A DNA stretch of 64,000 nt from Owenia fusiformis (taxonomy: Eukaryota; Annelida; Polychaeta; Sabellida; Oweniidae): NCBI GenBank assembly GCA_903813345.2, contig CAIIXF020000069.1, positions 1-64,000 on the forward strand, in the 5' to 3' direction. Position numbers and translations under genes: made by a program. Within the stretch, counting starts at the first letter, position 1; the number at the start of each line of letters is the position of its first letter. Under the pieces are notes generated by a model, which worked only from the letters and a program-made list of their open reading frames with translations, ran no database searches and was not told where the DNA came from. Below, piece after piece: positions 1 to 64,000 of the stretch.

Positions 1-326
1 TTTCCCCAGGTCTTCAAGTTAGCAGGAGTGGGAAGGGCGTCTGCAAGGCCTCTTAGGAGAAAGCTAAGTCGTCCCTGATCTGTGGTCCATAGGTCTTTCC
101 AGGACAGGTGTCTGTCAAGAGCAGATTCCCATTGGGTCCATCTGCCTTGCTTTACTAGGGTAACTGCCTTGACTCTTCGACTCTGCTCTTCTCCCTTTCT
201 CACTTGTTGAACAATCCTATCACGCCTGGCTTTGGGGTCAGTCTCACTCCACTGTTGGGGGTCATAATTGCCTAGTCCGAGCCGTCCTTTGCAGGTAACA
301 CCAACAATGGCCTGATGTACAAGGAT
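1..326 (-). pseudogene. C-terminal fragment of a non-LTR retrotransposon reverse transcriptase protein, cut by the window edge
   Basis: The minus strand is open from an in-frame TAA at 327-329 to the left edge of the window, about 108 codons with no methionine, and is clearly more GC-rich than its surroundings. The translation contains the linked motifs GLGNYDPQQW, WTQWESALDRHLSW, DLWTTDQGRLSFLLR and LPTPANLKTWG. I recognise this pattern (W-x-DLW, then RLSFL-R, then LP-P-NL) as the segment after the RT domain of LINE-like proteins in many marine invertebrates. The expected cysteine-rich tail would lie beyond the window. Which LINE clade it belongs to is uncertain. Confidence 0.6.
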
Positions 327-1164
327 TTACATGACACCCTTGTGGGTGTATACAGTAAGAATATGTTGTTTGAATAGTAGGTATATGCTAATCAGCTGAC
401 CTAATGATGAACCTTAACTAAGACTAACTAGTACAAATCAAAAGAGGGCATCACAATAAATTTAAGTGTTGCTTGATATACTCAAAACACCTAACTACAA
501 CTGACTTCCAACATGGCAACATGTTCACAGTTGAGTAAATACAACGATTCATTAAAAATATCAAAATTAAATCTTGAATTCATAAAAGACAATCAAAAGT
601 AGTTCTAGTAATACATACAAACAAAGTATTACTCATCTGTATATTTGGAAATTATATACTTTTTAAAATCATTCCTAAGTTTGCATGATATTCCAGAGTG
701 TCTGGGCTTGGTCCATAATTGGTTTCTTAGCTATTTCTGAATTATATTTATTTAAAACTAGCATTTCTGTCATGCATCTGACTGTTTGTATTGTATTGTG
801 TATCATGGATCTTTAGTAAATTTAGTTTTGCCATTGTTTGCCATTTCCATCGACTGTTTATGAAAGTAGAACATAATCCGTAACATGTTTGTAATTGTGT
901 CAATTTTTATTCCGTCATTAAGTAAATCATTCATAATTGACATTCAGGTACTCCAAGATACCTTTCAGTTTACATCCATTGGTAGTTTGGTTGCGATATT
1001 GCTCTCACATATTTGAATATAACCTAACCTAACCGGGAGACATGGGGTCCTAGGATGTATGGTTCCCTGAACCATATCAGGGAGAATGTTGAGGGCAATA
1101 TGGTGTTTTGCCAAGACTCAAAACTGAATCAATGGAATCATAAAATTATTTAAAGCCCAAAGCA
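327..1164. other. Intergenic stretch, 3' flank of the first glycosyltransferase
   Basis: No gene is seen. Minus-strand AATAAA polyadenylation hexamers occur at 906-911 and 747-752, about 250 and 410 bases past the stop codon of the gene at 1165-2181. Either could end its transcript. The rest is AT-rich unique-looking sequence. Confidence 0.4.
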
Positions 1165-2181
1165 CTAATCTTTGGTCATTTTTCGAACATTTTCCAAGTC
1201 ACAAGAGTTGTTACTGTTGAGGAACCAATGTCCGAACTTTTTCGCTCGTGCTATTTTGACTTCGTTACCAATGACATAATTGTTATTTAAAACAAGTGGC
1301 CGAGTCTCTGTTGAATAATTGTGTGATCGTAAATACCAAAGTCCGTCTTCAATGATATTAAAGTCCAATAATTTGTATTTTAGATTGTGTTGTGACACAA
1401 TTATTTCATGTAAATATGTCTGATCATTAGACCCATCTGGTAGTTTTTTGTCGTCTGTAACATTTGAATATGTTTCCAAAAATGCATTTAGTTTGTCTAT
1501 CACTTTTGTGAAAACAACTTGTGTAGCATTAGTTGGTTGTAGCAAGAGGAAGCCTCCTGCTATCCGGTTATTCCCTGAGATCTTTGCACCAACTATGTCA
1601 TATTTTGACAGAGACTGAAGCAAAGGGAATGGAGAAGAAAACCACACAGCGTCGACCTCAAATAATAGGATTGTAACATTGTTTTTAAGCATCGAAAGAA
1701 GTAACATAGTCCGGGTTAACATATATCGTATATATCCTGCTTCCATGTACTCAACCTTTGTAGTAGAAAGCGAGTACATGACGGAGGTGACGTTTGGCCA
1801 ATCACGTCGAAGTTTCTTCAATGCGTTTTCATCCGTGGCAATAATAAGCACTTGTTCATGAACATTCATATTGACAGTGTTACATAACCAACTGTAGGTC
1901 ATTTCTAGATATGCTTCATTCACCATCGTCACAGCTACAATGCCCGTTTTAGCTTTATTACAAATCATTTTCGCCTGATCGATTAACATGGCTGATTTAT
2001 TTTGTTGCATTATCTTCTTTACTGTTGACTCAAAGGCAGTCTTCCTCGTGGTATAGGCAAGCTTTTTAATATTGTTCTCGAGGAAATTAAGTACATTTTG
2101 TTTTTGCAACAGAAAATTAGACATCAATACACCGACTGTTAGTCCTATCACTGCGACCCACAACTTTTGTTTAGTGTTCAT
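1165..2181 (-). CDS. Type II membrane glycosyltransferase, nucleotide-diphospho-sugar transferase (GT77-like) family
   Basis: This is an intronless 338-residue protein. Residues 8-25 form a single hydrophobic segment after a short basic N-terminus, the signal-anchor layout of Golgi glycosyltransferases. A stem of about 50 residues follows, then the catalytic domain from about residue 79 to 325. Family hallmarks are visible: GIVAVTMVNEAYLEM at the start, LLFEVDAVWFSSPFPLL around E175-V176-D177 (the DxD-type metal and nucleotide-sugar site, with E in place of the first D), a glycine-rich GGFLLLQPT, SNDQTYLHEI, and FGHWF near the C-terminus. Several N-x-S/T sites suit a lumenal domain. The start is the ATG at 2181, which sits 17 bases after a good 3' splice acceptor, so a 5' non-coding exon is likely. 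The donor and acceptor sugars cannot be told from sequence. A paralog lies at 15769-16779 on the other strand. Confidence 0.85.
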   Translation of the reverse strand: MNTKQKLWVAVIGLTVGVLMSNFLLQKQNVLNFLENNIKKLAYTTRKTAFESTVKKIMQQNKSAMLIDQAKMICNKAKTGIVAVTMVNEAYLEMTYSWLCNTVNMNVHEQVLIIATDENALKKLRRDWPNVTSVMYSLSTTKVEYMEAGYIRYMLTRTMLLLSMLKNNVTILLFEVDAVWFSSPFPLLQSLSKYDIVGAKISGNNRIAGGFLLLQPTNATQVVFTKVIDKLNAFLETYSNVTDDKKLPDGSNDQTYLHEIIVSQHNLKYKLLDFNIIEDGLWYLRSHNYSTETRPLVLNNNYVIGNEVKIARAKKFGHWFLNSNNSCDLENVRKMTKD

Positions 2182-2198
2182 ATCGATGTCGGGAAAAT

Positions 2199-2200
2199 CT
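2199..2200 (-). other. Putative 3' splice acceptor upstream of the first glycosyltransferase
   Basis: Reading the minus strand, a pyrimidine-rich CTGTTTT run ends in AG at 2200-2199, 17 bases before the ATG. The paralog has the same arrangement. This suggests that each gene has one coding exon behind an upstream non-coding exon. The donor was not located. Confidence 0.4.
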
Positions 2201-3555
2201 AAAACAGATCACACAGTAAAATAAGACGCTGTACAAAATTAATAATCATAGATAACACATAGATAAAAATACATGACATTGGCAAAAATGAATCGATTAC
2301 TTTTTAAATGCAATAGGAATTAAAAAGAGAAATTTACCTTTGGAAGGTTTTAAATAAGTATTCAAAACATAATTATTTTATACATTATTTATGAAAGAAA
2401 ACGCTAAACTAACTTTCCCGTGGCAATATATCTTAATATCTATTCCTTTATGTTTTTAGGTTTTGACTCGCTATCAAATGTACATATTTTCTCCTCGTAG
2501 AATTACAAATATTATGTTTAAAAAACTAATTTTTACAATCAAGCTTAAAGGGTTCCGATTGGCATCCCGTATAAAAACAATATGGCGGCTCCAGGCGAAT
2601 CAACTGGATCAGTCCATTTTTAAGAAATAAGGGGAGTTCTGTAAAATAAAATCCAGTTTATTGAAATTGTCTTTGAGATAAAGTAATCTGTTTATAATGA
2701 TTTTGAAAACGTTATCCAAAGAGTGATTGCGTTCAAATAATACATGTACAACAGCCAATATAGATTCTTGTATTAGAAACCGGTTTGTCTTGATATTTCA
2801 TATGCCAAGCTGTGTGCTATTACCTTATGGGGAAATGTAGATGCCAATTTTTCCTTATTATACACAAATAGAAGATCCTGAAACTTCACCCATAAATGTG
2901 GAATTGATTTGTCAAAATAAAAATCACCCTTTTATAAATGTGTGACGATCTATAATATACTTATGCTATATAACAGTTAGAGGTGTTGATACAACGACCT
3001 CGAACCTGTGAACCCTTGAGTATTATTCCGGGATCGTGCCTTTTATACTAAGCGGTGAGCAACACCAGAAACGAGCGTTCGATTTGCTAAACGATATGCG
3101 TCACCCTTTAATGGAAAAATGAGTTTAATTTTTATTATTTTCAAATATAGCAGCGCAATTTCCATGATATAAGCTGGAATCGTATAAACAGTGGTTATAT
3201 GAATTGTTTGAAGTAAATATACCTTTCTATTTAAATAAAAAGTGATAAATATTCATAGTTGTACCTTTCTATTTTTACTGGATTTTAAAAAAATACTAGC
3301 TTACCAAAATTATATTTCTATCCCATGTTATTACTACTTCCCGCTGAATAACACTCAGGAATAGTATTGATATTGAAAAAATCCCGTCCCATCCATTACC
3401 GCTCAAGAAAATCGTATTCACCTCACAATCCCGCTCAAGAAAATGGTATCCACTTCCTAGGAATTTTTTCCAAGCAAAGCTTCCTATTACGTTCAGTTAG
3501 GTCGACATAGCGTCGCAAAATCAGGCCTCCTAGGCTTCCATCAATGCGAACATCA
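2201..3555. other. Intergenic, no gene seen
   Basis: AT-rich sequence without a credible coding frame. A tRNA-sized stem occurs at 2982-3066: GGTGTTG and CAACACC close an 85-base span that carries a B-box-like GGTTCGAGGTC on the minus strand. The D arm is poor, so this is at best a decayed SINE head. Confidence 0.35.
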
Positions 3556-3699
3556 GTTCTTACCTCGCGAACTACGTTCCTTGCGCTCGAACCACGATTC
3601 TCACGTCGCGAATGTGCAATCTTATGTCGCGCACCACCATTTCCTCTTTCACGAACATATTTCTCCACTCACGAACAGAGATCCGTGCTCGCGAACCAC
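3556..3699. repeat. Degenerate 20-21 bp CpG-rich minisatellite, about seven units
   Basis: Consecutive units of 20-21 bases share a core resembling TCGCGAACCAC preceded by a pyrimidine-rich half, for example GTTCTTACCTCGCGAACTAC and GATCCGTGCTCGCGAACCAC. The period is regular although the units differ by several substitutions. It stands out for its CpG and GC content against very AT-rich flanks. Short reading frames here on both strands follow from the repeat and are not genes. Confidence 0.7.
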
Positions 3700-4789
3700 A
3701 CACGTGGTCGAAAAGTCCGTAATTGTATTTGCATTATTACGCATAACTAAGATTCCAACGAAATGTTTTTATTTGGATTTCGGAAGGAAAATTTTCCGAG
3801 TTTTTGATGCATGTTTAATGAATATCCACTTATTAAGGAATAAATAATGATAGGTCATTCGATATGGTGAAATTCAGCACTAGTTGGACGGAGTGTCGTA
3901 AAAAGCACGAACCCGAGGTGAATGCATTTGTACTCACATTAGACGGGTAGGAAGGAGGGGTTTCCATGCACCACAAATATGTATTTTTTTAATGTACAGT
4001 AAACTGATAAAATATTAGTGATGTTTATATTGATATCTATTTTCATTATTATTAATAAAAGTTTCATGAAAATATACATTTGTAGTAAATTCTTTTTACA
4101 TAGATCATCTTTGTACTTCCTGGCAGATAATCGAACATGGGTTCAATACAGTGCCTTTGGTCCCTTGGGAAACAACAAATTCATCGCTCGGTATTTCGAC
4201 AAATATTCAATCCCTCCCAATGAATAACCTCTCTACAAATAAAAATAATAGTAATAATAATTATATATTATATCACCACTTACATGTACGTTTCTTAAGA
4301 TACATGACAACATTGCCTTTTATTTTATATTCGCTTTTTTATAACGCCGCTATGTCATTTGAAAATATATCTTTACCCTAGAAAAAATGTAACAATGCGG
4401 TTGCTGGCTCAATTTGTTTGTATTCATCTTTCATAAATAATAAGATCGCATGTACACAGATAATTACAAAATACATATATTCATCAAGTTCGTGCAAAAG
4501 TACTCTAACATTTTTGTTTCTCAGACTATCTGGCTGAAATTTTTACTCAGTATACCTATACTATTCATACATTTGAATCTTAAGGTATAATGAATAGATC
4601 CTTGAGGAAAAAAGATATAGTTTTTTAAGTAACATGAGTCCAGGGGACGCGGAGCAGGCAAAAAAGGATTTTATTTATTATTACATGGCGGAACTCATTT
4701 TGGAAGTTGCTGGCGATTGATCGCTGTATGTACTTGGTTCACATTTTAGATTAAGTTAACACACGCACATAATAACAACTGCTGACATC
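3700..4789. other. Intergenic, no gene seen
   Basis: AT-rich, with several short hydrophobic frames that lack codon structure. No repeat or RNA gene was recognised. Confidence 0.4.
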
Positions 4790-5791
4790 ACTCAGAGGGG
4801 GAAGATGGTAATTGCAAGGCAATTGCAAGTATGTCATAAGTTCTCCTAAGGTCGAATGACGAATTCCCCAAAGATAATTTCTCACCAATGTCATTTGAAA
4901 GAATATATTTATGCATGAAGATCCAAAGTACCCTGGCTGCTATATTTATCATTATGATAAAACCCCAGTCACACCTCAAACCTTGTCAAAGATACTATCT
5001 CTAACAAATTGAAGATGGATCGACAAGATCAAGAATCGAAGTTTTCCATTTGACGAACAATTGGGAAATAACGACAAATGTCTCGTTAAAGAGTAGGCAA
5101 CCCTTGCTCCACTAGATATCGGTCTTTGATCAGAATAAATTCAACTCCAAGAGAAATGTGGGCGTTCATAATAGCAATGTTCCTTAACATTAAATTATCG
5201 TTAGCGTACTTAGCGTAATCCTTATGCGTAGGGAAACCTGCTAGTTTGTGGAAACGAACCATGTAGTCAACGTCTGATACCAAAAATGATTTGTATTCTT
5301 CGATTCTATGTATGCTTCAACATCTAGATCATCTACAAGTAGATGTATTCTCTCTACACACGGATGTTTCACATTCCACGCGAGCGTGCGAACGAATTCC
5401 ATTTGACGGCTTTCATATTGTTTCAAAAAATGTTCACAAATCCATGTGAGTTTATATCACGCAAGGATATCAAAACGGAAAATGTAGTGATAATGTTCAG
5501 CATCGCGTCACATTTTTCGTTTTGAAATTTTCTTAGAATTTCACTCGATAGCGTCTCACCCTTTTCTTGGATTGCGTAATTCTTTCTTCGTGTGTCCGTT
5601 TTCGATTGCCAAATCGCATCACATTTCTCGTTTTGAATTTTTCTTCCACTTTCTATTGATAGCGCCTTTCGTTTCTTATGAATTGCGTAATTCCGTCTTT
5701 GTGTTCCTGTTTTTGAGACCCAAATTACCACTAGGCTAATTGAGAAAATCACCAGTAAAAGGATACATTTATTAAGCCTATCGGTTTGCAT
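4790..5791 (-). pseudogene. Frameshifted glycosyltransferase-like type II membrane protein
   Basis: The first ATG in frame is at 5791. It is followed by a basic stretch and a hydrophobic anchor (CILLLVIFSISLVVIWV), giving the same topology as the neighbouring glycosyltransferases. A charged stem made of a duplicated 37-residue unit comes next. The frame breaks near 5425 in a T6 run and continues one frame over with RQMEFVRTLAWNVKHPC and ERIHLLVDDLD. It breaks again near 5300 and continues as DVDYMVRFHKLAGFP to a stop at 5086. Weaker continuation appears as RHLSLFPNCSS in another frame and as an open stretch at 4788-4979. The pattern resembles a GT-A-like family of membrane proteins in marine invertebrates. 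I infer rather than recognise the enzyme class. One break is at a homopolymer, so assembly error is possible, but several breaks argue for a pseudogene. Confidence 0.5.
5495..5716 (-). repeat. 111-bp in-frame tandem duplication encoding two 37-residue stem units
   Basis: Within the preceding membrane protein, S-K-T-G-T-Q-R-R-N-Y-A-I and S-K-T-D-T-R-R-K-N-Y-A-I begin two adjacent 37-residue units that both contain QNEKCDA near the end. In DNA the units are 5716-5606 and 5605-5495. The duplication lies between the membrane anchor and the predicted lumenal domain, so it lengthens the stem. The unit length is an exact multiple of three and the copies are diverged, so the frame was under selection after the duplication. 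Confidence 0.75.
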
Positions 5792-6215
5792 TTTGTTTAG
5801 GCGGAGAATATATTTTAAATGTTTTGAGTACTTACTTAGTTTGTTACTCTCTGTTTCTCGTTTTCGCAATGATTAATGTTTGTCGACTATCTCGACTGCA
5901 AATATTTACTTATAATTTACGTTTAGTTACTGAGTAACCGAAATGAAGAAGTGGAGAAGCAGATGACAGGACTTGCGTACATTGTGGCAAGTGTTAATTT
6001 CTGTGATCATTAATTACATATTACAATTGGCTTATTAATGGAATTGTAGCCTACTTTGAATCAAAAGGAGTTGTTTAGCTAATCCCATCAGGGAATTGTT
6101 TAAAAATCAAATTATTTTCAATCGAACACTTGGGTGCTATATTGTGATCAGTTTGCCGGACGGATTGATGGATGGGCGGTCTGCTGGGCACGCGGGACAG
6201 GCTTGCCGATAAATA
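5792..6215. other. Intergenic, no gene seen
   Basis: 5' flank of the frameshifted membrane-protein gene. No promoter element was identified. Nothing else recognised. Confidence 0.35.
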
Positions 6216-6468
6216 CAGGTTTCCAGCCAAACCATACCAGGGATACACTTGAAATTTTCAGGGATGTGTCTACATATGGAAGTTAAGAACTGATTACGTT
6301 TTGGGCTTCCTGGACGGCCTTTTTGCATTTTCCTTTCTCAAATATTTTCTGTAGAGGTTTGTCTACAAGTTTCCAGCCAAACCGTTTCAAGGATTCATAT
6401 GAAATTTTTAGGGATGTATGTTTTCACGTTTGAACGTTTAGACCTGATTCGTATTTGGACATTCTGGG
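6216..6468. repeat. Two diverged direct copies of a roughly 100-bp repeat
   Basis: Sequences at 6216-6313 and 6364-6468 align along their length. They share TTTCCAGCCAAACC at the start, GAAATTTT-AGGGATGT in the middle and an end resembling TGGGCTTCCTGG. The spacing is about 148 bases. This looks like a short tandem segment of a dispersed family and has no coding potential. Confidence 0.6.
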
Positions 6469-7074
6469 TAAATGTTAAGGAGGCGGTTATGGATTGTTTG
6501 TCCCGAAAACGAGTAATCTATCCAAGGGTGTGATACTGTTCACTCTGTGCCTTCATCTATTTTATTAGCATGATTAATAAGGAAGATGATAACATTATGA
6601 AGAATATATTTTTCAAGATACCAGCTGATAGTTACCCGATAGATAAGCATATCCACCACTTATCAGGGACATGAGTATAAGATTCCAAACACTTGTAAAC
6701 GAAATCTAATAACTACAGATTGCATAAAATAAATTATACTATTGACAGCGCAATATCAGGTATATAATAGCAAGTGATAAATCACAGATATTTTGGACAG
6801 GGATGATTTCAGGGTTAGAGGGGTGATATTGATACCATCCCGAGTAAATCCCAAATTTTAATTTTTTCCAAAAGTTGAATTTTTCAAATATTTTTTATTT
6901 TTTGATTGAAATAATCTTACATCTTTAATTTTTTAAGTAATATGTTTTTCTTGCCTTTAAATTATCAATTTACTTCAGAATGGGATAATATGCAACGTAA
7001 ATATTTCCGAGATCCAATCCCTTTTTCCCATTCAATAGAATAATTTGGGTAGATATTGCTCTTGACCATGGTAC
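6469..7074. other. Intergenic, no gene seen
   Basis: AT-rich sequence with poly-T tracts. No feature recognised before the MITE target site at 7075. Confidence 0.35.
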
Positions 7075-7082
7075 AGGTCGAT

Positions 7083-7673
7083 CCCGGGGGGTTCACTATA
7101 TATAAACCTTGACGGGGATCCTCGGCGCATGTGGAGTACCTTTTTCAACGTTTGGTATGGCAATGGACCAATATTTTAGGATTTGGTATGGGAATGCCCG
7201 GAAATTTCTGACTTCTGAGGTATGGCAATGGTCGGACTTTTGCTCATCTGGTATGAGAATGGTCGTTGTAGATACGTTACCTAACATTCGTGGTATGGCA
7301 TTGGTCCAGTAGTTGCATATTTGAAGTTGTTTTGGATCGTTTCCCGAAGTATCTTCTTTTCCAGGGCCTTCTTCAACTTTTGAATTTTAGCCCTTTTCCC
7401 GGGAAATGAGAACCAATCATAGGCTTTGATGAAGTATATGATGAAGGTATGGCATTGGTCCCATAATTGGACATTTGGTATGGCATTGGTCTTATATTTG
7501 GACATTTGGTATGCCATTGGTCCTATATTTGGACATTTGGTATGGCCTTTGGGCGTTATTTTGGTTGGTATGGGAACATATTGAAATTTGACAGATTGGT
7601 ATGGGAACATATTGATATTTGAGGCTTCAGCCTAGGACCCCCGTCGAGTTTTATATACAGTGAACCCCCCGGG
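7083..7673. mobile_element. MITE with 40-bp TIRs and an 8-bp target-site duplication
   Basis: The left end CCCGGGGGGTTCACTATATA and the inverted right end CCCGGGGGGTTCACTGTATA continue as matching arms for about 40 bases. The octamer AGGTCGAT directly abuts both ends (7075-7082 and 7674-7681). An 8-bp TSD with TIRs is characteristic of hAT and a few other cut-and-paste superfamilies. At 591 bp with no transposase frame, the element is non-autonomous. Its interior is largely 31-bp direct repeats on both sides of a unique centre (about 7320-7445). The superfamily is inferred from TSD length only. Confidence 0.85.
7446..7620. repeat. 31-bp tandem units inside the MITE
   Basis: Units start GGTATGGCATTGGTCC and end TATTTGGACATTT. 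Three near-identical copies are followed by three diverged ones. Related GGTATGGCAATGG units recur in the left half of the element (about 7150-7310) in the same orientation. Transposases of hAT type often bind such subterminal repeats, so a binding role is possible. Confidence 0.75.
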
Positions 7674-7872
7674 AGGTCGATCCAGAAGTAGCCTCAGTGG
7701 TGTTGCCATTTCAATGTCGCTTGACCAATTATCTTGAAACTTGGTCCAGACGTTCCCAAAACAACACAAAAATAAAGTTTCTATTATCTGATTGGTTCGT
7801 TTGATTGTTACAATTGAAATAACAATAATCTTTCAATTTTTCATATCGGCGATATCCAAATATATGACTTAC

Positions 7873-8045
7873 GGACAACTCATCCCCTAGACATCTCATC
7901 CTCTGGACAACTCATCCCCTGGACATCTCATCCCCTGGGCAACTATTGCCCTGGATAAGTCATCCCCTGGACAACTCATCCTCTGGACATCTCATCCTCT
8001 GGACAACTCATCCCCTGAACATCTCATCCCCTGGACAACTCATCC
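7873..8045. repeat. 16-bp minisatellite, about 11 units
   Basis: The unit GGACAACTCATCCCCT alternates with variants GGACATCTCATCCCCT and GGACAACTCATCCTCT. There is no spacer between units, so this is a simple tandem repeat. Confidence 0.9.
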
Positions 8046-8379
8046 ATGCATGGTGGAGACCTACAACTTTGTTGAACCTGAAGTAACATCAACATTTTGT
8101 TAAATAAAGTTAGCACATTGAATCGCTACTTCACTTGTATTTTGCGACATCTCGGAGGGACTGATATTCGGTCATTTGACTTGACAAACCTACCATTTTC
8201 GATTGGTTTATACATGATATGACAGGATATGCTCAGGAGTAAAGATTTCTAATTAATGTAAAATGTGACGTCATATGTGCTGTGTCAAGGACCATGTTAC
8301 CAAATCAAAATGTATGATAAAATTAACTATTTTAGCCGTATAAGTATCCCATGTGTTGCAGTGGCTGAACTGAAAACGA
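8046..8379. other. No gene seen
   Basis: AT-rich flank of the 16-bp minisatellite. It contains one CRE-like TGACGTCA at about 8267. Confidence 0.3.
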
Positions 8380-8500
8380 AAAAGGGGGCCACAGTTCAAA
8401 AGGCCCAGTTATGCCCCGAAGGACTAATTGGAGCCCGGAAAATGTTGAGGCCCAAGAAGAATTTGGGTCCAAATTTTTCTGGCTGCCCACCCTCCGAGAT
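8380..8500. repeat. Dispersed GGCCC-rich repeat, related to 33312-33400
   Basis: Shared phrases include an A-rich run, GGGGCC, AAAGGCCCA, a variable CAGTTATGCCC or GGTAATGCCC, and GGGCC followed by CAA. The order differs slightly between copies. The open frames that cross it on both strands are not protein-like. Confidence 0.4.
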
Positions 8501-11040
8501 CCGCCAGTGTGTTGACACACGTGAACAACAATGTACACGTATGGTTTCAAAATTGCATCGAACCAGGCTCATACAGATCAATCACTAAAAAGCGATTTAT
8601 TTGTTAAAACAAATAAATATGTTCAGTTATAGAGAAAATAGTACTCAGCTCTAATGCATTTTGCCTTAACTTCTTCAACCACAATTGATAAGTCTTGATA
8701 AAAAGCTTCACCTGGGAACACACCTGTTTAAGAGCGCTTGAGTACTTTCAATGAATTATGGTATCTTCGTCAGGAGTTATGCATCTTATCTATTAAATCA
8801 TTTATTCTTAATAACTTCTGAGAGTAATTATCACACCGAGCGTATTGAGGGATATAATTAAACTATTCGTCCGTCCGACTGTCCGGACAATAACACAAGT
8901 ACCTGTTGACGGATTTTAATCAATTTTTTCTGGCTGAAACCTCGAGCAGGAATTTTCAATATGGTCACTGAATTAAACATCTATACCATTTGTTAGGATT
9001 AACTTCGATTCTTAGGCTGATGCCAAGACGATAAACATGTCCAAATGTATTCATCGGTTAGGTAAAGATAATTAATTTGTATTACTTTCCAAAGTATGAA
9101 CATTTGTCAAATAAATAATTTTCAAGAGGGTTGCTGATTACATCTGAATTCTCATATACGGATAGACGGATTTGGCTCAAATTTATTTTTGCCAATGCAA
9201 TAGTGTCATAGGATATATGCTAAAGAAGACATTTTCAAAATTTTTTCATTACAAAATGGAATTCTCGATAACTGAAATATTAGATTTTAGATTTTGTCCA
9301 ACTCGGCTAATATCTTAGAAGAAATTTGAAGTATGGCTTCTTAATTTGAAATGGCCACCATTTTTAGAAGAAATATAAATCATGATAACTCAAAAACCAT
9401 TTTCATTGGATTTGTTTAAGTTATAAAGGTTGATGCCTGATGGTAATTGGGGCTCTAACTTATGAGGGTTTTCTAATATGGTATCATGGCATGTCATGGG
9501 TGTTGATTTTGCTGAGAAATAGAACACAGGTCACAGGTAACGTAATGAGTAATGGCTAGATTGACTAGTGCATATTTCAATGGGGTTTCACCAAAATTAT
9601 AATACCTTCATTGTAAACTAGAAAAACATTCACTGAAATATCGGCAATTTATCCACGCTTGTATAAATGAAAACGTGCATTCAGAACACCTATGTACTTC
9701 CGGTTGGACTATCAATGTTATCTTATTGAGAAACTGTTTTGCTGTTTTCTGGTATATGCGAACGATTAAAGCAACTTTCAAGGACTTTAAAGTGTGAAAC
9801 TAGGGAATTCAAGCAACACTTCTCAAGAAAATAGTCTTATCTTTAGTAGAATAGGTTCAAGGGACAAAAAAGCTGATCTTTGGATATATATCATTTGAAA
9901 GTTGGAAGCAAGAAAACGTTTTTCGTCCGCCATTTTTCTCTCATGACAGAAAAAAAGATTCTCAAAATAAAATTGGATTAAACATCACTATTTCTGATTT
10001 GACTCAGAAAACGTATTTAGATATGTATTCTACTATTAGTAGCATGGCCATTGGCTATTTTTATTAATCGTGGTGCAATGATTCGATTACTTTCTAAGAT
10101 TAATTGAATATCTTATAAATTACATCTATTTTTCAAGTTGGCTGGCTGCATAGTAAATCCAATTTTGGGGTTTTTAATTATATATACAATGTTGGTGTGT
10201 TACTTTAAGATTTAGATTTTACACTTGCGAATTCTTGTAGTCAGTTAAGCAATAAATTCATTCCAAAGATATAGGCAGCTTGCAAAAATAAGTTTTTCCC
10301 ATGCGCGTGATAATAGTTGACACTGCGTTATTAATAGTTTACAAAAATATTTTACTGCGTAAAAATATTGCGTAAAATTACAATTTTCATTGCAGATGAT
10401 AAACATGTTCTTTAATCATACATTTGGAAGCATTTTGACTTGAATGTATAAAGTATATGAGTATCGTTTCCTCATTCATTCATTTAGACCCAGACAAAGA
10501 GCTGCCATTAGCAAAACAAAAATTTCAAAAAGAAAGTGCCTTTAATGTCCTATTTAAAATACCCTATTCTAACTATTGAAAACGGATTCTAGCAACACTC
10601 ATAGACATGAATCTCGAGTTTGTTTTTCTGAGGAAATGAGGATTTCAGCAAGGGTACTTTGATTTAATATGGGGACATACGCCATTGGCCAATGACTAAG
10701 CATCGGGATGCCATCAAGTTTGTCACCATAAAATGTCACATCATAAAATGTATGCATCATAAGACATTTAGAAGAAATTAAGAAATTCTCCACTTTTTGT
10801 TTGTACTATATAGGGTGTACAGGAACTGCCAAAAGCTGCTCAAACGTCTATGTCGATTGCTAAGATTTTCTCATATGACTAACCAAGATACAGCCATCTT
10901 TACCCCATGTAAGATATTGCCATCTTTCATCCTAACAAGAAAATGCAGCAAACTCCTCGAGTCGAGGTCTCCAAGTCAAAAAATTCCTGACCCTATCATA
11001 TATCTGTTGATTATCCGAGCGTGGCACTGAACGAACCTAT
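8501..11040. other. Long intergenic stretch, no gene seen
   Basis: Unique-looking AT-rich DNA. Around 8870-9000 and 9140-9420 there are phrases (CGTCCGTCCGACTGTCCGGA; ATGGCCACCATTTTT) resembling the larger satellite families elsewhere in this window, but no clear unit was defined. Confidence 0.35.
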
Positions 11041-11190
11041 ATGCCTATTAGTTATTATTTGTTTAGTTGTTGGTTGGGTAACATGTTTATGACGTCACAA
11101 ATGATGCGAAGAATCTTTAAACCAATCAGTGAAGTCTATATTAATTGTTTTAGTTGTTGATGTGGCGATACGTGTCTGTGACGTCACGGG
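11041..11190. repeat. Two diverged direct copies of a roughly 90-bp unit, each with TGACGTCAC
   Basis: Both copies run TTTAGTTGTTG, then a short variable part, then ATG or GTG with TGACGTCAC at 11090 and 11179, followed by a TGAT or GATG context. The period is 89 bases. Confidence 0.5.
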
Positions 11191-11671
11191 TGATTGCATC
11201 ATATTCTAGAAACGCCATTTTACGACATTGCATAATTTTAGCTGATTTTGGCTCCATTTCACTTTATTTGAAAGACTTTTAAAAATATAATAATGAGTCA
11301 GTATTTTTTCTTATAAATATCTATATTTGAAATTGAGGTCAAAGTCCGAAGATTTGATCAACTGATTGAAATCTCATTTTAAAGAGGTGAAGAAGTGAAT
11401 AATTACAGGAGCAAACGTGATCAATGGTTCGAGGTCTCCCGCAAAGTAGTCGCTACGCTCCTACTTTGCGCTGCCTTCGGCAGAGGAGACCTCGAAAAAA
11501 GTCACACATGTAAGATGAGATTTACTTGTGACATCACTGGTCTATAAACATCAACAACATAGCAACAAATACACAGTTGCTAAGAGTATCCATGCTTATT
11601 CTACAAAACTAAGCTGTGACGTCATAACGATGGAGCTTTGTTGCCTCGTTCACAATATTGTTATGACGTCA
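11090..11671. promoter_or_regulatory. Cluster of four perfect CRE octamers TGACGTCA
   Basis: Perfect palindromic CREs lie at 11090, 11179, 11617 and 11664. CREB/ATF proteins bind this octamer. Two of the four belong to the duplicated 90-bp unit, so the clustering is partly due to repetition. No gene start is visible nearby, so a regulatory role is only a possibility. Confidence 0.25.
11430..11494. other. Perfect three-way-junction hairpin
   Basis: An outer 10-bp stem, CGAGGTCTCC with GGAGACCTCG, encloses two further hairpins. One is a 10-bp stem, CGCAAAGTAG with CTACTTTGCG, around an 11-base loop. The other is a 5-bp stem, CTGCC with GGCAG, around TTC. All stems are perfect. The block is GC-rich in AT-rich surroundings. 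It could be the terminus of a mobile element or a structured RNA. Confidence 0.7.
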
Positions 11672-12954
11672 TAACAATTGAAAGATGAAGTTCCATTGAT
11701 TTGAAGCTATTTTCACTCAGTTTGATCAAGGGAAAGATCAATACCCGGTGATTTCAGCGGGAAGTGGCGTTTCGTTCAGTGGATGAGCTGCGCGCGCACG
11801 TATAAATGTGATTATCCAATATATTTAGGGGAGGGCTATTTGAAATAGTTTTGGTCTCAGGCGCGACCCAGGGCTGTTGTCTTAAGGACATTTCGTTGAA
11901 AATGAGCCATTCGGCTGATAATTGGTAAGAGTTTGCGATCTTATAATGTATAACTGTTACTCAGACACATATTTTGACACGATTCTGTTGGAAATAAGCT
12001 TTGAACCGAGAGATATTCACGATTGATATGCACATTTTTGATTGTGCCATTGCTTTTCCATTGCACAATCCATGTATTGATAGAAGTAACATTAATAATG
12101 CAAATTGGTTTACCTTCAATACATGGCAGACACTACATATCGGTCTATTAAATACCAGTTTGTGCCTTAAATAGTTTTCCATTCCACGGCCTGGAGCCTG
12201 GGTGTGTTTGTCTTTTATGTGTATGCTTGTGCATGGACTTCTAATCACTAGCAGAATTTAACATGATGCAAACTCGACATTATAACTCATGCTGTAACAT
12301 TTTTACTTCGCTGGAAAACAATAGAAATTATTTTTCTTGCCAATCAATCATGAATCACAATCAAAATTTCAGAATGATCAATCAGGCAATGGTCCAAATC
12401 AAGTGATAACATTATATGATATTCAGCAAGAAGTCCGGTAGAAATACAGAATATTTAAACATCAAAGCTGAAAGTTAAAAGCTAATCTGTCAATTTTCTG
12501 TCTGCAAAAGAGCGTTTACATTTGACACAATAACAGACTGAAGCTTTGAAATCTAGGATTCCCCAGGAAAATATGACGTCATACTAATTAGCATAAGGAT
12601 TTCCCTATTGGACTGGGTCAAGCCTTGTTCGAAAACACAATCCATAAATACATGCTAATTTCTAAGGAGATGGGAAGTGTATAACGTGTTTATCGATTTT
12701 GTTTAACGATTTAATCAATTATCAAATTGTTTAAGTGGATAAAGTGGTCACACTTGCTTCAATTCATAGCGTAATCGACGGATGGAAACTGACCGAATTC
12801 CCGATATCCTACCCCGTATTACTGTAGGCTATTAAGCACAGTGACCTACAGAGGGCGCTATCACAAACAAGTACTGCACGAACCGATAAATTCCCGGGTA
12901 TTGTAACGCCCTTGGTTTGATCATAAAAATATGAAAACATGGCATAATACACAG
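11672..12954. other. Intergenic, no gene seen
   Basis: AT-rich, with one more CRE octamer near 12572. No coding frame, repeat or RNA gene was recognised. Confidence 0.35.
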
Positions 12955-13099
12955 TCATATGAGAAAAACTTTCTTGTACTCGTACCTGTGCAATATAGTC
13001 CATTCTTGACTCGCTTTGATAATGTTTCTTTATCTCGTCTGCGACTCGATAAAGAAGAATTATCAAAGCTCATTATCTTGCACAGGTACTCATATGAGA
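12955..13099. other. Long imperfect stem-loop of about 145 bp
   Basis: Nested inverted arms are GTACCTGTGCAA (12982-12993) with TTGCACAGGTAC (13078-13089), CTTTGATAAT (13014-13023) with ATTATCAAAG (13059-13068), and a TTCTTTATC/GATAAAGAA pair closing on a short loop. Both outer ends carry the palindromic TCATATGA. It may be a small foldback MITE, since no TSD was found. Confidence 0.6.
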
Positions 13100-14904
13100 A
13101 CCTCTCTATCTTGATTTAGAAAGATCTGCCGCGGAGTTGGGCGTTGGCTGAAGGTTGCTTTGTTCCCATAGGGTTAAGGGAGATATCATTGCTGGACTAT
13201 GAACTTGAAATATGGGGGTAAAATTTTAACGTCCATATCGACTCTGACTGTACATATGTTGTGTATGGTGATTCAGAATGTCAAGTCAGAAAAATCCGAA
13301 TGCACCATTACTAGATTGCTAGTGTTTCATTGAAATGTTATATGAAGACAACGTGAACTCAAAATATTTTTTTTGTTCCTCACAGAAAACAGAAAAGATA
13401 TGGGGATGTTTGTGAAGCCCCATTGAAATAAACAGTAGTCAAGCTCGCCATTACGCAGCCTAAAACTAGTCTTTACGTACTACTTGTATAGTGCGACTTG
13501 TTCATAATAATGAGATATTTAATAAAATGTGTTTTGTTCTGCGGGGTTTGATACTCAATGGAGTTTTTCTAGTAAATTGTAGTCTACTTTATATATTTAC
13601 ACGAATTAGACTAGATGCGAGTATAAATGATCTTGATATACGTCATTAAATATTCAAAATTCAGTCAAAGTGATGTCATATTTGAAATCTACATGTAAAG
13701 ATACATCTAAAAATATGGTTTCGAAAATTGTTTATCAACTTTGAAAATTTAATATTTTTTGAAAATGTGACTTCTAGTTCGGGTTGATTCCCCATAGACC
13801 CCATATTACAAAATCACAAAAAGTGAAATATATTTTCTTGTATTGGACATATAACATTTTCTTTTACTGGACATACTTTAATTTGCATAACTATTCGATA
13901 CATAAGGGCTATATGAAAATTGAACCACTTAAACCTATGTAATTTAAGTTAAAGGGAACTTTCTACCATACCCGCTATGCTATCTAACCCGAGCGAGCCA
14001 CCTGGTGGTGAAACTGGTAACTACCTACTCGCATTTGCGTTTTTGAATTTTAAAAGCTAGATTAACTCAATTTCCAATTCATAACGTGTCGCCCTTAATA
14101 TAGATTAAAATAGATCGAAATTGTTTGTAAACCAATGAAAAATAGTGAATCAAGCAATCCACTTTTTAGAAAAAATTGTGTGAGATAAGTGAAGTGACAT
14201 TATCGTTTCTAATCAAAATGAATTGATTAACAAATTACACTTTTATTTAGAACCTAAATAATGGCACACGTGTTCATAAGTTAAATAACTTAATATTCTG
14301 TTCGAAAAATAAGTTAAAATTTAAACAATTTATCATACTGATTAAAATTGAAATAATGATAAATCTTTATCTAGGGATGCATTTTTATAGAATTGTTTTT
14401 CTCATTAAATAAGCAATGGTTAAACAAAAAAGTTTCAATAATAAAAAGGTTTTCGAACTTAAACGCGTACACCAGCGATTTCGAGAATTGCCAAGGTTTT
14501 GCAGAAAGGTGTATCACATGCACTTTCTATGTTTGCGTATCTTGCAACGAATATCTTAGACCAGATGATATATCTATGCACCAGGTGAAGACATGACTTG
14601 TATTTAGATGAGATAATTGCCGACATATTGCACGAAATGCCATAATCCGACTGACTCACAAAAATCGGTATGTATGGCTAGTGTTTTCTATTTTTTTATA
14701 AATGAAAGATCATTTATCGTGTTGTGTAAAGTATGAGGGATTATGTATCATGCAGAATAATATTTTTTGTAAGACGACTGGGCATACAGTACAAGCCTGA
14801 CTTTTGCATTTATTTTGTTTTTGGTTACTAATTTCTGAAATGCGATCTTCCTAAAGGTCCAAGGACACACATTCGATCTATTTAGTCCCTGGATACACAA
14901 AAGC
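13100..14904. other. Intergenic, no gene seen
   Basis: Strongly AT-rich. Short frames at 14393-14659 on both strands overlap each other and lack protein-like features. Confidence 0.35.
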
Positions 14905-15575
14905 CCTATTTACACCACACGCGCCATTTCAAGACGTCTTAGCTAAAACGTTTTAGAAAAATCATGTTGAGTTTACACCACCATTTTCAAGACGTCTTAC
15001 GAAATATGATTGAGTATACACCTGTTTTTCTAAAACGTCTTAGAGATATGTAGGCATACATGTAAAATGAAAAAAGCAGTTCAGCACTGGTTGAAGGATG
15101 GTTCAGTCAACATAGCTATTCCTTTCCCGCTATTATACTTTCTGCTAAAGAATGCATCGGTTTCAAAAAATGTCCTAAAGAGAGCATTGTTAAAAGCATA
15201 AAAGAGGGCAGGGAGATTTTGTGCATATATTAGGATTATGATAGAACGCTAGGCGAATTACTTCTTTTCGATATTTTTTGGATGATATTGGTAACAAAGG
15301 GATGAGACAAGAGAAAGGACCATGCTACACATGTAATCAGGAAGTTTCAAATTTTTCGATAAGCGCAACGCATAAAACCGGGCTAAGAGCTCTTAGCTAA
15401 AACCGATGGATTTACACTCGCTTGTAAAACGTTTTAACGCTAAGACGTCTTGGCTATGACTAGGGTCCTAAAACGTTTTAGCTAAGCGCTCTTAGCCGAG
15501 AGCTCTTGAAAAAATCTGGATTTACATTACATTTGTAAAACGTTTTAACGCTAAAACGTTTTGGCCAAGTAGTAG
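14905..15575. repeat. Array of perfect 10-16 bp palindromes (AAAACGTTTT, AAGACGTCTT, AAGAGCTCTT types)
   Basis: Perfect or near-perfect palindromes lie at 14931, 14943-14956, 14989, 15030-15043, 15382-15397, 15425-15436, 15442, 15468-15481, 15499-15506, 15535-15546 and 15553. They fall in two blocks separated by about 330 bases of ordinary sequence. Many are preceded by TTTACAC or TTTACAT. The right block is two direct units with a period of 110 bases. The left block runs TTTCAAGACGTCTTAGCTAA, and the right block contains a related order inverted, as expected for element ends. The array ends about 190 bp before the second glycosyltransferase coding exon. Confidence 0.75.
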
Positions 15576-15756
15576 ACAAATAGTTAGGCTGGTAATAATG
15601 TCTTACACATTCGTTAAAAATATTTCACGATAGATAAGTTATTCTAAAGAAACAAGGTCATTTTCTTTTTTAAGAAAACAAGCCATATTCATATTTATTA
15701 TTCTGAAACCGATGTAAAATTTTATTAAGTATCAATAATTGATCAATTGCTTTTCC

Positions 15757-15758
15757 AG
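15757..15758 (+). other. Putative 3' splice acceptor upstream of the second glycosyltransferase
   Basis: TTGCTTTTCCAG is a strong acceptor-like tract 10 bases before the ATG at 15769. The paralog on the opposite strand has an acceptor at an equivalent place, which supports a shared gene structure with a 5' non-coding exon. Confidence 0.45.
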
Positions 15759-15768
15759 AGTATTTGAT

Positions 15769-16779
15769 ATGACATATAAAAAACAGTTGGGCCTCATTCT
15801 GGGCGGAATAATAATCGGAGTTTTGATTTGCAATATACTACAGGGGAATCATCATGAGGAAAAAAATCCTTTTGATGTGAACATGTTATCAAATGTTCAT
15901 GAAGGGGAAATTAGGCATGTTAAATGCAACAATCAAGATGAATCAACGGAGGTCATCAGAAATGCTAGAACTATCGCAAATAAAACTGATAATGGCATTG
16001 TCGCTGTGACGATGGTGAATGAAGCGTATCTAGAAATGACTTACAGTTGGTTATGTAACACTGTCAATATGAATGTTCATGAACAAGTGCTTATTATTGC
16101 CACGGAGGAAATGACATTGAAGAAACTGCGACGAGATTGGCCAAACGTCACCTCCGTTTTTTACACGATTTCAACGACTGATGTGACCGGACATGCAAAA
16201 TATGTTTGGAAATTGTTCCATAGGGCTTTGTTAGCACATTCATTGCTCAGAAATAACGTAAATATCCTACTGTTCGAGGTCGATGCTATGTGGTTCTCAT
16301 CTCCTTTTCCTCTACTTCGATCACTATTCCATTATGATCTAGTCGGGGCCCAGCTTTCTACAAGGACTCGCTACATAGCCCCAGGCTTTATTTTTGCACG
16401 GCCAACCATTGCGTCGCGAGATGTATTCGAGTGCGTAAAAGACAACTTTTTGAATGGACACTATATTGCAGGTGATGACAATATCTCACCCGACTTCAAT
16501 TATCAAACATATCTTCATGATGTTATTGTTTCACATCACAATCTCAGATACAAATTATTGGACTCTAACATTATTGAAGATGGGCTGTGGTACCTCCAAC
16601 TCCATACTACTGGTAATTCACATTGGCTGCCACCTGTTGTTTTGAACAACAACTGGATAATTGAAAGGGACGTGAAAATTGCAACAGCTAAAGAGTTCGG
16701 ACACTGGTTCCTCGATAAAACCAATTCTTGCGACTGGAAAAATGTTAGAAAAATAACTAAACAATGGTCATATAGATGA
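15769..16779 (+). CDS. Type II membrane glycosyltransferase, nucleotide-diphospho-sugar transferase (GT77-like) family, paralog of the gene at 1165-2181
   Basis: This is a 336-residue protein counted from the ATG at 15769. The frame is open 10 codons further up, but that stretch has no ATG and includes the likely splice acceptor, and the 15769 start aligns with the paralog. Residues 7-24 are the membrane anchor. The catalytic domain runs from about residue 75 to 322 with EVD at 170-172 inside LLFEVDAMWFSSPFPLL, then PGFIFARPT, NYQTYLHDV and FGHWF. Compared with the paralog, the D of NDQTY is Y here and GGFLLL is PGFIFA, so specificity may differ. Residues 76-112 are identical to the paralog. 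An AATAAA at 17177-17182 could end the transcript. It probably acts in the Golgi lumen; its substrate is unknown. Confidence 0.85.
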   Translation: MTYKKQLGLILGGIIIGVLICNILQGNHHEEKNPFDVNMLSNVHEGEIRHVKCNNQDESTEVIRNARTIANKTDNGIVAVTMVNEAYLEMTYSWLCNTVNMNVHEQVLIIATEEMTLKKLRRDWPNVTSVFYTISTTDVTGHAKYVWKLFHRALLAHSLLRNNVNILLFEVDAMWFSSPFPLLRSLFHYDLVGAQLSTRTRYIAPGFIFARPTIASRDVFECVKDNFLNGHYIAGDDNISPDFNYQTYLHDVIVSHHNLRYKLLDSNIIEDGLWYLQLHTTGNSHWLPPVVLNNNWIIERDVKIATAKEFGHWFLDKTNSCDWKNVRKITKQWSYR

Positions 16780-17880
16780 TTTAAGTTACCACACGGTATA
16801 TATCGAGGAGTTAATTAATAGTACCATGCTAGTTGTACCATATCTCGTTATACCATTCAGAATCATTGTTATACATATCGGTCGATAAGTAAAGTAAATT
16901 TTGTTCTAAAACCTCGATCTTGCAAGATCTATAGTCCACAACAGGAGTACCATGAGATCTGTACCATGATGCTAAACATCCAGAAGATTTGGCATGATTT
17001 GTTAATATTTGACAATATAGCGGTTGTCACAGTCACTTGAAGTAGGGTTAAGCGGAGCATATCGCAACGTCACAAATTATAAAAAAGTAGTCACTCTTTT
17101 TGCAAGATTTCTGATCAGTTTATCTTTTCAAACAATTTCTTTTGACCAGTCATTACATTTCTCACTTGGTGAAATCAATAAAATAATATATAAAAAGATG
17201 TTTTATTTTCGGATATTTGTGTAAAAAGATGCGTAATAAACAGTATTTCCATTCAGTATTGAAATCATTATATCATATTATGAAGGAAAAAATATATAAT
17301 CAGCATAATATACTCTATTATATAGAGATTAATATAATATAATTAGAAATGAGTGAGATCCAAATATATTATTTGTACATATAAACATTTACCAAATCCG
17401 ATTATTTCAATAAGAAAATGTAGCAGGGTGTTTTATTCCCGGTGTAATATTCTTTTTTAGAATTATTTGCGCCAATTTATATTTATTCTGTCTTTCCAAA
17501 ATATTATTTGGTCATATTTATCAATCCAAACCGATGATTGCAGTTTATTTAGAATCATTTCTATCCTAAAAATATTATTTTCTAGTATTTTCCAATCTAA
17601 ACAGAATATATCAAATTATTTTGTATTATTTGGGTTCTAAAAAATATTATACGCAATTGTTCTTGTCCAACTTGATGTACAATGGTTAATTACTTAACCA
17701 AACAAAACAAAGAATGCACAGCATGGCAGTTAATAGGATCAACCGTTCTACTGGCCTTCTCATCTCCATTACTTACAAATGTCACACATATTTTATTTTG
17801 ATTGTTCTATTTCTTTTTGAAAAATATTTACAAAATAAATATTAGAAGAAAGAAATTGCAACTTGATTTAAATTAATTTT
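16780..17880. other. 3' flank and AT-rich intergenic DNA
   Basis: Contains the AATAAA at 17177. From about 17430 to 17660, degenerate AATATTATTT phrases recur every 70-75 bases. No other gene seen. Confidence 0.35.
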
Positions 17881-17881
17881 A

Positions 17882-18743
17882 ACAATGGAGTAAATATGTG
17901 AAGAAAAGTCATCAATTAAAAATCAAAAAATTGACTTTCCAATGAGTTAATCGATTCAATCCAAATTTTAACACAATGTTAATCACAGAAAGAGGGACAC
18001 TATACAATCAAATCAATATGAAAAACCTAATTTGCAAATTACTATTTTTGTGGAAATTAGAACAATCGGCTCTAGATATTAATCCATTTACTCTAACAAA
18101 CGGATTAGTTATCAGTGAACAAAACTCATTTCCTAGAAATTGAAAAAACTTAGGGATTGAACTATTACTTATATTGCTCTGACATCAAAACATGTATGTG
18201 AATGGTGAAAATCTGCATGATTTTGAAAGAATTGTTGGTCAATGGGAGGGGATCGTTACTCGTTAGGTACGGGCCTTTATAAAATGCGTAATGTATTTAT
18301 CTGAAATTTGAGTTGTTCTGTGTCAAGACTATTTTTTGTGGTTGCCAAAGTGAATACAGGTGGTTGTTTGTGCCTGTGTAAGAGGGGGCCTTAAATGTTG
18401 TTTGTTGTAAACTTAATGTGGCAGAGAAACAATGAAGTAAAAATGTGAGGAAACCCATTGATTAAAAATTAACTTTCCGTTGAGTCAATCAATTAAATCC
18501 AAATGTTAACACAATGTTAATCATAACATAAGGGACATTATACAATCAAATAAATATGAAAAACTTAATTTTCAAATTATTTTTTGTGGAACTTAGAAGG
18601 CTGTAGGAAATTACTACATTGCCTCTAACAAACGGATTAGTTATCAGTGTTAACGAATTCTCATATTAGAAGAAATTGAATAATTGGGGATTAAAGTTTT
18701 ACTTATCATATTGCACTCAGTCTGACATACTGTATGTCAATAT
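17882..18743. repeat. Two direct copies of a roughly 320-bp sequence, about 547 bp apart
   Basis: Copy A (17882-18207) and copy B (18428-18743) align end to end. Both contain the block TAACACAATGTTAATCA, later AACAAACGGATTAGTTATCA, and finish with CTGACAT. They differ by scattered substitutions and small indels. A unique segment of about 220 bases separates them. Neither copy codes for protein. Confidence 0.8.
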
Positions 18744-19507
18744 GTTATTTACATCAGTTTGTTCTATCATGCAACAATTTGCTCAAAGCATAATCATCGC
18801 TTTGTCAGATGAAACATTAGGAATAAATGTACAATGTGCCCGCTTCTTTATTTTCATTATCAAACAACTAACACACCGAGAAACGGGATTTACTAAACTG
18901 CAATAAGAAGAAATAACAAACATGGTATCTTAAACGGATAAGAAAACTTCAGATCGGATACTGAATAATAATTTTCCGAATTACGCGCCATCTATTACTA
19001 GTCAGAATCTAATGCACATTTTAGCTAATGCACATTTTAATTTTGATAAATCAGTCAAGTAAATAAATTCATAAGGTGTGGTCTGCCCCCCCCCCAATTC
19101 CAATCAACAAACATAAAAATTGTTTCATTGATTCCCACGAATCTTTCTTTGATCAATAATCTAGGCAAAGCAAATACTAATTAACTGTCTCATTGCGATT
19201 ACATGTTTCTTACGCAAACAGGATACAGCACCGGGGAGATGATCTTGATTCACAGACTGGTTGTTTTATTCATATTTCACAACATTAGTTTTGTACTTTA
19301 ATGTTACTGAAATATTTATCATTAATAATTTTAAATTATATTGGCAAGAAACTAGAAATCAAAAAAGCGGTACATAACTGGCATTAAAAAAGCGTTATAT
19401 TAATACTTGATCATGAATTATAAATTGAAATGCAGCGTAACATTAACATACACGTGACACAGTTTTATCTTATATTAACAACTGTTAGAAATAATTGTTA
19501 AACAAGG
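18744..19507. other. Intergenic, no gene seen
   Basis: AT-rich, with a short C9 tract near 19086. Nothing else recognised. Confidence 0.35.
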
Positions 19508-19901
19508 AAAGGACGATTCTCGGTTTGGAGAATGAAGTTCATCAATCTAAATGAGCATTATCCCTGCTTTTGACAAATTTGATTTTTTTACATAATATAG
19601 ATTTGAATGTCTTCTTTTAAATTGGCATAATTTAATTTGGGTAATATTTTTAGATTTTTTGCAAAAAAATATTAGCGCAGTTCACTAATGAACTTCTTTG
19701 CCCAAATCGAGACTTGTATTTTATTGAATCTGTCTAATTGAGCGTTATCCCTGCTTCAGACCAATTTGTTATTTTTACATCTTGTAGATTTAAATGTCCT
19801 CTTTTGAATATTCATAGTTTAATTTGGGTAATATTTCTATATTTTTCATGAAAAAAATTATTAGCCCAGGAGACTGTTCTCCAAACCGAGAATCGTCCTT
19901 T
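19508..19901. mobile_element. Small MITE with 25-bp perfect TIRs
   Basis: The 25-base arm at 19508-19532, which reads AAAGGACGATTCTCGG then TTTGGAGAA, is perfectly repeated in inverse at 19877-19901. The interior is two direct copies of a roughly 130-bp unit (19552-19680 and 19740-19869), each starting GAGC-TTATCCCTGCTT and ending TTAGC-CAG. There is no reading frame. A clear TSD was not found because the left flank carries a small insertion next to the arm. Confidence 0.8.
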
Positions 19902-20385
19902 GTTTCTCTTGAACAGTTGAGTATTTTAAAAACTATTTTAACAGTCATTTTCAGATTATGCATGATTCCAACGATTCAATATCACCGATCAGTAATCTAA
20001 ACAAATACTCATTAACTGTCTGAACCAAGGTGAGATGTTAATCCAATCTCCGAGCCTTTCGTCCAGTGCAATCCGTACCTCCTTTGCCTTATCTCATGCA
20101 GTTCTTTAAATTCCCGCGAAATTTACCCTTCTAAATATTTTGACCTCTTTCAAAAAATATATTTCTTTGCGTTTGCTTCTGATTTTATTCGTTATATTTT
20201 ATAAAATGTTTATTTCTAATGTAGTAAGAATTCAATCATAAGAAAAATATTAAGTAATTCGTAAAAACTGTTAATAAGTGGATACTTAGGAATTTGCAAG
20301 GACTTCCGATTAGAAATTGTTTGTTGCTATGCAGTTCGTTTTGAAGTGACGTCATCGCCATATTCGTAATTTTTAAGATGCACCT
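19902..20385. other. No gene seen
   Basis: AT-rich flank between the MITE and the satellite copies. Confidence 0.3.
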
Positions 20386-21054
20386 CCTGAGGCCTAAAAA
20401 GTAAAATTTGCAAGGTCAAAGGTCAAGGTTATCAAGTTAAATCAAGAACTGTGTTTTCTAAGTTTCTCAAAATTGGTGACTACAAATTAATATTTTTTTT
20501 ATGAAAGTCTGGATATATATTTCTTTAAAGGTTCTACACATATTAGCTAGTGATTATCTATTAAAATTTTGCACCAGTTTTGAGATATTAGAGCTCAAAA
20601 ACTGAAAAAGGTCAAATTTCGAATTTTTTCAAGCTCAAATTTCAACTTGCTCTAAATTGACCAACCCTTTTTTAAAACTCATCTACAAGTTCTCAGGATT
20701 CCAAATCTGACCTCACTTTTGACCTTTGACCTCTAGGTGACCTTCAGTGACCTCTGAAAGGTCAAAAAAGTTTATTTTTAAAATCAATTTTCTGGATTTA
20801 AATTAAGGTATATTTAGTCAAAAAAGACATATCGAGGTCTAAAAGAGTAAAATTTGCAAGGTCAAGGTCATCAAACTAAATCACAAATTGTGTTTTCTAA
20901 GTTTCTCAAAATTTGTGACTACAAATCAATATGTTTTAATGTAAGTCAGGATATATATTCCTCTAAAGGTTCTACACATATTAGCAATTGACTATTTATT
21001 AAAATTGTGCACCAGTTTGAGATATTAGTACTCATAAACTGAAAAAAGGTCAAA
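20386..21054. repeat. Satellite-like unit of about 446 bp, one full copy plus an interrupted second copy
   Basis: The segment from 20390 onward recurs from 20835. Both copies share GTAAAATTTGCAAGGTCA, TTTTCTAAGTTTCTCAAAAT and GGTTCTACACATATTAGC. The second copy stops at 21054 and resumes at about 26211, because a 5.2-kb element sits inside it. The unit is rich in AGGTCA/TGACCT half-sites and includes exact AGGTCAAAGGTCA at 20413-20425 and its inverse at 20720-20732. Confidence 0.8.
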
Positions 21055-21357
21055 GGAGCAGGGAAAGTATCGCAACAGACTTTTGACAGTTGATATTTTT
21101 TTGGTGAGTAGTTTCTGGCTGTAAAAAGTAAATGCTTGTGAAAGGCGAATCTATAATCTTCAAGAAAAGTTCAAAGAATAGTTTCCAGATCAATTGGATT
21201 ATCTTATAATCCATGTTTAATCCATCCATCAACAAGCTTTTTCAAAATACATTCGTCATTTTCACCATCGTCCCTCATTTTTTTACAATTTTTCATGCAA
21301 AGTTACATTGGACTTGAACACATGTTTCATCACGTAAAATATGTAAGGAACTCCATG

Positions 21358-22181
21358 AAGTTTGTTTTTGAGAGTTTTTTGAAAAAATGAACCTCTTAAA
21401 ATGCATGTTTACAAAAATAATTTAAAAGTGATGTAAAATATGGCAATGTTTTTCAATAATAACATGCATAGGTGGCTGAATTACTCATGTGTGTTGTGTT
21501 TTAATCCTGCATTCACTGACTGAGTTAGCCTATTGAAAAACCATAGAGATTAATAATACAAACAGTAATACTATGAATACTTCTACTCCAAGCTCCAATA
21601 GCGCTTTCAGGGTCCTGTGTTGAAATACTAGATCACCTTATGTGCATGAATTTTCAAGAGAAACCATCAGTGCAAGCAATTAAATGAAAGCATCATCCGA
21701 ATATCACTTGAAAAGTACTAAAGTGGTGAAAAATTGCAGGATGTTGACAGAAAATGTGCCTAGGGGAGAGGGTCGTCTCTCAACCCCCCCACCCTCCCCC
21801 CCTCCCTGGAGAGTTCTTGTTTTGTTTATGTAATGGGTGAGTGGAAGACCCTTCGGTGGCAATCAAATATAAAATGTTTTCTAATATATATATTTAAAAT
21901 ACTTTGTGTATGTACAGTCACAAACGCTAGGCAACATTATCTAGTAATGGGGCAACACCCCAACTCAATTCAGTAAATGTGTGGAACAAAAAACATTACA
22001 TAAAACAAACTCAGCATGCAAACATGTAAGACTGGCATGGTAAAACAAAAGATTGTGAAACTGAATAATAAAAGCTCATACGACTAGAAAACAAGGGATT
22101 AAGGACCTGTTAAAATGACATGAATGGGGATTGGTCAATATGAATAGTAGAAATATAAAAAATGTGAAAATTTTACATTTA
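21358..22181. other. Interior of the long-TIR element, no gene seen
   Basis: Non-coding AT-rich DNA with a C-rich tract at about 21783-21804. Confidence 0.3.
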
Positions 22182-22690
22182 GTGGAGAGGTTAAGCTAAC
22201 GATGTTTTTCACAACGTAACCGTGAACGCAAAGTACAAAAATTAACAAAGGAATGTATCGAGCGCTCATAGTTTTATGCGCGCTTAGTCTACTTCAGATA
22301 CTCTTTCAGCTTCAGAGTTTCGGGTTTAGAACGGGAGATTTGAAATTTGACGTTGGGTCAACGGGAACCATTTTACTCGTGTCTATTAAACACTATGCTG
22401 TCAATTTTGATTTCGATGCACAGTTGAATTTTTGCTGAACACGATGATGTATGTCATGCATGATTTAGCGCCAAAAATCTTACGAAACGAGCTCGTTTAA
22501 AATATGTATTAGAAAACCAGCTATAAAACCGCATCAATGACATACTATAGAATCATTACACGCTATGGTAGTCTAAACAAACACTGGATTTGAACGGCTA
22601 TTTATATGAGAAGGCTACATGCTTTGTATATGGTCGAGTGATACGTACAGGTTCAGTTTCGATTATATATGCAAAGCTTAACCTCTCCAG
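22182..22690. mobile_element. MITE with GGAGAGGTTAAGC-type TIRs and TA target site
   Basis: The left end GTGGAGAGGTTAAGC and the right end (inverse CTGGAGAGGTTAAGC) are flanked by TA on both sides. A TA target fits a Tc1/mariner-type source. The first part of the interior (GATGTTTTTCACAACGTAAC) is shared with the 24112-24238 element, so they belong to one family. Confidence 0.7.
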
Positions 22691-22708
22691 TATTGATCAT
22701 GAACATTA

Positions 22709-23925
22709 GAGAGGTTAAGTACACAGGCTCATAGCCAGGTAGAGGGGGAAAGATAAAGGGAGCTGCTGCTCTCCCAAGAGATTCTTTCAAAATGATGCAG
22801 TTTCTCACCAATCTGAGCACTTTTCGCATGATTTTTTAGCCAAAACTGTCAAAAAGTTCCTCCCTAGGCAAAAGCTTTGCCCTTGGTAAAATTGCTCCTA
22901 CCCCTTGGTAAAAGCTGGCTACAGCCTGTGTAAAACACTTGTGTGAGAACTTGAACGTGAACGAGTACTGTTATGACCCCCAGTAATGTTGTCCATCTCT
23001 CAACTGGTTTAACTGGGGACCATTACATCAATTGGCATTATATCAATCAGGCAAAAAGAGGCCAGTGATGTGAAAATAGCCAATAGCACGGTGTTATACC
23101 ATGACGGTTACGCCACCTCTGAAAACGAGGTTGGACAGCTACGTTCACTGATTTATCCAATAAAATGGCCGCGATGGAAGAGAAAACTAAGGTTGGCGCA
23201 TTATTTTCTACTTCTGTGTATCAATGAAAGGATGAACGATTTATGTAAGAATCGCATTCGGTGATACATTCAGTAATGTATATTTTGAACGTAGCCTTTG
23301 CAAATTGATGCCCGGGGATAACATGAAATAAGAGAAAAACTGTCGAGTTTGAAATTCAAAACTACACAAAAGTTTAGTAATTTGTTTATTTTTGTTGTTA
23401 GGGCATGGTCTACATTGCCTAAAAACCTTGTGGTATATAGATGTTACCTACATACGATCATACAAAGCCAATTGAGCATTGGAAACGACCTAATATGTTC
23501 TACTCAAGCCATAATAATGTATTTTGAATTTGCGGTACAGTTATACACAGTTTACTTTACGTTAATATTTTGAGTGGCTCATGTACTGAGAAAACACGAG
23601 AATGGACCAAAACTTTGATATCTCAGTCGGTAGGTTTACAGCTTATATTCTGTTTCTTGTAGATTTGACCCAGTCTTTATAACCATCCATATATACATCA
23701 CCGAATGGAACTAGTTTAAAAGGAAATCGTATCTGTGAATATTGCCTACAGGCGAGAAAGAGGACATGCTGCCTTTCCCATCCGCCATTTTTTGTTATCG
23801 TTACCGCAAAATTATTTTGCAAATCGCCTTGACGTAACCGTCATGCTATAGCACCGTGTATATGGGACCATAAGTTTACATATTCCATGAGTACGTTCAT
23901 CAAAATAGTGCGATCTTAACCTCCC
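22709..23925. mobile_element. MITE-like element with GAGAGGTTAAG/GGGAGGTTAAG ends and TA target site
   Basis: The left end after TA (22707-22708) is GAGAGGTTAAG. The inverse of the right end before TA (23926-23927) is GGGAGGTTAAG. It belongs to the same terminal family as the two neighbours but is 1.2 kb long, partly because another TIR element lies inside it (23087-23858). Confidence 0.55.
23087..23858. mobile_element. Nested element with 26-bp inverted ends
   Basis: The left arm CACGGTGTTATACCATGACG then GTTACG (23087-23112) is matched by the inverse of 23833-23858 with two mismatches. A TA lies near both outer ends. The frames at 23070-23264 and 23349-23573 inside it do not look like a transposase. 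Confidence 0.6.
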
Positions 23926-24111
23926 TAATAACTGAAATTGTTGGCTCAACCAATAGAATCATTCTATGTTTGTTTATATTTGTTCACATTAATATGGAAG
24001 AAAATCGGACATTTTGCTAAAAAGATGTTATAGTAAATCTTAAAAATAATGATAAAGGTAGTATACACCACACACTCAATGGTATTGATTGTGGTTTTCA
24101 GAGACTCTCAA

Positions 24112-24238
24112 TAGGGACTTTAAGCTTGCAATGTTTTTCACAACCTAAATGTGAATGGAAAATATTTAGCGATGCATTTGTATGGGCGATTGGTCATAGG
24201 TTGGCGTTTCGATTTAAAATGCAAGCTGAATCTCCCTA
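24112..24238. mobile_element. 127-bp MITE of the same GGGAGGTTAAGC family
   Basis: The left end TAGGGACTTTAAGCTTGCA and the inverse of the right end TAGGGAGATTCAGCTTGCA pair with few mismatches. The interior contains ATGTTTTTCACAACCTAAA, which is shared with the element at 22182. Confidence 0.6.
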
Positions 24239-25133
24239 ATGTTAACATTAAGGTAAGAGAGTGTATGTTACTCATAACATTTTCTTAGGATAAAATTTCT
24301 TGAATTGATGAATGTGCAAAAATTATTCTTAGCATATCATCCTTCATTTCATTATTTGAATAATCAATCTGGAGATATACTCAAATAAGGAAGTGTGTTA
24401 TAACACATCATCATATAGAAACATGTTCAATGTTTTTTCAGAAGCTGGATCAAAATATTTGTCTTACTAAAATTAATGGCAAAGGTATGATGTACTAAAT
24501 TCTTGTACTGTATTTATGATTTCAATAGCACTGTATACCTCGTAAATCATTACTGATAAACAAGATACAGAAAACCTGTTCAAAGAAAATGCTATAATAA
24601 GGGCATCATAGAAATTATCATAAAGATAGGTATTAAGAATTTCTTAGCAACTTACACACACACACACAGGTTTAGCTGCACTCAAACATTAAACAGTCAA
24701 CTTGACAGGTATTCAGAATTGTTTGGGAAATGCTGAGGTTATGCTCCATTGATCAAACAGGGGATCAAACAGCAGGGGATCAAACAAGTCCAACCATTCA
24801 TTTATGAAAACATTTTGAACTTATGGCACACTAATGACATCTTCACTCTACTATACCTTGCATTTGGTGTTCATGAGCAACTCATTTGGCTTATTAGTAA
24901 TGATTATGTATTTGTTTTTATTTGTCTGTTCCTTATGAATGGTTTATCGGTTGAAAGTTTGATGCTAGTAAGGCACTTTCAAAAATATATTAAACAATTC
25001 AATTAGACAAACAAAGTATCTTATGCATTTCTAGGTGTTAGGTATAGTAGTGTGATCTTATATGAGTGTGCTGTACTAAAAGCATAGCCCCATTCGATCC
25101 CCTTATATTGGATTATCATAATCCTAATCCAGA
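24239..25133. other. Interior of the long-TIR element, no gene seen
   Basis: Contains a short AC repeat near 24655 and a tandem GGGGATCAAACA motif near 24760. The open frame at 24749-25006 is hydrophobic and has no recognisable domain. Confidence 0.3.
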
Positions 25134-25210
25134 AGGAGTTCCTTATATATTTTAAGTGATGAAACATGTGTTCAAATACAATGTAACTTTGCATGAAAAT
25201 TGTAAAAAAA

Positions 25211-25968
25211 CTTAATTCCTACAAAAGCTAGCAATTCATTCCGGAGGTCAACTATTTTGAATGGAATAAGAATATGGAACAATTTACACCTTGACATGAG
25301 AAGATGTCAACCGATATCACGCTTCAAAAGATTAGTAAGAGATTACAGGAGCCCTGTCTCCATGCTACCCACTATCAAATTGGTAAACAAAATGCTTAGA
25401 TATGTTGAATGTGCTTTTAACAAACTCAGAGTGGGTCTTCTTTTAAAATCGCAACTATATGCTCATAATTTCACCAGTGTTAGTGATCCCTTTTGTAAAT
25501 GTGGATTACCACAAACACCTTCTCATTTTATCTTAAAATGTCCTCTGCTTGTAAACGAGCGTGAAACTTTATTTGCAGGACTGCGAACTTCAGATCTTCA
25601 TCTTTTGGTTCAGAGTTTGAACACAGTTGACAAAATTCAGTTTCTTTTGTATGGTCATGAAAATTTAGATAATTCATTAAATGAAAAATTAATAGAACTA
25701 ATGAGTCATTTTGTGAATCAAAGTTTGAGCCAAATTGATCGGTTTGGCTAATTTTTGCATGCATGTGTTAACTCATCCCTGGCACATGGGATTATAGTTT
25801 CTTATATGAGTTTTAACAAACTTTGATAATTTTTTTTTAATTTTATTGTATTCCTATTCATATTGTCTAATATTGCCGCTAATGTTTTTATAAAAAACTT
25901 TGGCAATCAACTGCATGTCTGTTATCGTTTACTAAAGGAATACATTTATGTATAATAAAAAAAGATAT
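25211..25968 (+). mobile_element. 5'-truncated LINE insertion with a 13-bp target-site duplication
   Basis: The 13-mer AATTGTAAAAAAA occurs at 25198-25210 and again at 25969-25981, directly flanking a 758-bp LINE 3' end. The insertion splits the right TIR of the enclosing long-TIR element. Truncation at the 5' end, a TSD in an A-rich target and an A-rich tail are standard for target-primed reverse transcription. It is the youngest layer of this nest. Confidence 0.85.
25221..25751 (+). pseudogene. LINE ORF2 C-terminus with cysteine-histidine knuckle
   Basis: The frame is open from about 25221 and is read from a truncated start. It contains RIWNNLHLD, a CQPISRFKR motif, then NKLRVGLLLKSQLYAHNF, the knuckle C-K-C-G-x7-H-x4-C, and YGHENLDN near the end. 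The same order is present in the LINE fragments at 45926-46926 and 54692-55360. These are the post-RT C-terminal regions of CR1/L2-type LINEs. RT and endonuclease are absent because of 5' truncation. Confidence 0.8.
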
Positions 25969-26210
25969 AATTGTAAAAAAAATGAGGGACGATGGTGAAA
26001 ATGACGATTGTATTGTGAAAAAAAGCTTGTTGATGGGTGGATTAAACGTGGCTTATGAGATAATCCAATCGATCTTGAAACCATTCTTTGAATTTTTCTT
26101 AAAAATTATGCATTGGCCTTTCATATGCATTCATTTTTATACAGCCAGAAACTACTAGAAAAAAATTATTTACTGTCAAAAATCTGTTGCGATACGTTCC
26201 CTCCTTCTTT

Positions 26211-26345
26211 CGAAGCTTTTCAAGACTAAATTTCAACTTGCTTTAAATTGACCAATTTCTTTTAAAAAATCATCTACAAGTTCCCTGGAGTTCATATATG
26301 CCTACGGGGCCTCCTTAAGATTGCTTGCAATCTTTGACTTCTAGT
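26211..26345. repeat. Remainder of the interrupted satellite copy
   Basis: AAATTTCAACTTGCTTTAAA and CATCTACAAGTTC match the intact copy at 20640-20690. This completes the unit that breaks off at 21054 on the other side of the inserted element. Confidence 0.75.
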
Positions 26346-27592
26346 TTTATAATTATTTTTGAAGTTTAGCGTATTTTGAAAACGAAAACACCTTCGAAAT
26401 CAAGCATGTCCCTTAGTCAACTGCTTTGATTTTGATGACCGGTCTACGTATACATTTAATCTGACCCAATGTCCAATGTTATCAACGTCGTTTAAAGAGG
26501 TAAGGCATCTGACATTTACATAGGACGATTGTATGTAATCACTAGCTATAATCCCCAGGTCCAAGTTATTTTTTCCAAATTTAACTCCAATAAGTACAGT
26601 TATTTTGTACAAAATAAAGTCCGTTGTTAAAAAGGATCCATAAAGCTGTATGAAAAATGTCAAAAGGTGGATGCCAACAATTTAAAAATCTTGATAACGC
26701 AGGGTAAAACTTAAGTTAAGGAAAATATAAAATACATCTTTTCACAAAAATTTACCACTTAATTTTTCTCTGCACCTGCAAAATAGTGGTATACTACTGT
26801 ACCAATTCGCGTGATATTCATTTTCTTAATTTAGCTTGTCCAATGGTATGGTTTCAAATCTTGGCTTACATAACATAAAACGCGACACTACTCAAACATT
26901 ATTTAAAAACCCTAAATTATATAAAACAAACTGACGCTAAGTAAGTTAGCAAAAATTATTATTAGATGATTATAAATGACATTTGTACGTTTGCTAATAA
27001 AATAGATTATTTATCATACTTTTACCTTTATTTTACCCGTCTAACATGTGCTGTATATGCATATTTAATAAGATAAATGTTTCTCGCTTTATCAAAATCA
27101 TGTCTAATGACACGTACTAACGTGATAAATGTTATACATGAAAGACATCTAATAAGTATTTATACGTTTTATTTAAATTTATCAATGTCTTTGTAGGTAA
27201 GATACGACATGAACTATGTGAATCTTTGTTAATGATTTGAATTTATCAGGTAGATCTGAAAGCAAGTTATTTTACCAATTGTTTACGTATCGTATTTATA
27301 TAACGCAATACATTTGGGGCATGTATCTCTTTGAATCAAATACATCAAGTCCTTTTGAAGGCTAAATCCTAGCATCATCATATCAATCTTAAGATATATT
27401 ACTCGACATATTGCCTTATTTACTTATTTAGTTTAATTTACTTATATTACTTTACTTATCTTTTTGTATATATCATCAAGATATTCAAGGATGCATTGCA
27501 TTGTTATGTAAGCATCGACGATTCGATTACTTCATTTACACATTTCAAATTAAAATATTTAATTTTGTTGTAGATATGGGCAAAAGGAGTGT
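26346..27592. other. AT-rich stretch with one unassigned small minus-strand frame
   Basis: A minus-strand frame ending at 26400 runs about 82 codons from a possible splice acceptor near 26647 (pyrimidine tract then CAG). It reads NNLDLGIIASDYIQ then NIGHWVRLNVYVDR. I do not recognise it. Codon texture is more protein-like than its surroundings, so it could be a terminal exon or an old fragment. Nothing else is seen here. Confidence 0.25.
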
Positions 27593-28559
27593 TATCGATA
27601 TGGTGAATTTTTTGAACACGCGTTTCTCTTAGACCATTCATAAAAACATTTTGAAAATTTTACATATCGTCAATTTAATGGTCATCTTTTGGATGGTTAC
27701 ACTATAATTTGAATTAGATATATATATTCTTTTCTCTATATTGTTTTGGAAAACACATCAGACACTTTTTTTGTTCTTGGTATTATATGTTTGGAATGAA
27801 ATGAAACATCTATCCGAACTTCATTGGAACAAAACGACATAAATACAACGTGTTTAGGTCTCTCAATATTGTAATTGGACGAGGGGTGATCAATAAGTAA
27901 TGGACGCTTTTTTACACAGATGCTTTTTAGAGACCAATCCCTTCGATTTTCTTACCAGTGATTCATCATTCAATTATCTATCAACTCTGAAGATTTGAAG
28001 GCAAAATATATCATACATGTTGATATATCCTCATATCTGTGAAGGAGGTACGGGAATGTTATATATATCTAATTCAAATTATAGTGTAACCATCCAAAAG
28101 ATGACCATTAAATTGACGATATGCACCCCTCGTACAAAGGAAAGTTTGTTTGATTTTAAAAAAGTATCTTGTTAATGAAATAAAAGGTTTATCTTAATTT
28201 TTATCTATTTTGGGGGGTTTGTTTAAGTCTTTGCATACTTTTTGTTAAATCAACAAAAATTTCCTTTGTATAAACTATAATATTGAGAGGTCTTTGAAAA
28301 TGTTGTATATGCTATTTTGTTCCAAGAAGGTTCGGAAAGACATTTTATTTCATTCTCAAGAATCGGTAAAAAGGAACAAAAAACAATTGCACTAAAAAAA
28401 TTTAACAAAAACAGTTATATAAAACATATATAAATATTTTTTTTCATAAAATTGTAGCCAATCAGTCAACATTACATAAAGGACCGTGTTTCTTACAGAA
28501 TGTTTTCAATAATTGGTTTAAGAGAAAGACATTTTTGAATTCAGTTCACCATATCGATA
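27593..28559. mobile_element. Foldback element with arms of about 290 bp
   Basis: The ends TATCGATATGGTGAA and the inverse TTCACCATATCGATA extend into matching arms (27593-27872 and about 28270-28559). The arms share TTTCTCTTA-ACCA, GGAACAAAA-G-CATA and CTCTCAATATT. The arms are diverged, which implies age. A smaller inverted pair sits in the centre. There is no protein frame. Confidence 0.65.
27879..28133. mobile_element. Mariner-like MITE in the centre of the foldback element
   Basis: The left end ACGAGGGGTGATCAATAAGT and the right end CACCCCTCGT are inverted. The G-rich start followed by a CAATAAGTAATGG phrase resembles mariner termini. Next to the right end, an inverted copy of 27663-27726 is present (28062-28123). 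The TSD is not resolved. Confidence 0.45.
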
Positions 28560-29520
28560 CGATAATTGATATTTTCAAATATAGTCAAATTCTGTTATTC
28601 TACCAAAGCCTGCGCCCTGTGTGTTAATATCAGCGACATTTAATATGTGCTATTTTAATGTCAAAACAACTGGCTATCATGAGCATGCGATATATACTGA
28701 AAATATTGCTTATTAATACAAAAATCAAAGTTTGCTAGAACAAACTCAGACAACATAACAAATAATGATACTTGTGGTCCAATAATTTCCAACTTGTTAA
28801 TTAAGTATGTTTGTAACCAGCTCTCAAAAGGTATTTGCCTGATATTTCACACTCACAAAAAGAACACGTTTTACCATGTCCATATGATCTGTATCCTCCA
28901 ACACATACTCAACACATTCAAATTACTAAGAAACTAGATACAATTGAGAATTTATATAATAATCATTTAAATACTACTTTGGATTCGTTTAATTTTCCAA
29001 CATATTTATTTGAAATCGTATTGGTGCGCAGCTGAAATCTGACTGTTTAGAAGATATAAAATATTGGACAGCAAACCCCAAAGTCACCACAAAAATAGCA
29101 ATATTTCGTCTGATGTTTTCGTTGTCTGTCATTTAAAGGTAGCACCTAAAGGCACTTTCTGGCGAAGCTTTCAAAAATTTTTCCATCAACAACATATCAA
29201 CAACGTTAATTTAAGCAATGTGTTGGAGGATACAAATCATATAGAGATAATAAAATGTATTCTGTTTGAAGCACACGATACATTATTTTATGTTGTCTGA
29301 GTGTATATAAGTAAATTTTGAGTTTTGTCCAAAAAATCATCGTTAAAGCTGTTTTTAAGAAGTAATAATAAGCAATATTTTCAGTATATATCGTATGGTA
29401 ATGACAGCCAGTTGAGTTGACATTAAAATAGCACACATTAAATGTCGTTGGTATTAAACATGGCGCAGGCTTTGATAGAATAACAGAGTTTGACTCTATT
29501 TGAAAATATCAATTATCGTA
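28559..29520. mobile_element. Second foldback element with arms over 300 bp
   Basis: The left arm (28559 to about 28920) and right arm (about 29206-29520) are inverted. Shared blocks are CGATAATTGATATTTTCAAA, CAAAGCCTGCGCC, ATACTGAAAATATTGCTTAT and TGTATCCTCCAACACAT. A spacer of about 285 bp separates them. It directly abuts the preceding foldback at a shared TATCGATAC/CGATAATTG junction. Frames at 29064-29300 and 29206-29436 are products of the arms. Confidence 0.75.
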
Positions 29521-29652
29521 AATTTGCCCATATATACAGTATGTTAGCTTATAATTGGTATTCTAAACATGAATGTTAAACAATTTAAATGATATATAGC
29601 AACTGTAACTCAGGTAGTGATGTTGATGATTCCATTCATACACACCTATATA

Positions 29653-30623
29653 CAGGATGGTCGAAAAACGGCAACCCTAGATTTTCCTAATATCTTTGTC
29701 ATTCTAAAAAATAACTCTCTAATATTTTACACATTTGTACAGCATTCAATTTTCTACCAACCTACCATATTCCATCAGACTGATAGTCACATTATTACTG
29801 AAATTTAAGCAACAGGCCACAGATGGCCACTTTCGGGCTGTCTGAGCTTGTCTGTTATTCAAATGAACTCCATTTCCAACTTGATGCACTGGTAAACTTT
29901 AACAATTATGTATTCTTTGGGAGCCAAGCACTTGATGAAGTAGTAGAGCGGCTCCTTCACACAGATAGATGCACAGTTTAATGTGTTCTCAGAATATAGG
30001 GTCCTTGACCTTTGATGATATCAACGGATATGCAATAACTGTCAACTTCAAACTCTATTTTGTGATTCCCATGGAGTTCTTGGGGACTTTAGGTGAACCC
30101 AGGGGGGTTGATAGGCAGCAATAGTGGTTCCAACTAGACAGAACCATACCCCATACACCGAATGATGCACAATAATGGCTTTGGGACCACTTCAATGACC
30201 ACATTATCAGCAGTACAACAGACAATGAATGGGCACCCCATAGCCCAGATATGGCCCCATTTAAGTTTTACCAGTGGGGATACCCCAAAGATAGAGTGTA
30301 GGGTAATAACACCAGAAAGACATTTGACCTCAAAATAAAAATCACATGTGTCGTTCAGGCCATACTTGCTGAGGAATGCAGCTATGTTATTGACAGGTTT
30401 GGAAAATGTGTGCAGGTTTGCTTACAGCACGATTTTGGAAAACTGGGTCACCTTGTTTAAAGTGCTGTAACATTGCGACTATCTGTCCAATGTTCATGAA
30501 ATAAGACATCCTATAGCTAGTATGAAATTGAATGATGTACATGTGTGCCAAATATCAGGGCAAAATTTCTAAAATGACAAAGATATGAGGAAAAATTAGG
30601 GTTGCCGTTTTTTTACCACCCTG
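29653..30623 (+). mobile_element. Tc1/mariner-type element, 971 bp, TIRs about 100 bp, TA target site
   Basis: TA flanks both ends. The left end CAGGATGGTCGAAAAACGGC and the inverse right end CAGGGTGGTAAAAAAACGGC continue as arms sharing AACCCTA, CATATCTTTGTCATT-type and CATTCAATTT blocks. The transposase inside is decayed (see 30020-30460). Confidence 0.85.
30020..30460 (+). pseudogene. Decayed DDE transposase of the Tc1/mariner-type element
   Basis: In one reading frame, with in-frame stops near 30119, 30173 and 30299, the translation shows NGYAITVN, WFQLDRTIPHT (second catalytic D), EWAPHSPDMAPFKFYQWGYP (third catalytic D) and QHDFGKLGHLV before a TAA at 30458-30460. These are the conserved D-to-D half of Tc1/mariner transposases, with 36 positions between the two aspartates when the stop is counted. 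It lacks an intact frame and is inactive. Confidence 0.8.
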
Positions 30624-30644
30624 TATTTAAAACCCCAAACTATA

Positions 30645-31619
30645 CAGTGCGTATCAAAAAAACGCAACTGATTGTTATCTCGGAAAAACACAACACTAGT
30701 GATAACAGCATTGATTTCATTCTATGCACCATAAAGCCACGTGTCTCCTCTTTACAATGATATATCATTCATTGATATTTGGTCATGGTTTGGCGAGTAA
30801 TCATTCCATTTGCAAAGTGGGCCAAAATTAGCTTGGGACCAAGTTATAAACATCGCAAAAGTCAGTGTATGGAGCCCGATGCAATATTGGAAGAAAACAT
30901 AAAACCAATGCTGACTGCATCCTTTTCATTCAATGTACCAAAAAGCCAAATTACTCCTCTTTGCAATGGAATATCATTCATTCACAGGGAGTCATCTCTG
31001 GCCGAATAAACATAAATTTTGCAAAGTGGGGCAAAATTCAGCTCGGACCCAAGTTTTAAACATTGCAAAAGTCAGTACGCGGGGCATAGGGGCTAGTGGA
31101 AGAAGGTGTGGCATAGACAGTTAAGTGTTCATACTCATACTCTTGCAAGAATACATCCTATCCCCCTCAAAATTTCCTTGCACATAAAGATGCGCTCATC
31201 TGTCCACGTCATGCATGGTTCAGCCCTGAGTCATCTGTGGGTTAAAGCAGAGAAAAGCAGCCCATGGGCAATTCTTTCTCGAAGTTTTGCAATATCTGGT
31301 GGAGGAATTTTGAGCACAGATGCTCCTGAGATAGCTCCAAAAGATAAGGTCACAACAATTCAAGTCAGGGGATTTTCCATTGGCACTTAGTCCTTGCACT
31401 GATTTTTTCAATATCTAAAACTTGGCCGAGAACCGATTTTGACCCACTGTGCAAGTGAAAGGATTTCTCACCCAACCATTACCACATGTGAATGAATGAC
31501 ATATCATTGGAAAGAGAAGAGACGTGGCTTTATGGTACATTGAATGAAATTGATGTAGTCCTAACTAGCTTTGTGATTTTACGAGATAACTTCTTGTTGC
31601 GTTTTTTTGATACGCCCTG
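30645..31619 (-). mobile_element. Second Tc1/mariner-type element, 975 bp, TIRs about 130 bp, TA target site
   Basis: TA flanks both ends. CAGTGCGTATCAAAAAAACG and the inverse right end CAGGGCGTATCAAAAAAACG lead into arms sharing CACCATAAAGCCACGT and AATGATAT-TCATTCATT. The interior includes two direct copies of a roughly 208-bp segment (TTGCAAAGTGGG at 30811 and 31019). It lies only 21 bp from the previous element and is of nearly equal length. Confidence 0.85.
31200..31411 (-). pseudogene. Decayed DDE transposase C-terminal part
   Basis: The minus strand reads GKSPDLNCCDLIFWSYLRS, which corresponds to the SPDL-P-D-F-WGYLK block around the third catalytic aspartate of Tc1/mariner transposases. 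A frameshift then leads to PPPDIAKLRERIAHG, matching the following helical region. The upstream catalytic region is not recognisable. Confidence 0.65.
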
Positions 31620-31621
31620 TA

Positions 31622-32326
31622 TACATTATGTTATTATAAATCAGTAGTTTCTACACTTTAACAGAATATAATAAGTCAATAACTAAAGTGTTCTGTTTTG
31701 GCACAGTGAAATCGATTATGCTGGCATACGTAGCATATTTTGTAAAGGTACTTTCAAGTGCATTCTTTCGATCGGACAATGATAGTATTGATACAAAAAG
31801 CTGATGTTCATCTACTTTATTATTTTGAGGTGAATGCCTGTGCATTTTTTATAAACGATATTCCGTGGAGGCCAATGGCTCGTGGAATATCATCTTGTGA
31901 AAGTGTCACGTGTATAAATCAAAAACAGAATATTGGACAGTCATATCTTTCAACACGAGTACTTTCATTGTTAGGCTTATATTTTCTAAAAAAGAGGATC
32001 TTGTTTTTCTCAATTTAAAGGCATCGAACGTTTCTTCTACACTACATAAAAAACTTCTGGGAAATAGTCCATGGTATGAAATCTCTAGGACGTCTAATAA
32101 AGGAGCTGGTAGCACACTATAGCGCAGCGATATTTGACCTAACATTAACTTTTTTTTGGATATATTTATTGCTTCATAAAAATATCATAATATAAATCTC
32201 TTCATTCGCCCGAAGGCATTATAGAAGGGTACATTAATGAATCAGCTCTAAGACTATGGCCAGTGCAGCCAAAGAGACCGATGAATAAAGCCGAACAAAC
32301 TCGGAGATATTTAACTAGCAATTAAC
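31622..32326. other. Intergenic, no gene seen
   Basis: A 55-bp piece at about 32236-32292 (AATCAGCTCTAAGACTATGG and onward) is shared with both copies of the 476-bp tandem repeat at 38.1-39.0 kb. The rest is unassigned AT-rich DNA with overlapping non-coding frames. Confidence 0.4.
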
Positions 32327-32695
32327 CCATCAACACACTTTTTCAAAGATGTTGACCCCATTTTCACCAAAAATGCATTCATTTTTTACAATGTTTAATG
32401 CATTACTACTCTATTTTGATGTATCAAATAGTTCTTGAAAGAAAAACTTAATTGTTTTAAGATAAGTGTTCCCCATGTTATTTCTCCATTGAAAAATCTC
32501 ATGCTATCCATTGGTTTCAGTTCATTTTGATCATCCCAATTCAGTATCTTTAAAGTCCCTGGAGCAATCACCTTTTCCTTTTAGGAAATCGAAAATGTCT
32601 CAAAGCACATTCCAATTATGCATTCAACAATATAATAAAATGTTGCATTTTTGGTGAAAATTAGGTCAACATTTTTGAAAAAGTATGTTGATTGG
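32327..32695. mobile_element. MITE with TIRs of about 55 bp
   Basis: The left arm ATCAACACACTTTTTCAAAG and the inverse right arm ATCAACATACTTTTTCAAAA continue to ATTTTCACCAAAAATGCA. The arm resembles the CATCAACAAGCTTTTTCAAA part of the long TIR at 21055-26210, so the two may share a source. There is no coding frame and no clear TSD. Confidence 0.75.
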
Positions 32696-33073
32696 TCCAT
32701 TGCCCCTTCAATATCACATAGGTCTGATTAACTAAATTATCAATATATATACTTTTCTTGAAGATAATTAATGGTTCTAAAAGATACACCCATGTTCATG
32801 ATCAGAAAATATTCATAATTCAACTTAGAATCGTTTGAAATTGTTTGCGATAACCTACGTGCTCCTTTAGGGGTCCCCACTGACCCTACATTTTCTGTTT
32901 TTTGGCGAAAATCTACCAAACTGCATAACACTATCACATACAAGTAAGTCATACAGTTAAGTTCCCCAACAGTACTAAATATTGAAGAAAATAAACAAAT
33001 CAAGGTCTATTGACAAGAATTGCAGTGATCCATGGCTTCAATCTTCATATGGGGACATGCCAAAAAGGTGCAA

Positions 33074-34855
33074 AAGATTGACAAATTTGGCAAAATGTGT
33101 TATACTCCACTATCAATTACATTTTAGTCTTACAAAGCATTTATTAAATACAAAACTGTACTGTACAAAGTATGTTCAGGAAATAATGATAACAAGGCAT
33201 TAGTATGCAAAATATTACCACCTGCCATTTGTTACAGCAGCGTGAAAAAAAGTTGGGCCCCTTAAACCAAAAGTTTTGAAAATTTGAGGCCTATTTCTTC
33301 AGAATTTGACCTTAAATTAAAAAATGGGGCCTTAAATGGCCCGGTAATGCCCAAAAGGCCCACTTATTAGGACCTATTTTGGGCCCAATCTTTTCTCTAG
33401 CCCCTGTAGAAATCCCTGGTGTTTGTGTATCTGGCATCTGTACCCCAATGTGCAGATGGGAGATGAAGCCATGCAGCATCAGTTTCCAGGAGATCATAGA
33501 TTAGCCTGGAGTCCTTGGTGATACCACAGCCAGTGGTGGTTTATCCTGCACCAGGGAAGATAGCCACTGGGTCAAAGGGAACATGCCATTAAGAGGCCAT
33601 TCTCTGACTTAGTCATTTTTTCAAAAGTGTGAAAATAAAAAACCTCATGAAAAGTCCTTAAAATATTCTGAATAACAAGTTCAATATATATATTTAATGA
33701 TGGCACAAGCAAAAGTCTGAAAATTAACATGAAATGAGGGGTTTTGACAGATGCAAAATATGGTAGATTTGTGATGAAGAAATAGAGGTTTTTGCAGTAA
33801 CAACACAATTACCTCTAAATTACCGGTTATGAGAGGCTGAGGACTAAACTTGACATAATTTTCAATCTCAGATTAACAGTAGTATCTAACTTAAGCCGGA
33901 CAGCCACTCAAAATGTATATGGAGCCCATAAGATACATTTTTCTCAATTGAAGTCACTATTTCTGTTTTTAGCTTCAGAGGATAGGAGGTACATGAACAT
34001 GCGAAGTTTACCTAGATCACAAGCCTTACCACAAATATAAAGTGTATAGGAATAGAGTTGATATGTGTGAGAACCTTAAACTTCCCATATTATTGGGGAT
34101 GGGACTTGTGATTCATGTGTATTTCTAACTTCTTGACATGTGCATAGATCTAAAATTGCGGCAGCCATCTTGGATTTGTCATATATGTGGACATGGTTTT
34201 GGTTGTGCTGAATTTGTTTCAAAATAACATTTCTTGTATACCTTCGATAAGTGAGATAGGCATTTGAAATTAAATACAGATAGTATACTTGACATTTAAT
34301 GCAGTAAACAGTAATAGAATTCATTCTTACATAATAAGTGAGTCCAGACAAAAAGTTGTTATTGTGTTAGTTTAACTGGGCATAAATTACACTCATTGGC
34401 CTTGGTTTTCTTAATTGGCTTGGATAAAATGTTGTTCTATTTATTCAGAAAAGGAGTATAGTTCAATATACAAGTTCACAATCATTCCATCCTCTTGTAG
34501 AAATGAATCTCATATTATTTCATCTCAAATATAGAAAACAAAAATATAATAAAAAACAAGTTTCTATTAATTGCAAAAGTTAGCTTCCATGTCATGACTG
34601 AGTTTGGGTTCCGCTTCTAGAAAAAATGATATTCCCTCTGGAAATATGGTATTGACCATTGCCATACACTCCATATTTAATCCTCCCTGTCAAACATATT
34701 GATATACAGTATATATATACGACATCAAGGATCTGGGATTTGGGTAATGTGAGACATGAGTTGCTACTTTTTGAAATTCATATTCAATATTCTTTCTTTA
34801 AACCCTCATATTTAATATTTTTGGAGTGGTAATTCAATTATTTACCTATTTGTTA
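33074..34855. other. Interior of the 4.0-kb element, no gene seen
   Basis: Includes the GGCCC-rich dispersed repeat at 33312-33400 and a more GC-rich, unrecognised block at about 33400-33590 that carries short non-overlapping frames. Otherwise AT-rich. Confidence 0.35.
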
Positions 34856-34941
34856 TTCTTTATCCCATAGTTGAGCTCTGTTCCGCTCTGTTAGGTAACA
34901 TGAAAACATATTTATGATATTTTGCAAATGCATGGAAAAAG

Positions 34942-35222
34942 TGATATCTGTGGATTACGGAAAATATTTCACAGATATCACCCTTTGCCAGGGATTTGAA
35001 AACTACCATCAATATGATGTGTTTTGTTACGGCATAGCGATTTCATGACATCAAGGGGATGAATGAATGGATGTTGTTTTGATATGTTTTGTTTAGTTTT
35101 ATAGGTGAACTATGGGATAAATAGAACATCCTATGAATTTTCGTGATATTGTGTTAATCCACTCATTGATATCAATATCTGCGCTAATTCGCTATGCTAC
35201 CTTGGCAAGATATTGATATCAA
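34942..35222. other. Cluster of perfect hairpins
   Basis: TGATATCTGTG with CACAGATATCA forms an 11-bp stem (34942-34980). TTGATATCAATATCT with AGATATTGATATCAA forms a 15-bp stem (35166-35222) around a loop containing TCGCTATGC. That loop sequence pairs in turn with GCATAGCGA at about 35032. A further pair, TTTATCCCATAGTT with the inverse near 35108, encloses the group. It may be a small foldback unit. Confidence 0.6.
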
Positions 35223-35873
35223 CTGGGAGATGTAATCATTTAAAATCATATGATATCCTATATATATCCTTTACTGTGCCACAACTTTCTCATGTGTTAT
35301 TTTTTGGCACTGGCCATCATTTCTTTTCCTTGAATTCATGCTTTTGTTCCTCGTTTTAGAAATTTGAGGAAATCTTTGATTTTCCTTGTATTTAAGTTGC
35401 TTAAATGTTGCCCTGGGATGTTGATAAAAGTCAATCGTAATCCATTACAGTCAGTCGAAATGTACCTGTTGCTAGAACCTACCAAAATAGCATTTGCATT
35501 TTGCCAATATTGCCCTATGTGCTTTTCAATGAAAATAGTTTTAATCGTATCTTTTCTTCAGTATTTCATATATTGCATTTTAATATATTTAAATTGGTTT
35601 ATATATCTACATTATTTACTTAGACAACAATAGATAAAGATTTTTTTGTAAAAACCCCAAAAATGGTATACGATCTTTAAATGACTGTTGTGTGAACATC
35701 AAAGGTCAAAATTCGCTGAAATTGTATTTTTATGAAGCACAAATGATTTCTCTTCAATATGATATGCATTATTATCAGATATCTTTGGGGGCTAAAAAGG
35801 GCTCTTAATGACACCCGTCCTTTGTAGTGTAAAATCTGTATTATGATATTACATTCTACTTGACGACCATGGT

Positions 35874-36340
35874 ACCACCTCAAGTTGTTTGAAATAAATT
35901 TTTCAATGCAGCGATACCTGAATTATGAATTATGAAGCACGAAGGTGGCATTCCATACATTTTTTCTCAAAATCGAGTTGCATATGCTGTTTCGTGCAAT
36001 TTCCAAGGTTTCTAAAATCCTAACTATTACAGCTAGAACCCTGATACTACAACTACCTTACAATAATGTTAGCACCTCATGTTGTGTGAAATAACTGGAT
36101 AAATGAATCTATACTTTTTGAGTTAACGAAGCCCGAGGTGGGCATTCCGTTCAATTTCACTCAATATTTAGTTGCACACACTATTTTGTACAACTTAGAG
36201 GGCTCCAAAAAGCCTAACCAGCAAAGCTGGAACCCTGATATTGCACATTTCTAACAACCATGTTACCATCTCATGTTGTATAAAATAACTTTGGCAATGG
36301 AGCTATATTTATTGAGTTATCGAAGTGGGCATTCTGTATC
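35874..36340. repeat. Tandem repeat with a period of about 195 bp, roughly 2.5 units
   Basis: Units start ACCACCTCAAGTTGTTTGAA (35874), AGCACCTCATGTTGTGTGAA (36071) and ACCATCTCATGTTGTATAAA (36264). Each is followed by GAA-or-GAG-TTAT, a GGCATTCC block, and GCT-GAACCCTGATA. Confidence 0.7.
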
Positions 36341-37001
36341 AGTGACAGTGACAAATCACAGGAGGGGGAGGTCTTAACATAGAGCAATTTGATTAAATTG
36401 CACCAGGTGAATGTACAAACTTGGGTCACCACTGGATAAACAGGGGCGCCCCATTCTGAAAGACTTGGTAAATGATGAAATATCCTAGATAATGCACCCA
36501 CCTGAGAATTCATTTTCACCGTCTTGAAAGTGAGAAAAATCATGAAAAATTGGCATATTTTAAACCAAGTTTGGTGTGAAAATGAGAATTTTGCTCCCAA
36601 TTGAGATAAAATCCTGTGGAGATTACTCTATTTAGTATAGTTTTGTATTTAATTATTGCTCTTTATAAGACTAAAATGTAAATTGCACCTTTTTGGCATG
36701 TTCCATGGGAAGATTTAAGCCATGGATCAATTCTATTCTTGTCATTAGACCTTTATTTGTTTATTTTCTTCAATATTTAGTTCAGTTTTGGAATTTAAAA
36801 TTGATAAATATGACTTACTTGTATGTGATAGTGTTATGTATTTTGGTAGATTTTCGCCAAAAAACAGAAAATTTAGGGTCAGTGGGGTACCCCTATCATT
36901 TTGAGCCACATTAATGATAATTTATAATATCGCCTGTTGAGTCAATGGCAAAAAAGGTGGGGCGCTGCACTTAAACAGTTACTAAGGCCAGGTCATTTCG
37001 A

Positions 37002-37643
37002 GGTAAAGATTAAAAGGTGGATTGGATCGAATGGATTGGATTCATGTAAAAGGTGGATTGGATCGGGAATCTTTGAAATATGGATTTTCCTTAAAAAATT
37101 CTATTAATCTCACTCTAAGAAGATTTGTGCTCTCCTCACTTCGAAAATGTCAAATAATAGATGCAATATTATTTTACTTGGGTTGGCTAGAAGGGTAAAC
37201 TGGTTCCCGCTTTTTATTCATTCCAAGTGTAATTTAAGATATTTATAAATCATGAGGCAGACTGGTTTGAAGATCCATATCATTTGTTTTCAGTCAAAAC
37301 AGGTACCAGGAGAAATGTTTTGGGAACATCCAACCATCGAATTGAATGACAGCTTTTATCTATAGATCTATGTTTATTATGTCTTACAAAAGTTGATTTA
37401 CAAGGGAAAGCAGTTAAAATACTTTAGGAGTATCTATCAACTAATTGAATTATACATTTGTTGTTGCTTTGTTCTGATTCCTCAAAGGGACCCAAGTGAT
37501 CACAAAATACTTGAGGGAAATTACTTAGAGGAAGATCAACAGAAAAAAACTTAAAGAAATTCCATATTTTGAAGATTCTGGATCCAATCCACCTTTTACA
37601 TGAATCCAATCCACTCGATCCAATCCACCTTTTAATCTCTACC
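37002..37643. mobile_element. MITE with 85-bp TIRs and 8-bp target-site duplication
   Basis: CATTTCGA flanks both ends (36994-37001 and 37644-37651). The arms start GGTAAAGATTAAAAGGTGGA and (inverse) GGTAGAGATTAAAAGGTGGA and continue through two AAAAGGTGGATTGGAT blocks. The 8-bp TSD suggests a hAT-type source, as for 7083-7673, but the termini differ. The middle contains eroded phrases (for example VNWFP then FKIHI-type fragments) that might be an old LINE remnant, which I could not confirm. Confidence 0.85.
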
Positions 37644-37651
37644 CATTTCGA

Positions 37652-38096
37652 CCTACACATTATAATATGAGAAGGATTCTTGTGAGTGTAATATTTTAAC
37701 CCAAATCAAAGTCTAATTTTATGGCCTGCCTAACGTAGCCAATTATTTCGGTCCCTGTGTGAGAATCAGCGGCAATTCTTTCAAATAGGCGTCTCAAGTC
37801 TGAAGTTATCTAAATTATTTGCTCCAAGCTTCAAATGTTCAAGAGTCAGATGCCAATTTTTGGCCCAGCGCTGTCCAGAATGTCAGCTCTCAGCTTCAAC
37901 TATCTTCATTAAAACCATATTTTTAGCCGTTTCTATGTTTTCAGCCATAAATCACAATTTCTTGAGTGCCTTTTTGACTTTTATTACCGTCTGACATCAC
38001 TTTACTACAGGTCGGTCTACTAATTTACCGACATGGACACACCTTGGATCAGATAATCTACACCAAAGCGGTTTATGATAGACAAGAATTATTGTT
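37652..38096. other. No gene seen
   Basis: AT-rich sequence between the MITE and the 476-bp tandem repeat. Confidence 0.3.
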
Positions 38097-39045
38097 TAGA
38101 TAATGATAATATATTTAATAAGTAAACAATAATAAAATACACGTATATACAACTTTTGGCTAAAGTTCCATAACTACGGCGCAAATGTGATCAGGCCATA
38201 TTTGCATGAACAATACATTGTTTATGAAGTTATAAAAATGCAGCGTGATGCATTTGATATGAAGAAACTAGGTAGCTGAATAAACCTGAACGTTGAACCC
38301 TGCAAGGGGGAAATTTGAAATTACGCTCGTGAATAAGCAAATTTAGTGATGAATCAGCTCTAAGACTATGGCCAGTGCAGCCAAAGAGCCCGATGATGGC
38401 CTTATACCTGTGATGTCGGCATAAGGTGATTATCATATCGAAATTCAAGTAAACTTAGTTCGTTATAACAAGCAATCATGGTAAGGTACTTGGGTGGCCG
38501 GGTACCGCCGGCGAATGTCGTTGTGGCGAACGACTATGAATGCTTGAAATTGCGTATGATCGATGATCATGATTAATAAGTAAACAATAATAACATACAC
38601 ATAATATATACAATTTAATAATATACACTTTTGGCTAAAGTTCCATAACTACGGCGAAAATGTGATTAGGCCATATTTGCATGAACAATACATTGTTTAT
38701 GAAGTTATAAAAATGCAGCGTGATGCATTTGATATGAAGAAGCTAGGTAGCTGAATAAACCTGAACGTTGAACCCTGCAAGGGGGGAAATTTGAAATTAC
38801 GCTCGTGAATAAGCAAATTTAGTGATGAATCAGCTCTAAGACTATGGCCAGTGCAGCCAAAGAGCCCGATGATGGCCTTATACCTGTGATGTCGGTATAA
38901 GGTGATTATCATATCGAAAATCAAGTAAACTTAGTTCATTATAACAAGCAATCATTGTAAGGTACTCGGGTGGCCGGGTACCGCCTGCGAATGTCGTTGT
39001 GGCGAACGACTATGAATGCTTGAAATTGCGTATGATGATCATGAT
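38097..39045. repeat. Young tandem duplication, two near-identical copies of about 476 bp
   Basis: Everything from AATAAGTAAACAATAATAA through GTGGCCGGGTACCGCC to ATGATCATGATTAA is repeated head to tail with only a few differences. Differences include CGCCGGCG against CGCCTGCG, an added G, and a short insertion at the start of copy 2. A 55-bp part recurs at 32236-32292. The matching minus-strand frames (38230-38448 and 38697-38924) reflect the duplication and are not independent genes. Confidence 0.9.
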
Positions 39046-39433
39046 TAATGTCAATATAAATACCATGAGCATATGCTATGAACTTTGTTTGTTTTGAACA
39101 AAGTACCGGGAATAGTAACTGTATGAATTTACAGTTGGGGAATATGACGAATTGTAAAGAGTTTATGGCCAAAACATATGTGTAGCATATGGAACCCCAA
39201 GTGTAAAGTAAAGTAGGTTGATTTAAGATGTATTTTTATCAGATTAAGGATTGCATGTAACATTGACACAACATAGTTACAACTGGAATTTGTAAAAACA
39301 TATTTAAAATAGATTTTATCCGAACTATTTCCTACTTGCTTCAAGCCAGTGCGCTTGAATGAAATCTAATATTGCAATTACATGTCACACGCACAAGCGC
39401 ATTGAGAAGAAGCATTATGCATGAACCTGCAAA
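39046..39433. other. No gene seen
   Basis: Downstream of the tyrosine recombinase frame. This is where the 3' end of the DIRS-like element should lie, but no terminal repeat was identified. Confidence 0.3.
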
Positions 39434-40431
39434 TTACATATTTATTCCTCGAGAATGAGTAAGTGCCATTTGACCATCTTTAACTATATTATCGGGAGTT
39501 CTGATGTATTGTCTATAAGCTTTTGAAAACCATCTCCCTAATTTCTTAATTAGATCTAATCGTGCTGAAGCTGCTTCAGTTGCAGCGCCGATTCTAAGTG
39601 AATGCCCGCTATATTTGTCTATTGGAAACCCTAGACATGCGAGAATGTATCTTAAGTTTGATAGGAAACGTGTTCTGGTTAAAGGTTTTCCGTCTTTCAT
39701 TTGAAACAGTGTATTGTCTGTGTCAGCAGGTACGATACGCTTCCTTTTCTCAAGATAAATATCTCGGTGTTTGTTTTGCCTATCTCGGTGTTTGTTTTGT
39801 GCAGGGGAATGCTCACACCGTGTCGAAACGGATCCGTTTTTGAAGCCGCTAAAGTCAAAATCACACGGTCATCTGTTATTATAACATTACCCAAAGATAA
39901 CAAACATTGCGTGTCGTTTTGTGTGGTCGTGTTGACGGTAAACTCACCACAGCGTAAAAATCCGAAATATGCAATTGTACAGGCTGTCTCCATAAGAAGG
40001 TCGGTATAGTTTCCAAACAAGTTGCCCCAGAGCAGTTTACAAATTTTCTTCAAAATGTCGTATGTAATTGGTAGGCGTGGCCGCTTTGTTGGTGTGCATG
40101 CCTTCTTTATAGCTTTGGTGGCAAGCGCTAGGCGTTGCATGTGAGTGCCACCTTTGGCATAGAAGTCGGAATTTCGTCTTATATAATAGTTCCGCATTCA
40201 ACAAAGATATAGCTTAATCGTTGAGTATGACACATGTAATACAGTATGGCAATAAGTCACAAAATATAAGAGTATGTCTTCACTAATGGGAGGTAATTGC
40301 GACGAAGGTCCATTGACATTGTTCTGTACGAGAAACAGCCTGTACGCGTTATAGCCTGTCTTGTAAACATTTGCTGTTGTGCGACTGATTCCATTGTCTA
40401 GAAGATTGTCCATTTCCCGCTTCAATTCCAA
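39434..40431 (-). pseudogene. Tyrosine recombinase of the first DIRS-like element
   Basis: The N-terminal SAM-like core-binding part starts at 40431. One stop at 40198-40200 is followed by the same frame to 39697, then a frameshift leads to the C-terminal part ending at 39434. Catalytic signatures are present: FLRCGEF (first arginine), GHSLRIGAATEAA (H-x-x-R), GRW, and YIRTP with the nucleophilic tyrosine. A 21-bp tandem duplication at 39759-39801 adds a repeated NTEIGK-type segment. The enzyme would integrate circular cDNA without a TSD. Confidence 0.85.
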
Positions 40432-40528
40432 ATTACAGCCAAGGGATCCGGGGAGCGTTGACCTATCGTGTTGGCCTCCGGAACCAGCTTTCTGAATCTC
40501 TGAAATTGAAAACGAGACAATGAATCAC

Positions 40529-42009
40529 TTATATCATTAAGACACCTGGTAAGTGGATCGCATTGAATGCAAAATTATGGACACAAGCAACCCATGTCAA
40601 AAATCTCATGAGTTTCATGATTGGGGCGCATTTAGATCTCCCTTTATTGACGATATGAACTGTAGATTGATTGTCACTTTGAAATGTTATTCTCTTGCGT
40701 TTCCAATGTTGACCCCAGAGAATCGCTGCGCAAACTAAAGGATGTAATTCCCGAAATGCCATTGAATAATTGTTTGTTTGAATGAATGGCAATTGTTGAG
40801 GCCACTTTTCAGCGAACAATTTCCCGTTCCAGTATCCAGCAAATCCTTGTAGTGATGCATCGGTTGTCATATTCAGCTCACTGAGCAATGTTTCTTTGAC
40901 ATCGTAGAACATGTTAACGCCATTCCAGTTATTCAAGAAGGACTGTCACATGATGAGGTCTTCTTTGCAATTATCATTAAGATAAACTGCATTATTCAGG
41001 TTTTTCACGGACCTTGCCACTTGAAACAAGTGAAACACAAAGCTCCTCCCTGGTATAACGACTCTGTTTGCATAATATAAGATGTCCCAAAAATTGTAGT
41101 AAAGTGCGTTTCGTGCAAAATCTGCTATTCAACAAATCATCTATAAATTGTTGAATTCGAGACACTTTATTAATTGGAAGTCTTGCCTCCATCTTTTCTG
41201 AATCGAGAATTACACCAAGGTATTCCAAACATGTTGTAGGTCCTTCAATTTTGTGTGTAGCTAAGGGTACCCCTAAACGTCTTAATATCAATGTTAGTAG
41301 CGCCATGCATTGTTCTGTCGGCCTCTACGTCGGGTTTATCCAAAGTGCGGAAATCGTCCAATAAATGGAATATGTGTTCAATTCCATAGTTATTTGTTGC
41401 TATCCAACATATAGCTTGTAATAAATTGTCAAAAATCTTCGGGCTCGATCGTAGCCCAAAAGGTACTCTAGGACAGATATATATTTCTTCATTCCATTTG
41501 ATGAGAAGCCATTTCCATTGATCGGGTGAGACGGGTATGTGCTTAAATGCGTTCGAAATATCTACCTTGCACATTTGTGTTCTAGGTCCTAAACGAATTA
41601 TCGTTTTAATGGCGTCGTCGATTTTTACATATTTTAAAGAACACAAATCCTTGTCGATCATGTCGTTAATGCTAGGATTATCGTCATCGTCATGGGGTGA
41701 AGAAAGGTCAAAAATGAGTCTTTTCTTGCCAGAATACTTCCCAGTAGCAATTTCAATCGGACTGATTCGAAAATTGCTATACGGCGGCTCTTTGAATAGT
41801 CCTATTAGAAACCCGTTTTCGATATATTTTTGAAGTAGATTCAGGGTTCTTTCCGATTGTTTCCTGGATGAAGCCAGGTTTTTACAAGTGTATGATTTTA
41901 ACGAATTCATGTTTATGTCCAAAAGAATGTTAAATCCGTTTGCCAATCCGTTAATAAGATAATCCTTAAACTCTTTATTAGGATGGTGCGCCAATTCTTT
42001 TTCCATCAT
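40529..42009 (-). pseudogene. Reverse transcriptase-RNase H of the first DIRS-like element
   Basis: The start is the ATG at 42009. RT motifs are KRLIFDLSSPHD, CKVDISNAFKHIPV, VPFGLRSSPKIFD and HLLDDF (catalytic DD). A frameshift near 41300 continues as CLEYLGVILD and the thumb. A second frameshift and a TGA near 40950 precede RNase H, which shows TTDASLQGFAGYW, AFRELHPL and TFQSDNQSTV (D, E, D active-site residues). A last frameshift near 40550 leads to NDISDSLSRFQF, the linker seen before the recombinase in this element type. Confidence 0.85.
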
Positions 42010-42054
42010 TGCTACATTAATACACGGTGTAGCCTTTGAATTGAATTGTCTCAG

Positions 42055-43060
42055 TCACTTGCTTGTTTTGTCGGATTTCTTACACTGATTCGTATCACGT
42101 TCTGTATGTCCCATTTCCTTGCATTTTAGGCAGTTATGTGCATGTTCACAATCGGAGCGTTTGCAACCCCACAAGGAGTTATAGTTGTTGCATATTTCTC
42201 GACCGTCGTCCAGTTTTACACGCGGTCGAACGCTTTTCTCAGAACCGTATTTCTTTCCTTTTTCATTAACATTATCGCTGTGAGGACGTTCTGGAAATCT
42301 GGGCAACGATATCATTTGGAGCAATTCTTGATTTATTTTTGACCAGTCAACTTTAATAGACTTGTTAATCCACAATGCAACGGCTCTGGCATTGAACTGT
42401 TCATGGTATTCACATGCTTTATATCCAATTCGGGTGTATAGTTCAAGAATATTGTTCATGTACGAATCGAGCTCTATTTGACGCTGAGGGTATACTTCAC
42501 AGATTATCCTCTTGTAACGACTGAAAGCTGCCACAAAGTCTGCAGAAGACAGCAATTTCTTTAAGCGGGGGTCGTTGTGGGAGCTGACTGCACGTATTTG
42601 TAGATTACAGTCTTTCGCCGTAACAAGTGAAGGGGTCTTTTGTTCCTCATAATGGGCAATTAACAAGCTGGCAAGGTTAATAGCCTTACCTTCCAGGATC
42701 GTGCAACAGGTTGCCCATTCGAAATTGGCAATGCTTCTCTGATGCTGTTGATAGCATCTAATAGCATCGCGCCTATCGGAGGCGTAATAGTATCATGGGT
42801 TCTAGTATTATCCGTTGTATCGTTGGGAATACTAATATCCTCTTCCCTTGATTCCTCGGTCCCGTTTCGTGGCGCTTGTTCTCATTATACAGCTTCAATA
42901 GTGACATTCTTCCGAATGAATTGAGCACTTGTATATTCATATTCTTTAACTCATCCCTTAACTGTTGAATCGTAAGGTTTTCTTGAACATTTCTTTCCTG
43001 ATCAACTTCAGTACTTTTCTGTCTAGTTGCCCTGCGCTTCTGTGGTTTTGTTTTAGGCAT
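42055..43060 (-). pseudogene. Gag-like nucleic-acid-binding protein of the first DIRS-like element
   Basis: It begins at the ATG at 43060 with a lysine/arginine-rich start (MPKTKPQKRRATRQKS), breaks near 42773, and resumes as a 203-residue frame ending at 42055. That frame ends with a CCCH finger (C-x8-C-x4-C-x3-H) followed by a C-x2-C-x4-H-x7-C knuckle. The second DIRS-like element in this window has the same two-finger arrangement. It probably packages the RNA. Confidence 0.7.
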
Positions 43061-43449
43061 TTTTATAATGATTGTTTTAGAGAAAGTAATACAAAATCGA
43101 AGTCAAATATCTCTCCGTGTGCACTTCGAAATATTTGACTGAATACTGACCGCATATGCCGTACACGTGATTCACATTGAGATCAGAAGCGTGACGAAGG
43201 CATTGCCTGTTTTGATGAAAGGAATATGAGCGGATGATCAAGTTGTCAGTCATAAACTCAACTTATAATAATAAGTTACAACTTCTATTCAGGTGTGCCA
43301 TTTCCAAGAACAGACAGCGAATATGTTTCAAACTACCACTTAATCGTTTAATGTTTATTTTACATTCTTTCATAATGAAATTGGTACTTGTTCCCCCTAC
43401 TTGGTTATTTTTAACGAACCTGATTCAAATTTTATAAGCTTGTGCCTAT
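43061..43449. other. No gene seen
   Basis: 5' flank of the first DIRS-like element. No terminal repeat was recognised. Confidence 0.3.
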
Positions 43450-45232
43450 GGACAAATGAACTCTGCTTGAGAGTTTCAAAACTGCCACACTTTTTCATAA
43501 ATATATTAAATAAACTAGTATTTGATGGGTTTGGTTCAAATTCTATATGCTGATGCTTGGAGATCAAGGAAGTCAGCTCAAAAACATATTTTCATAATGG
43601 CCAATATTAATTAAAATGGCCGATTGACGGTTTTGGTTCAAATTTTATATGTCGGGGCCAAGGGACAAATGAGCTCTGTCAAAGAAAAAAATTAAAGATG
43701 GCTACTGAATTTTAAAATGGCCTCAATTTTTTCATAAAAACGTAATCTTTGATAACCAAAAAGCCAATTTACGGATTTGGTTCTAACTTTATGTGTTGAT
43801 GCCAAGGGACAAAGGAGCTCTGCTAAAGACATGGTGGTTCAATTTTAAAATGGCCGCCATTTTTCGTTAAAAGTGTAATATTTGATAACTTTAACATCAG
43901 TGGATGGACATCTACACGTTGGTGACGTTGTGCCTTTTTTAAAAGATCTTTTATCTTAGAAACCCATGGGTCCAAAAAATCCTAGAAGCCCTAGCATATA
44001 TCCCCGTGTCGTGCGCCTATTCAATTGTAAACTTTCTCTTCCAGATTTGTTGAATTTTGTGGCGAAAATCAGGTACTCCCCCTAGGATGTTTCATTGTTT
44101 CATGAAAAAAGTAGTGGTGACCCAAACTTCAGCAGCTAAATTAGCATACCAAGTACACTTTGGTGTGCAATACTAATACTTTAGTATTAGCGATACCATT
44201 ACTGATACTTTAATATTATTCGGAGAATATGATCAACAGGGTACTGTTTAATGGCAAAATTGTATTGACCAAGTGTATCACTTAATTGTTTTACTAATGC
44301 AAGATACACATTTACTAAAAGTAATACTTTCTTTGAAAATCAAACCGTTACCAAAACTATGGTAACCTTGTTATACTGAAAGTTACATGAAAAATGAAAG
44401 TCAACCTGTTAAATCTATTTCTACAGGTTTTCATGATTATTTTACGTTTTTAATGTTTTGCTTAAACAAGACAGTGATTTTTTATATATCAATTCAAACT
44501 ATTCATCATATCATTACTTATTATTTCTGTAAACTTCAAGACAATCGCGCCACTGCATTTGACAATAATTCAGATTAAGTCATTTTCCCTATTTTTCCAT
44601 TATGAAAAAGGTATTTTCAAATTTAATATCTTAAAATTCTACGTGTTGAAAAGTTGCATAGTGGGTTGTTAGTTAATATTAAAGTGTTAAAATGCAAAAC
44701 AAAACGTAATAAAGTCTCTTAAATCAAGTCTTTAAATAGGACATTTCTCGTTAACACACCGTGTTGTCTTTCAAGTAAATTCTCAAGGATAACTAGATAA
44801 CAGCAATGCCAAAGCGTAGCAAATCCCATTGACCAGCCATGGCTGACATTTTTACTAAATCCTTCTACTTCTTTTTCAGTTATAGCAAAGATCGTAAAAT
44901 AACACGCATGCGACCGCCTACTAGCTGAAGTGTCATAAGACAGTGTGCCGTGCTAATGAGTCACTTTGTTATGTTTTGATCGAGTGAGAGTAAAGAAGTT
45001 AAATAACACTGTCACGTAAAAATGGCGGCTATTTTCAAAGTGCCCGCCTTCTAGCCCAAGTATCATAAAACAGTGTGCCATGCCTATGAGTATTCACAAA
45101 TCAAATATGAATAAAATTGCTCGACTGTTTTTCAAGTTACAGCAAAAATCGTAAAATAACGTGTAAAGTCACCATTTTTCAAGATGGCTGTCATGTGTTT
45201 CTTAAATAGATTTCTAGCTTCATTAAAGTCCT
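43450..45232. repeat. Left copy of a 1.8-kb inverted duplication (partner 60585-62350)
   Basis: The inverse of 60585-62350 aligns over the whole length. Shared blocks include AAAAGATCTTTTATCTTAGA, GGTACTCCCCCTAGGATG, CGGAGAATATGATCAACAGG and AACACATGACAGCCATCTTG (the last two as inverse). The first 450 bases are tandem units containing ATGGCCGCCATTTT, and the remainder is single-copy within the unit. No protein frame. Confidence 0.85.
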
Positions 45233-45324
45233 ATATTACTTTTATCATGTTAAATTAATCAATCTAAAACATAGGATTAAATCCTATGCTTAGGGCTAAT
45301 GTGAAAAAGTCATTCCAACCCTTG

Positions 45325-45392
45325 TGGGTATCAAACCTCAAACTTTCAGATTACATGTCGGATTGACCAATTGAGCGGATTAAACTGATTCT
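45325..45392 (-). ncRNA. tRNA-derived SINE head (pol III promoter remnant)
   Basis: On the minus strand, CCGCTCAATTGGTCAATCC (A-box-like) is followed by an anticodon-arm-like segment and then GTTTGAGGTTTGATACCC (B-box-like), with the spacing of a tRNA gene. The acceptor stem does not pair, and the sequence runs on without a tRNA end. It is most likely the head of a SINE rather than a working tRNA. Confidence 0.5.
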
Positions 45393-45719
45393 CTCCCATC
45401 AACATTGCATATATGTCATCACAGTCATGACTTACATGCCCAGTTTTCTGGACTCATTATTAAAACGTGACTTTACAGGTTGCCAGTCACACTATTCAGA
45501 GTAGGTCAATATAGAGTGTTAAGTAAGTAATGACACCCGGTCTCCCATTTCTACAGTTTTTTACCAATATTTCTAGATTTTGCACATATTATCTGACATG
45601 TGATAATGAGAGCAAATACCTATTTTTGAAAAACATTTGTTTCGCCAATCTTATCCAATAGTATTTCAACCTGGCTGCCCTTACAAACTCCTCCTCGGAA
45701 TAAAACCGTTGACTCTTTT

Positions 45720-47010
45720 TTTCAATTTCAATTTATTTATAATTCCTAGGTATTGATATAATTACAAAAGTATGCCTTTGTTAACTTAATAACATTAGCG
45801 GCATAGTAAATATTAAAATATAACACAGGAATTTACACAATACAAAAACTACGTAGTAAGTTTAGTCTGTATGTATGCTTGCTCCCCATCCCGCCCATAA
45901 GGTTCCCAAAGGATTTTAGAATGTTTCACTGGCTATTTAATACTGAGATTGCTGCTGAGATATAGTGAGCCACGATTTCAATAATTTTGCCATTCATCAC
46001 ATCACTAAGGTTGGAATCCCCATACAAAAGTGTATCTGATTTCTTAGAGATTGTTAAATTTCTGAAATCGGGCAAACATTCCAGTTCGTCGAGTCCTGCA
46101 AGAAGCAATTCCCTTTCATTTATGAGCAGTGGACATTTGATTAGAAAATGAGAAGTAGTTTGTTAGGTGCACCACATGGACAATTGGGATCATTAATTGT
46201 GGTAAAATTGTGGGCATGTAAATGGCTATTGAGCAGGAGACCAGCTCTAAGTCTGTTGAAAGTAATTCCTGTTTGTCTTGGCATTGTGTACTCCATTTTG
46301 GATGTAGGTAAGGATGCATGGCTCCAATTCTTCCTGACTGATCTTTTGAATCTTGAGATTGGCTGCCCAACTCGGATAGTTGGTGGAAGCCCATTCCAAG
46401 CTGAGATGGCACTAAAAATTGTAGATTTTTTAGTTGAGACACTAGTATGTAATGGAATCTGGTAATCTGGCTGATCTCTCAGCCTTCTGGTGTGAACAGT
46501 TTCATAAGTTCTCACAACATCACAGATGAAGGGAGGTAAGGCATTAAAACGCGCTTTAAAAATAAATTTTTTTAAGTGCTCATCTCTTCTCGATGCCAGC
46601 TTGTTCCAGTTAAGAGAAGAAAGTACCTTATCAGTATTTGACCCATGAATAGCACCTGAAACTAGGCAGGCTGCTCTATAGTGCAGACTTTCGAGAGCTT
46701 GGAGCTTAAGAGCTGATGCTTTATTGTAAATTATGTCACAGTAATCTAAGTGGGGTATGAAGTAAGCATTGTAAATTGTTTCGAGATGTTTGCTTGATAA
46801 CTTTTTACTAAGAGCCTTCAGTGGCCTCATTAAAATTGTCAATTTGTTAATCAGTTGGTCAATGTGGGCATTAAAGTTTAAGTGTTTATCTAACACTATT
46901 CTTAAGTGCTTATGGGTATCTGTCATTGGTATTTGCTCATTTCCTAAGGTTAATGATGGTTGAGCTGCTAATCGGGTTCTATGACAATAAAATGTTAGAT
47001 CAGCACTGAC
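45720..47010 (-). mobile_element. 5'-truncated LINE (CR1/L2-type) fragment
   Basis: A LINE 3' portion on the minus strand, with coding to 45926 followed by a 3' UTR ending in an AATTATAAATAAATTGAAAT tail at about 45720. The frame is open upstream to a stop near 47010. It is the same family type as 25211-25968 and is decayed by a frameshift. Confidence 0.75.
45926..46926 (-). pseudogene. LINE RT thumb and C-terminal region
   Basis: It starts in the middle of the RT protein with TDTHKHLRIVLDKHLNF and HLDYCDIIYNKA (post-YADD thumb). These are followed by RFNALPPFICDVV, SAWNGLPPTIR, GQPISRFKR, NRLRAGLLLNSHLHAHNF and the start of the knuckle CPCG. A frameshift or deletion near 46115 leads to DTLLYGDSNLSD in another frame (46108-45926). 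Endonuclease and RT catalytic motifs are missing. Confidence 0.8.
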
Positions 47011-47626
47011 TCTTTAGAGAGTCCAACAACGTGTAGTTCAAGTTCATTTGGTGAATAATGATTAAGGTCTATATTTTCTAAATCCTAGACTACTCTGCAT
47101 TCTGTCCATTCTCCATGGACTACTTTGCAGTATGACATACATGTTGCTGCGTTGCAGTCAGTTTCATATTTCCACAAAACCTGTTTTCCGATGATTTTTT
47201 AACTTTGGCAGACTTTCCACCTAATGGAGATCGCAGACTATTATGATGTCATACTAGGACTACTATGAATGAACCATACCATGAATGTAATCATTATACA
47301 GGACATACTGTAAAAACCAACTAGGTAAATTTAACTGAGAATACTCACAATCATATAAACCCCCTTAATATTAAACATTGTTTTGTGTCTCTTCCCTTGA
47401 TCTGCTCAGTTGCTAATTATAACGGAACATAATAAATTCGTGTTGGTGAAATTAATTTATTTAATATAAAATAATAATACCATTAGCAAGTTGGGTAGTC
47501 ATATCTGTCCACAAAGATCGCTAAAAGCGAGCTTGTCGCCCAACTAGATCACGGGAAGAAAAGTGCTTTGTGGGTCGCTGGCGTTGCCTTGGTTATAACA
47601 GTAAGATTAAGAAATTAAAACTACTA
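47011..47626. other. No gene seen
   Basis: AT-rich sequence between the LINE fragment and the third Tc1/mariner element. Confidence 0.3.
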
Positions 47627-48568
47627 CAGTGTGTCTCAAAAAATGTTACACTTACAAAAAGTTCAATATCTTTCATGATATTGACTTTTCCCTTAAAATA
47701 TACTTAGATACAATAAGACCAGTCTTTCTCGAATAAATTCACACCATCAGATTCAAAATCCGTCCAAGATTGGCTGCACGGGACTGATTTTATAGACGCA
47801 TGTGAAATCTAATTTGCGCCAACTTCTCAGTGGCTGGACATGTGGTGATCAATTCTTTTTTGGTGTGAATGCTGTGGACAGTGATATGTTGATATGATCA
47901 ATGATCCAGTTGTTTCTTTCCTGGATAGAAATACAAGATTTCATTGTCAGAGTGTTCAATTTTGTTATGATGGCAACAGGATGGTGCAAAGGCCTATGGC
48001 AGATCGTTTGGTAAACCTCTTTGGAAATTAGAAGATAGCATTGAATTCCCCAAATGGACTGACCCCCAAGGTCATCCCACTTTACACCCTTGAGTTTTTG
48101 AAGGGCCCCTGAAAGCGGTTTACAGCATCACAAACTGACCTAAATGAACTTCTGCAAAAATAATTGATAGAATCAGAGTGATATTACAATTCATGCGCGC
48201 ATGGGCAAGGGTACCTCAAGTTTAATTTGGAAAACATGTTGAGGGGACCACATGTTTATGTCTTATACCCAATGATCATATGTAAGACAAATAGGAAAAT
48301 AACATAATGACACAGTTTAAGGTCAAGCTTCTACTCAGAAGAAAGTTAAATATTAAAGAAAATGTTCCTCTTTTGTCATTTGGTCAATCCAATCACTTAG
48401 AAGTTGGCGCAAGTCAGATTTTACCATGGGACACTAAAAGCTGTCGTGTGGAGCCAATCAATGACATATTTTAAATTTGATGGTGTCCAATGTATATTTT
48501 AGGGAAAAGTCAAAATTATGAAAGATATTGAACTTTTTGTGAGTGTAACATTTTTTTGAGACACTCTG
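47627..48568 (+). mobile_element. Third Tc1/mariner-type element, 942 bp, TIRs about 95 bp, TA target site
   Basis: TA flanks both ends. The arms start CAGTGTGTCTCAAAAAATGT and (inverse) CAGAGTGTCTCAAAAAAATG, and share AAAAAGTTCAATATCTTTCA and GACTTTTCCCT. Its ends and length resemble the two elements at 29653-31619, which suggests one superfamily with different subfamilies. Confidence 0.85.
47974..48250 (+). pseudogene. Decayed DDE transposase
   Basis: QQDGAKAYG contains the second catalytic aspartate. The third-aspartate block survives in a shifted frame as PPRSSHFTPLSF, where the usual SPD is SSH, so the catalytic residue is lost. Downstream KGPLKAVYSIT and IIDRIRVIL match the following region. 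Several stops and frameshifts are present. Confidence 0.65.
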
Positions 48569-49478
48569 TATAGATGACACGCATCTAAAAGATAAATATG
48601 TCAACATTGTCTTGTTCAACTCCAAAGGTCTAAAATGTCCATTCATTCACTCAATCAAATATCGTTTATGGATTATGTGTCACTAACTACAAACTAATGT
48701 TCATATTAGAACTACTTCAACTTTATCCTGGTAAGCTAATCTATTGTAACTATATGTAAAAGAGTCTTCCTCGGCAGTCTTTATAGTTCAATGAATAGAA
48801 CAAAGGGTAATGAAGTTAATCGGCATTCACTAGGAAAAACATTTCCAGGTGCCTGTGCCAGTGAGAAGTGAAACACTTAACCCCCCGGCGCAGATTCCTG
48901 ACGTATAGTTCTGCACACTCAATATTTTGAAAATGATCATTATTACCGAATACATTTCTCAAAAATGAAATTGCATTTGCCGAAGGGATGAATTAAAAAT
49001 TCTAATCCCTGTTGGCAAATACATTAACCAGTATCCATCCGATTCCTTTAAATTAAAACCATAAGAATGGAAACCTGCAGATCAAATTATCATGGAAAGT
49101 AAAATACTAGTCCATTTTTCAATACATGTTTTAGGAATAGTTTAAATTGTGTATCTCATCAACAAGGGATAATTAGTCACTTGTAAAGTATAATTGATTT
49201 TAAGTATTGTAATAATAAAACGTTTTGCTAAATGAGCAGTACGACCAGGCAAAAACGCGTAAACATTTTTTGATTGTTTCATGGTAAGTAAAATACTAGA
49301 CCACGATGTTGACGACATACTCAAAAACAATGTTCTCGAAGGTAAAATACCAGTCAACAGCACTGCAATTTTGTATGCCATCTTAATTATTTCGGGCAAA
49401 TAGATGAGGAATAAAATTGTTGAAGAAAAATCCAAAGTTTTATCCGTCCAGATCACCAACTTACGATATCAGCGTAAA
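48569..49478. other. No confirmed gene
   Basis: A 105-codon minus-strand frame (49142-49459) directly follows the tyrosine recombinase stop of the second DIRS-like element. It has hydrophobic stretches and no motif I know. It could be the 3' untranslated region of that element. Confidence 0.3.
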
Positions 49479-50400
49479 TTACATTGAATTTATTCGAATG
49501 TAACGTTTCACAGCCTTGGTTTTCCAACGCCCTATTTTAGCTACTTGTTCTTCAGAGAGTTTATATTTGGTGAGGAGATCTGTGCTGCGACCGATACGAA
49601 AACTATGAGATGTGTATTTTGACTTTTCAAGATTATTCGCACACACCGCTAATTCTAGATGTTTACAAAAATATTGTCTGGTCACGGGTGAGCCATCATT
49701 TAGTACAAATAATTGATCGGTGGTATTGCTTTCTTTCCGTAACTTGACGTATTCTTGCATTAGTCTCACAGCGCAAATTTTTGACATTTTGGAACGTTCG
49801 ATGTGCAATTTAAAAGGTGTGGTCGATGCGTTGTGTTTATAATCCTTAAATGCGACAATAATCGATTTTTTCCTGATTTCTACCATCTTAAATTCTAAAG
49901 CGTGTGACGCCGAACCGCCTGTGGCTAATTCCGAAAGTCTCAGGAAAGCATGATACGCTAGTGAAAACATGGCAGTCATTAACGTACTTTCATATTTAGA
50001 CAAACACATTAAGGGTAAAACCCTAATCAATTTTGTTAATATTTTTTCGTTTATTGGAAGTATTGAGTCAATTGACGGCGACACCTTCGACAATCCCTTT
50101 AGCATTTTTCTTATTACAAACGAATCAGCCGGATCAGTTTTGTTGCACATTTTGTGATAATATGAAATAGCTGAAATCATTGTTGTAATAGTAGCACTAG
50201 CGTACTTTTCTAAAGACAAATGAGCTATGAATGCACTAAGCATTGCTGAAGTCACAGGAAAAATCCTTGACTGTTTCTGAACCGATGATGACAATCAATG
50301 TACTTTTCCCATGCCCAAATATACGTCGTTTTTGTAGATTTGGCCAACGATTTATTGATCAACACGTCTATCCTGTCTCTAACTTGAGATCTATAGTTAC
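49479..50400 (-). pseudogene. Tyrosine recombinase of the second DIRS-like element, catalytic part intact
   Basis: The main frame (50294-49479) is uninterrupted for 271 codons. It carries FLRLSELATGG (first catalytic arginine), SHSFRIGRSTD (H-x-x-R), IGRWKTKAV and KRYIRI (tyrosine nucleophile). It lacks its own ATG at the start. The N-terminal helical part, with IDVLINKSLAKSTKTTY and IWAWEKY, is in another frame at about 50400-50295, so one frameshift separates the two. The catalytic domain could still fold. Confidence 0.85.
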
Positions 50401-50860
50401 TTTCTCTGGTTCTTGATTCAGCCAAGGTGCCAGTTTTCTTGCGCGGTCTATCTGAAAACGAGAAATTGCGTCGCTGATAGCATTGGAAGATACATGGTTT
50501 TAATCAAAATGTTTTGGACAGATCGATATCAACTGACGGAGTAAACCCATTGTAGTTTTATTTTTTGATGTCATCGTATTAATTGCTTGACAGATCACTT
50601 GGTTATCGCATCTTATTAAAATGTTGTGATTTGCGAACAGTTTTGACCAAATAGAAAAACCTTTCACAATTGGGATTAATTCTTTTGTTGAAATGTCATA
50701 ATTTATGGTGTCTTTTTACCACGGTATAAAGAACCATTTTGTCTTATAAAGTCCCGCACAACCTATGTTACCACTCGCATCGGAGAATAACTGCAGTGTA
50801 TTAGAATCAACAAATTCTCTGTGAAGGAAGAACGATTTGCTATTATACTGTAACCGGACG
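50300..50860 (-). pseudogene. RNase H of the second DIRS-like element
   Basis: Recognisable in shifted frames: LQLFSDASGNIGCAGLY (first D), YDISTKELIPIVKGFSIW (E), ILIRCDNQVICQAIN (second D), then SNAISDAISRFQI, the linker to the recombinase. At least one stop or frameshift lies near 50720. The N-terminal edge at about 50860 coincides with the insertion boundary. Confidence 0.7.
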
Positions 50861-50869
50861 AAACGGGGA

Positions 50870-52590
50870 AGGGAAAAGGACTTTTAAACAGAATCTAATG
50901 GATCAAATAAAACATGCAACACATATGCAACACGACGAGTGATGTAAAATATAACAATATGTACAAGGTTTATTTAATTAAAATCAATCAATAGAACATT
51001 GCAATCAAAGCAGTATTATTTATTGCACTGATAGAAAGAACAATGGTAGCATTTAGGATAAACAAGTTTAATCTAATCAACTATTATAGAATTGTCTATG
51101 TAAAATGCACTTTAAACCAGAGCTACGGAAATGTCTATTTAAAAGGTCTATTAAAATATAATAAAAGCTATGCGAGACGATATAAGGCACTTGGTTGTGG
51201 GAAATCGTCCTTCAAGTGGGCGTGGAAAGTTCTGCTCGAGATGGCAGGGAACTTGGCTGACTGTGTGTTGAAATCCCACGGTGATAGTTTCTTCGATCAG
51301 CGAATTCCAGCTGCTACGGCACCCCAACGGACTGCTGTAGATTCACAGCTTACGAATCTTTTATCTTAGGTTGCTCATTGCTGTCTATCGTCGTTGATGA
51401 AGTCTTTATCCCGATGTCACATCCAGTCCATAAACAGGAATCCTTTTACCTAGAAAATGTGCATAGCCCTACCTTGTAGTCGTGCCTCCAGATATCGTCT
51501 GATGGATATTGCTTTCTGCGGTCCCTTTCAGAAATATGCTAGCAAGCATTTAACCAATCATGTAGCAGTTACCCAAGTTTGCTGGGATTCCATTGGGCTA
51601 TTATATTACCGAATGATGCGTGTCTCGCGTTCGAATTGCGTTTTCCGTCGTGGTTTGCTTCTTCGTAGTTACAAAACTGGTTTATTTCCAATAAGTCTAC
51701 CACACATAACTCATATGTAAAGTGTTGCTCCGTTTTTGTCTTTCAGTGAAATAGACTTTAAAATATCATACTACCGCAACTGCAAAAGCTTTATGCATTA
51801 ATAATTTCGTTAAGCAGACCGTTACAATACCCTTGCAAAAATGCATGCCAAAGGACGATGTGCAATTATTGACAAATATCCCTATGGTCAAAATGAATCA
51901 TTCGTAGGTGTAACATGAAGAATAAAATGTCATATAATACTTTGGAAAATATTAAAGTGCTCGGACACACATAAGCTGAGATATGGATCATTTCGTTCAG
52001 TAAGGTTATATTGACTTACATGGGGATGTGCACCATTGACTTAACATGAGGATATCAGCAGATCCCAATAGAGGCCATTGGTTTCAATTGATTATCACAG
52101 AAATGCCAAAAATACACTATGACCTGAATCGATTGCAAACTTAATAATTTCACAATACGACACAAATGGTTTATCTCATCAAATGTGCAAATATGAAGTT
52201 TGCAATCGATTCAGGTCATACTTAAAATTAAAAGATTGTACATTTTTTCATCATTTTTTTCCCTACAAAATGGCTATAGAAAAATGCTCCAAAAACAACT
52301 TTTACACTTATCAAATATCATACAAGTTTGTAAAACCAAAGATTATACTATTATATTTAATTATGTAGTAACATATTTGGATAAGATGCAGGGATGCGTA
52401 GGATGTAAATGGATTTTGACAGACACAAAAATACTTCCTGGTTTGGAATCTATACCTCTACACTTCATGATTGAAATTTGACCCTAATAAGTGGCCTATA
52501 CATCAATACAGTGCTGAATATAGGTCAACAAGATACTAGTGTGCATATAAATGTAATAATTGAAGCAGAATACTCATTTTGAAAAATCAG
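50870..52590. other. Roughly 1.7-kb insertion between RT and RNase H of the second DIRS-like element
   Basis: RT ends at 52596 and RNase H resumes near 50860, whereas these domains should be adjacent. The intervening DNA has no recognised protein. A more GC-rich block (51170-51700) has plus-strand frames with no known motif. A perfect 25-bp inverted repeat lies at 52118-52220. A minus-strand AATAAA near 50975 could be the tail of a retroposed sequence. No TIRs or TSD were found. Confidence 0.5.
52118..52220. other. Perfect 25-bp inverted repeat with 53-base loop
   Basis: TATGACCTGAATCGATTGCA then AACTT (52118-52142) is exactly inverted at 52196-52220. No mismatch occurs in 25 pairs, so it is recent or maintained. 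It is too short to be a full element and may be a foldback remnant. Confidence 0.8.
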
Positions 52591-52595
52591 ATGAA

Positions 52596-53888
52596 TTATT
52601 TTTTTCCCATGGGGAGATCCCAATGGCGGGTGTATAACGTCCTTTGTAAATCTTGTCTGGCCTCTTTGGATATCTGAACTTTCTTTGATGATTTTTTGCG
52701 TTTGTTTTTGTTGTCATACAAGGTTTGCCCCAATAAATCATAAAGTCTTCGAAGTGCGGCTCGACCGGGCCGCACGACTCGAGTTGCAAAGGCCAATTTT
52801 CCTAATAAGGATTCCAAATCACCCTGCAATATATATTTGCATTTCCTATATTTCTCTATTGAAGCTTGGAGAGGTATCATTTTATCAGCCGGCAATCGAG
52901 CCTCCCATCGCAGTGTGTCCAATTCGATACCAAATACTGTCATTGTTGTTGAAGGGCCGCAAGTTTTGCTCTCTTTTATGGGTAAATTCAATTGAGTTGC
53001 CAAACCCAATAATTTTTCTAGATCGCGCTTACAATTAGGTGAATCTGGGGGTCCGACGATTATGAAGTCATCTAAATAATGCCCGATATGATTTATTTGA
53101 AACGTCGGGGACCTTGCTATGTATTCAATTTCGCAACTGAGCGATTCAAATATCTTACAGGACGACGCACACCCCATAGGGAGTGTCTTATCAAAATAAT
53201 ATTTTCCTTTCCATAATATTCCAAGTAGATGATGATCATTTTTTTGAATTTGTATAATCTTAAAACTATTTTCTATGTCTGTTTTAGAAATAAGTGCTCC
53301 CCTACCATTGTCTTAAATTAATTCGATAATATTGTCTACCGATTGATAGGTTACTGAAGAGTCTTCTCCTGATATTCCGTCATTAACTGAACTCCCCTTA
53401 GGAAAACTGAGGTCGTGAATTATTCTGAATTTATTTGGTTCTTTCTTTGGTATTCGCCCGAGAGGACTGATCTTAAATGCATTTAAAAACTGTTTAGGTG
53501 GTTCAGCAAACGGTCCTATGATACGCCCATGACTTATTTCTTTCCGAAGATAAAAATTGATATCTTCCTCAGCCTGAGTTGCTGAAAAATGATTGCGTTC
53601 TGTTTGTTTAATTGATAATACCTGACCTGTGTAATTGATATTAAAACCAGACCTAAAACCATTAATGAGATAAGATGCCTTAGACGTGTCATACCCTTGC
53701 AAGATAACTTTAAGTGCATTTACATCAATAGGAGTAACCACGCTGAATTCGTAAGTTTCTACGCATGAGTTAAATATTTCAGTTTTCTCTATCGATTTAC
53801 TGACAGCTTGATCCCGTTTTGTGATCTGTTTTGCATTTTTTACACATATGGATGTAGGTGCAACCCTTTCGTGTACATTTGTTGACAT
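52596..53888 (-). pseudogene. Reverse transcriptase of the second DIRS-like element
   Basis: One frame runs from 53888 to 52596 with a single TAA at about 53313. The N-terminal part has YLINGFRSGFNI, FKISPLGRIPKKEPNKFRII and HDLSFPKGSSVND. After the stop the same frame continues with SKTDIENSFKI, LPMGCASSCKIFE and HYLDDFIIVG (catalytic Y-L-D-D), then FGIELDTLRWEARLP. The thumb and connection end at LPMGKK, where the insertion starts. It overlaps the gag-like frame at its 5' end, as is usual for this element type. Confidence 0.85.
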
Positions 53889-54291
53889 TAGCGAATGTGT
53901 AACAGTGTCCGTCTGGCACGATATTTTGTTTTGTTGAATTTCCTTGTCAGCGAAAATTATGTTTATTTTTCAAATCAAACGAAGAGCGTTTAATGCGAAT
54001 CTTAGACCTAGCGCTGTCTATTAAATCTCTGTTGCGGAAACCCCAATGCAAATCAGCCGACTTTTTATGGAGTCTAAAATTTTCGTCATAAGATTTTGCA
54101 ACCCAAAAACCGTGCTCCGCGTTAATGTCTTTTACATCTTCCATGTATTTCATTAGTTGACCAATTACCTCGGGATGGCCCTTGCAATAGATTGCGACAT
54201 AAACATGAAATGCTGTCGACCAGTTTTCGAAACTTTTTATTTCTAGTTTTGGCTTAGATGGATTTGTAAGCAAACGATTCGGTCGTCCCAC
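53800..54291 (-). pseudogene. Gag-like protein of the second DIRS-like element
   Basis: The frame lacks an ATG and is preceded by a stop, so its N-terminus is lost. It has FENWSTAFHVYVAIY, YDENFRLHKKSADLHWGF, then a TGA near 53945, then a CCCH finger (C-x8-C-x4-C-x3-H) and a C-x2-C-x4-H-x5-C knuckle before a TAA near 53800. The finger spacing matches that of the first DIRS-like element. Confidence 0.7.
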
Positions 54292-54590
54292 AAAACACTT
54301 TATAATGCATAAAAAATATTATCAAAATTAAGATTTTATGTCTGTGTCAACGCACCTGTCACCAAGTTGCCATGGCAACCATTATTTCAATTTTGGAGGT
54401 TTTCTTTTAAACAATAGGTTTATTTCATTGATATATTTTTCATGGCATAATACACAATCATGCGGCAAATCGCCTTCTGGCATTTTATGTCCGCTTTCAA
54501 TTACAATGTTACATATAAATATTCGAAAAATTCAAGAAAAATAAAACACACCCACTGTTTAGATGTGGCATGTTATAAATGAAGTGTACT
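54292..54590. other. Gap between the second DIRS-like element and the LINE 3' end
   Basis: AT-rich. The true termini of both elements must lie here but no repeat marks them. Confidence 0.3.
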
Positions 54591-54691
54591 GACGGGGACC
54601 TGCTGCAACATAGATGGGGCGACCAATTACACATAGGGGTTGAGTAAGTGGGGTCTAAGGTAGTCAGATTATGTACAACCATGCACAACCA

Positions 54692-55908
54692 TTAACAGTT
54701 TTCTAAAAGAAATGTTGCTGTCAACTGAAATAGATTGTCTAATTTATTATGGGTGAGTTCGGGATCACCAAAGAGATATAAATCAATTTTATCCTGTTGG
54801 GTTTTATAACGTGATATATCATCCACAATTAACGCAATGGCTTCATTGAATTGATGGAGTTTATTCATTCTCATGGGGCAGCTAAAAAATAAATGTATAA
54901 AGGTCTCAGGGGACCCACACTCACAGTTTGGGGAGTCAACATTATTCCAGTTGTGAGATATCAATTGGGTCTTCAAAATAAGGTCGACTCTGGCTCTGTT
55001 GAGGTACATCTCTTGCCTGCGATTTAGAATATCAAGGGACACAGTCGATATAATCCCAGGGAACATTTCGATTTTTAGTCTCCTTTTTCGTTGTACATTG
55101 TTCCATATCTCGACCATCTTGTATATTGGTGATTTTCTGGGATAATTAATAGGCATGATATAGTCTCTGTTAAAACGCGTATTTCTAATATTGACTCTTT
55201 TATAAGGAATGAATATGTCTGTTATATATGATGGAATGAGGGCATTGTCGACTTTATACATAAGACTCTTAAAATGAAAATTTCTACGATCAAGTAAGCA
55301 AGACCAATTTAAAATTTTGAATACTTTACAGGCACTTGATCCTGACAGAGCTCCAGACACAATTAGACTAGCTTGGTACTGTAAACTACTAAGCTTTTTT
55401 TTAGGTCAATTTGGTTTGCACCATCATATAGGACATCACAGTAGTCAAAGAGTGACTGGATATAGGCATTATACATGATATTGAGATGTTTGGACTTCAG
55501 TCTTCCTTTCAGAGCTTTCATTGGATTAAGTGCTGTCTGGATCTTAGAGGCTAAATAGTTGATGTGAACTGATCCACATAGCTTATTGTCAAAGTAGTAG
55601 CCAAGATGTTTGTGGGTGTCAGTTCTTGTGATTGCGTGGCCATTTAACATAATCGGAGGATAATTATTTGCATTATTATTTTTAGAAAAAATCAACTCTT
55701 TGCTTTTTTCTGGCTTAAATTCAAGTTTCCAGATGTCAGACCAATTTTCTACCTTTTGAATATCATTTTGGAGTTGAATTTGGGCTTTTTGGCAAAAATA
55801 TTGATCTGTCATCGGCGTATATGAAGCATTTTGAAGATAAAGTATCAGGCAAGTCATTAATGTATATAAGGAAGAGGAGCGGCCCAAGGATACTTCCTTG
55901 AGGGACAC
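54692..55908 (-). pseudogene. LINE ORF2 C-terminal half in two further frames
   Basis: After a frameshift just past the YADD motif, the next frame (to 55363) has QNDIQKVENWSDIWKLEF, TDTHKHLGYYFDNKL and LFDYCDVLYDGANQ. A second break in an A8 run leads to the last frame (55360-54692) with VSGALSGSSACKVFKILNW, MVEIWNNVQRKRRLK, NRARVDLILKTQLISHNW, the knuckle C-E-C-G-x7-H-x4-C and LFGDPELTHN. Both breaks restore to sensible protein if one base is altered, which suggests recent damage or base-calling errors in homopolymers. Confidence 0.8.
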
Positions 55909-58060
55909 TGCAGTTTATATAGTTGTCCGGGGATGTTTGAGATGATTTACCATTTACTGTGACCTTTATTTTTCTATTTGAGAGGTATGAAATAATAAAA
56001 TTCAAGAGCTTTCCTGAAAAGCCATATGCTTTCAGCTTATGTATTAACAGATGGTGTGGTACCCTATCAAAAGCGGCCGAAATGTCAAAAAAGACCGACC
56101 TAATATCGAAGCCATTACTAAAATTTGTCCAAATAAAATCATGAATCGCTAGAAGTTGGATTTCATTGCAATGACCCTTTAAAAATCCGGATTGATATTT
56201 GTAAAGTAGATTGTTTTCAATAAGGTGCTTGTACATTTTATCATAGACTATCCTTTCAATGATTTTGGAAACAATGCTAAGGAGAGAGATAGGTCTGTAA
56301 TTGTTAAGATTATTTTTGCTATCTTTTTTATGTATAGGGCAAACATTCCCAAGTTTCCAAATTTGAGGAAAAGTGTTTGCCTGTAAAAGTTTATTGAATA
56401 AAATGTAGAGAGGAAATGAAATTGACTTTGAGCATATTTTGAGCATTTTGATGGTGATTTCATCAGGGCCATTGGCCTTGGAAGGGTCAAGATTATTTAT
56501 TATGTTAGTAATATCCTGTCTATCAAATGTAATATCACTTAACAGATTATCGCACCTCTGAGGAAATGGAGTGTCAAAGTGGTCAAGATTTTCATTTGAA
56601 TGATTTTTTTCAACAAAGAAGTTAAGAAAGGCATCAGATTTCTCTTGACTAGAACTGAAGATTATGCCTGACTGTTCCAATGTCGGAATTTGACTATTAA
56701 ATTTTTTGCCTAAACGTTTTTTGATAAGTACCCAAAATTTGTCATTGGCATGAGTCTCGCCATTCAATGAGTCAACCTGTTCATTTGTAAAATTTTCTTT
56801 GGTAGATGTTACGAGATTTTTAACAACTTCAGCTTGGGCCTTATAAGCCATATAGTGTTGCTCTGATTTGCTTAACTTAAACTTCAAAAACAATTTTTTC
56901 TTTTTTTGAATAGCATGAGCAATTATCTCATTATACCAAGGTTTATCATTGGCTTTTACTTTTTTGAGTTTGCTTGGAATGTGCAGTGTAAACAATGCCA
57001 TCATTTTATTTGTAAGCACTTCAGTCAAAATATTTACATCTTCAGTCTGATTAAAAGATTCATTCCAGTCAATATCCTTCATGTCTTGATTAAGTGCTTC
57101 GGTATTTGTTAAATAATATGTCCATACACTTTTAAGTTCAGACTCCTCTTTATGTAACAATGCATCAAGTTGGGTAAACAGAGTACAATGATCAGTTGAG
57201 CCTTTAGGTTCACACACCTTGGAAAAGTTCAAAAGGCCAGGTGAATTGGTAATTGTCAAATCGATACAGCTAGATGATGTTGGAGTAATCCTTGTGGGTT
57301 CTTTAACAGTTTGGTCAAATCCATTTTGAAATAGAATATCATTTAGAAGTTTCCCGGTGTAATCTTTATCTCCCTGGAGGAACCAAGATTTGCTTTTTGC
57401 ATTAAAATCTCCATTTAGAATAATCCCATCGAAATTAATGTTGTTCAATTGTTGGAGTTTTTGATTCATCAAGTTTAAATATTCATCTCTCTGATTGGCT
57501 GATTGCGAAGGGGAACGATAAAAGACCCCGTAAAGAAATTTTTTATGTTTAATTTTTAACTCAACCCACATTGCATCAAGGCCATCAATACTGAGATCAG
57601 GCCTAGGTGTCTGCAAAATGTTCTCGTGGGTGTAAATCATTAATCCGCGACCACTTGGAGAGTAAAGGGGCGTGTGAAATCCCTTCAGCAAATATTTATC
57701 ATGTATGATGTTATCTGTTAAAAGACCAGCTTCACATAGTCCTATAACATTAGCATTATTATTTCTACTCCAAATATCAAGGGCTTCAAATCTAGCGCCA
57801 TTATCAGCCCTGAGGCTATTTATATTTGAGAAAACTATATTTAATTCATCAGGCCCGGGATTACTTTCAACATCATTGGACAAGGTCAAAATGAGATCAG
57901 AAATATTGGGTTGACAGAAAAGTATACTGAAACCTGGTATAAGTAGTGACAGGCATGTAGTCAGCAACAGAGCCAGAGTGTACCTTGGATTTAGCTTGTA
58001 TTTATTTATACTGTAGAGTCTCCATGAAATGGACACTGGAACAAAAATTGAAACAAGCAT
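55763..58060 (-). CDS. LINE endonuclease-reverse transcriptase with N-terminal 2A-type motif
   Basis: The first in-frame ATG is at 58060, giving 765 residues. The frame is open without an ATG to about 58213, so the native start may be lost. The N-terminus is hydrophobic (residues 1-12 and 27-48), then D-V-E-S-N-P-G-P at 63-70. The endonuclease follows: NIVFSNINSL, CEAGL (E110), LNGDFN (217-220) and STDHC (D290, H291). RT has NYRPISLLS, FFDISAAFDRVPHH (658-665 core), VPQGSILGPLLF (720) and IYADD (748-751). It would nick DNA and copy LINE RNA at the target. The frame runs on 18 nonsense-like codons after YADD because of a frameshift. Confidence 0.85.
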   Translation of the reverse strand: MLVSIFVPVSISWRLYSINKYKLNPRYTLALLLTTCLSLLIPGFSILFCQPNISDLILTLSNDVESNPGPDELNIVFSNINSLRADNGARFEALDIWSRNNNANVIGLCEAGLLTDNIIHDKYLLKGFHTPLYSPSGRGLMIYTHENILQTPRPDLSIDGLDAMWVELKIKHKKFLYGVFYRSPSQSANQRDEYLNLMNQKLQQLNNINFDGIILNGDFNAKSKSWFLQGDKDYTGKLLNDILFQNGFDQTVKEPTRITPTSSSCIDLTITNSPGLLNFSKVCEPKGSTDHCTLFTQLDALLHKEESELKSVWTYYLTNTEALNQDMKDIDWNESFNQTEDVNILTEVLTNKMMALFTLHIPSKLKKVKANDKPWYNEIIAHAIQKKKKLFLKFKLSKSEQHYMAYKAQAEVVKNLVTSTKENFTNEQVDSLNGETHANDKFWVLIKKRLGKKFNSQIPTLEQSGIIFSSSQEKSDAFLNFFVEKNHSNENLDHFDTPFPQRCDNLLSDITFDRQDITNIINNLDPSKANGPDEITIKMLKICSKSISFPLYILFNKLLQANTFPQIWKLGNVCPIHKKDSKNNLNNYRPISLLSIVSKIIERIVYDKMYKHLIENNLLYKYQSGFLKGHCNEIQLLAIHDFIWTNFSNGFDIRSVFFDISAAFDRVPHHLLIHKLKAYGFSGKLLNFIISYLSNRKIKVTVNGKSSQTSPDNYINCSVPQGSILGPLLFLIYINDLPDTLSSKCFIYADDRSIFLPKSPNSTPK
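57851..57874 (-). other. 2A-type ribosome-skipping motif in the LINE frame
   Basis: The codons spell D-V-E-S-N-P-G-P, an exact match to the 2A core D-[V/I]-E-x-N-P-G-P, preceded by the leucine-rich SDLILTLSN that such motifs need. 2A peptides cause the ribosome to skip the G-P bond, so the hydrophobic leader would be released and the endonuclease-RT would start with proline. Active 2A-like motifs in this position are known from APE-type LINEs of several invertebrates. Confidence 0.75.
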
Positions 58061-58171
58061 TGTACTCAAGATTTTACATATAACTAAAATAGATATTATG
58101 CATGTTTTGATGTCAAAGAGTTGCCCTAGGTTATATTGAGGATGATACAGTGTAAAGCATATTCCCAGCAA

Positions 58172-58333
58172 GAGAGTACTGATTGTTATCAGGAGAATTA
58201 AAGTGAGCTTAGAAAATAACTAGATTTTGGAAATTGAACGAGTTCAATTTCAGACTCCAGATCTAGACTTTTTTTAGCCGAGTCATCCAGAATAAGCCAA
58301 GTCATCCAAAATAAGCTAAGTCATCCAGCAAAA
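58172..58333. other. LINE 5' flank and start of the simple-repeat block
   Basis: Contains AGACTCCAGAT at 58252-58262, whose inverse recurs at the hairpin at 60132-60158, and a short AAGTCATCCA duplication. Confidence 0.4.
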
Positions 58334-58530
58334 GATGGATGGATGGATGGATGGATGAAAAAGGAAGGAAGGAAGGATAGGATAGAATAGGATGGGACGA
58401 TAGGATAGAATAGGAAAGAAGGATAGAATAGAATAGGAAGAAGTGATAGAATAGGAAGGATAGGAAGAAGAGGATACGAAGCAAGGGTAGATAGGAAGGA
58501 TAGGATAGGATCAGAAAGGAAGGATGGATG
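58334..58530. repeat. Purine-rich GGAT/GGAA/GATA microsatellite
   Basis: Starts as pure GGAT repeats, passes through GGAA, and becomes a mixed AGGATAGAATAGG pattern. The serine/proline-rich minus-strand frames across it are artefacts. Confidence 0.9.
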
Positions 58531-58549
58531 CATTTTTCAATATTTTCTT

Positions 58550-59850
58550 CTCTACTCTTGACTTTCTATCAGGATACCATCAGATTGATTTTTCTTGAAA
58601 TTTCAAAACGCCATTACTTCCGAACCGGAAGTTGGATCGAAATTTGATTTGCAGATTCGGATTCCTGACAAAATTCTACCCCTAATTCATAATTCATACA
58701 TTAAATTTGGCGAATTTTTATTTTGACCTACTTTTCGGACATGCCATAACTTCGGAACCGGATGTCGAATCGAAATTTGGTTTGCAGATTCGGATTTCTG
58801 AGAAAACTCAAACGTTAAATTTGGAGAACTTTTTATTTTGACCTACTTTTCGGAAACCGTATCTCAAAAGTGGGTCAAAATACTTTCTGACGGCAAAAGG
58901 CTAACGCTATAAGCACACTCTTGGCTACATGTATACACAATTTCGAGGAATATAATTAAAGTGTAGTGTCAGAATCGCAAAAATAAGGATAAACTATGAA
59001 TTTGACTTAGATTTTGACCTAGGGATTTTGGTGTCCAAATTTTGAAGTTAGGTAGCCTTCGAGGTTCCCTTCTTTCATAGGCTTTCATTATTTTAAGCTG
59101 TACTTAGTCTATATCTCGTATTTTACACTTCAAAAAAATCTTTTTTCCCATTGACATAACATGGGGCACCAAATTTAGCGATTTTTGAGCTTTCAAAATG
59201 TCATAACTTCCGAACTGGTAGTCGGATCGAAATTTAGTTTGCAGATTCGGATTCCTGAGAAAATTCTATACTAAGTTCATAACTCACACATTAAATTAAG
59301 ATAATTTTTTTTTTGACCTACATTTCGGACACCATATCTCAAAAGTGGGGCAAAATACTTTCTGACGGCAAAAGGCTAACACTATTAGCGCACTCTTGGC
59401 TACATGTATACAAAATTTCGAAGAATATAATTAATCTGTAGTGTCAGAATAGCAAAAATAAAGAAAGACTTTGAATTTGACCTAGATTTTGACCTAGGCA
59501 TTTTGGTGTCCAAATTTTGGAGCTAGATGGCTTTTGATGTCCCCTTCTTTTAAAAACTTTCATTATATTTAGCTGAACTCAGTCTATATTTCGTATTTTT
59601 CACTTCAAAAAAATCTTTTTTCCCATTGACTTAACATGGGCACCAAATTTAGCGATTATTGAGCTTTCAAAACGCCATAACTTCCGAACCGGAAGTCCGA
59701 TCCGAATTTGGTTTTCAGATTCGGAATTCTGAGAAAATATCCTATAAGACTAATATCCCAGACATTTGATTCGGAGAATTTTTTTTTGGACCTCGTTTTC
59801 GGACACTGATATCTCGAAATCGGTTTGAGATATCAAAAAACTAAATCGAC
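58550..59850. repeat. Long satellite unit of about 475-590 bp, roughly 2.5 copies
   Basis: The phrase CATAACTTCCGAACCGG and its variants begin units at about 58606, 59197 and 59669. Each unit continues with GGATCGAAATTTG, CAGATTCGGA-T-CTGA, TTTTGACCTAC, CTTTCTGACGGCAAAAGGCT and CCATTGAC-TAACATGGG. The first unit contains an extra internal repeat of about 120 bp. No coding potential. Confidence 0.85.
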
Positions 59851-59966
59851 TCTAGATTTCTTACTTTTTTATGAGGAACACAATGAAAAAAAACCGGATC
59901 AAAAATATTGAAGGACGACCGAGAAAATCGAGAAAAGTGACAAAGTACTGGATTTGACCTAGTTCT

Positions 59967-59979
59967 TGACCTTTGACCT
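59967..59979 (-). promoter_or_regulatory. DR1-type nuclear-receptor half-site pair
   Basis: TGACCTTTGACCT is an exact inverse DR1 (AGGTCA-A-AGGTCA). The same 13-mer occurs in the 446-bp satellite near 20.4-20.7 kb. It lies in repeat DNA, so function is doubtful. Confidence 0.3.
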
Positions 59980-60086
59980 AGATAAAAATTTGACCCAATT
60001 TCCGAGGAACTAGATACTGGACCTAAATTGACCAAATGATTGACTTTACTGAAGACCTAATGGTTATTGAGAAAACTGGTTTAGAA

Positions 60087-60117
60087 AAAGAAGAAGAAGA
60101 AGAAGAAGAAGAAGAAA
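60087..60117. repeat. AAG trinucleotide microsatellite
   Basis: About ten AAG units. Confidence 0.9.
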
Positions 60118-60131
60118 ACTGACGAAAACAA

Positions 60132-60158
60132 TAGACTCCAGATTTCATCTGGAGTCTA
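60132..60158. other. Perfect 12-bp hairpin with TTC loop, followed by CTAA
   Basis: TAGACTCCAGAT and ATCTGGAGTCTA pair perfectly around TTC, and the right arm overlaps a CTAA. AGACTCCAGAT also stands at 58252-58262, so the two positions may be the ends of one 1.9-kb element that includes the microsatellite and satellite. Confidence 0.75.
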
Positions 60159-60584
60159 ATAAGTTCCTAAACTGGGGAAAATTCAAATTGAAGTCATTGG
60201 TTGTATTTGAAGAAGTTACCTTACAAAATCCCACTCTGAACATACCTATCGCAGATCTCCATTGCATAATACTAACCCCCATGTGCAACCACAGCCCCAG
60301 GGATGACAGCAGCAGCACTCCACCAGCAATTTTGGAGGTCATGAAACTTTACAAATAAACTCACAATTGCACTTTTAAGACATGCTGAAAATGTAAGCAG
60401 AATACATAATTATGAAATGAATAAGTCTGAAGATACAATTGGTCAGAAAGTATTAAAATCTGCTTGAAATTGTGAAACATTGTATTCTCTATTCCACTCA
60501 GTTTAAAAATGCATTAGAATTAATAATACGCAGCTATGGGTATAAGCATTGTATAGAATAACAATCCTCTATCTACATTATTAT
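60159..60584. other. No gene seen
   Basis: AT-rich. A short minus-strand frame (60145-60342) has a hydrophobic N-terminus but no recognisable domain. Confidence 0.3.
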
Positions 60585-62350
60585 TAATAAAGCTAGAAAT
60601 GTAGCTATTTAAGAAACACATGACAGCCATCTTGAAAAACGGTGGCCTTTACACGTTATTTTACGATTTTGCTGTAACTTGAAAAATAGTCGAGCAATTT
60701 TATTCATATTTGATTTGTGAATACTCATAGGCATGGCACACTGTTTTATGATACTTAGGCTAGAAGGCGGGCACTTTGAAAATAGCCGCCATTTTTACAT
60801 GTGTCATTTAACGCTTTTACTCTCACTCGATCAAAACATAACAGAGTGATTTGGTTCATATTTGATATGTAAATACTCATTAGCATGGCACACTGTCTTA
60901 TAAGAATTCAGCTAGTAGGCGGCCATTCGTATCTGTGTTATTTTGTGATCTTTGCTATAACTGAAAAAGAAGTAGAAGGATTTAGTAAAAATGTCAGCCA
61001 TGGCTGGTCAATGGGATTTGCTACTCTTTGGCATTGCTGTTATCTAGTTATCCTTGAGAATTTACCTGAAAGACAAAATGGTGTGTTAACGATGTATTTA
61101 AAGACTTGTTTAAGAGACTTCTCCATGGCATTTTTTCTTTATTGCGTTTTGTTTTGAATTTTTAACACCATAATAACACCATAACAACCCACTATGCAAC
61201 TTTTCAACACGTAGAATGTTAAAATATTAAATATGAAAATACCTTTTTCATAATGGAGTCAAATAGGAAAAATGACTTAATCTGAATTATTGTCAAATGC
61301 ATTGGCGCGATTGTCTTGAAGTTTACAGAAATAATAAGTAATGATATGATGAATAGTTTGAATTGATATAAAAAAAATCACTGTCACTACAATTTAGCCA
61401 TTAAACAGTACCCTGTTGATCATATTCTCCGAATAATATTAAAGTATCAGTAATGGTATCGCTAATACTAAAGTATCAGTATTGCACACCAAAGTGTACT
61501 TTGGTGTGCTAATTTAGCTGCTGAAGTTTGGGTCACTACTACCTATCTCAAGAAACAATGAAACATCCTAGGGGGAGTACCTGATTTTCGCCAGAAATTC
61601 AACAAATCTGGAAGAGAAAGTTTACAATTGAATAGGCGCACGACACGGGGAAATATGCTAGGGCTTCTAGGATTTTTTGAACCCATGGGTTTCTAAGATA
61701 AAAGATCTTTTAAAAAAGGCACAACGTCACCAACGTGCAGATGTCAATCTAGGCATCAGCATATACAATTTGAACCAAATCCATCCACTGATGTTTTATC
61801 ACATATTACACTTTAAACGAAAAATGGCGGCCATTTTGAAATTGATCCGCCATGTCTTTAGCAGAGCTCCTTTGTCCCTTGGCATCAACACATAAAGTTT
61901 GAACCAAATCCGTCAATTGGCTTTTGGATTATCAAAGATTACGTTTTTATGAAAAATGGAGGCCATTTTAAAATTCAGTAGCCATCTTGAAATTTTTTCT
62001 TTGACAGAGCTCATTTGTCCCTTGGCCCCGACATATACAATTTGAACCAAAACCGTCAATTGGCATTTGAGTGATCAAAGATTACGTTCTTTTACGAAAA
62101 ATGGCAGCCATTTTGAAATTCAGCCACGGTGACGATTTTTTCTCGAATAAAGCAACTGTGTCCATAACCATCATCATACATGTATACAGACAAATGGCGG
62201 CCATTTTGATTAATAGTGGCCATTTTGAAAATATGTTTTTGAGCTGACTTCCTAGATCTCTAAGCATCAGAATATAGAATTTGAACCAAACCCATCAAAT
62301 ACTAGTTTATTTAATATATCAATGAAAAATTGTGGCAGGTTTGAAATTCA
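60585..62350. repeat. Right copy of the 1.8-kb inverted duplication (partner 43450-45232)
   Basis: The orientation is opposite to the left copy. It contains a perfect 26-bp palindrome at 61484-61509 (GCACACCAAAGT-GT-inverse), which in the left copy (around 44150) has decayed. From about 61800 it runs into the tandem array described below, which is longer on this side. Confidence 0.85.
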
Positions 62351-63240
62351 GCTGTCATTTTGAAAATGTTCTATTTATTTATTTATTTTAATTTTATTAT
62401 AGTGTCATGAGTTAAAATACAATTACATATATAAAACAATAGTACACTGTTAAAATCACCCCAGGCCCCCTATTGGCCTATAAGACACTTTTGTAAAAAA
62501 CATATAAATCATGCTTTGTAAATAAAATGTTCCCGTCGTTTAAGCATCCGGTCACAGGATTTTGCAGTGAAGAGACAAATTCTATCATTAGACATTAAAC
62601 ACTGAAATTTACTCTCTTCATCTAAATTCATGAAACCAGTTACAATAGTAGATACGTTTGCAAGCAGAGTTCATTTGTCCCTACAAAGGTACAAAGTTAT
62701 AAAATTTGAATCAGATTCATCCACTGATGTTTGAGTTATCATAGATTATGTTTTTAACGATAAAAGGCAGCCATTTTGAAATTAAACCACCATCTTGAAA
62801 ATCTCTTCTTGAGCAGAGCCTGGCCATGGGCGTTGACATATAACATTTAAATCATAATGCACTAGATTACGTTTTTTTATGAGACATTGTGGCCATTTTG
62901 AAATTCAATAGCCATCTTAAAAATTACTTCTTTAGCAGAGCTCTTTGTCCCTAAGCATCAACATATAAAATTTGGACATAATCCGCCAATTTGAGTTTAA
63001 CTTATTTAAGATTAACGAAAATGGCAGCCACTTTTAAATTCAGCTATCATCTTGAAATTCTTTTTCGAACAGAGCTACTGTGCTTTTTGCCTCCAGAATA
63101 AAAACTTTTACCCAAATCCGACCACTGACATTTGATATCAAAGATTACGTTTTTACGATAAAGGCGGCCATTTGGAAAGTCAGTGACTATCTTGAAAATT
63201 TCTCCTTGATATCCTTGAGCAAAGCTCTTTTTTTTAGATA
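61800..63240. repeat. Tandem array of roughly 130-bp units with ATGGCGGCCATTTTGAAATT core
   Basis: About ten units. Each has ATGGC-GCCATTTTGAAATT, CATCTTGAAA, a GCAGAGCTC-TTTGTCCCT block, AACATATA-AATTTGAACCAAAT, and TCAAAGATTACGTTTTTA. A LINE fragment (62364-62655) interrupts it. The last units near 63240 are the most diverged. Confidence 0.8.
62364..62655 (-). mobile_element. Short LINE 3' end with a TTTA-type tail inserted in the array
   Basis: The minus strand encodes a C-terminal segment (ICLFTAKSCDRMLKRREHFI before a TGA), then a 3' UTR that ends in an ATAAATAAATAAATA microsatellite tail at 62365-62385. The repeat array resumes on both sides. This LINE differs from the CR1/L2-type fragments elsewhere in the window. 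The TSD is unclear. Confidence 0.6.
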
Positions 63241-63807
63241 TTTGAATTATCGCCCGGACACACGGACGGCAGAACAGGTGGGATTATAAAAAATAGCGAT
63301 AGAAAAACCTCTAGCAGGACTAATAGTTGGTATTTAAAATTGAACCAATCAATAGATAATCATCAACATTCTTTGCGAAAGCTCAGGTTAGCATGTGTTC
63401 TCATTACTACAAGAACACAGGATGGTGGAGTCAACACCTAGTTTAATAAAAAGGTGAGAGAACATTTTTCTTCAGACAAATTGTTAGAATCTGTATCGCG
63501 CAGTATTTATTTGCTTCTAACTTTGCTACACCGGTCCTTTTTAAGCATTCTATAATACAGGATCATATACTTCACGAAAAAAGCATATCTTCAAATGAAC
63601 ATATGGGTGTAGAATCTTACTGAGAAGGAAACTAGCTATTATAATGCTCGTACAAGTAAGTGTTCACAGCTCAAAAAATGAAAAATCAAATTGTGTATTT
63701 CATAAAGAGATTTCCTTTATTTATCTATTTGATAAAAATATTGAACATAATGATTAAATACTAGCAGTTCATCAAACACCCTGTTTATCTAATGCTTAAG
63801 AGTGCCT
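63241..63807. other. No gene seen
   Basis: AT-rich flank of the array with no recognised feature. Confidence 0.3.
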
Positions 63808-64000
63808 GTGTATTCCAAGGGAAGGTACAGACTGTGTATTCCAAAGGATGGTACAGGCTGTGTATTCCAAGGGATGGTACAGGCTGTACATTTCACGGGA
63901 TGGTACAAGCTGTGTATTCCAAGGGAAGGGACAGGCTGTGTATTTCAAGGGAGGGTACAGGCTGCGTTTTCCAAGGAATAGAACAGGCTGTGTATTACAA
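63808..64000. repeat. 26-bp minisatellite, seven units and continuing past the window
   Basis: The unit is GTGTATTCCAAGGGATGGTA then CAGGCT. The period is exactly 26 across seven complete units plus an 11-base start of the eighth. Substitutions occur but no indels. Confidence 0.95.

Follow-up and report, generated by a model that had tools for sequence, protein, structure and literature searches.

Structure of the LINE copy and its surroundings

The window analysed here, a 64,000-nucleotide stretch of contig CAIIXF020000069.1 from the annelid Owenia fusiformis, carries on its minus strand an ORF of 765 residues that begins with MLVSIFVPVS and in which a leader, a 2A core, an endonuclease and a reverse transcriptase (RT) follow one another (Table 1). 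Two Pfam endonuclease models (PF14529, 5e-11; PF03372, 9.6e-7) and RVT_1 (7.2e-25) matched this ORF, all above their curated cut-offs and all downstream of the core. The motifs LCEAG, GDFNA and SCIDL lie between SNIN and STDH in the endonuclease domain, and we take these five to be the catalytic motifs of an APE endonuclease. An APE-like endonuclease thus stands N-terminal to an RT in one protein, and the Pfam matches identify the element as an APE-type LINE, in agreement with the original prediction. When the ORF was compared with PDB sequences, only three R2 retrotransposon sequences were matched at E up to 0.001, all through the RT part; a search with just the 250 aa of the endonuclease stretch gave no PDB hit at E up to 1. 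A single-sequence AlphaFold2 model of the endonuclease (mean pLDDT 40) was too poor to use and was set aside. The endonuclease assignment therefore rests on Pfam.

Table 1 Features of the LINE copy and of the open frame upstream of it, in window coordinates.
Feature	Start	End	Strand	Basis or remark
In-frame stop bounding the open frame	58220	58222	minus	
Open codons preceding the ATG (53)	58061	58219	minus	no in-frame ATG
765-aa ORF spanning leader, 2A, APE endonuclease and RT to just past YADD	55763	58060	minus	
Leader as first described, ATG to NPGP (70 codons)	57851	58060	minus	exactly ATG to last P of the core
Hydrophobic segment 3, YTLALLLTTCLSLLIPGFSILFC	57914	57982	minus	best 19-residue mean 2.18; limits hand-set
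Upstream context of the core, QPNISDLILTLSN	57875	57913	minus	translation; F2A numbering of PMC12846837
2A/StopGo core DVESNPGP	57851	57874	minus	predicted skip between G and last P
APE endonuclease domain, SNIN to STDH	57188	57829	minus	Pfam PF14529 and PF03372; places of motifs
RVT_1 match with AFD and YADD	55793	56335	minus	ORF residues 576-756
Continuation of the LINE protein, in another frame	55363	55857	minus	tblastn: 55623-55399 matches LINE fragment 46926-46141
Last piece of the LINE protein, a separate ORF	54692	55261	minus	ORF list, tblastn

The copy is damaged at its 3' part, a point absent from the original prediction. YADD lies at residue 748 of 765 and the long ORF ends soon after, with two later pieces of the protein in other frames, so that the copy is broken after YADD. 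Parts of both pieces resemble a LINE fragment at 46926-46141, and the last piece also resembles one near 25.2-25.7 kb (tblastn). The 765-aa ORF matched only itself when searched against the window by tblastn; only the C-terminal pieces had matches in the LINE fragments at about 25.2 and 46 kb. These C-terminal fragments of related LINEs, at 25215-25751 (plus strand) and 46926-45944 (minus strand), share about 44-56% mutual identity over parts.

At the other edge, the copy is probably truncated, with its 5' end at or near 58222 and tandem arrays beyond. No related frame was visible when the minus strand was translated over 58223-58900 and 60100-62000 and inspected by eye. A tandem array with a 475-base unit in about two copies occupies 58815-59819, upstream of the LINE, and beyond it lies a perfect 12-base fold-back at 60132-60158; a fold-back or terminal-repeat element beside the 5' edge of the LINE was considered as a candidate. 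Rfam returned nothing at gathering scores for the window. Elsewhere, two uninterrupted ORFs at 1165-2181 (minus strand) and 15769-16779 (plus strand) match nucleotide-diphospho-sugar transferases (PF03407), each with a hydrophobic N-terminus, and their middle parts look alike by eye. Three further minus-strand intervals, 49479-50243, 41245-42009 and 52596-53888, hold a tyrosine recombinase ORF (PF00589), an ORF with one sub-threshold RVT_1 match and two ORFs that are RT-like by eye, possibly parts of DIRS-like elements.

The 2A core and its sequence context

The core DVESNPGP occupies residues 63-70 of the ORF, in frame, and has the D(V/I)ExNPGP pattern of the 2A/StopGo class. Its last proline is residue 70 and the SNIN of the endonuclease starts at residue 78, eight residues further on. 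The claim of a 2A core that is exact and lies at the boundary with the APE endonuclease domain is therefore borne out. This is the only NPGP among the 127,996 six-frame letters of the window, against 0.28 expected, and the full pattern D(V/I)ExNPGP would be expected 3e-5 times by chance (both values computed from six-frame letter frequencies). The rarity of the exact core speaks for a StopGo site.

In F2A numbering the core runs from D12 to P19 and is preceded by leucine at positions 7 and 9, serine at position 10 and asparagine at position 11. According to PMC12846837, the F2A mutations D12A and N16A abolish activity, while the alanine mutants L7A and L9A keep 34% and 82% of it, respectively. 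L7, L9, D12 and N16, residues whose mutation lowers or abolishes F2A activity, are all kept in the LINE, which argues for a StopGo site. E14, which makes contact with rRNA in the structure described in PMC12846837, is also present. A favourable context would be a leucine-rich stretch ending in (A/S/C)G before D at position 12; L7, L9 and S10 fit this pattern, whereas position 11 is N. This asparagine argues against a StopGo site, as 2A sequences with D at position 12 show a strong preference for G at position 11 (PMC12846837). Judged by its sequence, skipping by the LINE 2A is likely, yet may be reduced.

Searches for relatives were made in two collections, viral_contigs and genome_contigs. 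With the ORF as query, one stretch of viral_contigs matched a pattern and none was confirmed; with the first 185 residues, 77 stretches of genome_contigs matched and again none was confirmed. Both collections consist of viral and prokaryotic DNA, and only close relatives are within reach of the search method, so the absence of confirmed relatives from them means little. The lack of relatives showing conservation nevertheless counts against the StopGo reading, in collections poor for eukaryotic LINEs, as does the restriction to a single copy that is broken after YADD, in which selection on the motif may have ceased. Because the copy is broken, its intact 2A motif is no evidence of present selection. 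On balance we hold with fair assurance that the motif is most likely a StopGo (2A) site, at which the endonuclease-RT would be separated from an N-terminal product of hydrophobic character.

The hydrophobic leader and the open frame upstream

The original prediction described a hydrophobic leader starting at the ATG at 58060. The open frame does not begin at this ATG; it continues upstream for 53 codons to the stop at 58222-58220 and, counted from there to the end of the core, comprises 123 residues with hydrophobic segments at residues 5-25, 37-59 and 80-102 (hand-set limits). The extension (58061-58219) contains all of segment 1 and the larger part of segment 2, which spans the ATG. In the 70-codon leader a single segment exceeds Kyte-Doolittle 1.6, with a best 19-residue mean of 2.18. 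The leader found no esterase in Pfam. A match to DUF3394 (E 0.039) had a bit score under the cut-off of that model and was discarded.

Hydropathy was compared with 3,000 dinucleotide shuffles each of the extension, the leader and the whole, with stops removed before hydropathy was measured and in a frame that had been chosen after having been seen. The extension was open in 2.3% of its shuffles, and its best 19-residue mean was reached by 1.6%, its two segments by 1.1% and its mean hydropathy by 0.6%. For the 70-codon leader the corresponding values were 2.5% open, 5.5% for the best 19-residue mean, 37% for one segment and 27% for mean hydropathy, and for all 123 codons 0.13% open, 3.4% for the best 19-residue mean, 2.2% for three segments and 1.4% for the mean. 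The extension is therefore more hydrophobic than its shuffles, whereas the 70-codon leader mostly is not. A hydrophobic N-terminus, as originally predicted, is supported, but the leader alone falls mostly within the range of its shuffles in mean and segment count. As to base composition, T makes up 51% of codon position 2 in the extension against 28% of position 1 and 32% of position 3 (p 0.035), a bias that T-richness alone would not give, and 41% in the 70-codon leader against 26% and 40% (p 0.10).

These values bear on two alternative accounts of the leader. The first, which we regard as quite possible though short of probable, is that the leader is longer than described, namely a membrane protein with three or more segments; this copy, cut off near 58222, would retain only its 3' part. 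The 53 open codons upstream of the ATG, the rank of the extension among its shuffles for mean hydropathy and number of segments, and its excess of T at codon position 2 all favour such a leader. Against it, the extension is without an ATG, the frame was picked post hoc, and in a cruder, weaker control an open run of at least 53 codons was found upstream of 6.8% of 20,000 random window positions. In addition, T-rich DNA yields hydrophobic residues without selection, and T is hardly more frequent at position 2 than at position 3 in the codons of the 70-codon leader. Between the stop and the ATG at 58060, which has A at -3, lie three out-of-frame ATGs of at most nine codons each, and these also count against a longer leader. 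A single-sequence AlphaFold2 model of the leader (mean pLDDT 63.5) is helical nearly throughout, some loops included, and therefore has no discriminating power; the longer leader, moreover, is drawn from a single copy.

The second account, to which we give slightly less credence, is that the upstream hydrophobicity is a by-product of T-rich sequence and of the leucine-rich stretch of the 2A itself, with no membrane role for the leader. The frequency with which shuffles equal the leader from the ATG in mean hydropathy and segment count agrees with this account, and many 2A-like sequences include a tract whose side chains are long and hydrophobic (PMC4981915). Segment 3 (57982-57914), on the other hand, lies outside the leucine-rich stretch that adjoins the core, and the extension exceeds most of its shuffles, neither of which a by-product would lead one to expect.

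Proposed mechanism

For the StopGo site that we favour, we infer a scheme of skipping, of its efficiency and of membrane binding by the leader. The nascent 2A chain would stall the ribosome while Gly occupies the P site, and the upstream peptide would be released. Translation of the APE-RT would then resume from Pro and give a soluble protein of the cytosol with access to the nucleus. The exit tunnel accommodates 30-40 amino acids (PMC2978324), and segment 3, which ends only 20 residues before the skip site, would for that reason still be inside the tunnel at the moment of the skip. With a translation start at the ATG, skipping would therefore come before any targeting by segment 3 and only an unskipped minority would be inserted; a short hydrophobic stretch would be exposed beforehand, and the skip would decide whether segment 3 anchors the product. 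If intact copies start upstream, as the longer leader implies, segments 1 and 2 would emerge first and would already have brought the ribosome to the ER ahead of the skip, which would leave a multi-pass leader behind in the membrane and free the APE-RT on its cytosolic face; such a leader would stand in for a membrane-linked ORF1.

An unskipped product would fare differently. Four K/R residues precede segment 3 and none follows it, so by the positive-inside rule the unskipped enzyme would sit in the ER lumen, where it could not reach DNA. Some upstream sequences located in the translocon inhibit 2A (PMC2978324), and the leader could therefore influence its own skipping. A LINE lineage in which a multi-pass membrane leader replaces ORF1, with ER recruitment, cytosolic release by 2A and translocon-tuned skipping all combined, is an extension of this scheme that we consider rather unlikely.

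Regulated dual targeting, in which incomplete skipping would be selected so that a set share of the APE-RT is membrane-bound or secreted, appears improbable. It has a precedent in the 2A signal sequence of sea-urchin NLR proteins, for which about 80% skipping in vitro is given as a qualitative estimate (PMC4981915), and the known inhibition of 2A at the translocon (PMC2978324) means that membrane engagement could tune skipping. The architecture here is, however, unlike that of the NLR case, and an endonuclease-RT has, in our judgement, no evident use in the secretory pathway.

Finally, a coincidental match within a decayed element is very hard to credit as the origin of the motif, given an in-frame core at a domain boundary, in a leucine-rich context, for a pattern expected 3e-5 times, even though this is a single broken copy and motif scans of viral_contigs found D(V/I)ExNPGP in some frame in 24 distinct public contigs (several of them near-copies of one another), which shows that the octapeptide does arise elsewhere. 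These contigs have no detectable relation to the LINE (best E 0.53 in tblastn of the ORF against all 24) and serve as background only.

Comparison with known systems

Odon 2013 (PMC3708506) reportedly dealt with 2A-like sequences in APE-type LINEs. The elements concerned are said to fall within the clades Rex1, Crack, L2, CR1 or Ingi. Later papers cite 2A in APE-type LINEs as established, which the original prediction also held for some invertebrates, and the element described here is comparable in that it is an APE-type LINE whose ORF contains a 2A-like sequence. PMC11512398, PMC5009743 and PMC10294476 offer nothing decisive beyond a citation of Odon 2013. Among the papers listed by literature searches on LINEs and 2A, no title or abstract opening described a multi-segment membrane leader before a 2A in a LINE, which is not proof of its absence from print. 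The present LINE enlarges a published class by one element, whose core is preceded by an unusual N.

There is also a likeness in sequence to F2A of FMDV, whose octamer we take to be DVESNPGP, identical to the LINE core. F2A has A at residue 10 and G at residue 11, and the LINE differs from it by S for A at position 10, N for G at position 11 and T for K at position 8. Both have leucine at positions 7 and 9 (PMC12846837).

The original interpretation finds partial support. Localisation decided by skipping, a plausible idea that the original prediction had raised as an added possibility, is not new: a secretory or cytosolic fate set by skipping was published in 2016 for the leader of sea-urchin NLR proteins, another family (Roulston et al. 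2016; PMC4981915), and PMC12846837 repeats this result. SpNLR of Strongylocentrotus purpuratus is alike in having a hydrophobic N-terminus and a 2A ahead of the main protein, where the skip would decide the route (PMC4981915). In SpNLR, however, a 26-aa N-terminal 2A-like sequence on immune receptors is itself the signal, whereas the segments of the LINE are separate from and upstream of its 2A. The core of the LINE ends at residue 70 from the ATG and at residue 123 of the open frame, and its 2A is accordingly not an N-terminal signal in the sense of Roulston 2016. Should other copies keep the leader, 2A-controlled targeting would extend from immune receptors to mobile elements.

A further parallel exists within LINEs themselves. 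Some CR1, RTEX and ZfL2 elements have an esterase ORF1 whose product is thought to be membrane-linked (PMC5408684), and these are alike in encoding a putatively membrane-linked product upstream of pol. In contrast to them, the present LINE has hydrophobic segments only, which are joined to pol via the 2A. If other copies keep this leader, it would offer single-ORF LINEs a membrane-linked substitute for ORF1.
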